Source: Streptococcus sanguinis (lineage in GTDB: Bacteria > Bacillota > Bacilli > Lactobacillales > Streptococcaceae). Taken from it: a DNA stretch of 64,000 bases. Below the pieces are notes generated by a model, which was not told the DNA's origin, did no database searches, and saw only the letters and a list, made by a program, of their open reading frames with translations. Both the position numbers and the translations under genes were made by a program. Positions 1-64,000 of the stretch are shown piece by piece. How positions within the stretch are numbered: the first letter of the stretch is position 1; every line of letters starts with the position of its first letter. The DNA is taken from contig CP040556.1 of the NCBI GenBank assembly GCA_013378335.1, positions 682,001 through 746,000 on the forward strand, read 5' to 3'.

Positions 1-1006
1 CTCGGGTCGTCGTGCGATAGGTTAACACTTGGTTCTCTGGACAGAGGTAACAGTCATAATAGGAATCATAAACAAAATCATTGGGCCTTAAGTTCCCTTT
101 TACACCCTTGGGGCGGGTATAAGGGAAGACAGGGGTAATCTCTCTGTCTAACAAAAATTTTGCAATACTTGGGGTTTTATAACCTGCATCTGCGATGAGA
201 TAGGTTGGATGAAAAGGCTCAATCTTGGCAAAAAGGGCAGGGAAAGCCTGACTATCATGAACATTTCCTGCTTCAACCGTATAAGCCAAGGCCCAACCAT
301 GCTTATCACACGCTACTTGGGCAGAATAGGCAAAGACTTCCTTGTGTTCCCCCTTGTGGAACCAACCACTCTCAGGATCTGTCCTTGAGATTTTCTTTTC
401 CTTAGCCTCGCTTTCTTTTGCGGGCTTTAAGGGCTTTTTTTCGTGTTTTCTCCTATCTAAATCAATCTCAACTTCCAATTGCTCACTCATAAATGTAGCT
501 TGTTGGGCAACCATTTCCTTATGATACTTGTGGCTGTTGGCTGCCGCTTTAATATGGGTTCCATCCACAAATATCTCAGAAGGATCAATCAAACCAGCAC
601 ATAAAGCTTGATGGAGTACGTGTGAAAATATCTCAGTAATCAGTGCTTTATCTTGAAAACGACGGCTGTAATTCTTTCCATATGTGGTAAAATGAGGCAC
701 CTTGTCATCCAAGCTTAGTCCAAGAAACCAACGATAAGCTACGTTTACTTCTATGTCTTTAATGGTTTGGCGCATGGAGCGAATGCCATAAAAACATTGA
801 ATCAAAGGAATTTTGACCAACATGACGGGATCTAGACTGGGACGACCCTGATCTGGGCTATAGGTTTCTTCAACCAAGTCATAGATAAAGTCAAAATCAA
901 CCTCCGCTTCCAATTGGCGAAGAAAGTGATCTTCTGGGACCAATTCGTCTATCGTATAGAAGCCATATTGGCAGCGATTATAATCAGATTTTTCTTTGTG
1001 AAACAT
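1..1006 (-). CDS. IS1182-family transposase, partial (3' end outside window)
   Basis: The gene starts at ATG 1004-1006 on the minus strand, seven bases after a GAGGTG ribosome binding site, and reads off the window edge after 335 codons. The N-terminal part carries the family-typical stretch starting MFHKEKSDYNRCQYGF, followed by the DDE-type catalytic region (for example EIFVDGTHIKAAAN and later ADAGYKTP). Where copy 2 has G4 and T4 runs, this copy has G5 (complement of CCCCC near 350) and T5 (complement of AAAAA near 153), which keep the frame open. This copy could therefore encode a full transposase of about 464 residues if the unseen 3' part is intact. Confidence 0.88.
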   Translation of the reverse strand, partial: MFHKEKSDYNRCQYGFYTIDELVPEDHFLRQLEAEVDFDFIYDLVEETYSPDQGRPSLDPVMLVKIPLIQCFYGIRSMRQTIKDIEVNVAYRWFLGLSLDDKVPHFTTYGKNYSRRFQDKALITEIFSHVLHQALCAGLIDPSEIFVDGTHIKAAANSHKYHKEMVAQQATFMSEQLEVEIDLDRRKHEKKPLKPAKESEAKEKKISRTDPESGWFHKGEHKEVFAYSAQVACDKHGWALAYTVEAGNVHDSQAFPALFAKIEPFHPTYLIADAGYKTPSIAKFLLDREITPVFPYTRPKGVKGNLRPNDFVYDSYYDCYLCPENQVLTYRTTTR

Positions 1007-1103
1007 AGGGAGCACCTCACAACTGTTCTTACCTCTATTATACGACTTTACAAAAAGAAAAGCCCTTAGAAACTTCTGTTCTTAGGACTTTGTCTTCAAT
1101 CTG
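1..1103 (-). mobile_element. IS1182-family insertion sequence, copy 1, cut by the window edge
   Basis: The right end of this element lies at 1103, where TTTGTCTTCAATCTG (1089-1103) is the complement of the left terminal repeat of the second copy at 29887. The sequence runs on without a break to position 1, which corresponds to position 30987 of copy 2, so about 450 bp of the element lies outside the window. It immediately abuts a hairpin (stem 1107-1113/1118-1124) that belongs to the end of the yitT gene. Unlike copy 2 it keeps the longer homopolymer runs and its transposase frame is open throughout the visible part. Confidence 0.9.
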
Positions 1104-1129
1104 AAGCCTCATCGTTAGATGAGGTTTTT
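1104..1129 (-). terminator. Hairpin at the end of yitT, abutted by the IS1182 copy
   Basis: CCTCATC (1107-1113) pairs with GATGAGG (1118-1124). On the yitT strand only two T residues follow the stem before the insertion sequence begins, so the original T tract may have been displaced. On the plus strand the stem is followed by TTTTT. Confidence 0.7.
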
Positions 1130-2015
1130 AACGTACAATAGGTTGTTTGTTGGCATCTAAAGTGAAGCCTTCGCCCAAGATCTCATGGGCTTCGGTAATA
1201 GTAGTAAAGGCAAATGGATCGACTTGGTTGATGAGTTTCTTCATTTGCTGCATTTCATTACGGGAAACAACACAGTAGACAATTTGCAGATCCTGCTTGC
1301 TATAGAAGCCTTGCCCCTTGAGGTAGGTCACTCCACGATCCAGCTTGTCATTGATAGCTTCAGCTAGCTCAGTGGGCTTACTGGTAACAATAAGGAATCC
1401 CTTACCAGCAAAACCTCCTTCTGCAATCAGGTCAATAACGCGGGAGGTGATAAAGACAAACATCAAGGTGTAAGATACCATACGTAAGTCTTTGAAGACT
1501 AGGAGAACCAAGGTAATGACTACAAAGTCAACCGTCAGCATGAGTCTGCCTATGGAAATGCCGGTGTATTTATTGAAGATGCGGGCTACAATGTCGGTAC
1601 CGCCAGTTGTTCCACCAGCATTAAAGATGGTGCCTAGTCCGATTCCCATAACAATCCCTGTTCCAAGACCGGCTAGTAAGACATCGCCGTCCAGAGCTGA
1701 GATAAAATAGTCTTGCAGGTGTTTGGAAGCAGGTAAGATTTCAAAAATCTTGAGCCAAGCAGACACAGAGAAAGTCCCTAGAATGCTAAGGTAGAGAGTT
1801 CGCGAACCCAGTAGCTTCCATGCAATAATAAAGAGAGGAATGTTAATCACTAGGTTGGTCGTCGAGACAGGGATTTTAAATAGATAGTAAGTAATCAAGG
1901 TCAGACCTGTTGCTCCGCCCTCATATAAATGAAAGGGAATGACCAAATAATGAATCGCAAAAGAAAAAATTCCAGCCCCAAAAATGATGGCCAGTACGTT
2001 TTTTAATTTAAACAT
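1128..2015 (-). CDS. yitT: YitT family membrane protein (DUF161/DUF2179)
   Basis: A 295-residue integral membrane protein with five or six hydrophobic segments in the first 200 residues, including the Gly-rich membrane stretch FNAGGTTGGTDIVAR near residues 130-145 that is typical of the YitT family. A soluble DUF2179 domain follows (about 215-280). The family's transport substrate is not established. The start at 2013-2015 is preceded by AGGAGG (complement of CCTCCT near 2022-2027). It is transcribed alone, away from tmk, and its hairpin end abuts the IS1182 copy. Family assignment is firm; function is unknown. Confidence 0.88.
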   Translation of the reverse strand: MFKLKNVLAIIFGAGIFSFAIHYLVIPFHLYEGGATGLTLITYYLFKIPVSTTNLVINIPLFIIAWKLLGSRTLYLSILGTFSVSAWLKIFEILPASKHLQDYFISALDGDVLLAGLGTGIVMGIGLGTIFNAGGTTGGTDIVARIFNKYTGISIGRLMLTVDFVVITLVLLVFKDLRMVSYTLMFVFITSRVIDLIAEGGFAGKGFLIVTSKPTELAEAINDKLDRGVTYLKGQGFYSKQDLQIVYCVVSRNEMQQMKKLINQVDPFAFTTITEAHEILGEGFTLDANKQPIVR

Positions 2016-2326
2016 AAAATCCTCCTAAATCTCTTTCCAGAAATTTCTTCTGAATATATTTTACCAAAAATTTAGCCTTTGTAAAACACTTTGAAAAAAT
2101 ATTTAAAGTTTTTTTATGATGGGATTTTAGCTTTTTTTTTGGTAAAATAAACAATAGATAAAAAAGAGCGGGATGAAAATAATGAGTTGACGGAGTCGGC
2201 TCTTATCAGGCTGCTCAGCAATGTGGACGAACTCTGAAAAGTAGTTTATATCAAGCTTGAGAGTAATTCGCATCTGCATTTTCTTATAAAGATTAAAAAA
2301 TTAGAAGTTAGAGATTAAAGGTAAAG
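2016..2326. other. Intergenic region between divergent yitT and tmk
   Basis: These 311 bases hold no open reading frame with coding character on either strand. The yitT promoter must lie in the AT-rich left part, and a GGTAAAATAA stretch near 2140-2150 could serve as a -10 region toward tmk. The middle part (about 2165-2290) is less AT-rich than a typical promoter region and looks like decayed sequence of unknown origin. Confidence 0.5.
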
Positions 2327-2965
2327 ATGAAAAATGGTATTTTGATTTCGCTGGAAGGTCCGGAAGGGGCTGGAAAGTCGAGTGTGTTGGAAGCCTTGCT
2401 TCCTTTTTTGAAAAATTATGGCACTGGTCTGATTACGACACGGGAGCCGGGCGGTGTCCAGATTGCGGAGGCTATTCGCGAAGTGATTTTGAAACCTAGC
2501 CACACGGCTATGGATGCAAAGACTGAGCTCTTGCTGTACATTGCCAGCCGCCGCCAGCACTTGACTGAGCGGGTTTTACCAGCTTTGGCGCAAGGGAAAA
2601 TCGTCTTGATGGACCGTTTTATCGATAGTTCGGTGGCCTATCAAGGCTACGGCCGAGGGCTGGATGTATCTGATATTGAATGGCTCAATCAGTTTGCGAC
2701 AGATGGACTCAAGCCTGATTTGACTCTCTATTTTGATATTGATGTGGAAGAAGGGCTGGCGCGGATTGCTAAGAACGAAAGTCGAGAGGTGAATCGGCTT
2801 GATCTGGAAGGTTTGGACTTGCATCAGCGGGTTCGGCAGGGCTATTTGGCGATTCTTGATAAGGAACCCGAGCGCTTTGTCAAGGTAGATGCCAGCCAAT
2901 CTTTGGATAAGGTAGTGGCTGATAGTTTGACCATCATTCAGGAACGATTTGGGAATCTGTCATGA
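2327..2965 (+). CDS. tmk: Thymidylate kinase
   Basis: Phosphorylates dTMP to dTDP using ATP in the dTTP pathway (cytosolic). The 212-residue protein has the P-loop GPEGAGKSS at residues 10-18, the TTREPGG stretch that binds dTMP, and the [14 protein letters not shown] motif near residues 95-108. Length is normal for the family. It opens the tmk-holB-yabA-rsmI operon and overlaps holB by four bases (ATGA at 2962-2965), indicating translational coupling. Confidence 0.97.
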
Positions 2966-3851
2966 AGATAAAAGATTTACAGCAAAGCCAGCCCAGCTTG
3001 TTTGAGCAGTTTCAGCATATTTTGGAACAGGGACGGCTTAGTCACGCCTACTTGTTTACCGGAGCTTTTGGCAGTTTTGAAATGGCCCAAATCCTGTCCC
3101 AGAGTCTCTTTTGCGAGAATAAGCAGGGCGTCTGGCCTTGCCAGTCTTGTCGTTCCTGCCGTTTGATTGCAGAAGAAGATTTTTCTGATGTAACGGTGGT
3201 GCGACCAGCTAATAACATTATCAAAACTGACCGAGTTCGGGAGCTGGTCCGAAACTTCTCTCAGAGTGGTCTGGAAGGCAGTCGGCAGGTTTTCATTATC
3301 TGCAATGCGGATCGGATGCATGTTAATGCAGCCAATTCCTTGCTCAAAGTCATTGAGGAACCACAGAGCGAGATTTATATCTTTCTCCTGACTGCTGATG
3401 AACAGCTGATTCTGCCGACGATTCGAAGTCGGACTCAGGTTTATCATTTCTTGAAAAATACAACTGCTCTGCAGCACAGCTTGGAGCAGGATGGCTTGAT
3501 TAAAAGTCGAGCGGAGCTGATAGCTGCCTATAGTCAGACTCAGTCAGAAGCGGAAAGCTTGGCACATAATAACGCCTTTTTGAATTAGTCAGTGAATGCG
3601 AGCGCTTTGTCAAGGATTTTCAAAATCGCTCCGGTCAGGCTTTTCTGCAAGTTTCACGTCTGGCAAAGCTGGCTGATGATAAGGAGAAGCAGGAACAGGT
3701 CTTCAAGCTCTTGGAAGTGTTATTTTATAAGGACATAGCAACAGAAAACGGTCGACAGGCCTTGGAGCAGCTTTTGCTGGCTCGGAAGATGTGGCGGGCC
3801 AATGTATCTTTTCAAAACGCTTTAGAATATATGACTTTGAAGGGAAAGTAA
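2962..3851 (+). CDS. holB: DNA polymerase III delta' subunit, frame broken once
   Basis: Subunit of the clamp loader that places the beta clamp on DNA. The first part (208 codons) has the N-terminal [11 protein letters not shown] segment where the P-loop is degenerate, a CQSCRSC zinc site near residues 60-66, and the VIEEP and SRTQVY motifs of the clamp-loader family. The frame ends at TAG 3586-3588 but continues one frame back from GAA at 3582 and ends properly at TAA 3849-3851. The shift falls in a T5 run (3577-3581); six T residues would restore one protein of about 296 residues. Because the gene is essential and both halves look undamaged, a sequence error is more likely than a true pseudogene. 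Confidence 0.9.
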
Positions 3852-3875
3852 AAAGAGGCAGCACAGGAGTATAAA

Positions 3876-4193
3876 ATGGATAAAAAAGACTTATTTGACG
3901 CCTTAGATGATTTTTCACAGACGCTTTTAGTGACCCTTGCTGAGGTGGAAGCTGTCAAGAAAAATCTCAAGAGTGTGGTAGAGGAAAATATTGCTCTGCA
4001 TCTGGAAAATGACAAGCTGAGGGAGCGCTTGGGAGAGGTGGAGAAGGAAGCTCCGACCAAGACCAAGAAAAACCGAGATAATCTGCGCAAGCTTTACTAT
4101 GACGGCTTTCATGTCTGTACGGATTTCTATGGCCAGCGCCGGGAGAATGACGCAGAGTGCATGTTCTGTGATGAATTGTTATTTAGGGAGTAG
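3876..4193 (+). CDS. yabA: Replication initiation control protein YabA
   Basis: A 105-residue protein that, in Firmicutes, binds DnaA and the DnaN clamp and restrains re-initiation. The N-terminal 60 residues form a coiled coil. A basic linker (about 62-75) leads to the C-terminal zinc-binding motif, seen here as GFHVC followed by ECMFC. It lies 24 bases after the holB stop, and its TAG stop abuts the rsmI start, in the same order as in other streptococci. Confidence 0.95.
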
Positions 4194-4195
4194 TG

Positions 4196-5062
4196 ATGCA
4201 GGTTCAAAAAAGTTTTAAGGGAGAAACTGCCTACGGCAAGCTTTATCTGGTTGCGACTCCTATTGGCAATCTGGATGATATGAGTATCCGTATGGTCAAT
4301 ACTTTGAAAGAGGTCGATAGGATTGCGGCTGAAGATACGAGAAACACCGGCCTGCTGCTTAAGCATTTTGGGATTGAGACTAAACAAATCAGCTTTCACG
4401 AGCACAATGCCAAGGAGAAAATCCCAGTTCTCTTGGACATGCTTCAAAGAGGAAATGATATAGCCCAGGTTTCGGATGCTGGTCTGCCCAGTATTTCTGA
4501 TCCTGGACATGATTTGGTTCAGGCAGCGCTAGAAGCTGGAATTACTGTAGTGCCGATTCCTGGTCCTAGTGCTGGAATAACAGCCTTGATTGCCAGCGGA
4601 TTGGCTCCACAACCGCATATTTTCTATGGTTTTCTACCTAGAAAGGCTGGCCAGCAGAAGGAATTTTTCACTAGCAAAAAATCCTATCCTGAGACCCAAA
4701 TTTTCTACGAATCCCCTCATCGGGTTCGGGCTACGCTGGAAAACATGCTGCCAGTTTATGGTGACCGCCAAGTCGTCTTGGTGCGCGAGCTGACTAAGAT
4801 TCACGAAGAGTATCAGCGAGGGCAGATTTCAGAATTGTTGGCTTATACGGCTGAACATCCGCCTAAAGGAGAGTGTCTCTTGATTGTAGCTGGGGCGGCA
4901 GAAGATGCTCAACAAGAAATATCTCAAGAGCAGATCCTAGCTGAAATTGATCTTTTAGTTGAAGCCGGCAGCAAAAAAAATCATGCCATCAAGAACGTCG
5001 CCAAGAGATACGGCAGGAACAAGAGCGAGCTCTATGCGGTTTATCATGGAAATATGGATTGA
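4196..5062 (+). CDS. rsmI: 16S rRNA (cytidine1402-2'-O)-methyltransferase
   Basis: Methylates C1402 in the ribosomal P site. The 288-residue protein begins MQVQKSFKG and carries the tetrapyrrole-methylase-fold signature VATPIGNLDDM near residue 20, the QVSDAGLPSISDPG loop that binds S-adenosylmethionine, and PGPSAGITALIASG. I chose ATG 4196 over GTG 4193 because homologues start at MQ and the AGGGAG site (about 4184-4189) is better spaced. It is the last gene of the tmk operon; a terminator follows at 5148. Confidence 0.95.
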   Translation: MQVQKSFKGETAYGKLYLVATPIGNLDDMSIRMVNTLKEVDRIAAEDTRNTGLLLKHFGIETKQISFHEHNAKEKIPVLLDMLQRGNDIAQVSDAGLPSISDPGHDLVQAALEAGITVVPIPGPSAGITALIASGLAPQPHIFYGFLPRKAGQQKEFFTSKKSYPETQIFYESPHRVRATLENMLPVYGDRQVVLVRELTKIHEEYQRGQISELLAYTAEHPPKGECLLIVAGAAEDAQQEISQEQILAEIDLLVEAGSKKNHAIKNVAKRYGRNKSELYAVYHGNMD

Positions 5063-5147
5063 TAGACTCTCAGAAATTTCTCAATACAACCAGTTGTCTC
5101 TTTTAGAATTGGAAAAAGCGCAACTCAGCTTTTTAGTAAGACTATTT

Positions 5148-5176
5148 AATCCTGACTTAAAATCAGGATTTTTTTT
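5148..5176 (+). terminator. Rho-independent terminator after rsmI
   Basis: AATCCTGA (5148-5155) pairs with TCAGGATT (5163-5170), followed by a run of T residues. It closes the tmk-holB-yabA-rsmI operon. Confidence 0.9.
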
Positions 5177-5322
5177 GTTATCTGGATTAGACAGTTGGTT
5201 TTGCTTATCTATATTTCAACAATGTTCGGGAATTGGCTAAAAAAGTGCTTGATTTCTAAAATAAAATAGATATTTTCTAAACTTTGTGATATGATATACA
5301 AAATAAATTTTGGAGGTAGGAT

Positions 5323-6414
5323 ATGACGATTTACAATTTTTCTGCTGGACCGGCAGTATTGCCCAAGGAAGTCTTGAAAAAAGCTCAGGCTGAGTTTTTA
5401 GACTATGCCCAAAGTGGCATGAGTGTGATGGAGCTGTCCCACCGATCCAAGGAATTTGACGATATTATCAAAGAAGCTGAGAGCTTGCTGCGTGAGCTCA
5501 TGGATATTCCAGACAATTACCGCGTGCTCTTCCTGCAGGGTGGGGCTTCTACCCAGTTTAGTATGATTCCCCTTAATCTAACTCAAGGTGGAAAGGCCTA
5601 TTACCTAGTGGCTGGATCTTGGGGAAAGAAAGCTTACACTGAAGCAGTCAAACTGTCTAAGTTTATTCCTTTTGAGCCTATTCTCTTGGCTTCGTCAGAG
5701 GATTTAAATTACACAGAAATTCCTTCTTTTGATGAAAAGGAGATTGATCCGCAGGCGGCTTATGTGCATCTGACAACCAATAATACTATCGAAGGAACGG
5801 CTATTTATGATCTGCCTGCAACAAATGGCGTACCGATTGTGGCGGACATGTCTTCTAATATCCTTGCTGCTCAGTACCGAGTAGAGGATTTTGGTTTGAT
5901 TTATGCTGGGGCTCAGAAGAATATCGGACCTGCCGGCGTGACAGTTGTCATTATCCGAGAAGACTTGCTGGATGATGAGCCAGTTCTATCTAGTATGTTA
6001 GATTACCGCATTCAGTCAGACAATGGCTCTCTTTACAATACACCACCGACTTTTGCCATCTATATGGCCAAGCTGGTCTTTGAGTGGGTCAAGGAGCTGG
6101 GTGGCGTAGCAGAAATGGAAAAGCTCAACCGTGAAAAATCAGGCCTTTTGTACGACTTCATTGAGCAGTCTGATTTTTACCGCAGTCCAGTCCGTTATAA
6201 GGAGCAACGCTCAGTCGCCAATATTCCCTTTGTATCACCAACTCCAGAGCTGGATGCCAAGTTTAACAAAGAGGCCGCAGCAGAGGGATTCAAGAATATC
6301 AAGGGGCACCGCAGTGTAGGCGGTATGAGAGCTAGTCTCTACAATGCCTTTCCGCTCCAAGGAGTCAAGGACTTGATTGCCTTTATGCAGAAATTTGAAG
6401 AAGAGAATTCTTAA
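5323..6414 (+). CDS. serC: Phosphoserine aminotransferase
   Basis: PLP enzyme that converts 3-phosphohydroxypyruvate and glutamate to O-phosphoserine. The 363-residue protein starts [14 protein letters not shown], has the family-typical [11 protein letters not shown], and the PLP-binding lysine lies in [12 protein letters not shown] near residue 197. The RBS GGAGG lies about 7 bases before ATG. serA follows 12 bases downstream, so the two serine-pathway enzymes are co-transcribed. serB is not in this window. Confidence 0.97.
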
Positions 6415-6426
6415 GGGAGGGAATCT

Positions 6427-7602
6427 ATGGTCTTTAGTGTCAAAACCTTTAACAATATCAATCAAATCGGGCTTAAGGAGCTGGGCAATGCTTTTCAGAT
6501 TGACGGAGACAAGTCTGACAATCCAGATGCTTATATCCTCCGTAGTCAAAACCTGCATGGACAGGAATTTCCGAGCAAGCTCAAAGCCATTGCGCGGGCC
6601 GGAGCAGGAACCAATAATATTCCGGTCGACCAGGCAACAGCTCAGGGAATTGTGGTCTTCAACACGCCAGGAGCTAATGCCAATGCGGTGAAAGAAGCGG
6701 TCTTGGCTTCCATTCTTCTGTCTGCCCGTGACTATATCGCAGCTAACAGTTGGGCTAACGGCCTTTCTGGAGATGATGTTCCCAAGCAAGTAGAAGCTGG
6801 TAAGAAACAGTTTGCTGGGACAGAGATTTCAGAGAAGACTTTGGGAGTCATTGGTCTGGGAGCTATCGGCGGTCGTATTGCCAATGATGCCTATCGTCTG
6901 GGGATGAACGTCCTAGGCTACGATCCTTATGTATCCATTGAAACAGCTTGGAATATCTCTAGTCATGTCAAACGGGTAGCGGATATTAAGGAAATCTTTG
7001 AGAAGAGTGATTATATCACTATCCACGTGCCCCTGACTGAGGATACACGCGCTACTTTCGATCAGGAGGCTTTTGGTCTCATGCAAAAGGGAACAACCCT
7101 TATCAACTTTGCCCGTGGAGAGCTGGTGGACAATGCTGCCCTCTTTGATGCCTTGGAAACAGGTGTTATCAAGCGCTATATCACAGACTTTGGTGTAGAA
7201 GAACTACTCCGTCATCCGCAGATTACAGTCTTTCCGCATTTGGGTGGCTCGACAGAGGAAGCTGAGCTGAACTGTGCTATTATGGCTGGGAAAACTATCC
7301 GCCGCTTCATGGAAACGGGGGAAATTATCAACTCTGTGAATTTCCCTAATGTCCGTCAGGCTCTCTCAGCGCCTTATCGGATTACTCTGATTAACAAAAA
7401 TGTACCGAATATTGTGGCTCGGATTTCAACAGCGGTCAGTGATTTGAATATCAATATTGACAATATCATCAATCGTTCCAAAGGCGATTATGCCTATACT
7501 TTGCTGGATCTGGATGAGTCGGATGAAAGCAAGATTCAGGACTTGGTTGATAAATTTGAGAATAGCGACAATATTGTGCGCGTGCGTTTAATTAAAAAAT
7601 AA
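6427..7602 (+). CDS. serA: D-3-phosphoglycerate dehydrogenase
   Basis: First step of serine synthesis, oxidation of 3-phosphoglycerate with NAD. The 391-residue protein has the Rossmann motif GLGAIGGRIA near residue 142. Catalytic residues are Arg in NFARGEL, Glu in DFGVEE and His in FPHLGGSTEEAE. A C-terminal ACT domain (about 320-391) suggests effector binding. It is shorter than E. coli SerA but normal for streptococci. It is co-transcribed with serC and ends at the terminator at 7644. Confidence 0.96.
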   Translation: MVFSVKTFNNINQIGLKELGNAFQIDGDKSDNPDAYILRSQNLHGQEFPSKLKAIARAGAGTNNIPVDQATAQGIVVFNTPGANANAVKEAVLASILLSARDYIAANSWANGLSGDDVPKQVEAGKKQFAGTEISEKTLGVIGLGAIGGRIANDAYRLGMNVLGYDPYVSIETAWNISSHVKRVADIKEIFEKSDYITIHVPLTEDTRATFDQEAFGLMQKGTTLINFARGELVDNAALFDALETGVIKRYITDFGVEELLRHPQITVFPHLGGSTEEAELNCAIMAGKTIRRFMETGEIINSVNFPNVRQALSAPYRITLINKNVPNIVARISTAVSDLNINIDNIINRSKGDYAYTLLDLDESDESKIQDLVDKFENSDNIVRVRLIKK

Positions 7603-7643
7603 TCGAAAAATAGAGGTGTTTCTTTATTGAATGCGTCTGTACC

Positions 7644-7675
7644 AGCCGATAAGCCTTTCGCTTGTCGGCTTTTTC
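7644..7675 (+). terminator. Terminator after serCA
   Basis: AGCCGA (7644-7649) pairs with TCGGCT (7665-7670), extended by an inner AAGC/GCTT pairing and followed by TTTTC. Confidence 0.88.
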
Positions 7676-7737
7676 TAATGAGTCTCGGCTTGACAAGAAG
7701 GAGCTAGCTGGGCTATCATAGGGACGGAGGAAAAACA

Positions 7738-8091
7738 ATGTTACAATTTATCGAATACCCCAAATGCTCTACCTGCCGTAAGGCCAAGGCTGAGCTCAAT
7801 CAATTAGGAGTGGACTTTGAAGCGGTGGATATTGTCCAAAATACACCTAGCCGGGACCAACTCCTAGACTGGATCCAGAACTCGGACTTTGAGCTCAAGG
7901 CTTTTTTCAATACTAGCGGTCTCAAATACCGTGAGCTAGGGCTCAAAGAAAAAGTTCCACATATGACAGCCCAGGAAGCTGCTGATTTATTATCGACAGA
8001 CGGGATGCTGATTAAACGACCGCTCTTAGTTCGAGATAACCAGATTTTGCAGATTGGCTACAGGAAGGCTTATGAAGAGTTGGGGTTGTGA
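7738..8091 (+). CDS. ArsC/Spx-family thiol reductase-like protein
   Basis: A 117-residue thioredoxin-fold protein with the N-terminal CSTCRKAK motif (residues 10-17), that is the CxxC seen in Spx/MgsR-like and YffB-like members, and the GLKYRELGLKEK and RPLLV segments of the family. It lacks clear evidence of being Spx itself, and an oxidoreductase or arsenate-reductase-like role cannot be told from sequence. The RBS GGAGG lies 7-8 bases before ATG. It stands alone between the serCA terminator and the toxin module. Confidence 0.88.
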   Translation: MLQFIEYPKCSTCRKAKAELNQLGVDFEAVDIVQNTPSRDQLLDWIQNSDFELKAFFNTSGLKYRELGLKEKVPHMTAQEAADLLSTDGMLIKRPLLVRDNQILQIGYRKAYEELGL

Positions 8092-8246
8092 GAAGATAAG
8101 GCTTGATAAAAAAGTGGTTAAAAATTTTTATTTTTGGACTGATATGATAGATGTTGCTCTTAAGTATCAAAAATTACATTTTTTGTTTCAATTCCAATAA
8201 ACAAAAGCAATTTGAATAAATATTCAATGAAAGGATAAAAAAAGAG

Positions 8247-8624
8247 ATGGGGAATATACAAAGTGAGTTGCAAACTGCAGCTAATATAGCTGGACGGATT
8301 GTTGCAGGAGGAAATAGTATTTTAATATCTGGCCAAGTTACAAAAGATAGCACTAGTAGTTATCAAGGGAATACCACTGCAGGGAATTTATTAACCAATG
8401 AGGCGGTTATCGCTCAAAGTATTAGTACAAAAATTGGTGAATTTGTATACTTGGTTCATAGTCTTGCACAAGAATTTGATGCTAAAGATTCTGATTTGAG
8501 TAAATTATTTGAAAATGGAGTGAATCTTAGAATGAGAGGTTATGGTCCTCAAATACAACCTTCTTCACCAGAAAATTCATTAAAAACTCCCTTGAACAAA
8601 ATATTGGAGGCGGGGCATGAATGA
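8247..8624 (+). CDS. Small helical type VII partner protein (DUF3130/SACOL2603-like, Lap1 type)
   Basis: A 125-residue, Ser/Thr/Gln-rich, mostly helical protein without signal peptide. The segment SGQVTKDSTSSYQGNTTAG resembles the TIGR04197 (SACOL2603) family of WXG100-like proteins encoded just before LXG toxins, described as LXG-associated alpha-helical proteins that guide the effector to the type VII secretion system. It overlaps the next gene by eight bases and begins a strongly AT-rich module, suggesting acquisition by transfer. Family assignment rests on resemblance plus gene order; no type VII core genes are in this window. Confidence 0.7.
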   Translation: MGNIQSELQTAANIAGRIVAGGNSILISGQVTKDSTSSYQGNTTAGNLLTNEAVIAQSISTKIGEFVYLVHSLAQEFDAKDSDLSKLFENGVNLRMRGYGPQIQPSSPENSLKTPLNKILEAGHE

Positions 8625-9005
8625 TAAGAAGGACAGTAAAAGAACTTGGGAACAAGTACGTGATGAAAAAATAATTGTTCAGGAAAAGATATTTGATATA
8701 CAAGATAAAAAAAGAAAATAACAAACCTTGAACTGGAAATCGATACAAGATATTCTAATTCAACATTACTTCTAAATGAACTTCTATATTATAATCTATC
8801 CTATAAAGATGAAATTAATCGCCAAACTACCTTGGAACAACTGCAGCATACATCTGACTTATTGGTAAGCATAATTGAGAAAAATAAGAAGCTACTGCAG
8901 AAAGAAGAAACAGCTTTTGAAGAAAAACTAAAAAATCTAGAGCGAGAGCATAGGTTAATACATCTGGAGGAAGAGAAGTCCAGGAGGAAAAATTATGGGT
9001 ATTAA
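8617..9005 (+). CDS. Small coiled-coil partner protein (DUF3958/Lap2 type), frame broken once
   Basis: Not obvious as an open reading frame because a frameshift splits it. It starts at ATG 8617, six bases after GGAGG (8606-8610), reads MNDKKDSKRTWEQVRDEK, and meets TAA after about 34 codons. One frame back from about 8718 it continues through KITNLELEID, LLLNELLYYN and KKLLQKEETAFEEKL to TAA 9003-9005, which overlaps the start of the LXG gene. An added A in the run at 8707-8713 or 8715-8718 would give one protein of 129 residues, charged and helical, matching the position, size and character of DUF3958 proteins between DUF3130 and LXG genes. Confidence 0.72.
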
Positions 9006-10433
9006 AATGAGTTTGGGTTCTTCGGATACCCAAGCAACGACAGCTTCTAGCGTAGTAACAAGTAGAACGACGGCCTATCTTTCTGTTATTGCAGCCTTGG
9101 AAGTTTTTATAGGTGCAAATAATCTGCAAGGAACCGCTTATAGCGGAGCCAAAGCTTATGCTGGAAATGTTCTTATTCCTTTATTGAAAAGCGCATTATG
9201 TTCTCGGAAGAGTTATCATCTGGAACAAGTAGTCTGCCAACTACCTACCGTTCAGATGTTGGAGAAGAGGACTTAGATGAAGCAACACTTGAAGCGCAAA
9301 TCACTGCTCAAGATGGAATTATTGAAAATTATAATGCAATTATTTCTGAGGTAAAAAAACTTGGATTAAAAGATTCTGTCGCTGGTTTGCAAGAAATAAA
9401 GCAGAATCTGCAGTCGGCTCAAACATTAAGAGATAGTTATCAGGAAAAATTGACTAAGCTCAGAAATTTTGCAGCGGGTTCAGCAACTCTATTGTCTGGA
9501 GCTGAGAATATGTATTCGTCTGTGATGCAAGGATTAACGATGATAGGTGCAGATTTTAAGGGGTTCAATGGTAGCTTTCATTCTGCACCAACAGATTGGT
9601 CCCAAAATATTCAAAGCTCTTGGGGAGTCAGAAATAAAGCTACTAATCTATCTAAAAAATCTCAAAGTCTAGAGGAATTGCAAAGGTTGATTGAACGAGC
9701 GAATCAAGGAGATTCAGACTCTATTAATAAACTTATAGCTGCCTATGATTATAAAAATGCAGTAGGGACAGCCCCAATTTTGACAGATGAGGAAAAGCAA
9801 GTTAGGAATGCAGAAGTATGGAAAAGAACGGAAGAATTTGGTAAAAATTTACTAGGTGAATTTACTGGAATTTATGATATTAAACGACTGATAGACGGGA
9901 AAGATCCTGTTACAGGTGAGAATGCTAATCGCTTTGAAGCTGGTGTTTGGACACTCATGAATCTCATCCCAATTGCTAAGGGGGCAGGTAAAGTCGCCAA
10001 AGCAGTTGATACTGTTGGCGATGTGGCAAAAGTAGTCGATAAGATAGATGATGTAGCAGATGCAGCCAAGGCAGTGGATAAGACTACGGAAACGGCAAAG
10101 GCAGTGGATAAGGTAACTGATACTGCTAAAGTAGTAGATAAAGTAGAAGATATTAAAGATGCTAATAAAATTCCTCAATATGTTGAAGATACTATTTCAC
10201 AGATTGAAAGCAATAAGGGGAATCCGCCAGATGGATTTAAAGGTGGAAAACTTTACAAAAATAAACCTTTAAATGGTGAAGAATTTCTTCCAGATGGAAC
10301 TAAATATAAGGAGTACGATGTTCATCCATATCAAAAAGGAATACCAAGAGGACCCGAAAGAATTGTTATAGGTGAGGATGGTTCTGTTTGGTATACTCAA
10401 GATCACTATCAAACTTTCACAAGAATAAAATAA
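8995..10433 (+). CDS. LXG polymorphic toxin with barnase-like RNase C-terminus, frame broken once
   Basis: Starts at ATG 8995, seven bases after AGGAGG (8982-8987). The N-terminal part (about residues 1-210) is helical and of LXG type, with TAYLSVIAALEVFIG and SGAKAYAGNVLIPLL. A frameshift near 9191-9197 separates residue ~66 from MFSEELSSG; one missing base, for example GCC ATT for GCATT, restores the frame. A pre-toxin segment follows (GIYDIKRLIDGKDPVTGE, then LMNLIPIAKGAGK) and a repeat-rich linker (VAKAVDK-like units). The last 70 residues match the microbial RNase (barnase/N1-T1) fold end: Glu in KYKEYDV, Arg in PERIV and His in DHYQTF correspond to barnase Glu73, Arg87 and His102. Predicted activity is RNA cleavage in rival cells after type VII export. 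Confidence 0.82.
9985..10160 (+). repeat. Imperfect tandem repeats encoding the toxin linker
   Basis: Within the LXG gene, units of about 30-36 bases encode variants of AKAVDK and AKVVDK separated by short acidic segments (TVGDV, KIDDV, KTTET, KVTDT, KVEDI). The unit is repeated at least five times just before the RNase domain. Confidence 0.8.
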
Positions 10434-10443
10434 GGAGAATATA

Positions 10444-10938
10444 ATGTCAAAAAAATTTAATGATAGAACGTTTAGAAAGATAGAACAAACTTATAGAATT
10501 TATTTACCTGACGAATTTAAAAAAGTTTTTGGAAATATGGAGGAACTTCCTGAAAACTGGTATGATTGGAGTGACTTTTCACCTCAGAATGTTAAAATGC
10601 TGAGCAATTACATACAAATAATCAAAGAAAATATAGCAGAAGAAATAGAATATGTTGATTGGAGTGATAATTGGGGAGAAGCTCCTAGCGATTTAGAACT
10701 TATGAAAAGAGAAATACGAAGTCGTTTAATAAATTCTCCAACATTATTTCCTATTTCTGGTCATAGGTATATTGCGTCATGTAATACTCCGATTTCGCCA
10801 GTATTTTCAATTGTTGGTTCCGATATAATTTATTATTCTAAAAGTTTAACAGATTATTTTCATGGAATTGCAATAAGCAGAGAGACAAATTTATCTGATT
10901 TACCCCAAATTTCTTTTTGGTCCGATATTGCACAGTGA
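10444..10938 (+). CDS. Probable immunity protein, SUKH (SMI1/KNR4)-like
   Basis: A 164-residue soluble protein encoded 10 bases after the toxin stop with its own AAGGAGA site. The opening pattern IEQTYRIYLPDEFKKVFGN and the Trp/Asp-rich middle (WYDWSDFSP, VDWSDNWGEAP) followed by LFPISGHRY resemble SUKH-superfamily immunity proteins, which protect against diverse nuclease toxins. It is not barstar-like, although the toxin domain is barnase-like. The immunity role is inferred from position and superfamily; direct binding to the RNase is untested. Confidence 0.72.
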   Translation: MSKKFNDRTFRKIEQTYRIYLPDEFKKVFGNMEELPENWYDWSDFSPQNVKMLSNYIQIIKENIAEEIEYVDWSDNWGEAPSDLELMKREIRSRLINSPTLFPISGHRYIASCNTPISPVFSIVGSDIIYYSKSLTDYFHGIAISRETNLSDLPQISFWSDIAQ

Positions 10939-10990
10939 TAAAATTGAGATAAAAATATTTTTAGTCCCATCAACAGGAAATCTGCATTGA

Positions 10991-11137
10991 AAAGAGAAAT
11001 ATTTAGGAAAGAATATACAAGATGTCATGATTTTTCTTTTAGGGAATGTGGTTCAAGTAGATTGTATGATTGAATTTGGGTTAGGAAGCGTGGCAGAAGA
11101 AGCTCTTAATGACATTAAAAAGCTTTTCATGATATAA
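10991..11137 (+). pseudogene. Remnant reading frame after the immunity gene
   Basis: A 48-codon open stretch begins directly after a TGA (10988-10990) and ends at TAA 11135-11137. It includes MIFLLGNVVQVDCMIEFG and EEALNDIKKLF and has protein-like composition but no RBS in front of its ATG at 11027. It may be the 3' remnant of an extra immunity gene, as such genes often accumulate behind polymorphic toxins. I do not recognise its family. Confidence 0.4.
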
Positions 11138-11168
11138 TAAATCTATCTCAATCTTAGAAAGAAGAATC

Positions 11169-11798
11169 ATGGTTTTATCAAAAAAACGAGCTCGACATGT
11201 CATTGAAGAGATTATTGCCCTCTTTCCTGATGCCAAGCCCAGTCTGGATTTTCGCAATCACTTTGAGCTTTTGGTAGCGGTCATGCTGTCGGCTCAGACG
11301 ACAGATGCTGCGGTCAATAAGGCAACACCGGCTTTATTTGAAGCCTATCCAAGTCCTCAAGACATGGCTGCGGCTGGTGAAGCAGACATTGCTAAATACA
11401 TCTCCCGTCTGGGTCTTTATCGCAACAAGGCCAAGTTTTTGAAGAAATGTTCCCAGCAGCTTTTGGATGACTTTGACGGCCAAGTACCACAAACGCGGGC
11501 AGAATTGGAAAGTCTAGCTGGTGTTGGTCGCAAAACGGCCAATGTAGTCATGAGTGTGGGCTTTGGTATTCCAGCCTTTGCTGTCGATACTCATGTGGAG
11601 CGCATTTGCAAGCACCATGATATTGTAAAAAAGTCAGCAACGCCACTAGAAGTAGAAAAGCGAGTTATGGATGTCCTTCCACCGGAACGTTGGTTGCCAG
11701 CTCATCAGGCTATGATTTACTTTGGCCGTGCCATCTGTCATCCTAAAAATCCCGAGTGCGATCACTATCCGCAACTCTATAACTTTAAAGACATTTAA
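11169..11798 (+). CDS. nth: Endonuclease III (DNA glycosylase/AP lyase)
   Basis: Base-excision repair enzyme that removes oxidised pyrimidines. The 209-residue protein has the helix-hairpin-helix LAGVGRKTANVVMSVGF, with catalytic Lys in GRKTAN, and catalytic Asp in AVDTHVERI. The C-terminal cluster region reads CHPKNPEC followed by DHYPQLY, so only two of the four cysteines that bind the 4Fe-4S cluster in E. coli Nth are present. The enzyme therefore probably lacks the cluster. The start follows an AGAAAGAAG site. Confidence 0.94.
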   Translation: MVLSKKRARHVIEEIIALFPDAKPSLDFRNHFELLVAVMLSAQTTDAAVNKATPALFEAYPSPQDMAAAGEADIAKYISRLGLYRNKAKFLKKCSQQLLDDFDGQVPQTRAELESLAGVGRKTANVVMSVGFGIPAFAVDTHVERICKHHDIVKKSATPLEVEKRVMDVLPPERWLPAHQAMIYFGRAICHPKNPECDHYPQLYNFKDI

Positions 11799-11825
11799 AA
11801 AGCGAGGTCTGATGACTTCGCTTTT
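11797..11825. terminator. Bidirectional terminator between nth and the Xre-type gene
   Basis: AAAAAGCGAGGTC (11797-11809) pairs with GACTTCGCTTTT (11814-11825), with A and T runs on the two sides, so it can serve both convergent genes. Confidence 0.85.
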
Positions 11826-12417
11826 ATTTGATAGGGAAGAAAGTAAGTAAGATCCAGTAAAATAGCAGAGCAATAGCGTTAATTCCAAGGCTAAATAGAA
11901 CGGCAAGAATGATTGTTTGGTAGGGAGCTTTACCTCTTTCTTCGGCTTCTTCAATCTCGCTCAGGCTGCGTCCTTGATCATAGGCGACAATCTGTCGATA
12001 GGTACGAAGATTATGCTTTTTCTTGAATTTCTCAATGCGTAGGGCATAGAACATAGTGATAGCAAAAATCAAGCAACTAATAGCGATACCGTACCAATCC
12101 AAATAAAGAATTAGTGGAATCATTATTATAGGACTGCCAATTAGTAAAATGGCAAAAACCGCTACATCTTTTTGATAGCGCATAAATTCTTGGTCGTGAA
12201 TAATTTGTTTCATGGTTTCCAAATCTCCTTTTACTAGTTTGTCCAATGACACTTCAAAGACCTTGCTCAGTAAGAGCAGATTTTGAATATCAGGATAGGT
12301 TGCGCCGCGTTCCCAGTTGGAAATGGATTGACGGCTGACAAAGATTATTTCAGCTAAATCGTCTTGAGATAAATTTTTCTCTTTACGATAGTGCTGGATT
12401 TGCTTTCCGACTTGCAT
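11824..12417 (-). CDS. Xre-type helix-turn-helix regulator with membrane segments
   Basis: A 197-residue protein. Residues 1-65 form a Cro/C1-type DNA-binding domain (LSQDDLAEIIFVSRQSISNWERG). After it come two adjacent hydrophobic helices (about 85-130) and another near the C-terminus (about 165-192), so it is a membrane-tethered regulator. No target gene is apparent. It is convergent with nth and divergent from nothing nearby; the preceding gene on its strand is a VOC protein. Confidence 0.85.
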   Translation of the reverse strand: MQVGKQIQHYRKEKNLSQDDLAEIIFVSRQSISNWERGATYPDIQNLLLLSKVFEVSLDKLVKGDLETMKQIIHDQEFMRYQKDVAVFAILLIGSPIIMIPLILYLDWYGIAISCLIFAITMFYALRIEKFKKKHNLRTYRQIVAYDQGRSLSEIEEAEERGKAPYQTIILAVLFSLGINAIALLFYWILLTFFPIK

Positions 12418-12560
12418 AAGATTTCCTCGCTTTCTGATTTCATTCTACTTAATTATACAAAAAATGACTATCAAAATTCTTTGACATGTTGATTTCATGG
12501 GATTTAGCAAAGGTTTTTGCCACTGGATTTACAGGTCTGTCAATTTATATTTACCTACTG

Positions 12561-12586
12561 AAAAAGGGGCCAGCAGCCTCCTTTTT
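12561..12586 (-). terminator. Terminator after the VOC/exoA unit
   Basis: AAAAAGGGGGC-type stem: AAAAAGG (12561-12567) pairs with CCTTTTT (12580-12586), extended by an inner G/C pairing. On the minus strand it follows the VOC gene. Confidence 0.75.
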
Positions 12587-12587
12587 C

Positions 12588-12974
12588 TTATTCACTAAAT
12601 CTTAAAAAATAACCATCTGGATCCAAAATCGCAAATTCATGGGGATAAATAAAACTATCTCCCACTCGAAATTCTCTTTTTGTCAGCGGACGATGGATGG
12701 GATAGTCAGCTTCCAGCAGTTTTTGGTGGAGCTGAGAAACATCCTCGATGCCAAAGGAAATATTGATACCACGTCCGAAGGGATAAGTTAGTTGGGCTAA
12801 TTCTTCTGCGCTGCCTTCTTCTAGCATAAGTTGGCAGTCTTCAAGCGAGAGGAAGAGAAATTTCTCCTCTGGACGCTCGTATTGGACAGAGAATCCCAGC
12901 AAGTTGCAGTAGAAGTGGCGTGATTTTTCGATGTCAGATACCACAAATTCAGGAATGACAGCTTGATAGTCCAT
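12588..12974 (-). CDS. VOC family protein (glyoxalase/bleomycin-resistance fold)
   Basis: A 128-residue single-domain vicinal-oxygen-chelate protein with the N-terminal PEFVVSDIEKSRHFYCNLLGF pattern and the C-terminal FAILDPDGYFLRF pattern, both typical of bleomycin-binding-like VOC members. No substrate can be named. It lies 11 bases after exoA on the same strand with a GGAGAA site and is probably co-transcribed with it. Confidence 0.88.
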   Translation of the reverse strand: MDYQAVIPEFVVSDIEKSRHFYCNLLGFSVQYERPEEKFLFLSLEDCQLMLEEGSAEELAQLTYPFGRGINISFGIEDVSQLHQKLLEADYPIHRPLTKREFRVGDSFIYPHEFAILDPDGYFLRFSE

Positions 12975-12985
12975 TCGTTTTCTCC

Positions 12986-13813
12986 TTAGAGTTCAATCTC
13001 CATGACAATGGGTGTGTGGTCTTGGCGCGCACCGGAGTCAATCATATCAGACTTGGTCACTTTGTCAGCCACACGGTTGCTGGTCAGCCAGTAGTCGATT
13101 CTCCAGCCTGTGTTGTTGATTTTAGAAGTCTTGCTGCGCTGCGCCCACCAGGTGTATTGGTTAGGGATATCGCCGTGCAAGTGGCGGAAGGTATCGGTAA
13201 ATCCTTTAGCTAGCAGGTTGGTGAAGCCAGCGCGTTCTTCGTCAGTAAAGCCTGGTGAACGGCGGTTGCTGGCTGGATTGGCCAAGTCGATTTCCTTGTG
13301 GGCCACATTGTAGTCGCCAGTAGCGAGGACTGGTTTTTGTTCATCTAGTCTTGCCAAGTATTCAGCGTATTTGGCATCCCAGACTTGACGATCATCCAAG
13401 CGTTTGAGTCCATCGCCAGCATTGGGCGTATAAACTTGAGTGACAAAGAAACCGTCAAATTCCAGCGTAATGATGCGGCCTTCGACATCCATGGTTGACG
13501 GAGCGCCGATTTCAGGGAAGGTTACGGTTGGCGTCAGTTCTTTTTTGTAGAGGAACATGGTTCCTGCATAGCCTTTGCGGGCCGGCTCTTGTGAGGAGCG
13601 CCAAGTGTTTTCGTAGTCTGGGAAAAGATTTGTCAAAATCTCCAAGTGTTTTTTTGTCGGACCTGTCGCAGACAGTTTTGTTTCCTGAATGGCGATAATA
13701 TCTGCATTTTCCGCTTGCAAGGTTTGAAGGACTGCTTGAGAGAGCTGAGCGCGGGCAGAATCACTGGTCAATGCAGCGTTGAGAGAGTCAATGTTCCAAG
13801 AGATGAGTTTCAT
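12986..13813 (-). CDS. exoA: Exodeoxyribonuclease III / AP endonuclease
   Basis: Cuts DNA 5' of abasic sites and degrades 3' ends in base-excision repair. The 275-residue protein has the metal-dependent EEP-nuclease motifs in order: MKLISWNID at the start, AIQETKL (metal-binding Glu), the catalytic ATGDYNVAH stretch, and RQDHTPIVMEI at the end with catalytic Asp-His. It is the first gene of a two-gene unit with the VOC gene. The RBS is AAGGAAA. Confidence 0.96.
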   Translation of the reverse strand: MKLISWNIDSLNAALTSDSARAQLSQAVLQTLQAENADIIAIQETKLSATGPTKKHLEILTNLFPDYENTWRSSQEPARKGYAGTMFLYKKELTPTVTFPEIGAPSTMDVEGRIITLEFDGFFVTQVYTPNAGDGLKRLDDRQVWDAKYAEYLARLDEQKPVLATGDYNVAHKEIDLANPASNRRSPGFTDEERAGFTNLLAKGFTDTFRHLHGDIPNQYTWWAQRSKTSKINNTGWRIDYWLTSNRVADKVTKSDMIDSGARQDHTPIVMEIEL

Positions 13814-13954
13814 AAAATTTCCTTTTCTAGTAAAATTTTCTGAGTTTATTATAACAAAATTTAGAACTGATTTATAGCAAAGTGATTGTAAGAAAGCTTG
13901 AAAAATAATGAAAATTTTTCTATAATTATCCTAGAAAAATAGAGGGAAGAAACC

Positions 13955-14410
13955 ATGAAATTCTATTCTTATGATTATGTTTTGAGTCAGATTAGCCAGC
14001 AAAACTGGGTGACAGTTGCGCTTTCTGTCTTGCTGCTGCTTGTGACAGGATTTTTTGCTTTTAAGGCCTATCGCAATAAGCGTGATTCAAAATTCCGGGA
14101 ACTAGCCATCATCTCTGTTTTGGCCTTGGTGGCTATGGTCTTGATTGGCATTAGCAATTTTCAGACTGACCAAGACTCTAACAACCAGTTTCAAACCTCT
14201 CTGCATTTTATTGAGGTCATTTCAGAAGACTTGGGTGTGGATAAGTCGGAAGTTTATGTCAATACTTCAGCCGCAACTGATGGAGCGATTTTGAAAGTAG
14301 GAAAGAACTTTTATCGGGCTATGAGCGGAAGTGAGCCGGATAAATATTTGCTTGAAAAAATTGATTTGCATAAGACGACAGATATCGAAATAGTGGAGGT
14401 TGAAAAATGA
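13955..14410 (+). CDS. DUF3290 family membrane protein
   Basis: A 151-residue protein with two transmembrane segments (about 20-40 and 50-70) and a C-terminal soluble domain of DUF3290 type. Its last codons overlap the next gene by four bases (ATGA). In many Firmicutes DUF3290 and DUF421 proteins are encoded side by side and presumably work together. No biochemical role is known. Confidence 0.87.
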   Translation: MKFYSYDYVLSQISQQNWVTVALSVLLLLVTGFFAFKAYRNKRDSKFRELAIISVLALVAMVLIGISNFQTDQDSNNQFQTSLHFIEVISEDLGVDKSEVYVNTSAATDGAILKVGKNFYRAMSGSEPDKYLLEKIDLHKTTDIEIVEVEK

Positions 14411-15039
14411 CATTGAATTTTCTTGAAATCCTAATTAAGCTAGCACTGGGACTTTTCTCACTGGTTTTTGTTATTAATGTGACGGGAAAAGGCAATTTGG
14501 CGCCCAATTCAGCGATCGACCAGATTCAAAACTATGTCCTTGGTGGCATTATCGGTGGGGTGATTTATAATAGCTCCATTAATATTCTTCAGTATGCAGT
14601 CATTCTCATCATGTGGACTATCTTGGTCTTGATCCTAAAGTGGCTCAATAACAATGTCCGTGCGGTTAAGCATTTGATTGATGGCAAGCCGACAACGTTG
14701 ATTCAGCATGGGAAATTGATTCCCGAAGCCTGCCGTTCTGTTGGTCTTTCAGCAGCAGATGTGGCTTTGAAGCTGCGCAGCCAAGGTATTTTCCAGCTCA
14801 AGCAGGTCAAACGGGCGGTTATAGAACAAAACGGCCAGCTGATTATTGTACAGGCTGGTGAAGAGAATCCTAAATATCCCCTTATCACAGATGGTGTTGT
14901 CCAAATTGATATTCTGGAGTCTATTGATAAAACAGAAGAGTGGCTGGTGGAGAGACTGGCTAAAGACGGATATACTGATATTTCTAATGTCTTCATCGCT
15001 GAGTATGAGAGTGGCAACTTGAATGTTGTAACCTATTAA
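14407..15039 (+). CDS. DUF421 (YetF-like) membrane protein
   Basis: A 210-residue protein with three N-terminal transmembrane segments (about 8-28, 38-58, 62-82) and a soluble DUF421 domain containing DGKPTTLIQHGKL and a C-terminal beta-rich part. It is translationally coupled to the DUF3290 gene and followed by a strong terminator. Confidence 0.88.
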   Translation: MTLNFLEILIKLALGLFSLVFVINVTGKGNLAPNSAIDQIQNYVLGGIIGGVIYNSSINILQYAVILIMWTILVLILKWLNNNVRAVKHLIDGKPTTLIQHGKLIPEACRSVGLSAADVALKLRSQGIFQLKQVKRAVIEQNGQLIIVQAGEENPKYPLITDGVVQIDILESIDKTEEWLVERLAKDGYTDISNVFIAEYESGNLNVVTY

Positions 15040-15064
15040 ACCTAGAATATTTTCTAGGTTTTTT
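15039..15064 (+). terminator. Terminator after the DUF3290/DUF421 pair
   Basis: AACCTAGAA (15039-15047) pairs with TTCTAGGTT (15052-15060), followed by TTTT. Confidence 0.9.
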
Positions 15065-15167
15065 AATTGATTTGACTGTTAATGAATGTCTTTTCGCAAA
15101 CTTAACAAAATATGATATAATGAAGTGCTATTAAAAAAGGTTTCATTAGCCTTGAAAGGATTAAAAA

Positions 15168-17165
15168 ATGACTGAAAAACAATCGTTTTATATTACAACC
15201 CCTATTTACTATCCGAGCGGTAAGCTCCACATCGGTTCTGCCTATACGACCATTGCCTGTGATGTTCTAGCTCGCTACAAGCGTCTCATGGGCTACGATG
15301 TTTTCTATCTGACTGGTCTTGACGAGCATGGACAGAAGATTCAGGCTAAAGCTGAGGAGGCTGGCATCAGTCCTCAGGCTTATGTCGATGGCATGGCAGT
15401 TGGGGTCAAGGAACTCTGGAAACTGCTGGATATTTCTTACGATAAATTTATCCGGACGACCGATGACTACCATGAAAAGGTTGTAGCCGATGTCTTTGAA
15501 CGTCTCTTAGCCCAAGATGATATTTACTTGGGTGAATATTCAGGCTGGTATTCTGTATCTGATGAGGAATTTTTCACTGAAAGCCAGCTGGCAGAAGTCT
15601 TCCGTGATGAAAATGGGAAAGTGACTGGCGGAATTGCGTCATCTGGACATGAAGTGGAGTGGGTATCAGAAGAGTCTTACTTCCTGCGCCTTAGCAAGTA
15701 CCAAGACCGCTTGGTAGAATTTTTCAAATCACATCCTGACTTTATCACGCCGGACGGACGTCTTAATGAAATGCTGAAAAACTTCATTGAGCCGGGCCTG
15801 GAAGATTTAGCGGTATCTCGGACAACCTTTACTTGGGGCGTGCCTGTGCCATCTAATCCTAAACACGTTATCTATGTCTGGATTGATGCTCTGCTTAACT
15901 ATGCGACGGCTCTTGGCTACGGTCAGGATGATCATGCTAACTACGATAAATTCTGGAATGGAACAGTCTTCCACATGGTGGGTAAGGACATTCTGCGTTT
16001 CCACTCTATCTACTGGCCAATTCTGCTCATGATGCTGGATATTAAGCTGCCCGACCGCTTGATTGCTCACGGTTGGTTTGTCATGAAGGATGGCAAGATG
16101 TCCAAGTCTAAGGGTAATGTAGTCTATCCGGAAATGCTGGTAGAACGTTATGGTCTGGATGCCCTGCGTTATTACCTCATGCGCAGTCTTCCGGTTGGAT
16201 CTGATGGAACATTCACACCTGAGGACTATGTAGGTCGTATCAACTATGAATTGGCCAATGACCTTGGAAATCTCCTCAACCGTACGGTTTCTATGATTAA
16301 CAAGTACTTTGACGGTCAGGTACCAGCCTACGAAGAAAATGTGACGGATTTTGACGGAGCTCTGGCTCAGGTGGCATCTGAATCCATCGCTGACTACTAC
16401 AAACACATGGATGCAGTTGACTACCCACGTGCTCTGGAAGCAGTCTGGACGCTCATCTCCCGCACCAATAAATATATCGATGAAACAGCTCCTTGGGTTC
16501 TGGCTAAGGATGAAGCTAAGGTCAAAGAACTGGCAGCAGTTATGAGTCACTTGGCAGCTAGCCTCCGTGTTGTAGCTCATATGATTGAGCCTTTCATGAT
16601 GGAAACCAGCAAGGCTGTTCTCAGCCAACTTGGCTTGCCTCAAGCAACGTCTCTGGAAAATCTAGCAATTGACCAGCTCCCAGCAGGTCTGACAGTTGTA
16701 GAAAAAGGAACACCAATCTTCCCGCGTCTCGATATGGAAGAAGAAATTGCCTATATCAAAGACCAAATGGAAGGCAACAAACCTGCGCTTGAAAAAGAAT
16801 GGAATCCAGAAGAAGTCGAGCTCAAACTCAACCGAAAGGAAATCAAGTTTGACGACTTTGATAAGGTGGAAATCCGTGTCGCAGAAGTCAAAGAAGTTTC
16901 TAAGGTTGAAGGTTCTGACAAGTTGCTCCAGTTCCGCTTGGATGCTGGAGACGGTGAAGACCGCCAAATCCTCTCTGGTATTGCCAAATACTATCCAAAC
17001 GAGCAAGAACTAGTCGGTAAGAAAGTCCAAATCGTAGCCAATCTCAAAACGCGCAAAATGATGGGCCGCATCAGCCAAGGCATGATTCTATCAGCCGAGC
17101 ATGGTGACCAACTGACTCTCCTTACTGTGGACGAAAAAGTCCCAAATGGAAGTTTGATTGGATAG
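15168..17165 (+). CDS. metG: Methionyl-tRNA synthetase
   Basis: Charges tRNA-Met. The 665-residue protein has the HIGH-type motif [11 protein letters not shown] near residues 15-25, the KMSKSKGN loop near 305, an anticodon-binding helical domain, and a C-terminal tRNA-binding (EMAP-like) domain (about 560-665, [14 protein letters not shown]). There is no Cys zinc cluster between the catalytic halves, as in the short-CP type. The start follows GAAAGGA. A promoter lies near TATAAT at about 15115. No T-box leader is seen. Confidence 0.97.
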
Positions 17166-17184
17166 CAATCTTTGCTCTAATGAC

Positions 17185-17217
17185 AATCCCCCAGCAAGAG
17201 TCTGTTGGGGGATTTTT
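17185..17217 (+). terminator. Terminator after metG
   Basis: AATCCCCCAGCA (17185-17196) pairs with TGTTGGGGGATTT (17203-17214... ), a strong stem ending in a T tract. Confidence 0.92.
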
Positions 17218-17226
17218 ATATCTCTT

Positions 17227-17245
17227 TTTGTTTAAAACAAACAAA
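17227..17245. promoter_or_regulatory. LacR-type operator candidate before lacR
   Basis: TTTGTTTAAAACAAACAAA is a near-palindrome that matches the half-sites of the larger inverted repeat in front of lacA (19179-19227). It lies about 30 bases before a TATAAT box (17274-17279) and suggests autoregulation of lacR. Inferred from motif sharing. Confidence 0.6.
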
Positions 17246-17310
17246 TAATATGGAAAAAAACAGAAAAATGAGTTATAATAAACAAAACTAATGTGTAGAG
17301 AGGCTAAAGT

Positions 17311-18066
17311 ATGGGTAAAAATCAGAGACAAGACGAAATAGTTAAGCTGGTGGATCGAGCTGGGACAGTGACGGTTGCTGAGATTGTAGATAGTATGAAG
17401 GTCTCAGATATGACGGTTCGGCGGGACTTGATTGAGCTGGAAAGCAAGGGGCTGCTGACTCGTGTTCACGGTGGGGCTAAAAGTAATCAGCACCTCAAGT
17501 ACAGAGAAATCCCTCATGAAGAGAAGCTTTATCAGAATATCGAAGCCAAGCGGGCTGTTGCCAAGAAGGCTGTGGAGCTGATTGAAGATGGCGATACTAT
17601 TTTTCTTGGACCGGGGACTTCTGTGGAAGTACTGGCTGAGGAAATCACCAATCAGAATTTGCGCGTGATTACCAACTGCCTGCCGATCTTTCATGATCTT
17701 TTGAAGAAGAAGTCGGATACCTTCAAAGTCTTTCTACTTGGTGGGGAGATGCGGGAAGCGACTCAAGCCTTTGTTGGCGAGATGACCAATGCAATCATGG
17801 ATAAAATGTACTTTACTAAGATGTTTTTCAGCGGCAATGGTATCAAAAATGGGCAGATTATGACTTCTTCTTTTGAAGAGGCCTATACTCAGAAGCTAGC
17901 TTTGGAGCGCTCGACAGAGACCTACCTACTGATTGATTCTTCTAAGATTGGCAAGGAAGATTTCACCTCTATCTGTCCTTTGGCAGATATTACAGCTGTT
18001 ATTACAGACCAGATGTCTGAAAATGCTCAGGAAGAGCTGGAAATTTATACCAAGGTTATTTCCTAG
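17311..18066 (+). CDS. lacR: Lactose phosphotransferase system repressor (DeoR family)
   Basis: A 251-residue DeoR-type regulator with an N-terminal winged helix (RAGTVTVAEIVDSMKVSDMT, then RRDLIELESKGLLTRVHGGA) and a C-terminal sugar-phosphate-binding domain. In lactose-using streptococci LacR represses the lac operon and is released by tagatose-6-phosphate. It stands upstream of lacABCD in the usual order, but an IS30-family element now starts 12 bases after its stop, separating it from the terminator at 19159. Confidence 0.93.
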   Translation: MGKNQRQDEIVKLVDRAGTVTVAEIVDSMKVSDMTVRRDLIELESKGLLTRVHGGAKSNQHLKYREIPHEEKLYQNIEAKRAVAKKAVELIEDGDTIFLGPGTSVEVLAEEITNQNLRVITNCLPIFHDLLKKKSDTFKVFLLGGEMREATQAFVGEMTNAIMDKMYFTKMFFSGNGIKNGQIMTSSFEEAYTQKLALERSTETYLLIDSSKIGKEDFTSICPLADITAVITDQMSENAQEELEIYTKVIS

Positions 18067-18077
18067 TTTATTTTAAA

Positions 18078-19137
18078 TGATAAATTGTAAAATATAGTGC
18101 AACAAAAAAACTCATAGCATTTCATTGGTGTAAACTGTAAGTAACCACACAAACAGAACCCGAGGAAAAAACTATGAGCTACTCCCATCTTACCATAACC
18201 GACCGAATAAAGATAGAAACCTACTTGAAATTAGCTTTGAAGCCTTGCCAAATCGCAAGTAAACTTGGCGTCCATAAGTCTACTATTTCCAGAGAGTTAA
18301 GACGATGCCAAAATGGTTATTCTGTAGCCTTAGCACAGGAGCAGTACGACTGCAAGGCCAAGCAAAAAGGTCGGAAGTCTCGTTTGACACCAAAGTTGAA
18401 AAAGGATATTGAGAACGGTTTAAAATCCTCCTGGTCGCCTGAACAGATTTGTGGCCGCTATCAGCTTGAACAAAAGCCAATGGTAGCTTTTAAAACCATC
18501 TATAACTGGCTCTATGCTGGTTTGATTGATCTGGATTTGAGCGTCCTTCGTCGTAAAGGAAAGACTCGACAACCCAAAGAAACACGTGGGACATTTAGGA
18601 TTGGCACGTCGATTGCCAAACGTCCTAAAGAGGTCAGGAATCGTAAAACTTTTGGTCACTGGGAGCTCGATACTGTGGTGTCTTCCAGAGGCCAAAGCAA
18701 GGGGTGTCTAGCTACTTTTCTGGAGCGAAAAACGCGCTTTTACTTAGCTTTCAAGATACCAGACAGAACTGCCAAAGCCATGTTTTCAGCCATCAAGCAA
18801 CTTTGTAAGCTATTTCCAAAAGAGGCTCTTAAAACCTTCACTTCAGACAGGGGAAAAGAGTTTGCCTGCTATCCTCTGGTAGAGAATTTGGGAATTTCCT
18901 TTTTCTTTGCGGACGCCTATTCATCCTGGCAGAGAGGAAGCAATGAGAACGCAAATGGCTTACTAAGAGAATATTTCCCCAAGAAAACAGATTTAGCCGC
19001 TATCTCTGATGAAGCTTTGCACAAGGCTTTATATGAGATCAATCACCGACCACGAAAATGTTTAGCTTACAGAACCGCTTGTGAAGCTCTAGAGGATGAG
19101 TTAGAGTAAGTGTTGCACTTATTCTTGCAATTTATCA
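18078..19137 (+). mobile_element. IS30-family insertion sequence (IS1239-like)
   Basis: Bounded by imperfect inverted repeats: TGATAAATTGTAAAATATAG at 18078-18097, running on to TGCAACA, and the complementary TGTTGCACTTATTCTTGCAA at 19111-19130, running on to TTTATCA at 19137. The element is about 1,060 bp and holds a single transposase gene. A two-base direct repeat (AA) may be the target duplication. It sits between lacR and the lac operator/promoter and appears complete. Confidence 0.9.
18174..19109 (+). CDS. IS30-family transposase
   Basis: A 311-residue DDE transposase. The N-terminal helix-turn-helix reads LTITDRIKIETYLKLALKPC and HKSTISRELRRC, typical of IS30. The catalytic core includes GHWELDTVV (first Asp), FTSDRGKEF (second Asp) and NENANGLLREYFPKKTD (Glu), the family signature. 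It is uninterrupted and likely functional. The start follows CCGAGGAAAAA. Confidence 0.95.
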   Translation: MSYSHLTITDRIKIETYLKLALKPCQIASKLGVHKSTISRELRRCQNGYSVALAQEQYDCKAKQKGRKSRLTPKLKKDIENGLKSSWSPEQICGRYQLEQKPMVAFKTIYNWLYAGLIDLDLSVLRRKGKTRQPKETRGTFRIGTSIAKRPKEVRNRKTFGHWELDTVVSSRGQSKGCLATFLERKTRFYLAFKIPDRTAKAMFSAIKQLCKLFPKEALKTFTSDRGKEFACYPLVENLGISFFFADAYSSWQRGSNENANGLLREYFPKKTDLAAISDEALHKALYEINHRPRKCLAYRTACEALEDELE

Positions 19138-19158
19138 AATGAATAAAAAAATTATCAG

Positions 19159-19181
19159 AAAGCTCTTTTGGAGCTTTTTTT
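19159..19181 (+). terminator. Terminator displaced from lacR by the IS30 element
   Basis: AAGCTC (19160-19165) pairs with GAGCTT (19171-19176), followed by a run of T. It lies downstream of the IS30 element and just before the lac operator. Before the insertion it would have lain about 20 bases after the lacR stop. Confidence 0.82.
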
Positions 19182-19227
19182 GTTTATTTTAATCATCCTC
19201 AAAAATATTTTGATTAAAACAAACAAA
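19179..19227. promoter_or_regulatory. LacR operator candidate: 17-bp inverted repeat
   Basis: TTTGTTTATTTTAATCA (19179-19195) is repeated inverted as TGATTAAAACAAACAAA (19211-19227) with a single mismatch and a 15-base spacer. It ends 6 bases before the -35 box of the lac promoter. The shared TTTGTTT half-site also occurs before lacR. Confidence 0.75.
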
Positions 19228-19233
19228 AATGTG

Positions 19234-19262
19234 TTGACAAATGACTTTTAAAGGAGTATAGT
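19234..19262 (+). promoter_or_regulatory. lacA promoter
   Basis: TTGACA (19234-19239), a 17-base spacer and TATAGT (19257-19262) make a near-consensus sigma-A promoter for lacABCD. Confidence 0.85.
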
Positions 19263-19335
19263 ATGATTATAGGAAACAGACAGTGTTTTTTATAAACAAT
19301 ATTCTGTGCAAGAAATCAAACAAAGGAGAATGCTC

Positions 19336-19760
19336 ATGGCAATTATTATTGGAGCAGATGCTGCTGGAAGCAAGCTGAAAGATGTGGTCAAGGATTTTCT
19401 CATCGGAGAAAACTTTGAAGTGGTGGATGTGACGAAAGAAGGTCAGGATTTTGTTGATGTGACCCTTGCAGTTGCAGCTGAGGTGAATAAGCAAGAGGAA
19501 AATCTTGGATTGTCATCGATGCTTATGGGGCTGGTCCATTCATGGTAGCGACCAAAATCAAAGGCATGGTTGCGGCAGAAGTCTCAGATGAACGCTCTGC
19601 CTATATGACTCGTGGCCACAACAACTCTCGTATGATTACGATGGGAGCTGAAATTGTTGGTGAAGGCTTGGCTAAGAACATTGCCAAAGGCTTTGTCAAC
19701 GGGAAATACGACGGCGGCCGCCACCAAATCCGGGTCGACATGCTCAACAAGATGTGCTAA
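19336..19760 (+). CDS. lacA: Galactose-6-phosphate isomerase subunit LacA, frame broken once
   Basis: With LacB it converts galactose-6-phosphate to tagatose-6-phosphate. The start [16 protein letters not shown] at ATG 19336 follows AAGGAG (19323-19328). After EENLG the frame shifts: GGATTG at 19507-19512 needs one more A (GGA ATT GTC) to continue as [20 protein letters not shown] and end at TAA 19758-19760. The restored protein has 141 residues, the usual LacA length. Both halves are well preserved, so an error or a very recent mutation is likely. Confidence 0.9.
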
Positions 19761-19776
19761 GAAAAGGAGAAATCAA

Positions 19777-20292
19777 ATGAAAATTGCAATTGGATGTGAC
19801 CATATCGTTACTAATGAAAAAATGGCAGTCTCAGATTTTCTAAAATCAAAAGGCTATGAAGTTCTTGATTTTGGTACTTATGACCATACACGGACACACT
19901 ATCCAATCTTTGGTAAAAAAGTAGGGGAGGCAGTCGTTAGTGGACAAGCTGATCTTGGTGTTTGTATCTGTGGTACAGGTGTCGGTATTAACAACGCTGT
20001 AAATAAAGTTCCTGGTATTCGTTCAGCTTTAGTGCGCGATATGACCTCGGCTCTCTATGCTAAGGAAGAGCTCAACGCAAATGTTATTGGTTTTGGCGGA
20101 AAAATCACTGGTGAGCTCCTCATGTGTGACATCATCGAAGCTTTCATTCATGCGGAATATAAACCAACCGAAGAAAACAAGAAGTTGATTGCTAAGATTG
20201 AGCATGTAGAAAGCCACAATGCTCATCAGGCAGATGATAATTTCTTTACAGAATTTCTTGAAAAATGGGATCGTGGAGAGTACCACGATTAG
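19777..20292 (+). CDS. lacB: Galactose-6-phosphate isomerase subunit LacB
   Basis: A 171-residue RpiB/LacAB-type subunit starting [11 protein letters not shown], with the [18 protein letters not shown] motif that contains the catalytic Cys. I chose ATG 19777 because GAAAAGGAGA (19761-19770) precedes it and it gives the standard LacB length. The upstream in-frame extension overlaps lacA and is not coding. It is the second gene of lacABCD. Confidence 0.96.
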
Positions 20293-20304
20293 TGAGGTAG
20301 CTAG

Positions 20305-21234
20305 ATGATTCTTACAGTGACCATGAATCCTTCTATCGATATTTCCTATCCTTTAGAAGAATTGAAAATAGATACTGTTAATCGTGTTGCAGAAGTCAGT
20401 AAGACAGCAGGCGGCAAGGGGCTCAACGTCACCAGGGTCTTGGCGGAAATTGGAGACAATGTCGCTGCGACGGGACTGATTGGTGGGACTAATGGGGAAT
20501 TTCTCTTGCAGAATCTTCATCAAGCTGTGCAGCCATTATTTTATAATATTTCGGGAGATACGAGAAATTGCATTGCTGTCTTGCACGAAGGCAAGCAAAC
20601 AGAAATCCTGGAAGCCGGTCCGACTATTACAGCTGATGAGGCGAGGGATTTCCAAGAACACTTCCGGTCTTTGATGGCTGAGGCAGATGTTGTCAGTATC
20701 TCGGGCAGTTTGCCAGCGGGCTTGCCGACAGAATACTATATCCAGCTGATTGAAATTGCTAATCAAGCTGGCAATAAGGTGGTGCTGGATTGCTCTGGAG
20801 CATCTCTGGAAGCTGTACTTAAATCAGATGTGAAGCCAACTGCTATCAAGCCTAATAACGAAGAACTTTCTCAGTTATTGGGTCGCGAAATTTCAAAAGA
20901 TTTGGATGAGTTAAAAGCTGTCCTTTCAGAACCGCTCTTTGAGGGAATCGAGTGGATCATCGTATCACTCGGTGCAGATGGAGCTTTTGCCAAACATTGG
21001 AATACATTCTATAAAGTAGATATTCCTAAAATCCAAGTGGTCAATCCAGTTGGCTCTGGCGACTCAACTGTTGCGGGGATTTCTTCAGCTTTGAGTCATC
21101 AAGCAGACGATGTCTCCCTACTCAAAAAGGCAAATGTTCTCGGCATGCTCAATGCCCAGGAAAAAATGACCGGTCATGTCAATGTTGAAAACTACGACGG
21201 CCTATACGATCAAATCACAGTAAAAGAGGTATAA
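20305..21234 (+). CDS. lacC: Tagatose-6-phosphate kinase
   Basis: Phosphorylates tagatose-6-phosphate to tagatose-1,6-bisphosphate. The 309-residue PfkB-family kinase has the N-terminal [12 protein letters not shown], the [15 protein letters not shown] signature near residue 37, and the C-terminal anion-hole/catalytic [13 protein letters not shown] motif with catalytic Asp near residue 253. It lies 12 bases after lacB and 3 bases before lacD. Confidence 0.96.
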
Positions 21235-21237
21235 AGA

Positions 21238-22218
21238 ATGGTATTAACAGAACAAAAACGCAAGTACATGGAAAAACTTTCTGATGAGAATGGCATCATT
21301 TCTGCCTTGGCATTTGACCAACGCGGTGCTTTGAAACGTCTCATGGCTCAACACCAGAAAGCAGAACCAACAGTAGCTCAAATGGAAGAACTGAAAGTTT
21401 TGGTTGCAGAAGAGCTGACTCCTTATGCTTCATCTATGCTGCTGGATCCTGAGTATGGACTGCCTGCTACTAAGGCTTTGGACAAGAATGCTGGCTTGCT
21501 ATTGGCCTATGAAAAGACAGGCTATGATACTTCTAGTACCAAGCGCCTACCAGACTGTCTGGATGTTTGGTCAGCAAAACGCATCAAAGAACAAGGTGCG
21601 GATGCGGTGAAATTCCTCCTTTACTATGATGTAGACAGCTCTGAAGAACTCAACCAGCAAAAGCAGGCTTATATCGAGCGTGTGGGTTCTGAGTGTGTGG
21701 CTGAAGACATTCCTTTCTTCCTTGAAATCTTGGCTTACGATGAAAAGATTGCGGATTCTTCCAGCGCTGAATATGCTAAAGTGAAACCTCACAAGGTTAT
21801 CGGTGCCATGAAGGTCTTCTCAGATCCACGTTTCAATATTGATGTCTTAAAAGTGGAAGTTCCAGTCAATGTTAAATACGTTGAAGGCTTTGGCGATGAT
21901 GAAGTGGTGCATACTAAAGAACAAGCAGCTGCCTTCTTCAAGGAACAAGATGAGGCAACTAACCTGCCATACATCTACTTGAGTGCGGGTGTATCAGCGA
22001 AACTTTTCCAAGAAACACTTGTGTTTGCTCATGAGTCAGGTGCTAACTTCAACGGCGTTCTTTGCGGACGTGCGACTTGGGCTGGCAGTGTCAAAGATTA
22101 CATTGAGCAAGGTGAAGAAGCAGCTCGCAAGTGGCTTCGTACAACTGGATTTGAAAATATTGATGAGCTCAACAAGGTTCTTCAAAAAACAGCTACCTCT
22201 TGGAAAGAAAGAGCCTAA
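21238..22218 (+). CDS. lacD: Tagatose-1,6-bisphosphate aldolase
   Basis: Splits tagatose-1,6-bisphosphate to dihydroxyacetone phosphate and glyceraldehyde-3-phosphate. The 326-residue protein is a class I (Schiff-base) LacD aldolase, with [16 protein letters not shown] at the N-terminus and [16 protein letters not shown] containing the lysine region near residue 205. It closes the lacABCD part of the operon. Confidence 0.96.
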
Positions 22219-22248
22219 AATTTGTTTAAAAAATAAATAAAGTAAGGG

Positions 22249-22277
22249 TTTACATTCTGATGCTGATATGCTATAAT
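22249..22277 (+). promoter_or_regulatory. Promoter for lacT-lacFEG
   Basis: TTTACA (22249-22254), a 17-base spacer and TATAAT (22272-22277) form a strong promoter between lacD and lacT, so lacT and the transport genes can be transcribed separately from lacABCD. Confidence 0.8.
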
Positions 22278-22295
22278 GAAATCAGAAATTGAATA

Positions 22296-22378
22296 GGGTG
22301 AGCGTTACTAAGTTGGATTAGGCGTGACCGCAAATAAATTGAGGGAAGATATAGCCTCGGTTTGTTTGTGGTCTTTTT
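22296..22378 (+). promoter_or_regulatory. RAT antiterminator and terminator before lacT
   Basis: A sequence from 22296 to 22329 (GGTGAGCGTTACTAAGTTGG then ATTAGGCGTGACC) resembles the ribonucleic antiterminator bound by BglG/LicT-type proteins. Its end overlaps the 5' arm of a terminator: GACCGCAAATAAA (22326-22338) pairs with TTTGTTTGTGGTC (22361-22373), with an inner GAGG/CCTC stem and a TTTTT tail. The overlap means that LacT bound to the RAT would block the terminator. This is the known control logic of lacT operons; binding is inferred. Confidence 0.82.
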
Positions 22379-22415
22379 GTTTTGCCAGAACCCTAGAAAA
22401 TGAAGAGGAGGAGAT

Positions 22416-23249
22416 ATGTATCGAATCATACATCCTATGAACAACAATGTTGCTCTAGCCAAACATGAAAATGGTGAAGAGGTTGTTCTGATTGGCAGTG
22501 GCATAGCTTTTAATAAAAAGAAGGGTGACATCGTTCTGGAAAGTAAGATTGAGAAAATCTTTCGCCTACGAACGGAGGAGTCTAAAGAAAACTTTGTGGC
22601 CTTGCTCAAAGATGTTCCGCTGGACTTTATCACAGTGACTTATGATGTAATTGACACCCTTTCTAAGAAGTATGATTATCCTGTCCAGGAGTATATCTAT
22701 GTCACTCTGACGGATCACATCTACTGTTCTTATCAGGCTGTGCAGCAGGGGCGGTACAAGGAGAGCGATCTGCCGGATGCTTCGGACAAATACCCTGTCC
22801 CTTATCAGATTGCTCAGGAAGCGGTAGTTATATACCGCGAGCGGTTGTTGGATAATTTCCCTGGCGACGAGGTTAATCGGATTGCCTATCACTTTATCAA
22901 TGCCGAAGGGGAGACCAATCCTGAGGGGCAAAGCCACTTGGGCAGGCGAAAAGATATTCTGGCTGCTGTTGAGACAGAGCTGAAGAAAAATGGCATTAAA
23001 AGAAGTGCAGAAAACAGCAACTTTTATGACCGTTTTATGATTCACCTGAACTACTTTTTAGACTATCTGAACCGAAGCCGTGATGACAATGTTTCCTTAC
23101 TGGAAATGGAGAGTCAGATCCAGATGACCTACCCTCAAGCCTATCAGGTCGGAAGCGATATTTACCAAATCATTGCCCAGAAGACGGGAATTGATCTCTA
23201 CCGCAGCGAACGGGTCTACCTGGTGCTGCATATTCAACGTCTTTTATAA
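22416..23249 (+). CDS. lacT: Transcription antiterminator LacT (BglG family)
   Basis: A 277-residue RNA-binding antiterminator. The N-terminal CAT domain (residues 1-55) begins MYRIIHPMNNNVALAKHENG. Two PTS regulation domains follow, with conserved His residues in TLTDHIYCS and RIAYHFINAEG (PRD1) and in FMIHLNYF and LVLHIQ (PRD2). It should bind the RAT just upstream and respond to lactose-PTS phosphorylation. It begins the lacT-lacF-lacE-lacG unit. Confidence 0.95.
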   Translation: MYRIIHPMNNNVALAKHENGEEVVLIGSGIAFNKKKGDIVLESKIEKIFRLRTEESKENFVALLKDVPLDFITVTYDVIDTLSKKYDYPVQEYIYVTLTDHIYCSYQAVQQGRYKESDLPDASDKYPVPYQIAQEAVVIYRERLLDNFPGDEVNRIAYHFINAEGETNPEGQSHLGRRKDILAAVETELKKNGIKRSAENSNFYDRFMIHLNYFLDYLNRSRDDNVSLLEMESQIQMTYPQAYQVGSDIYQIIAQKTGIDLYRSERVYLVLHIQRLL

Positions 23250-23297
23250 TAGAAAATAATAATAATATTTTACATAAGAATACAAGGAGGATCTCTC

Positions 23298-23609
23298 ATG
23301 AATAGAGAAGAAGTAACATTGCTTGGTTTTGAAATTGTGGCCTACGCTGGTGACGCTCGCTCCAAGCTCCTAGAAGCTTTGAAAGCTGCAGAGACTGGGG
23401 ATTTTGAAGTAGCTGATAAGCTTGTGGAAGATGCAAACAAGATTTTGGCTGAAGCACACAATAAGCAGACGGATATGTTAGCTAAGGAAGCTTCTGGTGA
23501 AAATATCGAGCTTGGTATCATCATGATACATGGACAAGACCATTTGATGACAACAGTTCTTCTGAAGGATTTAATTCATCATTTGATCAATATTTATAAG
23601 AATAAATAA
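23298..23609 (+). CDS. lacF: Lactose-specific PTS enzyme IIA
   Basis: A 103-residue helical trimer-forming EIIA of the lactose/cellobiose family. The phospho-accepting His lies in [11 protein letters not shown] (about residue 78), and the short N-terminal motif [15 protein letters not shown] is typical of LacF. It passes phosphate from HPr to LacE. The RBS AAGGAGG is well spaced. Confidence 0.95.
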
Positions 23610-23627
23610 AATTATAGGAGAACAACA

Positions 23628-25343
23628 ATGAATGAATTGGTAAAACAAATTGAAAAAATGAAACCATTCTTTGAAAAAGTTTCACGGAATAAATATCTCC
23701 GCGCTATTAAAGATGGTTTTATTGCAGGAATGCCTATCATTATTTTTGCCAGTATCTTTATGCTGATTGCTTATGTTCCTAATATTTGGGGATTCTATTG
23801 GCCAAAAGATATAGAGGCAATGATTGTCAAACCTTATAATTATTCAATGGGGATTATTGGGTTGATTGTTGCAGGTACTACTGCAAAGAATTTAGCGGAT
23901 AATTTCAATCGTGATTTGCCAGCAACCCGTCAAATCAATAATATAGCTAGTCTCATTACAGCGATTATCGGATTTTTGCTCTTGTCAGCGGACCCAATTG
24001 ATGGTGGCTTTTCAAGTAGTCACATGGGAACATCTGGACTCTTATCAGCCTTTGTCGCTGCAATTATAACAGTTCATGTGTATCATTTCTTTATAAAAAA
24101 TGATATCAAAATTCGTATGCCAGAAGAAGTTCCGCCAAATATCTCGCAAGCCTTTACAGATTTATTCCCTTTGGGAGTATCCGTCTTTGTCACTTACGGA
24201 GTTGATTTATTAATTCGTCACTTCTTCCATATGAACTTTGCACAAGGAATCATCACCTTATTCCAACCATTGTTTACGGCAGCAGATGGCTATCTTGGAA
24301 TTGCTATTATCTATGGTGCTATGGCAATGTTCTGGTTCATTGGTATCCATGGTCCATCAATTGTTGAGCCAGCTATTTCAGCCATTGCATTACTTAATAT
24401 TGATAATAATGTGGCTCTTCTCAAAGCAGGAGAACACGCAACGCATATTATCACACCTGGCTTGCAATACTTTGTAGCCACTATGGGTGGTACTGGTGCA
24501 ACCTTAGTCGTACCATTTATGTTCTGGTTTATGGCTAAATCAAAGCAAAATAAAGCAATTGGTCGAGCGGCGGCAGTTCCAACATTCTTTGGTGTGAATG
24601 AACCAATCTTATTCGGTGCTCCTCTGGTGCTGAATCCTGTCTTCTTCGTTCCATTTATCCTGACCCCTATTTTGAATGTGTGGATTTTCAAATTCTTTGT
24701 TGAAGTGCTTGGAATGAATAGTTTTTCTTACGTTCTTCCTTGGACGACACCAGGACCAATTGGTTTGATTCTTGGTACAGGTTTGCTACCTCTTGCCTTT
24801 GTACTCGCAATTGTCTTGATTGTAGTTGACGTTTTGGTTTACTATCCATTCTTCAAGGTTTATGATAATCAAATTCTTGAAAATGAAGCAAAGGTTGATG
24901 CTGAATTGGAAGGTAAAAAAGTCGAAGAAGTAAAAACTTCTGAGGCGATTGTAGAGTCTAAAGCAGAAGCTGAAAGCGATGAAGTTGTAGGTTCTTTTGA
25001 TTCAAAAATCAGTAAAAATAAAGATTTCAGTAAAAAAGTTCTCGTCCTTTGTGCAGGTGGTGGTACTTCAGGACTTTTATCGAATGCTTTAAATAAGGCC
25101 GCTAAAAAATATAATATAGATATTAATTCTGCAGCAGGAGCTTACGGTGCTCATCAGGATATTCTAAAAGATTACGATCTTGTCGTTTTAGCTCCGCAAG
25201 TTGCTTCCAATTATGAAGATATCAAAAAGGATACCGACCGTTTAGGTATTAAGTTGACGAAAACAGAAGGTATGGAATATATCAATTTAACACGTGATCC
25301 TAAAGGTTCTTTAGAGTATGTTATGAGCCAATTTGAAGAATAA
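23628..25343 (+). CDS. lacE: Lactose-specific PTS enzyme IICB
   Basis: Imports and phosphorylates lactose to lactose-6-phosphate. The 571-residue protein has an EIIC membrane domain (about 1-420, with [14 protein letters not shown] and [13 protein letters not shown] motifs), an acidic linker, and a cytosolic EIIB domain (about 468-571) with the phospho-Cys in [15 protein letters not shown]. Domain order C-B and length match streptococcal LacE. Confidence 0.97.
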
Positions 25344-25420
25344 TGTAATAGGGAAATGATGGAGTGGTCATTCGCAAGGAAGATTCCCTCGTCTTTCCCT
25401 TTATTTGCTAAATAGAATGA

Positions 25421-26842
<1,422 letters not shown>

Positions 26843-26866
26843 TAAATGTTTAACGAGGTAGAAAAG

Positions 26867-28268
<1,402 letters not shown>

Positions 28269-28274
28269 AAAAGT

Positions 28275-28323
28275 AAAACTCCCATCCTTAGCTAAATGAA
28301 ATCGGCTAAGACGGGAGTTTTTT
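28275..28323. terminator. Bidirectional terminator at the end of the lac region
   Basis: AAAACTCCC pairs with GGGAGTTTT, with an inner CTTAGC/GCTAAG stem. It ends the lac unit and overlaps the stop of the convergent yozG-like gene. Confidence 0.9.
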
Positions 28324-28531
28324 ATTCTTCATCATCTGTAAATTCTAGGATGTCTCCAGGCTGGCAATCAAGGGCCTGACAGATAGCATTGAGAGTGCTA
28401 AAGCGTATAGCCTTGGCCTTGCCCGTTTTGAGAATGGAAAGATTAGCGTTGGTGATACCGATGATATCGGCTAGTTCTCCCAGTTTCATCTTTTTCTTGG
28501 CCAGCTGGACATCAAGATTAACGATAATCAT
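28322..28531 (-). CDS. Small Cro/C1-type regulator (YozG-like)
   Basis: A 69-residue helix-turn-helix protein (KLGELADIIGITNANLSILK, then GKAKAIRFSTLNAICQALDC). Proteins of this size and type are typically paired with DUF2975 membrane proteins, as here: the two genes are 12 bases apart on the same strand. Its likely target is its own operon, inferred only. Confidence 0.86.
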   Translation of the reverse strand: MIIVNLDVQLAKKKMKLGELADIIGITNANLSILKTGKAKAIRFSTLNAICQALDCQPGDILEFTDDEE

Positions 28532-28543
28532 GATAGCAGCCCC

Positions 28544-29071
28544 CTAGATGGTAAATTCATTTTCTTCAGCTATATCAATCCCCTTTTCCAGAATTTTCAT
28601 CATCAGCCAAATAATCAGAGCACCTAAGAGAGGTGTAAAGCTCATACTGGCGTTAAAAGAGAAGGGGAGAGCGATGGGATTGCCTGATGCAGCAACCTTA
28701 ACGGAAAGAAAGGTCAGAGCCAGAAAGACTTTCCATGCCTTATCAGCTAGTTGCGTGTTTGATGAATCAAAAATCTTTCCACCAATCAAATTTTTGATGA
28801 AATTACGAGCAAGATAGATGAGATAAATAGTCAAAGAGGCTGTGAGAAGATTTATAACAAAGGCTAGAATACTCCACCAATTTGAAAAATCAACTGAGGG
28901 CATAAATTGAACATTGAGCTTTATTCCCAACCTGTCGGAAAGACCGGTGTAAGAAATCACACTTAGGATAGTAAGAAACACCAAAATAGCAGCATAACCC
29001 ACTATGATAAGGTTTAATAGAGTAACAATATCTTTGAGCAAAGAGTTATTTTTTAATTCAATCTTTTTCAT
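28544..29071 (-). CDS. DUF2975 membrane protein
   Basis: A 175-residue protein with four hydrophobic segments (about 15-40, 60-85, 115-135, 145-165). It belongs to the DUF2975 family that accompanies YozG-type regulators. The function is unknown. An AGAGGTAAGC site precedes the start. Confidence 0.82.
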   Translation of the reverse strand: MKKIELKNNSLLKDIVTLLNLIIVGYAAILVFLTILSVISYTGLSDRLGIKLNVQFMPSVDFSNWWSILAFVINLLTASLTIYLIYLARNFIKNLIGGKIFDSSNTQLADKAWKVFLALTFLSVKVAASGNPIALPFSFNASMSFTPLLGALIIWLMMKILEKGIDIAEENEFTI

Positions 29072-29278
29072 GATGCTTACCTCTATCGAAAATCAGCCGG
29101 CAGTAGATTTCCTTTTCCTTTTATTCTTATTATAATCTATTTTTTATTGTATTTCAAGAAAAATATATCGAAAAACAATAATTTTTTGAGACCAAAAGGA
29201 TATTCTATAGAGTCTTTGGTATAGATGAAAATTTTGATACAATATATACTGAATATCAAAGCAACGAAGGAAATAGTA

Positions 29279-29785
29279 ATGAATCCTATGATTATGATTG
29301 TGGTGCTTGGGCTACTCTGGCTAGTCATTGTTTTTCCACTCTATCTTCACTATCGAAAAGAAATTTCTATTAGAAGTAAATCTACATCTTTAATATCAGG
29401 CAAAGTAGTAGGGTATAACAGTTCCATCTATAGTCGCCACGGAGAGCCACCTCAGGTAGCCTTGCCCCTTGTAGAATATACTGTCCGCGGAAAATCCTAT
29501 CGAAAAAGACTTGAGCATAAACAGTTTATCCCTGCATCTTCAGGAAAAATCCAAAAAGATGTTTTTTCAAGTGACTATGTTTATGGGTCGGATAGGAGTC
29601 TAGACTTGAGAAAGATATTTCCGATTGGATCAAATATGACGGTTTACTATAATCCTAAGAATCCTGAAGAAGCGTATGTTGAGCGCTGCATCAGCAATGA
29701 AAAGTATTTTAAATATTTGTTTATCGGATTTTCTATTTTCTCCCTTGTTTTGATTTGTATCAATCTTTTCCATCTATTCTTGTAG
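29279..29785 (+). CDS. DUF3592-type membrane protein
   Basis: A 168-residue protein with an N-terminal and a C-terminal transmembrane helix flanking a beta-rich domain. The pattern LPLVEYTVRGKSYRKR and NMTVYYNPKNPEEAYVE is typical of DUF3592. I chose ATG 29279, preceded by GAAGGAAA; an upstream in-frame ATG at 29225 is unlikely because a promoter-like TTGATA...TATACT stretch lies between. The role is unknown. The IS1182 copy lies just downstream, in its terminator. Confidence 0.78.
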   Translation: MNPMIMIVVLGLLWLVIVFPLYLHYRKEISIRSKSTSLISGKVVGYNSSIYSRHGEPPQVALPLVEYTVRGKSYRKRLEHKQFIPASSGKIQKDVFSSDYVYGSDRSLDLRKIFPIGSNMTVYYNPKNPEEAYVERCISNEKYFKYLFIGFSIFSLVLICINLFHLFL

Positions 29786-29862
29786 TTTAAACAGTTTATT
29801 TTTGGATATTGAGTGATAGAAATTTTATCTTTTTCAAAATTTGTTGAATCCAAATAGACTAA

Positions 29863-29886
29863 AAAAGAGGATTGAACTCCTCTTTT
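29863..29886. repeat. Left 24-bp target duplication (terminator hairpin)
   Basis: A perfect 24-base direct copy of 31437-31460. The sequence is itself a hairpin (AAAAGAGG pairing with CCTCTTTT around ATTGAACT) and ends directly at the IS1182 left repeat. It can terminate the DUF3592 gene. Confidence 0.92.
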
Positions 29887-31436
29887 CAGATTGAAGACAA
29901 AGTCCTAAGAACAGAAGTTTCTAAGGGCTTTTCTTTTTGTAAAGTCGTATAATAGAGGTAAGAACAGTTGTGAGGTGCTCCCTATGTTTCACAAAGAAAA
30001 ATCTGATTATAATCGCTGCCAATATGGCTTCTATACGATAGACGAATTGGTCCCAGAAGATCACTTTCTTCGCCAATTGGAAGCGGAGGTTGATTTTGAC
30101 TTTATCTATGACTTGGTTGAAGAAACCTATAGCCCAGATCAGGGTCGTCCCAGTCTAGATCCCGTCATGTTGGTCAAAATTCCTTTGATTCAATGTTTTT
30201 ATGGCATTCGCTCCATGCGCCAAACCATTAAAGACATAGAAGTAAACGTAGCTTATCGTTGGTTTCTTGGACTAAGCTTGGATGACAAGGTGCCTCATTT
30301 TACCACATATGGAAAGAATTACAGCCGTCGTTTTCAAGATAAAGCACTGATTACTGAGATATTTTCACACGTACTCCATCAAGCTTTATGTGCTGGTTTG
30401 ATTGATCCTTCTGAGATATTTGTGGATGGAACCCATATTAAAGCGGCAGCCAACAGCCACAAGTATCATAAGGAAATGGTTGCCCAACAAGCTACATTTA
30501 TGAGTGAGCAATTGGAAGTTGAGATTGATTTAGATAGGAGAAAACACGAAAAAAAGCCCTTAAAGCCCGCAAAAGAAAGCGAGGCTAAGGAAAAGAAAAT
30601 CTCAAGGACAGATCCTGAGAGTGGTTGGTTCCACAAGGGGAACACAAGGAAGTCTTTGCCTATTCTGCCCAAGTAGCGTGTGATAAGCATGGTTGGGCCT
30701 TGGCTTATACGGTTGAAGCAGGAAATGTTCATGATAGTCAGGCTTTCCCTGCCCTTTTTGCCAAGATTGAGCCTTTTCATCCAACCTATCTCATCGCAGA
30801 TGCAGGTTATAAAACCCCAAGTATTGCAAAATTTTGTTAGACAGAGAGATTACCCCTGTCTTCCCTTATACCCGCCCCAAGGGTGTAAAAGGGAACTTAA
30901 GGCCCAATGATTTTGTTTATGATTCCTATTATGACTGTTACCTCTGTCCAGAGAACCAAGTGTTAACCTATCGCACGACGACCCGAGCAGGCTACCGTGA
31001 GTATAAGAGTGATTCAACAGTATGTGTCGCCTGTCCCCTATTATCTGTTTGTACCCAGAGCCAGAATCAGCAGAAAGTCATCACAAGACATGTATGGAAA
31101 GATGCGCTTGAATGTTGTGAAGAGATTCGACACCAAAGAGGGATGAAGGAGCTCTATAAGAAGCGCAAAGAAACCATTGAGCGGCTCTTTGGGACAGCTA
31201 AAGAATACCACAACCTCCGTTATACAAGAGAGAAAGGCAAGTCCAAGATGGAAGATAAGGTTGGGCTTACTTTGGCGTGTTTGAATCTCAAAAAACTAGT
31301 AAAAATGAGGGTGGGGAAGCCTTTTTATTTTGTTCAAATGACCATTATGCTATCAAAAGATGAAATCAAAAGATGAAATTTTAGCCTGACAAACAGAAAA
31401 AGACAAACACTATTTGGAATGTTTGTCTACGGTCTG
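29887..31436 (+). mobile_element. IS1182-family insertion sequence, copy 2 (complete)
   Basis: A 1,550-bp element with terminal inverted repeats CAGATTGAAGACAAA (29887-29901) and the complement of CAGACCGTAGACAAA (31422-31436), matching at 12 of 15 positions. It is flanked by a perfect 24-base duplication that is a terminator hairpin between two convergent genes. It carries one transposase gene, broken by two single-base losses compared with copy 1. Confidence 0.93.
29984..31376 (+). CDS. IS1182-family transposase, frame broken twice
   Basis: Start at ATG 29984, seven bases after GAGGTG. Frame one runs to TAG at 30674-30676, frame two covers EHKEVFAYSAQVACDKHGW to about 30838, and frame three covers LDREITPVFPYTRPK to TGA 31374-31376. 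The breaks lie in G4 (30637-30640) and T4 (30832-30835); copy 1 has G5 and T5 at these points. Corrected, the protein is 464 residues with catalytic-domain motifs EIFVDGTHIKAAAN and YLIADAGYKTP and the C-terminal RKETIERLFGTAKEYH. Confidence 0.88.
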
Positions 31437-31460
31437 AAAAGAGGATTGAACTCCTCTTTT
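31437..31460. repeat. Right 24-bp target duplication (terminator hairpin)
   Basis: A perfect copy of 29863-29886. It lies directly after the IS1182 right end and just beyond the stop of the minus-strand NOX-like gene, for which it serves as terminator. Confidence 0.92.
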
Positions 31461-31468
31461 TGGTTTCT

Positions 31469-32665
31469 TTATTTAAACTTAAAACCTTCATAGACCAGAT
31501 CTGCTTTTGGATTGGTCTTTTTAAATTCATTGGCTAGTTTATCCATCATCTTGACAGGTCCGCACATGAAAACGGTGGTTTGGTTGTCCAGAGGATAATT
31601 CTTGAAGTCCAAATAGCCAGAGACCTTGCTATCGACCAAATGAAGGTCAAACTGCGGATTCTTGGCCGCGTAGTCTTTGAGGAGGTCTAGGTAAACAGCA
31701 TTTTCTGCTCCAGTATAAGCGTAGTAGAAGCTGACTGGACGATTCAGATTAGGATTTTCACGGATATAGGAAATGAAGGGCGTAATGCCAATCCCACCAG
31801 CAATCCAGATCTGCTTTTCCTGCCCCTGGTCAAGAATCATGTGACCATAAGCTCGGTCAATGGTGACCTTGGTTCCCTCTTGGATCTTGTCATAAAGTTT
31901 CTTAGTGTGGTCTCCAGAGTTCTTGATAGTAAAGTAGACGATATTGTCATGACCGCCAGAGATAGAGAAGGGATGCGGCGCTTTTTCAAATCCTTCTTGG
32001 AAAATCTTGACGAAGGCAAACTGCCCATACTGATAATCTAGTTTTTGACTGAGTTGGATCTTCAACTCCACGGTATCGTGGTTCAGTCGTTTGACCTGCA
32101 TGATTTTTCCCAGATGACGAAAGGCCAAACTTTGATAGAGGAAGATGATGTAAAAACCAGAAGCTAAACCTATGATAGCGTAGAATCCGACTACGAAACC
32201 TAGTAAGGTCGGTGTTAGGAGTTGACCGCCCATCAGCATATAAGCGTGGAAGAGACCAAAGATATAGGCCAAATAAACAAAGCGGTGAATCCAGCGCCAA
32301 GCTTCATATTTGATGTGCTTGCCAAGATAGGCCACCAGAACAATGCTGACAAATAGATAGATGCCGACGTTCCCAAGCTGGGCTGCGAGATGAGAGCCCC
32401 AGAGACTGCCACCCATAGCAACATTGTGGAGAGCAAGAAGAACGACAGAAAAGATAGCTGTAAACTTGTGGTAAGTGTACATTTTTTCGATGCCGTGGAA
32501 CCATTTTTCCAAAAGTGCGTTCCGAGTCGCAAGTAAAAAGGTCAGCGAAAGGGTAGTCAAGGCCAGACCGGGTACAATAAAGTTGATCATTCCAGCTGAA
32601 GCCCAAGCATAGATGGTCAGGATTATGCTAACAGTAATAAGGGCGATTCCTTTGATAGATTTCAT
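31469..32665 (-). CDS. NOX/ferric-reductase-like flavocytochrome (SpNOX-like)
   Basis: A 398-residue membrane oxidoreductase. Six N-terminal helices include paired heme-binding His in YHKFTAIFSVVLLALHN and in WRWIHRFVYLAYIFGLFHAY. An FAD domain with HPFSIS follows (about 250), then a NAD(P) domain with WIAGGIGITPF and FMCGPVKMM. This layout matches the pneumococcal NADPH oxidase homologue SpNOX and ferric-reductase-like proteins. It should carry electrons from NAD(P)H across the membrane to oxygen or iron. I chose the start MKSIKG at 32665, which follows GAAAGGA. SpNOX equivalence is inferred. Confidence 0.85.
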   Translation of the reverse strand: MKSIKGIALITVSIILTIYAWASAGMINFIVPGLALTTLSLTFLLATRNALLEKWFHGIEKMYTYHKFTAIFSVVLLALHNVAMGGSLWGSHLAAQLGNVGIYLFVSIVLVAYLGKHIKYEAWRWIHRFVYLAYIFGLFHAYMLMGGQLLTPTLLGFVVGFYAIIGLASGFYIIFLYQSLAFRHLGKIMQVKRLNHDTVELKIQLSQKLDYQYGQFAFVKIFQEGFEKAPHPFSISGGHDNIVYFTIKNSGDHTKKLYDKIQEGTKVTIDRAYGHMILDQGQEKQIWIAGGIGITPFISYIRENPNLNRPVSFYYAYTGAENAVYLDLLKDYAAKNPQFDLHLVDSKVSGYLDFKNYPLDNQTTVFMCGPVKMMDKLANEFKKTNPKADLVYEGFKFK

Positions 32666-32823
32666 GATGGATTCCTTTCTGATTTTTATCACTACTTAGC
32701 TGTAAATATGTTTGTTACATTCTAACAAAGAAAAAACAAGCTGTCAAGATAAGAGCTTGTTTAGTTTTTGGTTTGGATAGGTCAAATCTTCCGTTAGCCA
32801 AGCTATAGAAGAGATTTGTGATT

Positions 32824-34038
32824 TTACTCTTGAACCTCTGCGGCAGTGTCTTCCTTTTTGTCAGTCTCAGACTGGCCAAAAGGCAACTGCTTGCTCCAGC
32901 GTGATAGGTTTTCTCGGATATTCTTACCAATGGCAGTAGGCTTAGGCAAGTTTATATCGTCCTTCCAGCTTTGGACACGCATATCCAGTAGTAGCTTGGA
33001 CAAGCGCAGCAGCATGTCACGTTCTTGGTCTGTTAGAGATTGAGCATTTTTTAGGATATCAAGGACTTTGTTAAAGTTTTCAACATTGGACAGTTCGTTG
33101 ACAGACTGGATGCCAGCATCCAAAATCAGTCCGAAAAAGAGGTCGAAAAAGTCTTTAAGTTCTTCATCTGAAACAGTGCTCACCCAATTTTTAAACGTTT
33201 TGTCTATCTGCAGGCTCTCTGCATCTAGTGTATCCAGCAATAGGAAAGAGTCTCCCTTGATTTTCCACGAAAAGGTATCGTGCTGGGCAAAGCCGCCGAT
33301 GGCACTGCTTTTGACAATTCTAGCTTCCTTAGGTGTTTCCAGCATCATGCCGACGATGGAGTTCTGAGGCAGGTAGCGTTTCATCCTTTCAACCACAGTC
33401 TGATAGCCATCGCTTTCGGTGACAGAGTGATTGAGACCGGGAGAGTCATAGCTGTAGATGGCTTCAATACGGTCTTGAAGCGATGCTTCCATCTGACTGG
33501 CTGCATAAGAAGCTAGATTTCCTCCTTTGGAATGGCCGGTTAGGATAAAGTTACCGGGCAGATTTTCTAAGGCTTTCTGCAGGTAGCGGGCGGCCATTTT
33601 CTGAGCAGGGATCTGATCCATATAGGTCATGTGGAAGTCTTCCTTCCAGCCGACGATGGAGTCGTCCGTTCCGCGAAAGACTAGGACATAGGTATCAGGC
33701 TTGACTTTGAAAATCAAGGCAGCGAATTGCTTCTGGATATCTTGATCAACGTCATTGACATAGCCCATCAGTTTTAGATTTTTAAAGCGGGTAGAGGTTG
33801 CGGCCAAATTTAAGAGTTTCAGACGGTTTTTGCTGACCATCATGGAGAGGTCGCGAGGCACTTTGGTGGCTAAGTCTAGCAGTCGGCAGTCGCAGTAGGA
33901 GGACATATCCTCATGAACCAAGTCATCAAAAGGTAAGTAGGTTAGCTCAGTCAGAATCAGCAGATCCAACTCATTAAATGGTCGATCATAAATGCTGTCA
34001 TGCTGGGCTTCTTCTAGGTAAGTAAGAATATTGCTCAT
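32824..34038 (-). CDS. DUF2974 alpha/beta-hydrolase-like protein
   Basis: A 404-residue soluble protein with a lipase-type core: VLVFRGTDDS near residue 122 and the nucleophile elbow TGHSKGGNLA near residue 165, which fits the DUF2974 (Mbeg1-like) family. No signal peptide or substrate clue. The C-terminal third is helical and charged. It is divergent from the bceR gene, with about 150 bp between them. Confidence 0.84.
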   Translation of the reverse strand: MSNILTYLEEAQHDSIYDRPFNELDLLILTELTYLPFDDLVHEDMSSYCDCRLLDLATKVPRDLSMMVSKNRLKLLNLAATSTRFKNLKLMGYVNDVDQDIQKQFAALIFKVKPDTYVLVFRGTDDSIVGWKEDFHMTYMDQIPAQKMAARYLQKALENLPGNFILTGHSKGGNLASYAASQMEASLQDRIEAIYSYDSPGLNHSVTESDGYQTVVERMKRYLPQNSIVGMMLETPKEARIVKSSAIGGFAQHDTFSWKIKGDSFLLLDTLDAESLQIDKTFKNWVSTVSDEELKDFFDLFFGLILDAGIQSVNELSNVENFNKVLDILKNAQSLTDQERDMLLRLSKLLLDMRVQSWKDDINLPKPTAIGKNIRENLSRWSKQLPFGQSETDKKEDTAAEVQE

Positions 34039-34187
34039 ATTTCGTCTCCAATTTCTACTAGTTAGTATAGCATATTTTTCTAAGAGATTTTATCTTTTCC
34101 AGAAAAATCCTACCTCAGACTGAGGATGATAAACAAGCATGCGACTTTTTTGGTATAATGTAACTAGCAAGAAATCAGGAGGGAAAG

Positions 34188-34873
34188 ATGCATAAGATTT
34201 TACTAGTAGAAGATGATCCAGTCATCCGCCAAATGATAAAAAAATGCTGGAACAATGGGGCTTTCAGGTAGTGGCAGTCGAGGACTTTATGGATGTGCTG
34301 ACTATCTTCGTCCGAGAGGAGCCGCATCTGGTGCTGATGGATATCGGCTTGCCCTTGTTTAACGGCTATCATTGGTGTCAGGAAATCCGCAAGATTTCAA
34401 CAGTGCCCATCATGTTTTTGTCTTCCCGCGATCAGTCCATGGACATTGTCATGGCTATCAATATGGGGGCAGATGACTATGTGACCAAGCCTTTTGACAA
34501 CAATGTCTTTCTGGCTAAGGTTCAGGGCTTGCTGCGCCGTTCCTATGAGTTCGGAAACGACCAGAGTCTCCTAGAGCACCAAGGTGTCATTCTCAATCTT
34601 AAGTCGACAGATCTGGTTTTTGATGGGAAAGTGGTGACCTTGACCAAGAACGAATTTCAGATTTTGCGGGTTCTCTTCGAGCATTCGGATGGTATTGTGG
34701 CACGTGATGATCTGATGAAGGAACTCTGGAACAGCGACTTTTTCATCGATGACAATACCCTATCAGTCAATGTCGCTCGCCTGCGTAAAAAGCTTGAAGA
34801 GCACGGACTGAAGAATTTCATCGAAACCAAAAAAGGAATAGGATACGGTCTCATCAATGGACACACAGGATAA
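34188..34873 (+). CDS. bceR: OmpR-family response regulator (BceR-like), frame broken once
   Basis: The start MHKILLVEDDPVIRQMIKK lies at ATG 34188 after AGGAGGGAAAG. The frame breaks in an A7 run (34238-34244); one more A gives KKMLEQWGFQVV and joins the long frame. The receiver domain has the acidic pair EDD, phospho-acceptor Asp in VLMDIGLPLF and Lys in VTKPFD. The C-terminal winged helix follows (about 130-228). The restored protein has 228 residues. It overlaps the BceS-like kinase by 17 bases and probably controls the five operators described here. Confidence 0.9.
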
Positions 34874-35837
34874 ATTTTTCTTTTTTAAGTCTTACCTTTA
34901 TTCGCGGCGATTTTTTCTAGCTCTGCTGATTCTGCTGCTAGGCTTTATTCTGCTCTTTGCCTTTGTCTTTGATGATTACCGCAGTCTGCTGGAATATGTC
35001 GCGCTCTTGTTAGCTCTTTTGTCTTTCTTGTTTATCGGAGCAGATGCTTGGACGTCCTTTAAGGGCTATCGCAGCCAGAAGCTGCAGGTCGCTGCTCAGG
35101 CTCAGACTCCTCTAGAAAAGCTCTTGCAGGAAAGAGTGGAGGAGCTGGAGTACGAACAGAAGAATCAGCTCTTGGTTGAGCAGGAGAAATACAATGATTT
35201 GCTGGACTACTATACTCTTTGGGTTCATCAAGTCAAGACACCCATTGCTGCCAGTTCACTTTTGATTGGAGATTTGAAGGATAAGGAAGCCAAGTCTCAG
35301 TTGGAGCAGGAACTCTTCAAGATTGAATCCTATGTTCATCTGGTGCTCCAGTACCTCCGTCTGGAAAGCTTCCATGACGATCTAGTTCTGAAGCAGGAAA
35401 ATTTGGCTGATTTGGTCAGGGAAATTGTCAAGAAATATGCTCTTTTCTTTATTCAGCAAGGACTCAGCCTCAATCTTCATGACCTAGACCACACGATTGT
35501 CACTGATAAAAAGTGGTTTGTAGTGATTTTGGAGCAGGTCCTGTCCAATAGTCTTAAATACACCAAAGAAGGCAGCATAGAGATTTATTTTCAAGAGGGC
35601 AGTCTCTACATCAAGGACACAGGTCTGGGCATTCAAAATGCTGATTTGCTGCGGGTTTTTGAGCGCGGTTTCTCAGGCTACAACGGTCGTCTGACCCAGC
35701 AGTCATCAGGCTTAGGTCTTTACCTGTCCAAGAAAATTGCTGACCAGCTGGGACACAAGATTGCTATAGACTCTCAAGTTGGTCAGGGAACGACGGTTTC
35801 CATCGCCTTTCCTGAGAAGAAATTGATCTTTGAGTAG
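34857..35837 (+). CDS. bceS: Intramembrane-sensing histidine kinase (BceS-like)
   Basis: A 326-residue kinase with two N-terminal transmembrane helices (about 18-36 and 42-60) and almost no extracellular loop, which is the hallmark of BceS-type kinases that sense through a BceAB transporter. The phospho-His lies in LWVHQVKTPIAAS, the N box in LEQVLSNSLKYTKEG, and the ATP lid in IKDTGLGIQN and SSGLGLYLSKKIA. It is co-translated with the response regulator. Confidence 0.93.
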   Translation: MDTQDKFFFFKSYLYSRRFFLALLILLLGFILLFAFVFDDYRSLLEYVALLLALLSFLFIGADAWTSFKGYRSQKLQVAAQAQTPLEKLLQERVEELEYEQKNQLLVEQEKYNDLLDYYTLWVHQVKTPIAASSLLIGDLKDKEAKSQLEQELFKIESYVHLVLQYLRLESFHDDLVLKQENLADLVREIVKKYALFFIQQGLSLNLHDLDHTIVTDKKWFVVILEQVLSNSLKYTKEGSIEIYFQEGSLYIKDTGLGIQNADLLRVFERGFSGYNGRLTQQSSGLGLYLSKKIADQLGHKIAIDSQVGQGTTVSIAFPEKKLIFE

Positions 35838-35848
35838 GAGGAAGAAAG

Positions 35849-36229
35849 TTGTTAGTAGTGGTTTATGATAGTCTGACTGGTTTGGGCAAAAAGTTTGCTA
35901 AAAGTCTGGGAATGCCTAGCCAGTCAGTCTGGAAAAAGCTGGAGGAACCCTGTATTTTAGTCAGCAGAAATAGCGGAGCAGGGCAGATTCCGTGGACGAC
36001 CAAGCGCTTCATCAGAAAGTACAGACATCTAATCAAAGGCTTTGTCATCAATGGCAATCAGAAGCGTTATCCGCGGACCTTTTGCGGGGCAACGGATAAG
36101 ATAGTGGAGCAGTATGGCCTCCGCCACATTCGTAATATTGAGGGCTCTGGAACGGAAGCAGACAGACAAGCAGTCAAAGCCTTTTTAGAACAGTTGCAGA
36201 CAGCTGAAAGTGTGCATAAAAGCCACTAG
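35849..36229 (+). CDS. NrdI-like flavodoxin
   Basis: A 126-residue flavodoxin-fold protein resembling NrdI, the protein that activates the manganese cofactor of class Ib ribonucleotide reductase: VYDSLTGLGKKFA near the start and GFVINGNQKRYPRTFCGATDKI later. The start is TTG 35849 after AGGAGGAAGAAAG. It follows the kinase gene by 11 bases and is apparently in the same operon. No nrdEF genes are in this window, so its partner is unclear. Confidence 0.8.
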   Translation: MLVVVYDSLTGLGKKFAKSLGMPSQSVWKKLEEPCILVSRNSGAGQIPWTTKRFIRKYRHLIKGFVINGNQKRYPRTFCGATDKIVEQYGLRHIRNIEGSGTEADRQAVKAFLEQLQTAESVHKSH

Positions 36230-36274
36230 GTTTTGTGCTATTTTTGACGGATGCTCCTGCATGATTTTTAAAAG

Positions 36275-36288
36275 TGACAAAATTGTAA
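36275..36288 (+). promoter_or_regulatory. BceR-type operator A, before the TraX-like gene
   Basis: TGACAAAATTGTAA fits TKACA-N4-TGTAA. Downstream are ATGAAAG, GTTATGG and, 20 bases after TTATGG, the -10-like TATCAT (36343-36348). This spacing is shared by all five sites in the region. Confidence 0.72.
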
Positions 36289-36305
36289 GAATAAAACTAG
36301 CAAAT

Positions 36306-36340
36306 GAAAGGTTAGGTTATGGTACCAGCCTTTCTTTTTT
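36306..36340 (+). terminator. Terminator of the bceRS-NrdI unit, overlapping promoter A
   Basis: GAAAGGTT (36306-36313) pairs with AGCCTTTC (36327-36334), followed by TTTTTT. It lies inside the promoter region of the TraX-like gene. Confidence 0.7.
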
Positions 36341-36378
36341 ATTATCATAGAGTCAAGAAATAAGAAGGAGACAGAAAA

Positions 36379-37134
36379 ATGAAATCAAAAGGTATAAATG
36401 CTTTTCAGTTGAAGCTCTTCATGGCATTTCTTATGGTTTTTGACCATATCAGTCAGATACCGGGGCTGGTGCCGGACGACTGGGATGGCGTCTTGCATGC
36501 CCTAACCCGCTGTGTCGGAGTAGCATTTGCCTTCATGGCAGTGGAAGGTTTTCTCCACACTCGCAACCGCCTGGCTTACAATATGAGGCTCTTCTTTTGG
36601 GCAGCCCTGATGCAGACAGGAAACTGTATCCTGACGCTCCTCTTTCAGGAGAAGGGCATTTACCTCACTCACAATATCTTCCTGACCTTGGCCTGCGGTG
36701 TCCTCATGCTGAGTCTTTTCTTTGGCTTTTCTGACAATGGCGGAGCTACTAAGGATGGGAAGCGTGGTTTGCGGCTGACAGCAGGAGTATTAGTCTTGCT
36801 GGCTGGGCTTCTCTTTAGCGAAGGCGGCATGGCTCTGCTTCCTTTCATGCTCTTGACCTACCTTTTTAGAAATCAAGTCTTTTTCAGAAACTTGTCCTAT
36901 GTAGTTTGGGCGGGAATTCTCTTTGCCATGAGTATTCAAATTTATCCAACCTTGCAGGACACTCTTTCTATGTTGCTCTATAATTCAGACTGGCTCTTTA
37001 TCACTGTTCTTCCTCTCTTGCACTTCTACAATGGTGAGCGAGGATCTAGCAGCAAATGGAGCAAATATTTCTTCTATATATTCTATCCAGCCCACCTTTG
37101 GCTAATTGCCTTGATCGCCTTTTGGGTAAAATAA
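36379..37134 (+). CDS. TraX-family membrane protein
   Basis: A 251-residue polytopic protein with about seven hydrophobic segments. The pattern NAFQLKLFMAFLMVFDHISQ at the N-terminus and FYIFYPAHLWLI at the C-terminus fits the TraX family (PF05857), named after the pilin acetylase of F-type plasmids but common on Gram-positive chromosomes. An acyl- or acetyltransferase role on envelope components is possible. Its promoter carries BceR-type operator A, which suggests a part in the cell-wall antibiotic response. Confidence 0.82.
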   Translation: MKSKGINAFQLKLFMAFLMVFDHISQIPGLVPDDWDGVLHALTRCVGVAFAFMAVEGFLHTRNRLAYNMRLFFWAALMQTGNCILTLLFQEKGIYLTHNIFLTLACGVLMLSLFFGFSDNGGATKDGKRGLRLTAGVLVLLAGLLFSEGGMALLPFMLLTYLFRNQVFFRNLSYVVWAGILFAMSIQIYPTLQDTLSMLLYNSDWLFITVLPLLHFYNGERGSSSKWSKYFFYIFYPAHLWLIALIAFWVK

Positions 37135-37147
37135 AGCTCATCTCATC

Positions 37148-37161
37148 TTACAAAAGTGTAA
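37148..37161 (+). promoter_or_regulatory. BceR-type operator B, before bceAB1
   Basis: TTACAAAAGTGTAA is a near-perfect inverted repeat fitting TKACA-N4-TGTAA. It is followed by AAAATGTAAG, GTTATGG and, 20 bases further, TAGAAT as a -10 candidate. Confidence 0.78.
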
Positions 37162-37303
37162 GATTGCACTTTAAAATGTAAGCTTAGGTTATGGCTGAGC
37201 GATTGGAATTGAGATAGAATAGAATTATCAATTAGGAAGCAGTTTATAAATACTGCTAAAAGCAGGGCGTTGATAGGTGCCTGCTAAACAGAAAGGAAAC
37301 AAG

Positions 37304-38083
37304 ATGACATTATTAGACGTACAGCACGTGAAAAAAATTTATAAAACCCGCTTTCAGGGCAGCCAAGTAGAGGCCTTGAAAGACATTCACTTTACAGTAG
37401 AAAAAGGCGAATATGTCGCCATCATGGGGGAGTCGGGCTCTGGGAAATCCACCCTGCTCAACATCTTAGCTATGCTGGACAAGCCGACTGAGGGCCGCGT
37501 CTTTCTCAACGGAACTGACACGGCAACCATCAAAAACAGCCAGGCTTCCAGCTTCCGCCGGGAGAAATTAGGCTTTGTCTTTCAGGATTTCAACCTGCTG
37601 GATACCCTGTCAGTCAAGGATAATATTCTCCTGCCTCTGGTCCTCTCTCGCCGTCCCATTACCGAAATGATGCAAAAGCTGGTTACGACCTGCAATGAGC
37701 TGGGGATTAACAAACTCCAAGAGAAGTTTCCTTATGAGATTTCCGGTGGTCAGAAGCAGAGAGTTGCAGTGGCTCGGGCCATCATCACAGAACCTGAGAT
37801 TTTGCTGGCGGATGAGCCGACGGGAGCCTTGGATTCCAAGTCTTCAGCAGCCCTGCTGGATGTCTTTGACGATATCAATGCCCGCGGTCAAACTATTCTC
37901 ATGGTGACTCACTCAACATCAGCGGCTAGCCGCGCCAAGCGGGTGCTCTTTATCAAGGATGGGATTCTCTATAATCAAATCTTCCGCGGTGACAAGACCG
38001 AGCGGCAGATGTTCCAAGAGATTTCCGATACTCTGACAGTTATGGCAAGTGAGGTGGGCAATTATGTTCAAACTAACGAGTAA
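37304..38083 (+). CDS. bceA: Bacitracin-type ABC transporter ATPase BceA, copy 1
   Basis: A 259-residue ATPase with Walker A GESGSGKST, signature ISGGQKQRVA and Walker B LLADEPTGALDS. I chose ATG 37304 over an upstream GTG because GAAAGGAAAC precedes it and copy 2 starts the same way. It differs from copy 2 by only a few residues (Lys/Arg near 33, Glu/Asp in ITEPE, Ser/Ala in STSAAS) and in the last residues. With BceB it forms a peptide-antibiotic detoxification and sensing module. It overlaps its permease gene by 20 bases. Confidence 0.94.
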   Translation: MTLLDVQHVKKIYKTRFQGSQVEALKDIHFTVEKGEYVAIMGESGSGKSTLLNILAMLDKPTEGRVFLNGTDTATIKNSQASSFRREKLGFVFQDFNLLDTLSVKDNILLPLVLSRRPITEMMQKLVTTCNELGINKLQEKFPYEISGGQKQRVAVARAIITEPEILLADEPTGALDSKSSAALLDVFDDINARGQTILMVTHSTSAASRAKRVLFIKDGILYNQIFRGDKTERQMFQEISDTLTVMASEVGNYVQTNE

Positions 38084-39976
38084 ACTAGCTTTGTCCAATC
38101 TGGTTAAAAATCGCAGTTTGTATTATCCATTTGCTTTTGCGACGGTACTGGCAACAGCGATTTTGTATAGTTTTGTCTCACTGGCTCATAGCCCTAATAT
38201 GGAGAGCTCTTATGGTGGTACAGCAGCTCGCATGACCTTGCAGTTTGGTATCTATGTCATTCAGATTGCCGTCCTTATCCTCATCACCTATGCTAATAGC
38301 TTCGTTATGAAGAACCGCTCCCGAGAGTTGGGAGTCTATAGTTTGCTGGGCATGGAGAAAAAGCATCTGCTAGTCATGACCTTCTTTGAACTCTGTGTCT
38401 TTTATCTAGCTACAGTTGGTCTGGGTATCTTGTCTGGCCTAGCTTTAGATAAAATGCTCTACGCAGTCCTTTTGAAATTGATGGGAATGCCGGCAGTTCT
38501 TGCCTCGACCTTCCAATGGCAGAATGTCTGGATGACTCTAGCTAGTCTGGGTGTCGCTTTTGCGGTGATTTTGTTGCTCAACTCTACGCGTCTTCTACGC
38601 TATAGCTCTCTTAATCTAATGAAAGAAAAGAAAGCTGGTGAGAAGAAGGGACGCTTCCTTTTTCTGCAGACCTTGCTGGGGCTCCTGCTCATGAGTGTAG
38701 CTTATTACATGGCTTTGACCGTTACCAAACCTGTCGCTGCTATCGGCAATTTCTTTATAGCTGTGATCATGGTTATCCTAGCAACTTATCTGCTTTTTAA
38801 TGCAGGTTCGATTACACTATTGCAATTTCTCAAAAAGCGCAAAGGCTACTACTACAAAACGCAGAATTTCATTTCTGTTTCCAATCTCATCTCGCGGATG
38901 CGCAAAAATGCAGCAGGATTGGCAACTATCTCCATTCTATCTACTATGCTCTTAGTGACTCTGGTTGGTACAATCAATATCTATGTTGGGGGTCAGGATT
39001 ATATTACTACCTTGCATCCGAAGGATTATAATGTCAGCATCGTCTTGCCGAAATCGACTGATCAGAAGGAGGCTCTGTTGGCCAAGGTCCAGCAAGTCGC
39101 TCAGGACACTGGTCTGAGGAAGCCAAGCTATACTAACTATCTCTACCAATCAGCCTTCATCATGAAATTAGCTGGTAATGATGTGACAGTTCCAATGCAA
39201 AGCGAGCTGGAGTCGGATACAAGTATCTTGACCAAGTCTGTAGGCACGATTACAGTCATCAATCGTCAGGATTATGAAAAAATGACAGGGGAAAAGATAG
39301 ACTTGGCAGACGATGAAACTCTTGTCTATGGGAAAAATATTTCCTTAAATAAGGACAAGCCTCTCCGAGTAAATGGTAAGGACTGGAAGATTAAGCAGCT
39401 TTTATCGTCGAATTTCACGCATGGGGAAATCCCTAATCCAAACGATGTGGCCATGGAACAGGGTCTCTATATGGTGGTCAATGATAGCAAAGAGGTTAAT
39501 CTTGATGTGGATCATTACTACTACATTGGAGTTACTTCAGAGACTAAGGACAGTAAAAGTTTGTCGAGCAAGTCCAGCTGGGGTTGAGGGACACTTTGGA
39601 TCAGGAACAAGCACAAGATGGTAGCTTCGCAATGGCTAGTGACCGTTACAGCGCAGAAAAGAGCTATCAAGAACTTACTGGAACTTTGCTCTTCATCGGT
39701 GTCTTCCTCTCCGTTATCTTCCTCCTAGGAGCTGTTCTCGTGATTTACTACAAGCAAATCTCTGAAGGCTATGAAGACCGTGATGGCTTTATTATCTTAC
39801 AAAAAGTTGGTTTAGATGAAAAGCAGACTAGAAGTACCATTCGCAAGCAGATCTTGACTGTTTTCTTCCTACCTCTCATCTTTGCTTTTCTACATGTAGC
39901 AGCAGTCTTAACTACCAAACCCCAATCGCTAAGCGAATCAGCTCTTAACAAAAAACACTTTATAAATTTTGTATAG
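38064..39976 (+). pseudogene. BceB-type permease, copy 1: frameshifted and 3'-truncated
   Basis: Begins MFKLTSKLALSNLVKNRSLY at ATG 38064 and shows the FtsX-like permease plan with ten helices expected and a large extracellular loop (about residues 315-530). A frameshift at G4 39580-39583 separates it from the downstream half; five G residues would join SSWG to LRDTL. Independently the C-terminus is lost: similarity to copy 2 stops at FAFLHVA (about 39900), leaving off about 65 residues with the last helices. A 20-bp IS1182-type end lies just beyond, pointing to an insertion/deletion event. The truncation is real even if the frameshift is an error. Confidence 0.85.
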
Positions 39977-39993
39977 AAAAGTGTTGCCTTTTC

Positions 39994-40013
39994 AGGACTT
40001 TGTCTTCAGTCTG
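39994..40013 (-). mobile_element. Solo IS1182-type element end
   Basis: AGGACTTTGTCTTCAGTCTG matches the right boundary of IS1182 copy 1 (1084-1103) with one substitution, and it ends directly at a terminator hairpin as the two full copies do. No transposase sequence remains beside it. It sits where the first permease gene is cut short. Confidence 0.68.
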
Positions 40014-40040
40014 AAAACCGGAAACAAATTCCGGTTTTTT
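40014..40040 (+). terminator. Terminator behind the truncated permease
   Basis: AAAACCGGAA pairs with TTCCGGTTTT, followed by T residues. Confidence 0.88.
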
Positions 40041-40128
40041 ATGCTCTTGATGAAAGAAGCCGATATACATCGGTGAATTTATGGCTATTGACGCGGTTTA
40101 AGGGCAATCGAAAACTATTTTTTCTAAG

Positions 40129-40142
40129 TGACAAAAATGTAA
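40129..40142 (+). promoter_or_regulatory. BceR-type operator C, before the 43-residue peptide gene
   Basis: TGACAAAAATGTAA fits the shared motif. It is followed by AAAATGAAAG, CTTATGG and, 20 bases further, TATCCT as a weak -10 candidate. Confidence 0.7.
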
Positions 40143-40270
40143 GTTTAAAGGCTAAAATGAAAGGTTATCTTATGGCAGCTAGCTTGGGAATTCGGTATCC
40201 TATAAGTGTAAAGAAAAAGAAGATAACTATCTTCCAAACTAAAAATCAGATTTCAAGAAGGAGGCCCACT

Positions 40271-40402
40271 ATGAAAATCAATCTTTTTAACCATCGCCAA
40301 AGTAAACCTAAAGCTCAAAAGATTTCCAAGGAAGAAATCGAGAAGACTCGCCTAGGCTGTGCTTCCAGTCAATATTATTTCTGGCTGCAGTACAGTCACT
40401 GA
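40271..40402 (+). CDS. Small peptide of 43 residues under a BceR-type promoter
   Basis: The reading frame begins at ATG 40271, six bases after a strong AAGGAGG (40258-40264), and reads MKINLFNHRQSKPKAQKISK, ending in aromatic FWLQYSH. The first two thirds are basic and hydrophilic; the end is hydrophobic and contains one Cys. No signal peptide or family is recognised. It is preceded by operator C and followed by a long hairpin (40418-40456), so it forms its own transcription unit between the two bceAB pairs. The RBS and promoter argue for translation. A remnant of a longer gene is the alternative. Confidence 0.55.
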   Translation: MKINLFNHRQSKPKAQKISKEEIEKTRLGCASSQYYFWLQYSH

Positions 40403-40417
40403 GAGATTCCAGTATTC

Positions 40418-40456
40418 AAGGATAAGAGAAAGGTCAGTTGACTTTTCTCTTTATCC
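40418..40456 (+). other. Long hairpin after the small peptide gene
   Basis: GGATAAGAGAAAGGTCA pairs with TGACTTTTCTCTTTATCC with a single bulged base. There is no T tract, so it may stabilise or process the transcript rather than end it. Confidence 0.65.
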
Positions 40457-40472
40457 GACTTGGAGCACAAGA

Positions 40473-40486
40473 TGACAAAAATGTAA
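40473..40486 (+). promoter_or_regulatory. BceR-type operator D, before bceAB2
   Basis: TGACAAAAATGTAA, then AAAATGAAAG, GTTATGG and, 20 bases further, TATGAT (40540-40545) as the -10 box. Confidence 0.78.
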
Positions 40487-40580
40487 GATTGGCGGGCAAA
40501 ATGAAAGATTAGGTTATGGAAACTTGTCTGTCTTTCCGGTATGATAGTAGTATCAAGTTAAATAAAGAAGAGGTTCGAGT

Positions 40581-41342
40581 ATGACATTATTAGACGTACA
40601 ACACGTGAAAAAGATTTATAAAACCCGCTTTCAGGGTAGTCAAGTAGAGGCACTGAAGGACATTCACTTTACGGTAGAAAGAGGCGAATATGTCGCCATC
40701 ATGGGGGAGTCAGGCTCCGGGAAATCCACCCTGCTCAACATCTTAGCCATGTTGGACAAGCCGACTGAGGGCCGTGTCTTTCTCAACGGAACTGACACAG
40801 CAACCATCAAAAACAGCCAGGCTTCCAGCTTCCGTCGGGAAAAATTAGGCTTTGTCTTTCAGGACTTCAATCTGTTGGATACCCTGTCGGTCAAGGATAA
40901 TATTCTCCTGCCTCTGGTTCTCTCTCGCCGTCCCATTACCGAAATGATGCAAAAGCTGGTTACGACCTGCAATGAGCTGGGGATTAACAAGCTGCAAGAG
41001 AAGTTTCCTTATGAGATTTCCGGTGGCCAGAAGCAGCGGGTTGCAGTGGCTCGGGCCATCATCACAGACCCTGAGATTCTGCTGGCGGATGAGCCGACGG
41101 GAGCCTTGGATTCCAAGTCTTCAGCAGCCCTGCTGGATGTTTTTGATGACATCAATGCCCGCGGTCAAACTATTCTCATGGTGACTCACTCAACAGCAGC
41201 GGCTAGCCGCGCCAAGCGGGTGCTCTTTATCAAGGATGGGATTCTCTACAACCAAATCTTCCGTGGCGACAAGACCGAGCGGCAGATGTTTCAAGAGATT
41301 TCTGATACTCTGACAGTTATGGCAAGTGAGGTGAAGGACTAG
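40581..41342 (+). CDS. bceA: Bacitracin-type ABC transporter ATPase BceA, copy 2
   Basis: A 253-residue ATPase nearly identical to copy 1 in protein and DNA, with Walker A GESGSGKST, signature ISGGQKQR and Walker B LLADEPTGALD. It ends at TAG 41340-41342, the last G of which starts the permease GTG codon, so translation is coupled. This copy has an intact permease and is likely the working transporter. Confidence 0.95.
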   Translation: MTLLDVQHVKKIYKTRFQGSQVEALKDIHFTVERGEYVAIMGESGSGKSTLLNILAMLDKPTEGRVFLNGTDTATIKNSQASSFRREKLGFVFQDFNLLDTLSVKDNILLPLVLSRRPITEMMQKLVTTCNELGINKLQEKFPYEISGGQKQRVAVARAIITDPEILLADEPTGALDSKSSAALLDVFDDINARGQTILMVTHSTAAASRAKRVLFIKDGILYNQIFRGDKTERQMFQEISDTLTVMASEVKD

Positions 41343-43330
41343 TGTTTCGATTAGCAGCAAAATTGGCGGTATCCAATCTGATTAAGAACCGCCGCCTCTA
41401 TTATCCTTTTGCACTGGCTACCTGTGTGGCTGTAGCCATTTCTTATATTTTCAACTCCTTGGCTTTTAATCCCAATCTATCCAAAATGTCAGGTGCCAGC
41501 TCTGTTATTTTCGTTTTGGTCCTAGGGGTCGTTATTGTGAACATCACAGCTGGAATTATTGTCTTTTATGCCAATCAATTTGTCATGAAGAATCGTTCCA
41601 AGGAGCTGGGGCTTTACGGCATGTTGGGGCTCAATAAACGCCATCTCTTTGTTATGACCTTTATTGAGCTTCTGATTTTCGGGCTAGTGGCTGTAAGCTT
41701 GGGACTGACTATAGGTGTTCTCTTTGACCAGCTGATTTATGCTTTTTTGCTCAAGCTTATGGGGACCAAGGTAGTTTTGGTTTCAACATTTCAACCTTTT
41801 GTATTGGTATTGATTATCATTTTCTATGCTTTTGTATTTTTCTGTTTGCTAATTAAAAATGGCTTTTACTTAAGAAAGTTTGATGCTCTGCAATTAGTCA
41901 AGGAAAAAAATAGTGGGGAGAAAAAGAGTCGCTTTTTACTCTTGCAAACTATTATTGGTATATCTTCTCTCGTTTTTGGATATTATCTTGCTTTAGGTGT
42001 ATCTGATCCGGTGGCAGCCATAATCATTTTCTTCGTAGCCGTACTTTTTGTTATTCTAGGGACTTATCTGCTTTTCAATGCAGGAACAACTGTTTTCTTA
42101 CAATTTTTGAAAAAGAAGAAGACGTTTTATTATCAGCCTGATAACATGATTTCGGTATCTAATCTAATTTTTCGAATGAAGAAAAATGCAATCGGTTTAG
42201 CGACGATTTCTATTTTGTCGACAATGGTTTTGGTTACCTTATCTGGTGGAGCCAACATTTATGCTGGTGGTGATTATATGCAGAGTGCCATGTTTCCGCA
42301 TGATATCAGTATCCAAGGAAAAGAAGTAACAGGTGAGCTTCTGGAACAAGCTTTGACAGAGTTTGTTCAAGAGCAGCAACTGCAGGTTAATAAAAAAGTT
42401 GTTTACCGGTATTATACGATAGGGGTTAGCGGACGAGCTGGTAATCGGCTAGATATTTATTCTAAGGAACAGAAACCCTTCGTTCCAAATCTTTATATTT
42501 TGGCCATTTCTGAGAGTGATTACCAAGAAATGACAGGTCAAAGTCTTCAGCTTAAAGATGATGAAATAGCCATATTTGAGCAAGGATTGGAACTAGATAG
42601 CAAAAAAGATTTACAGATAGCTGGAAAAAATTTAAAAATCAAGAGAAAATTAAAAGAAGATTTCGTTTTCGGTAATCTACCCGATCCGATGAATATGATG
42701 GTGCCTGAAAGAATCTATATGGTGGCTAAAAATCCGAGTCAAATCTTTTCTTCATTGATGAACGATTACGCTGTCAATGTTAACTATTATGGGGGATTAA
42801 ATCTCAAGCTACCAAAAGAAGAACAGATAAACCTCAGAGAATCATACCAAGAAAAGCTAAGCAGTTTTAATGCCACTTTACCTGAAAATCAAGCTGTTTA
42901 TGGTTCGGTGACAGCCTTTGATAAGCAAGAAATAAAGGGAATGCTAGGCGGTATGTTCTTTATTGGAATTTTCCTATCAATCGTTTTTATGCTTGGAACC
43001 GTTCTTATTATCTACTACAAGCAGGTTTCTGAAGGTTATGAAGATCGAGAAGGCTTTGTTATTTTACAAAAGGTTGGATTGGATGAAAAACAAATTAAGC
43101 AAACAATTCGTAGGCAGATTTTGATTGTCTTCTTCCTACCCCTAATCTTTGCCTTCCTTCATTTGGCTTTTGCCTATCACATGCTCAGTCTCATTTTACA
43201 GATGTTGGGCGTGCTCAACGCAAGTCTTATGTTAGTGGTGACTCTAGGTGTCTGCGCTCTGTTTATTGCAGTATATGTTGGTGTCTTTCTCATTACTTCT
43301 CGCAGCTATCGCAAAATTGTGGCTATGTAA
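41342..43330 (+). CDS. bceB: Bacitracin-type ABC transporter permease BceB
   Basis: A 662-residue permease starting at GTG 41342 (VFRLAAKLAVSNLIKNRRLY). It has ten predicted helices in the BceB arrangement: one N-terminal, three around residues 50-160, two around 200-250, one near 285, a large extracellular domain (about 310-530) that should bind the antibiotic or its lipid target, and three at the end. It confers resistance to cell-wall-active peptides and signals to BceS. It is much more diverged from copy 1 than the two ATPases are from each other. Confidence 0.94.
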   Translation: MFRLAAKLAVSNLIKNRRLYYPFALATCVAVAISYIFNSLAFNPNLSKMSGASSVIFVLVLGVVIVNITAGIIVFYANQFVMKNRSKELGLYGMLGLNKRHLFVMTFIELLIFGLVAVSLGLTIGVLFDQLIYAFLLKLMGTKVVLVSTFQPFVLVLIIIFYAFVFFCLLIKNGFYLRKFDALQLVKEKNSGEKKSRFLLLQTIIGISSLVFGYYLALGVSDPVAAIIIFFVAVLFVILGTYLLFNAGTTVFLQFLKKKKTFYYQPDNMISVSNLIFRMKKNAIGLATISILSTMVLVTLSGGANIYAGGDYMQSAMFPHDISIQGKEVTGELLEQALTEFVQEQQLQVNKKVVYRYYTIGVSGRAGNRLDIYSKEQKPFVPNLYILAISESDYQEMTGQSLQLKDDEIAIFEQGLELDSKKDLQIAGKNLKIKRKLKEDFVFGNLPDPMNMMVPERIYMVAKNPSQIFSSLMNDYAVNVNYYGGLNLKLPKEEQINLRESYQEKLSSFNATLPENQAVYGSVTAFDKQEIKGMLGGMFFIGIFLSIVFMLGTVLIIYYKQVSEGYEDREGFVILQKVGLDEKQIKQTIRRQILIVFFLPLIFAFLHLAFAYHMLSLILQMLGVLNASLMLVVTLGVCALFIAVYVGVFLITSRSYRKIVAM

Positions 43331-43372
43331 TAGCAGAGACATTCATATACCTTTCATCTATTTTAAAGACTT

Positions 43373-43529
43373 AGGCTGAGACAAAAAGATTTTGATTTTA
43401 GGAATTCTTTATTATAAATTTTTAAAATCGATAGATTAGATAAAAAAAGCGAACAAAGCAGAATTCTGATTACCAGAAAACTAGTTTTGTTCGCTTTTTA
43501 TATTTGAGGTTGGACTTTTGTCCCAGCCT
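43373..43529. repeat. MITE-like palindromic element with an inner terminator
   Basis: The outer arms AGGCTGAGACAAAAAG (43373-43388) and CTTTTGTCCCAGCCT (43515-43529) are inverted and match at 14 of 15 positions. Inside, AAAAAAGCGAACAAA (43443-43457) pairs with TTTTGTTCGCTTTTT (43485-43499), a bidirectional terminator. The 157-bp unit has no coding content and resembles the 'GGCTGGGACAAAA' small intergenic repeats of streptococci. Confidence 0.75.
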
Positions 43530-43622
43530 CTTTCTTTTCTCGGAAAATTTCTGAGAAAGATTCCTAAAAGCGTGTAAATATGATAAAATAGAGCGTTAAT
43601 GCAATTAGGAGAGTAAAAATAG

Positions 43623-45021
43623 ATGAATATTTTTAGAAAAAAAGATGCCAGTAAGGATAGAACGGGCATGCGCCGTCACTTGAAACTTCCTGATTTGATT
43701 TTGCTTGGTATTGGAGCAATGGTAGGAACTGGAATTTTCACCATTACAGGAATCGGAGCGGCCAAATATGCCGGGCCTGCTCTGACCGTTTCGATTGTCA
43801 TTTCAGCCCTTTGTGTGAGTATTTCGGCCCTTTTTTACGCTGAGTTTGCCTCACGGATTCCGGCCAATGGCGGAGCCTATAGTTATATTTATGCGGTTCT
43901 GGGAGAATTTCCTGCTTGGCTGGCTGGTTGGCTGATCATCATGGAGTTCATGACAGCTATCTCAGGTGTTGCCTCTGGCTGGGGCTCTTATCTGAAGGGG
44001 CTGCTGAGTGGCTTTGGTATCCAGCTGCCGACAGCTCTGAATGGCACCTTCAATCCAAAAGCAGGTACTTACGTGGACTTGCTGCCTATTCTGGTTTTGG
44101 TCTTTGTTACAGGGGTTGTCCTTTTGAACTCAAAGGCAGCCCTGCGCTTCAACTCAGCCTTGGTGGTCTTGAAATTCTCAGCCTTGGCACTCTTTATCAT
44201 TGCAGGATTTTTCTTCATCAAACCTGAAAATTGGTCTAACTTTGCACCTTTTGGCTTCGGAGAAATTTATGGCGGTAAGGTCGGCATCATGGCCGGGGCT
44301 TCACTTATGTTCTTTGCCTTTCTGGGCTTTGAGTCCATTTCCATGGCGGTAGATGAAATCAAAGAGCCCCAAAAATGTTCCTCGCGGGATTGTCTTATCC
44401 TTGAGCATCGTGACCATTCTCTATATTTTGGTGACCTTGGTCTTGACTGGGATTGTCCACTATAGCAAGCTGGATGTCTCAGATGCGGTGGCCTTTGCCC
44501 TGCGCAGCGTCGGACTTGGATGGGCAGCTAACTATATCTCTGTTGTCGCTATTTTGACTCTGATTACTGTCTGCATCTCCATGACCTACGCCTTGTCGCG
44601 GATGATTTACAGTATTGCGCGTGATGGTCTCTTGCCTCGCTCTTTCAAAAAATTGACAGAGACCAGTCGGGTGCCAAAGAATGCAACAATTTTAGTAGGG
44701 ATTGCCTCAGCTGTTTGTGCCGGTATCTTCCCCTTGGCTAGTATCGCTTCTTTCCTCAATATCTGTACCTTGGCCTATCTGATTTTATTGGCACTCGCTG
44801 TCTTGAAATTGCGGAAAGATCAAGGAATGCCTAAAGCTGGAGAATTCAAAACACCTCTAGTACCTCTGACACCGATCTTGTCCATTATCATCTGCCTGTC
44901 CTTTATGACTCAATATACCAAGGAAACCTGGCAGGCCTTTGGCATTGCCCTAGCGCTGGGAAGTCTCATCTACGCCTTTTATGGCTATAGGAACTCAGAA
45001 ATATCTGTAAAAGAGAAGTAG
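43623..45021 (+). CDS. APC-family amino-acid permease, frame broken once
   Basis: The first frame (to 44465) holds helices 1-7, beginning with LPDLILLGIGAMVGTGIFTI (helix 1, substrate site) and including the FFAFLGFESISMAVDEIKEPQ segment. The second frame resumes at NVPRGIVLSLSIVTI and carries helices 8-12 to 45021. The break is in the A5 run 44371-44375: loss of two A (A7 giving PQKNVPRG) or gain of one would explain it. The rebuilt protein of about 466 residues is normal for the family, probably a cationic or branched amino-acid transporter; the substrate is unknown. Confidence 0.85.
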
Positions 45022-45064
45022 GGATAGAGTATTGCTATTAAAAAGAAAGTAAAAGGAGAAAATA

Positions 45065-45334
45065 ATGAAGAACCTTAAGCTAACCCAAAAGAAGAAAATC
45101 TGGCTCTTTGCCCTTGCTTTTATCGCCCTAATTTTACTGGCGATTGTGATCAATATTCAGCTGAACCAGCCTGAAGATATGCATGCTGAGTATGTTCGGC
45201 TTTGGAAGACAACTTGGCATGAGGAAAATAAAGATTGGCTCTACCCACTGAAAAATATCTGTCTTGTTATTCTGGCAGTTCTGGCAGGGTCTGGTTTGAT
45301 GATTGCATTCTCCAAGAGTGAGAGATGGAAATAA
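45065..45334 (+). CDS. Small membrane protein of unknown function
   Basis: An 89-residue protein with two hydrophobic helices (about 12-32 and 62-80) joined by a charged loop containing MHAEYVRLWKTTWHEENKDW. The AAAGGAGAAA site is well placed. It follows the amino-acid permease by 43 bases and may be co-transcribed. No family is recognised. Confidence 0.65.
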   Translation: MKNLKLTQKKKIWLFALAFIALILLAIVINIQLNQPEDMHAEYVRLWKTTWHEENKDWLYPLKNICLVILAVLAGSGLMIAFSKSERWK

Positions 45335-45356
45335 GCTTCTGTAGATTAAAATAATC

Positions 45357-45370
45357 TTACAAAAATGTAA
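45357..45370 (+). promoter_or_regulatory. BceR-type operator E, before the S41 protease gene
   Basis: TTACAAAAATGTAA is a perfect TTACA-N4-TGTAA. It is followed by AAATGTAAGG, ACATGG and, 20 bases further, TATAAT (45425-45430), the best -10 box of the five. Confidence 0.8.
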
Positions 45371-45466
45371 GATTGACGATGATAAATGTAAGGTAGAGAC
45401 ATGGAAAACGTGTCTCTATTTTGCTATAATCGGCTCAGAAATCCTCACAAGAAAGGTTGTGCAATT

Positions 45467-46411
45467 ATGAAAAAAGTCCTTTTAGGTTGCTTAGGGACAG
45501 TACTGGTTTTGCTTGCTCTTTTAATAGGTTTTCTGGCTTACTTTGGTCCGGACTATGGCATTTTTCTTTTCCCACCTAGTCCGCAGGACTACGCTCGCTC
45601 GGTTGTGAAAAAGCTTGATTTCGGTCTTTATACGGACAAAAATTGGGAAAATGAGAAGAAGAAAGCTTTAGAGAAGCTTGAATCTGCCAATACTTATCAA
45701 GACACCTATCCCGTTTTGGAAAAATTAACCAAAGAGGCTGGCGGGAAGCATTCTTATTTTTTAAGTCCACAGGATAATCCCGAAAATAGTCCAGAAAGCA
45801 AAAATCAGCCTGAAGTGCAGAATCGAGAGGGAGTTCTCTATTTAAAAGTTCCTGCTTTCACTGGTGATGCACAGGCAGCGAAAGCTTATGCCAACAAACT
45901 TTCAGCAGCTCTTAAAAAGGATGACTATCAGGCGGTTCTTGTGGATTTGAGAGACAATACCGGCGGGAATATGTATCCGATGATTGCTGGACTGTCCTCT
46001 CTTTTGCCTGATGAAGACCTCTTCCAATTCGTTTATAAAAATGGAAGTAAGAGCCCGGTTTCTCGGTCAGATATTCTTAAGCAGCTTGGTCTGGAGCAGA
46101 CTGATGAGAAAGCAAAGAAAGTGCCAATAGCTGTCCTTACCAATGGGAAGACAGGTAGCTCAGGAGAGATGACTGTTTTAGCTTTTAAGGGACTGGAAAA
46201 CGTTAAAATATTTAGTCAGCCAACGGCAAGCTATACTACGGGAAATAATTATTATCAACTATATGATGGAGCGGTTTTGCTCTTGACTACCTCGAGTATC
46301 CTAGATCGCACGGGCAAGCTTTATGAGAATGAGGCCATTCAGCCCGATGTCCTAACAGACCAGCCTTTAAAAGAGGCGGAGCCTTGGTTGAAGGGACAGA
46401 TGGGAGAATAG
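45467..46411 (+). CDS. S41-family serine protease, membrane anchored
   Basis: A 314-residue protein. An N-terminal hydrophobic segment (about residues 3-27) follows MKK, giving a signal anchor, and a C-terminal S41 (tail-specific protease-like) domain contains VLVDLRDNTGGNMYPMIAG and the catalytic Ser region NGKTGSSGEMTVLAF. There is no PDZ domain. I chose ATG 45467, after GAAAGG, because the TATAAT box lies inside the longer frame. The BceR-type operator suggests a role in defence against antimicrobial peptides, perhaps by degrading them; inferred only. Confidence 0.83.
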   Translation: MKKVLLGCLGTVLVLLALLIGFLAYFGPDYGIFLFPPSPQDYARSVVKKLDFGLYTDKNWENEKKKALEKLESANTYQDTYPVLEKLTKEAGGKHSYFLSPQDNPENSPESKNQPEVQNREGVLYLKVPAFTGDAQAAKAYANKLSAALKKDDYQAVLVDLRDNTGGNMYPMIAGLSSLLPDEDLFQFVYKNGSKSPVSRSDILKQLGLEQTDEKAKKVPIAVLTNGKTGSSGEMTVLAFKGLENVKIFSQPTASYTTGNNYYQLYDGAVLLLTTSSILDRTGKLYENEAIQPDVLTDQPLKEAEPWLKGQMGE

Positions 46412-46418
46412 TTCATTG

Positions 46419-46442
46419 AAAGCAGTCAAAGAGACTGCTTTT
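46419..46442 (+). terminator. Terminator after the S41 protease gene
   Basis: AAAGCAGTC (46419-46427) pairs with GACTGCTTT (46433-46441), followed by T residues. Confidence 0.85.
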
Positions 46443-46474
46443 CTGCTATAATAAAGAGAAGAACGAGGTGACAG

Positions 46475-46900
46475 ATGATTCGTAAAGTAAAACTAAGAGA
46501 TGTCGCAGCCATTCAGCGGCTCAATGCTGAGTGTCTGGGCTATGACTTCGATAGGGAAGCGACGGAGTCTCAACTGAAGAGGCTGCTAGAGAATGACCAG
46601 CATTTAATTTTGGTAGCTGAAGAAGGCGGTCAGGTCATAGGTTACGCTCATGCGGCTAGCTACGACTGTCTCTATTTCCCGTCCTTACTCAATCTCTTGG
46701 CTTTGGCTGTCGCTCAGGATTTTCAAGGGCGGGGACATGGCAGAGCGCTGATGCAAGCTTTGCGTGAAGAGGCAAAAGCAGCAGGCTACACAGGGATTCG
46801 GATTAATTCAGGTATTTCACGGTCTTCAGCCCATGAATTTTATCGCAGCCTCGGCTGCAGCGAAAAAGCAGACCAGAAACGATTTTATTGGGAGTTTTAG
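46475..46900 (+). CDS. GNAT-family N-acetyltransferase
   Basis: A 141-residue single-domain GNAT with VAQDFQGRGHGRALMQALREEA as the acetyl-CoA binding loop (about residues 88-109) and RSSAHEFYRSLGC near the end. The substrate is unknown. A TATAAT box at 46448 and GAGGTGA before the start give it its own promoter. It begins a run of small accessory genes. Confidence 0.88.
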   Translation: MIRKVKLRDVAAIQRLNAECLGYDFDREATESQLKRLLENDQHLILVAEEGGQVIGYAHAASYDCLYFPSLLNLLALAVAQDFQGRGHGRALMQALREEAKAAGYTGIRINSGISRSSAHEFYRSLGCSEKADQKRFYWEF

Positions 46901-46915
46901 AGAAAGGAGGAGTAG

Positions 46916-47374
46916 ATGATGATTGAACCACTAAACCAGCAGCATGCTATAGAAATTGCTAACGACTGGCATTACGAGACGCCTTATGATTTTTATGACA
47001 TGAAAAATGACCTAGAGGATTATGAAGAAATGGTTTCTCCTGAAGCGCGTGGGGACCGTTATTATCAAGTACTGAGTGAAGGGGAACTCTATGGATTTTT
47101 CTGCTTGGAGCAGAAAGGGGAGCGAACTTTGGAGCTTGGTTTGGGGATGAAGCCGGAGCACTGTGGAAAAGGTCAGGGCGCTGCATTTTTGCAGGAAATT
47201 TTGGACTTTATCATGGAAAATTTTGCACCACAAACCCTAAGGCTATCCGTTGCTGACTTCAATCACCGAGCCCAGCAGCTCTATCTCAACATGGGCTTTG
47301 AAGTGGTGAGGCGCATTCCGCAAGAAAGCAATGGCGATATTCATCTCTTTGTGGAGATGGAGAAGAAGGTCTAG
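46916..47374 (+). CDS. GNAT-family N-acetyltransferase
   Basis: A 152-residue acetyltransferase of the RimJ/RimL-like branch: GLGMKPEHCGKGQGAAFLQE forms the acetyl-CoA loop and AQQLYLNMGFEVVRR the C-terminal motif. Starts at ATG 46916 or 46919 after AAAGGAGG. It follows the previous GNAT gene by 15 bases, so both are one operon. The substrate is unknown. Confidence 0.86.
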   Translation: MMIEPLNQQHAIEIANDWHYETPYDFYDMKNDLEDYEEMVSPEARGDRYYQVLSEGELYGFFCLEQKGERTLELGLGMKPEHCGKGQGAAFLQEILDFIMENFAPQTLRLSVADFNHRAQQLYLNMGFEVVRRIPQESNGDIHLFVEMEKKV

Positions 47375-47451
47375 TCAATATCGCAGCCAGACAAAGAGAC
47401 ATATAAGCTCAATCACTCATTATCCCTAGAAAAGTGAGTAGGCAGTTTACC

Positions 47452-47921
47452 ATGAAAAAAGAAAGCAGCAGAAGAGCTAGCAATTGTGAAATTCGTTTTG
47501 TAGAAAGTGCGGAAGAATTTCAAGCTTTGTTAGAGATCTTTCAAGAAGTCTTTAACTGGGAAGAGTCGGAGTTTCCGTATCCCTCGTATCTTGCCAATCT
47601 GCTAGAAAATCCTCAATTTTTAGTGCTTGTCGCAAAGGCAGAAGATAAAATTGCTGGCGGTCTGACAGCCTATGTTTTGCCGAGATATCAGACTAAAAAG
47701 TCCAGCATCTTTATCTATGATTTGGGCGTCGCGACTAGTTTCCAGCGGCAAGGAATTGGCAAAAGTTTGATTGATAAACTGTTTGATTATGCAAAAAATA
47801 TCGGATACAGGATGTTTTTGTCGATACAGAGCTGGAGGATAATGAAGATGCTCTGGCCTTTTACCAAAAGACTGGCTTTGACAATCAAGCAAAAGTCGTC
47901 CAATATACTTATGACTGCTGA
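47452..47921 (+). CDS. AAC(3)-I-like GNAT acetyltransferase, frame broken once
   Basis: Begins at ATG 47452 (MKKESSRRASNCEIRF) and resembles AAC(3)-I aminoglycoside acetyltransferases: SYLANLLENPQFLVLVA, then GGLTAYVLPRY and SIFIYDLGVATSFQRQGIG, the acetyl-CoA loop. The frame breaks at GG 47810-47811; one more G gives DVFVDTELEDNEDALAFYQK and a stop TGA 47919-47921, about 156 residues. Resemblance does not prove aminoglycoside resistance; chromosomal relatives may act on other amines. The RBS is weak, so the start is uncertain. Confidence 0.75.
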
Positions 47922-47972
47922 AGGCTAGTAGGGAATTTGTCAATGATTATCAATAAACAAAAGGAGCAAACC

Positions 47973-48209
47973 ATGACATTTGAAGAAATTTTACCAGGCC
48001 TTAAGGCCAAGAAAAAATATGTGCGTACAGGCTGGGGTGGGGCAGAAAACTACGTCCAGCTCTTTGATACGATTGAGCAGAATGGGGTGGCTCTTGAAGT
48101 GACACCTTATTTCCTCATCAATGTTTCAGGCGAAGGTGAGGGCTTCTCCATGTGGAGTCCGACTCCTTGTGATGTCCTTGCGACAGATTGGGTGGAAGTG
48201 AATGACTAA
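47973..48209 (+). CDS. DUF2829 protein, Thoeris anti-defence Tad2-like
   Basis: A 78-residue protein, MTFEEILPGLKAKKKYVRTG at the start and MWSPTPCDVLATDWVEV at the end, matching the compact DUF2829 fold. Phage Tad2 proteins of this family sequester the signal molecule of the Thoeris defence system, but many chromosomal members are uncharacterised. I chose ATG 47973 after AAGGAG. It overlaps the following SDR gene by eight bases. No phage genes surround it. Confidence 0.82.
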   Translation: MTFEEILPGLKAKKKYVRTGWGGAENYVQLFDTIEQNGVALEVTPYFLINVSGEGEGFSMWSPTPCDVLATDWVEVND

Positions 48210-48900
48210 GACAGTACTGGTGACGGGAGCTAGCTCTGGCATCGGCCGAGCTCAGGCTCTGGCCTTTTTGGAAAATGGCTACCGGGTCTACGGGGTGGAC
48301 AAGGATGAAAATCCTGGTTTTCTCAATGAGCTTCGTTTTATTAAGCTGGATTTGACTGGTGATTTGGCACCTCTCTTCACCAGCTTGCCCGAGGTGGATA
48401 TTCTCTGCAATACAGCAGGTATCTTGGACAATTATCGTCCCCTGCACGAGACAAGTGACGAGGACTGGGAGCAGATTTTTGCGCTCAATCTGACTGCGAC
48501 TATGAAAATCACTCGCTTTTACCTGCAGAAAATGCTGGAGAAAAAGTCTGGTATCATCATTAATATGTGCTCGATTGCTAGTTTTCTGGCTGGCGGCGGC
48601 GGTGCTGCCTATACAGCCTCTAAGCATGCTCTGGCTGGCCTGACCAAGCAGATAGCCTTAGATTATGCGGATAAAAATATCCAAGTGTTTGGCCTAGCGC
48701 CGGGCGCAGTCAAGACAGCCATGACTGCCGCCGATTTTGAGCCAGGCGGACTGGCAGACTGGGTTGCTGAGGAAACGCCGATCAAGCGCTGGCTGGATCC
48801 TCAGGAAGTGGCAGACGTCAGCCTCTTTCTAGCCAGTGGCAAGGCAGCTGCTATGCAGGGCGAGATTCTCAAAATTGACGGCGGCTGGAGTTTGAAGTAA
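48202..48900 (+). CDS. Short-chain dehydrogenase/reductase
   Basis: A 232-residue NAD(P)-dependent enzyme of classical SDR type: cofactor motif VTGASSGIGRAQA at residues 7-19, NTAGILD, catalytic Ser in MCSIASF, YTASKHAL with catalytic Tyr and Lys, and a C-terminal GEILKIDGGWS as in 3-oxoacyl-ACP reductases. It is not next to fatty-acid genes, so the substrate is open. Translation is coupled to the DUF2829 gene. Confidence 0.9.
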   Translation: MTKTVLVTGASSGIGRAQALAFLENGYRVYGVDKDENPGFLNELRFIKLDLTGDLAPLFTSLPEVDILCNTAGILDNYRPLHETSDEDWEQIFALNLTATMKITRFYLQKMLEKKSGIIINMCSIASFLAGGGGAAYTASKHALAGLTKQIALDYADKNIQVFGLAPGAVKTAMTAADFEPGGLADWVAEETPIKRWLDPQEVADVSLFLASGKAAAMQGEILKIDGGWSLK

Positions 48901-48904
48901 GTGA

Positions 48905-49663
48905 ATGAAGAATGCGAACTATGAAAAAGCTAATAACTTTTTCCAAACCTGGACCAAAAATATGGTACTTTACGGCTTGGATGCTGGTCTAGGGCAGTTC
49001 TGTATGAACGCGCCTGAGACATCCTGCCTTTACCAACTAGGAAATTTCATCTTTCCTGCTGGTCAGGTGGAGCCGAATTTGTGGCAGGAATTTAGCAAAA
49101 AATATAGTTTAGCTGACAAGGTCTTTATCTCCGAGGAGCCCGGTTGGCAAGAGTTTCTGGATGGTCAGAGTGAGCTGCACCGATTCACTCGCTATGCTTT
49201 TGCGGACAGGGTTGCCTTTGACACAGAGGCTTTGGAGAAATGGCAGAGCAGGCTACCTGCAAATTACTACCTTTGTCCGATTGATGTGATGAGTTATGAG
49301 CGTTTGGCTGAGGAAGCCTGGTCTCAGGATTTGCAGGGTGATTTTTCCGATTTTGACCATTTTCAAGCGGCGGGTGGCTTTGGTTTTTTACTCTATTCAG
49401 ATAAGGAAATCATCGCTGCTGTATCGACAGGATTGGTCTATTATGGAGCCCTTGAGATTGAAATTGCTACCAAGCCAGCCTACCAAAGGCAGGGCTTGGC
49501 CAAAATCTTGGGCGCCCAGATGATTTTAGAAGCTCAAAAACGCTCACTCTTTCCTCTATGGGATGCGCACAATGAAGCCTCCAAGAAGGTCGCAGAAAGC
49601 TTGGGCTATCAGTGCCTAGGAGCTTATCCGGCTTATGAATGGAAAGGGACTTTTGACCAATGA
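48905..49663 (+). CDS. GNAT acetyltransferase, long two-part type
   Basis: A 252-residue protein. The N-terminal part (about 1-120) is of the kind found in GNAT_acetyltran (PF12746) proteins, with FCMNAPETSCLYQLGNFIFP; the C-terminal GNAT part has IATKPAYQRQGLAKILGAQM and WDAHNEASKKVAESLGY. The substrate is unknown. It lies 4 bases after the SDR stop and overlaps the next gene by 4 bases. Confidence 0.84.
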   Translation: MKNANYEKANNFFQTWTKNMVLYGLDAGLGQFCMNAPETSCLYQLGNFIFPAGQVEPNLWQEFSKKYSLADKVFISEEPGWQEFLDGQSELHRFTRYAFADRVAFDTEALEKWQSRLPANYYLCPIDVMSYERLAEEAWSQDLQGDFSDFDHFQAAGGFGFLLYSDKEIIAAVSTGLVYYGALEIEIATKPAYQRQGLAKILGAQMILEAQKRSLFPLWDAHNEASKKVAESLGYQCLGAYPAYEWKGTFDQ

Positions 49664-50007
49664 AGAAAAACCAAACCTATTTCTTAAAAGATATCATGGA
49701 GGCTGTAAAATCGGAAGAGCTAGATGATGATTTCTGTTTGTATGCTAGGGAAGATGGAGAACTGAATTTTCAGGACAGCTACTTGCTTGCTGATTATCCT
49801 CAAGTAGTGGAAGATAAGGATGTTTATCCTAGACAGGTAAGGGAGCAAGAACTGGAGCTGATTTATTACGGTGAAGATTTTGCGGATGTTCTCTTGTCAG
49901 TCATGGAGCAGAAAGCAAAAGCGACTGATCAAGAGTGTTTACAGGCTCTGATTTACTATTATGAGCATGATGATTTTATGGATTTTGATAAAGATATAGT
50001 TTTGTAG
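49660..50007 (+). CDS. Hypothetical acidic protein
   Basis: A 115-residue acidic cytosolic protein with FLKDIMEAVKSEELDDDFCL at the start and many Asp, Glu and Tyr residues towards the end. It is translationally coupled to the preceding GNAT gene (ATGA overlap). I do not recognise its family with confidence (possibly DUF7716). Confidence 0.7.
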   Translation: MKKNQTYFLKDIMEAVKSEELDDDFCLYAREDGELNFQDSYLLADYPQVVEDKDVYPRQVREQELELIYYGEDFADVLLSVMEQKAKATDQECLQALIYYYEHDDFMDFDKDIVL

Positions 50008-50056
50008 GAAGATGTTTATAAACCATAATTATCATTTTAGAAAGACAGGAGAAATG

Positions 50057-50506
50057 ATGACCCCAAAAGAAATGTGGCAGGCATACAAGAAAATTAATCC
50101 AGAAATTGGCGACGAGATTAACGCCTGGGCCTTCGGTACCTTGGCAGACCAACTGGCTGATTTGGTGCTTCGTGGTGAAAAGACAGCGACGGCTTCGGCC
50201 TATGAGCTCTATAAGCTTGAAAATGAGCCTCTACCTCAAGTAGGAACTTTCGATGTCATACTGGACAGTCGTGACAGAGCCGTCTGTATCATCGAAATCA
50301 CCAAAGTCTCTGTGCTGCCTTTTAATGAGGTTTCAGCCGAACACGCCTTTAAGGAAGGAGAAGGAGACAAATCCTTGGCCTACTGGCAGCAAGTCCATCA
50401 GACATTTTTCACAGAGTGTCTGGCGGAAGCCGGTTTGGAATTTTCCCAAGAAACGGGTGTCGTCCTAGAAGAATTTCGTAAGGTCTATCCGTTGGATCAA
50501 GCTTAA
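50057..50506 (+). CDS. ASCH-domain protein
   Basis: A 149-residue protein of the ASCH (PUA-like) fold, with AWAFGTLADQLADLVLRGEK, TATASAYELY and the C-terminal VLEEFRKVYP. Such proteins probably bind RNA or modified nucleosides; some cut acetylated nucleosides. I chose ATG 50057, five bases after AGGAG (50047-50051); ATG 50054 is also possible. It ends at a terminator. Confidence 0.86.
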   Translation: MTPKEMWQAYKKINPEIGDEINAWAFGTLADQLADLVLRGEKTATASAYELYKLENEPLPQVGTFDVILDSRDRAVCIIEITKVSVLPFNEVSAEHAFKEGEGDKSLAYWQQVHQTFFTECLAEAGLEFSQETGVVLEEFRKVYPLDQA

Positions 50507-50530
50507 GTCTATTTTTGAATAGGCTTTTTG
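50506..50530 (+). terminator. Terminator after the ASCH gene
   Basis: AGTCTATT (50506-50513) pairs with AATAGGCT (50518-50525), followed by TTTTT. Confidence 0.85.
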
Positions 50531-50597
50531 TTTATCCTTGATAAATTGAAGCAAAAATGTTACTATTAGGTATATAAAATCGTGATTCGGAGGAGAA

Positions 50598-51224
50598 ATG
50601 GACAAATTAATTTTAGGCTTACTCATGATTAAGCATTTTACAGTTTATGAAATTCGTCAGGTGATGCGGCAAAATTTCAGTTCTATGTGCAGCGACAGTC
50701 TAGGAAGTATCCAAGCAGCCTTAAAAAAACTGTCCCAGCAAGGGGCGGTGACTTATTCGGAGTATGTAGAAAAAGGAAAAATGAAGAAGGAATATGCCAT
50801 TACCGCTTCGGGACGAATCTTGTTTTTGGAGTGGCTTAAAACGCCTATAGACATGAGCAAGAACAAGAATATGGACTTGGGGAAATTCCTCTTTATGGGT
50901 TATCTTCCTAAGAAAGAGCAGCTTCAGATGCTGGATTTGACCATTGAGGGACTGGAAGTTGAAGTCCAAGAGTTTGAAGCTGTCAAAGACGCGATTCGTT
51001 ATACAGAGGAGCAGGGAAAGGTAAAAGCCTATCTAGAGCAGAACAGCCACCTGGCTACAGAGCTGATAGAGACCAGTCAGGCGGCTGATTTGGCTGAAAG
51101 TATTTCCCAGATTGGCTATTTTGAAATGAAGACGCTCGAATTTGGGCTGGATTCGGCCCGCTTTCAGTTGGACTGGTTTACCAAGCTTCGCCAGCAGTTG
51201 GCCGAAAATGAGAAAGAGGGTTGA
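50598..51224 (+). CDS. PadR-family transcription regulator
   Basis: A 208-residue regulator with an N-terminal PadR winged helix (LLMIKHFTVYEIRQVMRQNF, then SIQAALKKLSQQGAV) and a long C-terminal helical dimerisation part (about 105-208). A promoter-like region ending TATATAAAATCG precedes it. There is no divergent neighbour that would hint at a target; the downstream membrane-anchored protein has its own promoter. Confidence 0.88.
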   Translation: MDKLILGLLMIKHFTVYEIRQVMRQNFSSMCSDSLGSIQAALKKLSQQGAVTYSEYVEKGKMKKEYAITASGRILFLEWLKTPIDMSKNKNMDLGKFLFMGYLPKKEQLQMLDLTIEGLEVEVQEFEAVKDAIRYTEEQGKVKAYLEQNSHLATELIETSQAADLAESISQIGYFEMKTLEFGLDSARFQLDWFTKLRQQLAENEKEG

Positions 51225-51351
51225 GATGCTAAGTATTCAAAAAGCAGCGGCTACTTGCCTTGTTGATACATTTGGCAATGACTTTGAGAGTTTGAAAAAC
51301 CAATTAGCATTTCTCCTCTACAGTCTTTCAAAGACCGTTTCTGAAAAAAGA

Positions 51352-51380
51352 TTGAAAATAGGTCTAAAAAAGCTTATAAT
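51352..51380 (+). promoter_or_regulatory. Promoter for the membrane-anchored protein at 51422
   Basis: TTGAAA (51352-51357), a 17-base spacer and TATAAT (51375-51380). The stretch from 51226 to 51350 has no recognisable gene. Confidence 0.8.
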
Positions 51381-51421
51381 AAAAGCTATAAAACGACAGA
51401 AGGCTTCTAGGAGGATTGATT

Positions 51422-52216
51422 TTGAAGAAGGTTCATTTTTTTATCATTTACGGCTGTGTCTGCTTCGTACTGATTGGCGGAACCTTTCTCTATACTTACT
51501 TTAAGCCTGGAGGCATAGCAGAAGCAATCGAGTCCCGCTTTAAGCTGTCTGCTGTAGTGGATGCATCCTTGAAAAAATTCGATCATGATAGTTTCTACAT
51601 GGATCGGCTGTCTGAGTCAACCTATCTAGAAGGCTACAAAAAAAGAAAAGCCGAAACCGTTAAGCAGCTGACCGTTTCAGAATCACCTTATTTAGCCAAG
51701 CTTTATGAAACCTATGATGATCAAGAACTGACCCATTATTTCAGCGAAGATCGGATGTACTTGGAAGAAAAAGATGGCTTTGAGACCATTGATGACACCG
51801 ACTCCCGGAAACATATCAATGGTTATTCGGGGATGTCCTCCTTTAAGGCTTTGCTGCAGGTCATGGTAGATAATGAGTCAGAACTAACTAAGAAAAAAGT
51901 GGACGGCGGCTATGAGTTTTCAGTGACAGCAGAAGGTGATTTGGCCTATGACCTTATCGATGCCTTCTACTATGCTTATAATGATGAGCATTATGATACG
52001 ACCATCGATATTGAGAAGTGTAAGGTTGCCTTTGTGGTTGACCCTAAGACTCGGACTATCCGCTCTATTGATATGACTATGGATTTAGACGAAGACACAG
52101 CATTGGATGGAGAATTAATTTACTTCAAGCAGCGTGCTGTCTTCAAGGACTATGGCAAGGCTAAAGTTCATCTTCCAAAGAAAATCAAAGAAAAAGAAGC
52201 AAAATCAGCTGTTTAA
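51422..52216 (+). CDS. Membrane-anchored extracellular protein of unknown function
   Basis: A 264-residue protein with an N-terminal helix (about 5-25) as signal anchor and an extracellular domain rich in charged residues (KLYETYDDQELTHYFSEDR, GYEFSVTAEGDLAYDLIDAF). I chose TTG 51422, seven bases after AGGAGG (51409-51414); the longer frame from TTG 51416 would place the start right at the RBS. No family is recognised. It has its own promoter and a terminator overlapping its end. Confidence 0.75.
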   Translation: MKKVHFFIIYGCVCFVLIGGTFLYTYFKPGGIAEAIESRFKLSAVVDASLKKFDHDSFYMDRLSESTYLEGYKKRKAETVKQLTVSESPYLAKLYETYDDQELTHYFSEDRMYLEEKDGFETIDDTDSRKHINGYSGMSSFKALLQVMVDNESELTKKKVDGGYEFSVTAEGDLAYDLIDAFYYAYNDEHYDTTIDIEKCKVAFVVDPKTRTIRSIDMTMDLDEDTALDGELIYFKQRAVFKDYGKAKVHLPKKIKEKEAKSAV

Positions 52217-52230
52217 AGGCTGATTTTTTT
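52201..52230 (+). terminator. Terminator overlapping the end of the 51422 gene
   Basis: AAAATCAGC (52201-52209) pairs with GCTGATTTT, followed by more T residues. Confidence 0.85.
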
Positions 52231-52337
52231 GTGCGAATGGTTTTTATTGTAGCATTTTCTCTGGTATCTTGATTTTAATTTTTAAAAATTACCTTTTAGT
52301 GATATAATAAAGGTGATATCCTACAGAAAAGAGATAA

Positions 52338-53720
<1,383 letters not shown>

Positions 53721-53728
53721 GTTCAGTC

Positions 53729-54280
53729 ATGGAATTTGAAGAAAAAACCGTCCAACGGACAGAGATTTATCAGGGACCGATTTTTAAAGTGGTTCAGGAC
53801 CAGGTAGAGTTGCCAGAGGGTAAAGGTCAAGCCCAACGGGATTTGATTTTTCATAATGGAGCGGTGGCTGTAATTGCTATCACTCCGGAAAACAAGATGA
53901 TTTTAGTCAAGCAGTACCGCAAGGCGATTGAAGCGACTTCTTACGAGATTCCAGCTGGCAAGCTTGAGCTAGGAGAGAATGCAGATCCCCAAGCGGCTGC
54001 CCTCCGAGAATTAGAAGAAGAAACAGGCTACACTGGACAGCTGGAGTTGGTCTATGATTTCTACTCTGCCATCGGTTTTTGCAATGAGAAAATTAAGCTC
54101 TACAGCGCCAGCCATTTGACAAAGGTCGAAAACCCTCGTCCCCAAGACGAGGATGAAACATTGGAACTTTTTGAAGTCAGTCTGGAGGAGGCACATCAGT
54201 TGCTGCAAAACGGTGACATCTGCGATGCCAAGACCATCATGGCCCTTCAGTACTGGGAACAAAAAAATCTGAATAAATAG
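53729..54280 (+). CDS. NUDIX hydrolase, ADP-ribose pyrophosphatase type
   Basis: A 183-residue protein with the Nudix box spanning GENADPQAAALRELEEETGY (about residues 82-101). The preceding IPAGKLELG and the upstream segment QYRKAIEATSYEIPAG are typical of ADP-ribose pyrophosphatases. It lies 8 bases after glmU. It should split ADP-ribose or related nucleotide sugars. Confidence 0.93.
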   Translation: MEFEEKTVQRTEIYQGPIFKVVQDQVELPEGKGQAQRDLIFHNGAVAVIAITPENKMILVKQYRKAIEATSYEIPAGKLELGENADPQAAALRELEEETGYTGQLELVYDFYSAIGFCNEKIKLYSASHLTKVENPRPQDEDETLELFEVSLEEAHQLLQNGDICDAKTIMALQYWEQKNLNK

Positions 54281-54292
54281 GAACGTAGATCA

Positions 54293-54715
54293 ATGGGAAA
54301 AGCTTTATTAACAGATGAAATCATTGAGCGGGCCAACCGCGGTGAGGATATTTCGGGGCCGCCTCTCATGGATGACGAGGAAACCAAGATTCTTTCAACT
54401 GGCAGAAGCTCCTTTAGCTCGCAGCAGTCCAGCCATCAGGATACTCAGTTTGGTTATCAAAGCCCTCAAAACCGCTTTGGTTATGAAGAAGCTCGATTAC
54501 AGCAGAATCACAGTCGTTTTGGCTATCAGACTGCTCAAAACCAAGAGGAGTTTACGGATGAGACTCTGCACATTGAGGTAGATCCGACCGTGACTAAGAG
54601 CCGTCGGATTGAAAACCAAAAGCGGAGCCTCTTTCAAGCCAAACTCAATAAGATTCTCCTTTGGGTGGTCATCCTCTTGATTGGTTTGATTGCTGCTATT
54701 ATTTGGTGGCCTTAA
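54293..54715 (+). CDS. macP: MacP, activator of class A penicillin-binding protein PBP2a
   Basis: A 140-residue bitopic protein: a cytosolic N-terminal region and one C-terminal helix (about 119-138, [18 protein letters not shown]). The N-terminal [18 protein letters not shown] matches the pneumococcal cofactor that activates PBP2a and is phosphorylated by StkP on a nearby Thr. Between is a Gln-rich part with FGYQ(S/T)xQN repeats (about 54-80). The gene order glmU-nudix-macP-mtnN supports the assignment. Confidence 0.9.
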
Positions 54716-54740
54716 AAACCAGCTCTATTGCACTTAAAAG

Positions 54741-54769
54741 GAAGCCTAGCCTGTCTAAGCTTCTTTTTC
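54741..54769 (+). terminator. Weak terminator between macP and mtnN
   Basis: GGAAGC pairs with GCTTCT around a 13-base loop, followed by TTTT. The stem is short. Confidence 0.55.
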
Positions 54770-54791
54770 ATCAGATGATTTGAGGTATTAT

Positions 54792-55484
54792 ATGAAAATT
54801 GGAATTATTGCGGCTATGCCTGAAGAGCTGAAGATTTTGCTGGAGCATTTAGAAAATCCAAAGAAGCACCTGCGTTTAGGTCATGTCTATCATACGGGAT
54901 CTATTGGCTACCATGAAGTGGTCTTGGTCGAAAGCGGGATTGGCAAGGTTATGTCCGCTATGAGTGTGGCTGTTTTGGTCAATGACTTCAAGGTTACAGC
55001 CGTGATTAACACAGGCTCAGCTGGAGCAGTGGCAGAAGGTCTGGCTATCGGCGACGTGGTGGTCGCAGATCGTCTGGTCTACCATGATGTGGACGTAACA
55101 GCCTTCGGCTATGATTACGGTCAGATGGCACGGCAGCCGCTCTATTTTGAAGCGAGCCGCTATCTGGTTGCTGAAATGAAGAAAATTTTGGAAAAAACCC
55201 ATCAAAATGCAAGAGTAGGTTTGATTGCGACAGGTGACAGCTTTGTTGCTGGTCAAGATAAGATTGATCGCATTAAGGAGCATTTTCCAGATGTCTTGGC
55301 TGTGGAGATGGAAGGCGCAGCTATTGCTCAAGCCACACATTCGATCGGCCTGCCTTTTATGGTTATTCGCGCCATGAGCGATACGGCAAGTCATGATGCT
55401 AATGTCACATTTGATGAATTTATTCTTGAAGCTGGTAAACGCTCTGCAGAAACCCTGATTCAATTTCTGAAAGAGTTGGTTTAA
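54792..55484 (+). CDS. mtnN: 5'-methylthioadenosine/S-adenosylhomocysteine nucleosidase
   Basis: Splits MTA and SAH, recycling SAM by-products and feeding autoinducer-2 synthesis. The 230-residue protein starts MKIGIIAAMPEEL, has GIGKVMSAMS and NTGSAGAV in the nucleoside site, and the catalytic VEMEGAAIAQ and RAMSDTASHDA segments. I chose ATG 54792; the longer frame lacks an RBS. Confidence 0.96.
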   Translation: MKIGIIAAMPEELKILLEHLENPKKHLRLGHVYHTGSIGYHEVVLVESGIGKVMSAMSVAVLVNDFKVTAVINTGSAGAVAEGLAIGDVVVADRLVYHDVDVTAFGYDYGQMARQPLYFEASRYLVAEMKKILEKTHQNARVGLIATGDSFVAGQDKIDRIKEHFPDVLAVEMEGAAIAQATHSIGLPFMVIRAMSDTASHDANVTFDEFILEAGKRSAETLIQFLKELV

Positions 55485-55497
55485 AGGGGGAGATAGT

Positions 55498-55806
55498 ATG
55501 TACAAGGAGTCTTATTTTGATGGTGGTCTCTTTTCTTACATCGGTCATGTGATTTTAGCTACCTTGATTACAGTATTTACGCTGGGAATTTGTGCACCTT
55601 GGGGTATGTGTATTCTGTATAATTGGAAGATAAAACATACAGTTATTGATGGGCATCGTCTTTACTTTGACGGTACTGCCATGCAGCTTTTTGGAAATTG
55701 GATTAAGTGGTGGCTCCTGACCATTGTTACCTTTGGTATTTATGGCTTTTGGCTGAAAATCAAACTGACCCAATGGATTACCAAGCATACGCATCATGCG
55801 AATTGA
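55498..55806 (+). CDS. DUF898-like small membrane protein
   Basis: A 102-residue protein with two hydrophobic segments (about 15-42 and 68-88) and the repeated pattern LGICAPWGMCILYNWKIKHT and TFGIYGFWLKIKLTQW typical of DUF898 (YjgN-like) proteins. The function is unknown. It follows mtnN by 13 bases with GGGGGAGA before the start. Confidence 0.85.
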   Translation: MYKESYFDGGLFSYIGHVILATLITVFTLGICAPWGMCILYNWKIKHTVIDGHRLYFDGTAMQLFGNWIKWWLLTIVTFGIYGFWLKIKLTQWITKHTHHAN

Positions 55807-55814
55807 GAACAAGC

Positions 55815-55842
55815 AAGCGAGACTTAAGTGGCTCGCTTTTCC
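55815..55842 (+). terminator. Terminator after the DUF898 gene
   Basis: AAGCGAG (55815-55821) pairs with CTCGCTT (55832-55838), followed by TTT. Confidence 0.85.
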
Positions 55843-55917
55843 TTTTCTTCTGTCTTGCCAAAAAATCCCTTTTGATGGTATAATCAAGGAACTGCAATCA
55901 ACGACAGAGGAGAAAAA

Positions 55918-57459
55918 ATGAGTATCTTAGAAGTAAAAAATCTCAGCCACGGTTTCGGAGACCGGGCTATTTTTGAGGATGTATCCTTCCGCCTGCTCAA
56001 GGGTGAGCATATCGGCCTGGTCGGTGCCAATGGTGAGGGGAAATCAACCTTTATGAGCATTGTGACGGGTAAAATGCTGCCGGACGAAGGTAAGGTTGAG
56101 TGGTCCAAGTATGTGACGGCTGGCTATCTGGACCAGCATGCTGTGCTGGAGCAAGGCCAGTCTGTCCGTGATGTCTTGCGTACGGCCTTTGACGAGCTTT
56201 TCAAGACAGAGGCTCGTATCAATGAAATCTATATGAGCATGGCTGAGGAAGGAGCCGATGTTGATGTCCTAATGGAAGAAGTGGGTGAGCTGCAGGACCG
56301 CTTGGAGAGCCGAGATTTCTATACTCTGGATGCCAAGATTGACGAGGTCGCACGGGCTCTAGGTGTTATGGACTACGGTATGGAGAGTGATGTGACAGAG
56401 CTATCTGGTGGACAGCGGACCAAGGTTCTCTTGGCTAAGTTGCTTTTGGAAAAACCAGATATCCTGCTCTTGGACGAGCCAACCAACTATCTGGATGCGG
56501 AGCACATTGACTGGCTCAAGCGTTACCTTCAGAACTATGAAAATGCCTTTGTTCTAATCTCGCATGATATTCCTTTCCTGAATGACGTCATCAATATCGT
56601 CTACCATGTGGAAAATCAGCACTTGACTCGTTATTCTGGCGACTACTATCAGTTCCAGGAAGTCTATGAGATGAAAAAATCTCAGCTGGAAGCGGCCTAC
56701 GAGCGCCAGCAGAAAGAAATTGCGGACCTCAAGGACTTTGTTGTTCGTAATAAAGCCCGCGTGGCGACCCGTAATATGGCTATGTCCCGCCAGAAAAAGC
56801 TGGATAAGATGGACATTATTGAACTACAAAGTGAGAAGCCAAAGCCTTTCTTTGACTTCAAGCCTGCCCGCACATCTGGCCGTTTTATCTTCCAAGCCAA
56901 GGATTTGCAGATTGGTTACGACCGCCCTCTGACCCAGCCCCTTAATCTGACCTTTGAACGCAATCAGAAGGTGGCTATCATCGGGGCAAATGGGATTGGA
57001 AAAACAACCCTGCTCAAGAGTTTGCTGGGGATTATCCCGCCTATTGCAGGTCAGGTCGAGCGTGGGGACTATCTAGAGCTGGGCTATTTCGAGCAGGAAG
57101 TTGAAGGCGGCAATCGTCAGACACCGCTGGAAGCAGTCTGGAACGCCTTTCCGGCCCTTAACCAAGCAGAAGTCCGAGCTGCTTTAGCTAGATGTGGTCT
57201 GACTTCCAAGCACATCGAGAGCCAGATCCAGGTCCTTTCAGGTGGAGAGCAGGCCAAGGTCCGCCTTTGCCTCCTCATGAACCGAGAAAATAATGTTCTG
57301 GTGCTGGACGAGCCAACCAACCACCTGGACGTAGATGCCAAGGAAGAGCTCAAACGAGCTCTGAAAGAATACAAGGGCAGCATCCTCATGGTCTGCCACG
57401 AGCCTGATTTCTATGAAGGCTGGATGGACCAAATTTGGGATTTTAACCAGTTGACTTGA
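55918..57459 (+). CDS. ABC-F family ATPase
   Basis: A 513-residue soluble protein with two ATPase domains and no membrane part: Walker A GANGEGKST and GANGIGKTT, signatures LSGGQRTKV and LSGGEQAKV, and Walker B LLLDEPTNYLD and LVLDEPTNHLD. The linker between them (about 245-310) is a charged helix. It most resembles the YbiT/YkpA-like branch, housekeeping ABC-F proteins that act at the ribosome; there is no clear match to antibiotic-resistance types. It is convergent with the zinc-ribbon gene. Confidence 0.92.
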   Translation: MSILEVKNLSHGFGDRAIFEDVSFRLLKGEHIGLVGANGEGKSTFMSIVTGKMLPDEGKVEWSKYVTAGYLDQHAVLEQGQSVRDVLRTAFDELFKTEARINEIYMSMAEEGADVDVLMEEVGELQDRLESRDFYTLDAKIDEVARALGVMDYGMESDVTELSGGQRTKVLLAKLLLEKPDILLLDEPTNYLDAEHIDWLKRYLQNYENAFVLISHDIPFLNDVINIVYHVENQHLTRYSGDYYQFQEVYEMKKSQLEAAYERQQKEIADLKDFVVRNKARVATRNMAMSRQKKLDKMDIIELQSEKPKPFFDFKPARTSGRFIFQAKDLQIGYDRPLTQPLNLTFERNQKVAIIGANGIGKTTLLKSLLGIIPPIAGQVERGDYLELGYFEQEVEGGNRQTPLEAVWNAFPALNQAEVRAALARCGLTSKHIESQIQVLSGGEQAKVRLCLLMNRENNVLVLDEPTNHLDVDAKEELKRALKEYKGSILMVCHEPDFYEGWMDQIWDFNQLT

Positions 57460-57476
57460 TAAAATTTAATAAAAGA

Positions 57477-57510
57477 AAAGAGACGGTTCATTGAGAATTG
57501 TCTCTTTCTG
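57477..57510. terminator. Bidirectional terminator
   Basis: AAAGAGAC (57477-57484) pairs with GTCTCTTT (57500-57507), between the convergent ABC-F and zinc-ribbon genes. Confidence 0.85.
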
Positions 57511-57513
57511 TTA

Positions 57514-57750
57514 CTAATAATTCAAAAACTGCTCGATTTCCTGCTTCTCAATCTGTTTGCCATGCTGGCAGACAGGGCAGGTGAGGTAGAATTTTTTTCC
57601 ATATGGAAAGGTAGGAATCCAATAAAGTGTAAACTTTCGGCCAGTTTCAATAATGTCCCAAGGTGCGACGTTGTGGCAATTGGCACACTCGATATTGCTT
57701 TGGGTCTGTCCTAAGTTTTTCTGATAACCTTTATATCCCCAGATAATCAT
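57514..57750 (-). CDS. Zinc-ribbon protein
   Basis: A 78-residue protein with two CxxC pairs (ECANCHN near 24 and TCPVCQH near 59) that form a zinc ribbon, and FTLYWIPTFPYGKKF between them. I chose ATG 57750, preceded by GGAGGGAAA; a longer frame has no RBS. Its role is unknown. It follows ppiA by about 35 bases on the same strand. Confidence 0.8.
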   Translation of the reverse strand: MIIWGYKGYQKNLGQTQSNIECANCHNVAPWDIIETGRKFTLYWIPTFPYGKKFYLTCPVCQHGKQIEKQEIEQFLNY

Positions 57751-57785
57751 ATTGATTTCCCTCCTTTGTTGGTTGGGCAGCAAGC

Positions 57786-58603
57786 TTATTTGCTGAAGTC
57801 ATAGTCCTTGATAATCTCGATTCTTTCAATCTTGATATCTTTTTTAGGCTTGTCATTATCGTCTGTTTCTGCGGCAGCGATTTTGTCGACCACATCCATT
57901 CCTTCGAGCACTTGGCCAAATACGGTATAAGCTCCACCATCTAAATTAGGATTTCCACCGTTTTTATAGGCTTCAATGATTTTGGCAGGGAAAGAATCCG
58001 TAGACATTTGGCTAGACAGGTCTTTCTTGCTTTGGTTGATAAAGAACTGACTGCCATTGGTATCAGGGCCTGCATTGGCCATGGATAGGGCGCCACGAAT
58101 ATTATAAAGATATGGAGAATACTCATTTTTAAAGCCGTTTCCAGAGTCTTTGGACTTGTCTTTGCCCTTCCAGATAGACTCACCCCCAGTGCCGTCACCT
58201 TTAGGGTCTCCAGTCTGAATCATAAATTCATTGATAACGCGGTGGAATGTAATGCCGTCATAATAGCCTTCTTTGGCATGGTTAGGAAGTTTTCAACGGC
58301 CAGCGGGGCTTGTTTTGGAAAGAGCTTGATGCGGATATCGCCTTCAGTCGTTACCAACTTGACCTCCGCTTCATCTTCAGCAACTTCTGTAGACAGCTGC
58401 GGGAAGTTGGCATTTTCGTTGGTCATGGCATCCTTGTATTGCTCACGGAGTTTGCTGGTTTCCTCCGAGTCAGAGCTAGAGCTCACTAATGAGGAACTGC
58501 TGGATGGGTCGGAGGAGCTAGTAGTCTCCTCTTTCTTGTCTTTACCAGAGCAGCCGGCCAAGACAAGTCCTGATAAGAGGCTGATAAGAAGAATTTTTTT
58601 CAT
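57786..58603 (-). CDS. ppiA: Lipoprotein peptidyl-prolyl isomerase (cyclophilin), frame broken once
   Basis: The N-terminal part has a lipoprotein signal peptide with lipobox LVLAGCSG, then a Ser-rich linker. The cyclophilin domain starts with [23 protein letters not shown] and after the break continues as [33 protein letters not shown] and [14 protein letters not shown]. The shift is at GG 58280-58281 on the plus strand (CC on the coding strand); three C residues give [15 protein letters not shown]. The rebuilt protein has 272 residues and should assist folding of exported proteins. An intact gene is the likelier truth. Confidence 0.88.
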
Positions 58604-58632
58604 ATAAAACCTTTCTCGCATTAAATTGTAAA

Positions 58633-59076
58633 CTACTGATATTTTACTACAATTAGGCTAGTTTTCAAACCCTCTTGTGTCAGGCAATCCAGAAGCAGGT
58701 TTTTAAGCCCTGCTGGACGTAAGTTCAGGTCGGGAATTGCTTCTATGTCTAACCATTCAGGTTGATAGATGTTCTTGGCATGACTGCGAAGGGCTTCCTC
58801 GCCCTGAATCATTGGCGTTGATGTATGGCTGATAGTGGCGCGAAAATAGATTTCTAAGCGGTGGCCATTTCTGAAAGTAAAAGCTGGCTGCAGCTGCTCC
58901 TCAGACAAGATCCAACCCAGCTCTTCCTGAATTTCTCGCTGAGCTGCTTGGACTGCAGTCTCACCTGACTCGGCTCCGCCACCCGGTATCACAAAATACT
59001 CTTCTCCATTTTTCCAGCGGTGGATGAGCAGTGTCTGCTTAGATTGGGGATTGAAAAGAATGACTCCGGCTCGCAT
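58633..59076 (-). CDS. NUDIX hydrolase
   Basis: A 147-residue protein with the Nudix box GGAESGETAVQAAQREIQEE (about 33-52) followed by LGW. There is no clear substrate motif. It is upstream of ppiA on the same strand with GGAGGAAGAT before ATG and may be co-transcribed. Confidence 0.88.
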   Translation of the reverse strand: MRAGVILFNPQSKQTLLIHRWKNGEEYFVIPGGGAESGETAVQAAQREIQEELGWILSEEQLQPAFTFRNGHRLEIYFRATISHTSTPMIQGEEALRSHAKNIYQPEWLDIEAIPDLNLRPAGLKNLLLDCLTQEGLKTSLIVVKYQ

Positions 59077-59303
59077 GATCTTCCTCCTCCTATATTTTTA
59101 CTGTAAACTGATTAGAATTTCCTTTTATTCTAACACAAGAACAAGAGTTTTGCTTGGACTTGCCAAGAGAATGGTAGAGAGAACACATTTATCTTGATAA
59201 GATTAAGTTTTAAATACAGAAGAAGTTTAATAGTAGGCGGCCTTGTGCAACATGAAAGAATATGGTAAAATAAATAGACTAAAAATAATAAGGAGTGTTT
59301 TCC

Positions 59304-59486
59304 ATGGAGAAAAGACTGACAAGAGATGTCAAAAACAAGAAAATCGCTGGTGTATGTGCTGGTATCGCAAACTACTTTGATTTAGATCCAACCTTGGTTC
59401 GTGTTATTTGGATTCTTTTGGTCTGTGTGGCAGGTACAGGTGTCTTGGCTTACTTGATTGCTTGGGCGGTTATGCCAGAGGCATAA
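59304..59486 (+). CDS. PspC-domain membrane protein
   Basis: A 60-residue protein, MEKRLTRDVKNKKIAGVCAG at the start and a single hydrophobic segment (VRVIWILLVCVAGTGVLAYL), forming one PspC domain. In Bacillota such small PspC proteins relate to envelope stress. ATG 59304 follows AAGGAGTG. The gene has its own promoter (GGTAAAAT near 59265) and terminator. Confidence 0.88.
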   Translation: MEKRLTRDVKNKKIAGVCAGIANYFDLDPTLVRVIWILLVCVAGTGVLAYLIAWAVMPEA

Positions 59487-59512
59487 TAAGAAATTACGTG
59501 ATAGTGAAACGA

Positions 59513-59536
59513 GAACTGGTTAGCCCAGTTCTTTTT
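59513..59536 (+). terminator. Terminator after the PspC gene
   Basis: GAACTGG (59513-59519) pairs with CCAGTTC (59525-59531), followed by TTTTT. Confidence 0.88.
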
Positions 59537-59616
59537 GCGTGGATAAATAAGTTTTTTGCTTCTGATTTAGATAAAAGATTTCTCATCTAAGGCTCAAATA
59601 TGGTATAATAAGGGTT

Positions 59617-61916
59617 ATGGCAACTAAGAAAAACACGAAAAAAGGCCGGACAACTCGTCGGCCGACAAAAGCAGAATTAGAAAGACAAAAAGCAATAAAG
59701 AGAATGATTGCCACCTTTGTATTGGCTCTTATTCTTTTGCTTGCAGCAATTAAGCTGGGCGCCTTTGGGGTCACCATTTATAATATGATTCGCCTCTTGG
59801 TGGGAAGCTTAGCTTATCTGGCTATTCTGGCCAGCCTTAGCTATCTCTTTTTTTTCAAGTGGCTGCACAAGCACGAAGGGACGGTTTCAGGATTTATCAG
59901 CCTCTTTTTGGGGCTGGAGTTAATCTTCCAAGCTTATTTTGTCAGTGTGTTGAAGCTAGAAGGGGCTGCTGTCTTATCCACAACTCTAGGCAGGGTCTTG
60001 ACTGATCTGACAGCCTTTAAGGTCAGCTCCTTCGCGGGTGGCGGCCTGCTAGGCTCTCTCTTATACGCACCTATCTCTTTCCTTTTTTCAAATATCGGTT
60101 CTTATTTCTTCGGCCTGCTACTCATTCTTTTGGGTGGTCTGCTTATGAGCCCTTGGTCTATCTATGACATTTCAGAAAAGGCTATGGCAGCCTTTCAAAA
60201 TTGGAGAGAGAAGCAGGAAGAAAAGCGTCAGCTCCGTTTCCTGGAGCAGGAAGAAAAAGCTGCACAGGTAGCTATGCAAGCCATTGAAGTAGAGCAAGAA
60301 GAAGCTGAAGTCGATCCTGAAACAGGAGAGATTTTAGATGACGAAGACTTGTCAGATACGGCTATGGACTTTGACGAGGCAGACTCTGAGGAGCTGGGAG
60401 CATATGACCCTCATGAACCTCTGGACTTTGGTCACGAAGAAGAGACGGAGGAAGCAGACGTAGATGTTGAAGTGGACTTCACCGCCAAGGAAAGTCTAGA
60501 CTATAAGCTACCGACCATCAACCTCTTTGCGCCTGATAAGCCTAAAAACCAGTCCAAAGAAAAACGCATTGTCCGAGACAATATTAAGATTTTGGAAGAA
60601 ACCTTTGCTAGTTTTGGCATCAAGGCTGCTGTTGAGCGGGCTGAAATCGGACCATCTGTCACCAAGTACGAGGTCAAGCCAGCTGTTGGTGTTCGGGTCA
60701 ATCGGATTTCCAATCTGGCTGATGACTTGGCTCTAGCTCTAGCTGCTAAGGATGTGCGGATTGAAGCGCCGATTCCTGGAAAATCCCTTGTCGGGATTGA
60801 AGTGCCCAACTCTGAAGTTGCGACCGTGACCTTCCGAGAACTTTGGGATCAGTCCAAGACGGATGCTAGTAAGCTCCTAGAAATCCCCTTGGTAAGGCTG
60901 TCAACGGATCTGTCCGCTCCTTTGACTTGGCTAAGATGCCCCATCTCTTGGTAGCGGGCTCTACTGGCTCTGGTAAATCTGTGGCTGTCAACGGCATTAT
61001 CGCCAGCATTCTCATGAAGGCCAGACCGGATGAAGTCAAGTTTATGATGGTGGATCCTAAGATGGTGGAGCTGTCTGTTTATAATGACATTCCCCACTTG
61101 CTTATCCCAGTTGTAACCAATCCTCGCAAGGCCAGCCGTGCCCTCCAGAAGGTTGTAGACGAGATGGAAAACCGCTATGAACTCTTCTCCAAGGTTGGTG
61201 CCCGTAATATTGCCGGCTACAATGCTAAAGTAGCCGAGTACAATGCCCAGTCAGAATACAAGCAGGTTCTCCTGCCTTTAATCGTCGTCATCGTGGACGA
61301 GCTGGCTGACCTTATGATGGTGGCCAGCAAGGAAGTGGAAGACGCCATTATTCGTCTGGGACAAAAAGCGCGTGCGGCTGGGATTCACATGATTCTGGCT
61401 ACCCAGCGGCCATCAGTAGATGTTATCTCGGGTCTGATCAAAGCCAATGTACCCTCTCGGATCGCCTTTGCTGTGTCCAGCGGGACAGACAGTCGGACCA
61501 TTCTGGATGAAAATGGGGCGGAAAAACTCTTGGGACGTGGGGATATGCTCTTTAAGCCTATTGATGAAAACCACCCGGTTCGTCTGCAGGGCTCCTTTAT
61601 CTCGGATGAAGATGTGGAGCGAATCGTAGCCTTTGTCAAGAATCAAGCTGAAGTTGATTATGACGATAGCTTTGATCCTGGTGAAGTGTCTGAAAGTGAT
61701 TTGGATACTGGCGGGGGCGAAGATGAAGGTGATCCCCTCTTTGAAGAAGCCAGGGCCTTGGTTATCGAGACTCAGAAAGCCAGCGCTTCTATGATTCAGC
61801 GGCGACTCTCGGTCGGCTTTAATCGGGCCACTCGTCTTATGGAAGAACTCGAAGCAGCAGGCGTTATCGGACCAGCCGAAGGAACCAAGCCGAGAAAGGT
61901 TTTGCAGACTAATTGA
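59617..61916 (+). CDS. ftsK: DNA translocase FtsK/SpoIIIE, frame broken once
   Basis: Pumps chromosome ends through the division septum. The N-terminal part has four membrane helices (about residues 28-185), then an acidic linker. The motor domain has Walker [13 protein letters not shown], Walker [15 protein letters not shown] and GMDM-like loops; the C-terminal gamma domain ([21 protein letters not shown]) reads KOPS-type DNA. The break is at GG 60891-60892: three G residues give [26 protein letters not shown] split here by the missing base. Corrected length is 766 residues, normal for streptococci. Probably a sequence error, since the gene is important for division. Confidence 0.9.
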
Positions 61917-61962
61917 TTCTAATTTCACTAGTTTGCTAGCAAGATAATCATTTGATAAAAAT

Positions 61963-61993
61963 AAATCTGCTAGCAGTTAGCCGGCAGATTTTC
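61963..61993 (+). terminator. Terminator after ftsK
   Basis: AAATCTGC (61963-61970) pairs with GCAGATTT (61984-61991), followed by T residues. Confidence 0.85.
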
Positions 61994-62025
61994 TCTACTT
62001 AATTTCAAGGAAAGGAAAAGAAGGT

Positions 62026-62412
62026 ATGAAACTAGATAGCATTCACCATATAGCCATCATTGGTCATGATTATGCTAAGACCAGGGAGTTTTATGTGGAC
62101 AAGCTGGGCTTTGAGCAGCTGGATGAGCACCACCGACCAGACAAACAGGATATTCTCTTTAATGTCCGCAAGGGAAATCTGACTCTGGAAATTTTTATCA
62201 AGGAAGAAGCACCCAAGAGACCAGCCTTGCCTGCTCCAGAGCATACTGGCCTGCGGCATCTGGCCTTCCGAGTGACAAATGTCGAAGAAACGCTGGAGGA
62301 ATTTGACCGTTTGGAGATTCCTCATACCGAGCTGCGCTATGACGACTTCGACGGTCGTAAGATGGCTTTCTTCTTTGATCCGGATGGCCTGCCTTTGGAG
62401 ATTCACGAATAA
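62026..62412 (+). CDS. VOC family protein (glyoxalase I-like)
   Basis: A 128-residue VOC protein with SIHHIAIIGHDYAKTREFYV at the start and HTGLRHLAFRV and FFFDPDGLPLEIHE later, carrying the His and Glu residues typical of a glyoxalase I-like metal site. It may take part in methylglyoxal detoxification, which is uncertain. AAGGAAAAGAAGG precedes the start. Confidence 0.88.
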   Translation: MKLDSIHHIAIIGHDYAKTREFYVDKLGFEQLDEHHRPDKQDILFNVRKGNLTLEIFIKEEAPKRPALPAPEHTGLRHLAFRVTNVEETLEEFDRLEIPHTELRYDDFDGRKMAFFFDPDGLPLEIHE

Positions 62413-62477
62413 GACTAGGAGCATCGGAAGGTCCCTTTTTCTCAGTAAAAGAACGACTTGTAAGTCCCGCATATGAA

Positions 62478-62512
62478 AAACCCATCGGCTATCTAATTAA
62501 CCGATGGGTTTT
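62478..62512. terminator. Bidirectional terminator
   Basis: AAACCCATCGG (62478-62488) pairs with CCGATGGGTTTT (62501-62512) between the VOC gene and the convergent DUF3397 gene. Confidence 0.9.
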
Positions 62513-62523
62513 GTTTTACATTG

Positions 62524-62871
62524 TTAGAAAAAGAGTCCGATGACCATGGCTAGGTACATGAAGAAGGTCAAAAGAAATCCAGCCCGCCAGAAGAACTTAA
62601 AGAACTTAGGATAGTAGAAGCTTCGTTTTTTCTTGAGAAAATAGGTGGTGATGGCGATAGCGAGAACTGAGAGAGCTAGGGTCAGCTGGGGCAACAAGCT
62701 ATGGTAGTAGGCCTTGTCTGAAATGATATAAAATTCCACAACAAAAAGCGGAAAAGCCAAGTCCGCAAAGTTCAAACCGTATTTTCTTAATTGAAAAACT
62801 CGTACTGTAATAGTGGTTAAAATCAAAGTTAAAAAGATAAATAAAATCGAAGAAATCTTTAATAGTGTCAT
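62524..62871 (-). CDS. DUF3397 membrane protein
   Basis: A 115-residue protein with four hydrophobic helices, typical of DUF3397 proteins encoded next to rplK in streptococci. The function is unknown. It is divergent from rplK. Confidence 0.83.
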   Translation of the reverse strand: MTLLKISSILFIFLTLILTTITVRVFQLRKYGLNFADLAFPLFVVEFYIISDKAYYHSLLPQLTLALSVLAIAITTYFLKKKRSFYYPKFFKFFWRAGFLLTFFMYLAMVIGLFF

Positions 62872-62915
62872 AAGATTATTTTACCACAAAAAATTCAAAA
62901 AAGAAGATAAAATTC

Positions 62916-62944
62916 CTTGCATTTAACAAAGTTTAGTGTATAAT
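62916..62944 (+). promoter_or_regulatory. rplK promoter
   Basis: TTGCAT (about 62917-62922), a 16-base spacer and TATAAT (62939-62944). A perfect hairpin GTATGC/GCATAC (62951-62967) follows in the leader. Confidence 0.75.
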
Positions 62945-62967
62945 AGAAAGGTATGCGAAAAGCATAC

Positions 62968-63008
62968 TTGTGGGAGGTAAAAATCTTTATTTACCGCCAA
63001 AACCACAA
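62968..63008 (+). promoter_or_regulatory. L1-binding site in the rplK leader
   Basis: TTGTGG pairs with CCACAA and GGTAAA with TTTACC, leaving the internal loop GA(G) opposite CGCCAAAA. This is the shape of the L1 r-protein leader (as in Bacillus GTGGGAG ... AAAACCAC), through which free L1 represses translation of rplK-rplA. It lies directly before the rplK RBS AAGGAGG. Confidence 0.75.
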
Positions 63009-63022
63009 AGGAGGATTTAAAA

Positions 63023-63448
63023 ATGGCTAAAAAAGTCGAAAAACTTGTAAAATTGCAAATCCCTGCTGGTAAAGCTACTCCAGCTCCACCAGTTGGTCCT
63101 GCGCTTGGTCAAGCCGGTATCAACATCATGGGATTCACTAAGGAGTTCAACGCTCGTACAGCTGATCAAGCTGGTATGATCATTCCAGTTGTTATCTCAG
63201 TATACGAAGACAAATCATTCACTTTCGTGACTAAGACTCCGCCAGCTGCTGTTCTTTTGAAGAAAGCTGCAGGTGTTGAAAAAGGTTCTGGTGAGCCAAA
63301 CAAAACGAAAGTTGCAACAGTTACTCGTGCGCAAGTACAAGAAATTGCTGAAACTAAGATGCCAGATTTGAACGCTGCAAACATCGAGTCTGCAATGCGT
63401 ATGATTGAAGGTACTGCTCGTTCTATGGGATTCACTGTTGTTGACTAA
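63023..63448 (+). CDS. rplK: 50S ribosomal protein L11
   Basis: A 141-residue protein starting [20 protein letters not shown], with the N-terminal Pro-rich [19 protein letters not shown] and a C-terminal 23S rRNA-binding domain. It forms the GTPase-associated centre and is needed for RelA-dependent stringent signalling. It is followed by rplA. Confidence 0.98.
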
Positions 63449-63500
63449 TCAATAACTTACATCCCATTTGCCCGCACTACACTTGATCAGATTGACGAGT

Positions 63501-63532
63501 GACGTGGGAGATGAAAATCGATTGAACCACTT
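63501..63532 (+). promoter_or_regulatory. Second L1-type site between rplK and rplA
   Basis: GTGG (63504-63507) pairs with CCAC (63527-63530), enclosing GAG, GATGAAAATC and GATTGAA, a layout close to the site before rplK. It suggests that L1 also controls its own translation directly. Weaker than the leader site. Confidence 0.6.
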
Positions 63533-63549
63533 ACAAGGAGAAAGATAAA

Positions 63550-64000
63550 ATGGCTAAAAAAAGCAAACAACTTCGTGCTGCTCTTGAAAAAATCGACAGC
63601 ACAAAAGCATACAGCGTAGAAGAAGCTGTAGCACTTGCAAAAGAAACTAACTTTGCAAAATTCGATGCAACTGTAGAAGTTGCTTACAACTTGAACATTG
63701 ATGTTAAAAAAGCTGACCAACAAATCCGTGGCGCAATGGTATTGCCAAACGGAACTGGTAAAACTTCACGCGTTCTTGTTTTCGCACGTGGTGCTAAAGC
63801 AGAAGAAGCGAAAGCTGCTGGCGCAGACTTCGTTGGTGAAGATGACCTCGTTGCAAAAATCAACGACGGTTGGTTGGACTTTGACGTAGTAATCGCTACA
63901 CCTGACATGATGGCTCTTGTAGGTCGCCTTGGACGTGTCCTTGGACCTCGTAACTTGATGCCAAACCCTAAGACTGGTACTGTAACAATGGACGTTGCAA
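63550..64000 (+). CDS. rplA: 50S ribosomal protein L1, partial (3' end outside window)
   Basis: Starts at ATG 63550 after AAGGAG and reads [20 protein letters not shown]. The first 150 codons show the L1 N-terminal domain and [20 protein letters not shown], the conserved central motif near residue 120. It is cut by the window end. Confidence 0.97.

What the first reader, a model, noticed from the sequence alone, without database searches (positions are those of the whole stretch)
36275..45430. Five promoters sharing a BceR-type operator define a local regulon
TKACA-N4-TGTAA occurs at 36275, 37148, 40129, 40473 and 45357, in front of a TraX-like gene, bceAB1, a 43-residue peptide, bceAB2 and an S41 protease. 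All five sites have the same downstream layout: ATGWAAG, then TATGG or CATGG, then exactly 20 bases to a -10-like box. The response regulator and kinase genes lie just upstream. This links a TraX-like membrane protein, a protease and a small peptide to the cell-wall antibiotic response.
Basis: partly seen in the sequence, partly recalled or inferred. Interest (0 to 1): 0.78.

Follow-up and report, generated by a model that had tools for sequence, protein, structure and literature searches.

The report
Streptococcal antibiotic-peptide defence regulon with six promoters
Five near-identical switch sequences in a mouth streptococcus, and a sixth elsewhere in its chromosome, very probably let one antibiotic-sensing regulator turn on a set of defence genes together, including a membrane protein and a tiny peptide not linked to it before, and the sixth switch points backwards through an unrelated gene.

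Summary
All five TKACA-N4-TGTAA sites are where stated, each with a second half-site (AAATGWAAG, two helical turns on), TATGG/CATGG and 20 bases to the -10. The extended motif occurs exactly six times in the 2.35-Mb genome: these five and one outside the window. The core operator is the published BceR-type consensus. Comparison adds support: 108 of 112 sites fetched from 40 motif-bearing Streptococcus genomes precede bceAB, TraX, the small peptide, NSR or macAB; in reverse, 29 of 30 TraX loci checked and 15 of 16 NSR loci carry the operator upstream. The "S41 protease" is an NSR homologue, a known Bce partner; I found no paper linking TraX or the peptide to this response. The sixth promoter lies at the 3' end of glutathione reductase (gor) and fires antisense through it towards macAB, 1.66 kb away, also in S. 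gordonii, cristatus, sinensis, australis and others. In 19 other genomes the palindrome alone sits directly before macA; none of 75 regions has both. This excludon-type layout is unproven; macA also has its own -10. In this assembly the regulator gene and bceB1 are interrupted. Binding and transcripts remain untested.

The parts
34188..34873 (+). BceR-type response regulator gene (OmpR family), reading frame interrupted near its start in this assembly; the open part from 34244 codes for 209 aa
   Evidence: Pfam Response_reg and Trans_reg_C; best solved relatives 5dcm/5dcl, 160 bits, which I identify from memory as S. agalactiae NsrR; relative G035 has an open 238-aa gene, comparison
34857..35837 (+). 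BceS-type sensor kinase, 326 aa, apparently intramembrane-sensing (two N-terminal hydrophobic stretches)
   Evidence: HATPase_c; layout read by eye; type by recall
36275..36348 (+). Promoter 1 (TraX): palindrome 36275-36288, half-site 36302-36310, TATGG 36318-36322, -10 36343-36348
36379..37134 (+). TraX-family membrane protein, 251 aa
   Evidence: PF05857, 56.3 bits against a cut-off of 25
37148..37220 (+). Promoter 2 (bceAB1): palindrome 37148-37161, half-site 37174-37182, TATGG 37190-37194, -10 37215-37220
37304..38083 (+). bceA1, ABC transporter ATPase
   Evidence: PF00005 and TIGR03608
38049..39976 (+). bceB1, permease, broken: two open pieces (38049-39587, 39584-39976) and a lost 3' end; open copies exist in relatives
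40129..40201 (+). Promoter 3 (small peptide): palindrome 40129-40142, half-site 40155-40163, TATGG 40171-40175, -10 40196-40201
   Evidence: half-site counted
40271..40402 (+). 43-residue peptide with a C-terminus conserved across lineages (YYFWLQYSH)
40473..40545 (+). Promoter 4 (bceAB2): palindrome 40473-40486, half-site 40499-40507, TATGG 40515-40519, -10 40540-40545
   Evidence: half-site counted
40581..41342 (+). bceA2, ABC transporter ATPase
   Evidence: open frame, used as the BceA reference; same protein type as BceA1, whose family was scanned
41342..43330 (+). bceB2, intact BceB-type permease, 662 aa
   Evidence: FtsX; PsdB 9ugg 3.8e-41, BceB 7tcg 3e-34
45357..45430 (+). Promoter 5 (NSR): palindrome 45357-45370, half-site 45384-45392, CATGG 45400-45404, -10 45425-45430
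   Evidence: half-site counted
45467..46411 (+). NSR-like S41 protease (nisin-resistance protein homologue), 314 aa from this start; the mechanical ORF starts at 45401
   Evidence: 4y68 'Putative nisin-resistance protein' 1.7e-62; PF03572

Best explanation
The five sites, and a sixth at genome position C1:824293, are BceR-type operator-promoters that form one Bce peptide-antibiotic response regulon. A BceAB transporter and the intramembrane-sensing kinase detect attack on the lipid II cycle. The phosphorylated regulator binds the palindrome, centred roughly 73 bases before the start of transcription, together with a second half-site two helical turns downstream, and recruits RNA polymerase to promoters that have a -10 but a poor -35 (TATGG in its place). 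The targets are two bceAB operons, an NSR protease, a TraX-family membrane protein, a conserved 43-residue peptide and, through the sixth promoter, antisense transcription across gor towards macAB. Shown here by sequence: the sites, the layout, the genome-wide count, the recurrence upstream of the same gene kinds, and the gene identities. Inferred: binding by this regulator, the direction of the effect, induction by lipid II-binding peptides, read-through to macAB.
For: Six exact extended motifs in 2.35 Mb. 108 of 112 sites in the 40 motif-bearing genomes I fetched precede bceAB, TraX, the peptide, NSR or macAB. TraX matches in 55 of 147 genomes; of the 30 best loci, which are all I checked, 29 carry the core 77-121 nt upstream. 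NSR matches in 16 of 147; 15 of 16 carry it. 46 shuffled upstream stretches peak at a core score of 1.7. The regulator is closest to 5dcm/5dcl. TNACA-N4-TGTAA is the published consensus, and the pneumococcal regulator was tested on the bceAB promoter (PMC9020739, passages). The S. agalactiae BceRS regulon includes an S41 protease (PMC11502775, passages).
Against: No binding or transcript data for this species were seen. The regulator frame and bceB1 are interrupted in this assembly. The 40 genomes were chosen because they hold the motif, and the PWM was trained on sites from several of the lineages later tested; 9 of the 30 TraX loci and 9 of the 16 NSR loci are near-identical S. sanguinis-type copies. 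In pneumococcus most genes changed by RR01 did not co-occur with TCS01 across streptococci (PMC11034029, passages), so regulons differ between species.
Confidence: 0.85

Rival explanations
1. The sites belong to a different OmpR-type regulator encoded elsewhere in the genome, and the neighbouring BceRS-like genes are decayed bystanders.
For: The adjacent regulator gene is interrupted in this assembly while all five operators are intact. The simple palindrome also occurs at places near the contig ends without the second block.
Against: Relative G035, with the same promoters, has an open regulator gene next to them. The core matches the published BceR-type consensus (PMC9020739). The downstream genes include Bce-type genes. 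The breaks in these genes sit at or near homopolymers, which fits sequencing error.
Confidence: 0.1
2. For the sixth site: it makes only a short RNA, or serves only to interfere with gor, and macAB is driven by its own local promoter.
For: A -10-like box lies directly upstream of macA in the nine aligned sequences that have the gor-side site, in eight of them with the TG of an extended -10 (by eye). A hairpin lies just downstream of the expected start (sequences); in L044 it scores as a terminator on the gor strand.
Against: 19 other gor-macA regions have the palindrome directly before macA and none of 75 has both, so the operator goes with macAB. In the macA direction the scan finds no terminator in 5 of 6 loci and one weak one in the sixth, though shuffles give only 1.1-1.7 on both strands together. 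Rho is not found over the cut-off. The MacA match starts at 1657-1680 from the site in 19 of 19 named loci where it could be measured, of 23.
Confidence: 0.45
3. The shared sequences are copies left by recent duplication of one bceAB promoter region and carry no regulatory meaning for TraX and NSR.
For: bceA1 and bceA2 regions are 93-95% identical in DNA between the two loci, so local copying does occur.
Against: Outside the conserved blocks the five promoters align poorly, and the operator is kept upstream of TraX at 53-69% protein identity and of NSR at 37-52%.
Confidence: 0.04

Closest known systems
BceRS-BceAB modules (B. subtilis BceRSAB; S. pneumoniae TCS01-BceAB; S. mutans BceABRS/MbrABCD)
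   Same: Regulator, kinase, BceAB type and operator TNACA-N4-TGTAA / TTACAA-N2-TTGTAA (PMC9020739 and PMC11034029, passages).
   Different: Two bceAB operons under one operator type; extra members TraX, the peptide, NSR and gor/macAB; a second half-site and near-fixed spacing in all six promoters. A main plus secondary site in B. subtilis is recalled from memory, not from a call.
S. agalactiae NsrRK/BceRS regulon (nsr operon; BceP S41 protease)
   Same: Regulator closest to 5dcm/5dcl (NsrR by recall), protease closest to 4y68; an S41 protease in the BceR regulon (PMC11502775, passages).
   Different: Here the protease has its own promoter 2 kb beyond bceAB2; the word TraX does not occur in that paper's main text.
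Pneumococcal MacAB-like pump Spr0693-0695 / SP0785-0787
   Same: The permease L020:7826-9091 matches 5xu1 over its whole length, 2.8e-166. The operon is induced by bacitracin and LL-37 (review PMC5985334, passage).
Excludons (Listeria and others; review PMC4374534, passages)
   Same: A promoter whose predicted transcript is antisense to one gene and leads into a divergent operon.
   Different: Not shown at RNA level here; macA also has a local -10.

Membership tests
Bce-type (BceRS-BceAB) module | OmpR-type regulator close to BceR/NsrR | tested here: met
   Response_reg and Trans_reg_C; 5dcm/5dcl best, 160 bits; the gene is interrupted in this assembly
Bce-type (BceRS-BceAB) module | Intramembrane-sensing kinase without an extracellular sensor domain | tested here: inconclusive
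   326 aa, only HATPase_c found by Pfam; the short N-terminal hairpin read by eye
Bce-type (BceRS-BceAB) module | ABC transporter with a BceB-type permease | tested here: met
   BceB2 matches PsdB and BceB; BceB1 is broken
Bce-type (BceRS-BceAB) module | TNACA-N4-TGTAA operator upstream of bceA | tested here: met
   37148 and 40473
Bce-type (BceRS-BceAB) module | Induction by lipid II-cycle antibiotics through the transporter | not testable with these tools
   needs RNA or reporter data
NSR nisin-resistance proteins | S41 family and sequence closest to SaNSR | tested here: met
   4y68 1.7e-62; the only other solved chain matched is 1.2e-4
NSR nisin-resistance proteins | Cleaves nisin | not testable with these tools
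   biochemical assay needed
Excludon (sixth promoter) | Promoter placed to transcribe antisense to gor towards a divergent operon | tested here: met
   (placement only; promoter activity not shown)
Excludon (sixth promoter) | One transcript spans antisense gor and macAB and lowers gor expression | not testable with these tools
   needs RNA-seq or RT-PCR; the terminator scans and the lack of a Rho match over the cut-off only permit it

The most novel reading that the evidence does not exclude
In the sanguinis, gordonii, cristatus and australis lineages the Bce operator for the MacAB peptide exporter sits on the far side of glutathione reductase, so that each alarm produces a long antisense leader across gor into macAB. 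Defence is switched on and gor is shut down in one act, while the same regulator drives a dedicated TraX-family membrane protein and a small peptide with an invariant YYFWLQYSH tail as new parts of the Bce response.
Probability: 0.4. Interest if true: 0.72.

Novelty: new variant of a known kind. Interest (0 to 1): 0.55.

Why it matters
Bce modules are a main line of defence of Gram-positive bacteria against bacitracin, lantibiotics and host peptides, but their streptococcal regulons are only partly mapped. A promoter architecture that predicts members from sequence brings a TraX-family protein (operator at 29 of 30 loci checked) and a conserved peptide into the response, and gives a directly testable case of an antisense, excludon-type link between peptide defence and glutathione metabolism.

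Tried and rejected
Considered and dropped: (1) chance repeats: rejected. (2) A generic S41 (CtpA-type) protease: the NCBIfam CTP models score far below their cut-offs, while NSR 4y68 matches at 1.7e-62. (3) A regulon confined to the window: rejected by the sixth site. (4) The other TKACA-N4-TGTAA sites among the 30 strand hits as members: none appears, which allow 3 mismatches over both blocks, so I left them out. (5) The small peptide as a known family: no Pfam or NCBIfam match. (6) The sixth promoter as a conserved small RNA: the bases after its -10 differ between lineages apart from a hairpin (by eye). (7) S. suis SstFEG or S. agalactiae BceCDE as MacAB homologues: not established, so not used. 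(8) TraX in the bacitracin and peptide literature: no paper; 0 TraX occurrences in the 20 listed of 43 papers.
Full report
Observation. The five sites are present at the stated coordinates and are far beyond chance (8 strand hits, 0.13 expected, 0 of 100 shuffles reach 8). The promoters align in three blocks: TKACA-N4-TGTAAG; AAATGWAAG after 11 or 12 bases, so that the half-sites TGTAAG and TGWAAG are 20 or 21 bp (two helical turns) apart; and TATGG (CATGG at NSR) exactly 20 bases before the -10. For promoters 3-5 the half-site coordinates are counted, because the expression caught the first block. TATGG lies where a -35 would be and is a poor -35, as expected of an activator-dependent promoter (inference). 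A two-block PWM from 40 sites that exclude the gor type, but include orthologous promoters of relatives, gives the five sites 53.6-59.1; apart from one- or two-base offsets the next best place in the window scores 1.5, and 30 shuffled windows peak at 10.2.

Genome-wide. The window is part of a 2.35-Mb genome. The extended motif has six exact matches, five here and one at C1:824293; three more hits carry 3 mismatches, and the reversed control pattern hits once in each of the two calls. With TATNNT as -10 added, 4 of the 6 are found, since two -10 boxes read TAGAAT and TAAAAT. The species is most likely Streptococcus sanguinis: eight close relatives in the genus sample share all six sites, and named S. 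sanguinis records carry the sixth.

Genes. Pfam gives Response_reg/Trans_reg_C, HATPase_c, TraX, ABC_tran, FtsX permease and Peptidase_S41. The S41 protein matches the solved nisin-resistance protein 4y68 at 1.7e-62. The regulator's best solved relatives are 5dcm/5dcl, which I recall as S. agalactiae NsrR. BceB2 matches PsdB and BceB. The 43-residue peptide has no Pfam or NCBIfam family and 23 hits at E up to 1 among 5.8 billion proteins, 21 of them below 1e-5; the two whose source name is shown are streptococcal hypothetical proteins. Its N-terminus varies between lineages, while the last nine residues YYFWLQYSH are invariant in the 14 aligned forms, six of which are S. sanguinis-type.

Recurrence in the genus. 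A pattern of the right half of the palindrome plus the second block occurs in 59 of 147 genomes; the match list was cut, and the reversed control pattern hit in 2 of 147. I fetched sites from 40 genomes. Of 112 distinct sites, 41 precede bceA, 20 TraX, 18 the peptide, 15 gor/macAB, 10 NSR, 2 bceB and 2 macA on the same side, and 4 have no labelled gene. Of those 4, one has no left half and looks like chance, one runs off its locus, and two are extra sites in G047 and G056. By eye 6 of the 112 depart from TKACA in the left half. Because these genomes were chosen for the motif, I tested the reverse. TraX matches in 55 of 147 genomes. Of the 30 best loci, the only ones checked, 29 have a core score of at least 19.6 at 77-121 nt upstream, 28 have a composite score of at least 28, and L216 has neither. 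NSR matches in 16 of 147; 15 of 16 have a core score of at least 13.7 upstream, 14 of them within 120 nt and the weakest (L236) at -235; L241, a partial match, has none. 46 shuffled upstream stretches peak at 1.7. Nine loci of each set are near-identical S. sanguinis-type copies, and part of the PWM training set came from the same lineages; the TraX sites of L205-L211 do not match the training pattern. A second, more distant TraX type (L051, PF05857 at 1.4e-35) also carries the site.

The sixth promoter. It has the whole layout, including 20 bases from TATGG to TAAAAT. It lies between two convergent genes, a putative cyclase and gor (Pfam), so its transcript can only run antisense into gor; macA, macB-ATPase and macB-permease follow on the far side. 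The permease matches the pneumococcal MacAB-like pump 5xu1. A scan of the genome-contig collection (84,980 species) for the motif beside a gor 3' end returned 23 loci, all Streptococcus: sanguinis, cristatus, sinensis, gordonii, australis, rubneri, xiaochunlingii and unnamed species. The pattern is tied to one gor end sequence and a limited distance, so it does not exclude other carriers. In 19 of the 23 the held DNA reaches MacA, whose match starts 1657-1680 bases from the site; in the other 4 it does not reach that far.

Two positions of one operator. I scanned 75 gor-macA regions, 15 of which had been fetched because they hold the gor-side site; the other 60 were chosen from the remaining divergent pairs, not all of them. 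16 have a strong core (23 or more) on the gor 3' side and 3 a weak one (15-16, without the second block); 19 have a core directly before macA; none has both; 37 have neither in the scanned stretches, one of these (L058) because its site lies beyond the 330-nt flank. The 19 sites before macA are the palindrome without a matching second block, so their promoter layout differs. Either position ties the operator to macAB, and the gor-side position is the unusual one. In the macA direction the terminator scan finds nothing in L020, L044, L050, L072 and L084 and one weak 5-bp stem in L057, where shuffles give 1.1-1.7 on both strands together, so this absence is permissive rather than strong. No Rho match reaches the cut-off (best 40 bits against 509). 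Against a simple read-through model, a -10-like box lies directly upstream of macA in the nine aligned sequences, in eight with the TG of an extended -10 (by eye), so macAB need not depend on the far promoter. I give the excludon reading about 0.4.

State of this strain. The regulator frame is interrupted near its start (open in G035; comparison; the difference is seen against several relatives). bceB1 is split into two frames and has lost its 3' end, and the amino-acid permease at 43623-45021 is split. Seven of eight relatives have 17-20 kb between promoters 2 and 3 where this genome has 3 kb; in the eighth, G132, the two lie on different contigs. bceB1 similarity stops at 39909 and resumes near 40012. 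Over 47-51 kb compared with each of three relatives, frame-changing differences inside genes are few and mostly single bases, those in the three genes above at or near homopolymers, so the small breaks may be sequencing errors; the large loss is structural.

Literature. TNACA-N4-TGTAA is cited as the consensus for BceAB-linked regulators, and the pneumococcal regulator was tested on the bceAB promoter (PMC9020739, passages). The S. mutans motif and the pneumococcal RR01 targets are in PMC11034029 (passages). The S. agalactiae BceRS regulon of nine genes includes an S41 protease (PMC11502775, passages). Bacitracin-induced S. mutans genes are listed in PMC7609970 (passage). Pneumococcal macAB induction by bacitracin and LL-37 is in PMC5985334 (passage). 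Excludons are described in PMC4374534 (passages). I found no paper that links TraX to this response (searches returned none; 0 TraX occurrences in the 20 listed of 43), and no title or abstract start on antisense transcription of gor towards macAB in the 20 listed of 395 and of 59. The peptide has no name to search by, so its absence from print was not searched. These searches cover open-licence papers only.

Noticed in passing
window 39909-40012: Edge of a loss of roughly 14-17 kb relative to relatives, which truncates bceB1; about 100 bases of other sequence lie at the junction.
   Followed up: partly
window 34188-34873: Response regulator reading frame interrupted near its start; open in relative G035.
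   Followed up: partly
window 43623-45021: Amino-acid permease gene split into two overlapping frames.
   Followed up: partly
window 37304-38083 and 40581-41342; L021-L037: The BceA proteins of both loci are 98-100% identical to BceA2 of the window in the S. sanguinis-type relatives, while BceB1 is only 45-46% identical to BceB2, which suggests gene conversion between the ATPase genes.
   Followed up: no
window 35849-36229: NrdI-like flavodoxin gene between the kinase and TraX; a similar gene lies in the stretch lost from this strain (L021:14331-14687, by eye).
   Followed up: no
L088, L055: An extra extended site in one S. sanguinis-like genome (G047) and in G056; in G056 (S. gordonii, judged by equal contig length) PrsW-family intramembrane protease pieces follow downstream.
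   Followed up: partly
G000:C1:3777, 6616, 2321451, 2324844: Palindromes TTACA-N4-TGTAA clustered near the contig ends without the second block; another regulator or chance.
   Followed up: no
L133-L142: Related genomes have a GTTACAAA/TTTGTAAC-like palindrome beside gor without the second block; meaning unknown.
   Followed up: no
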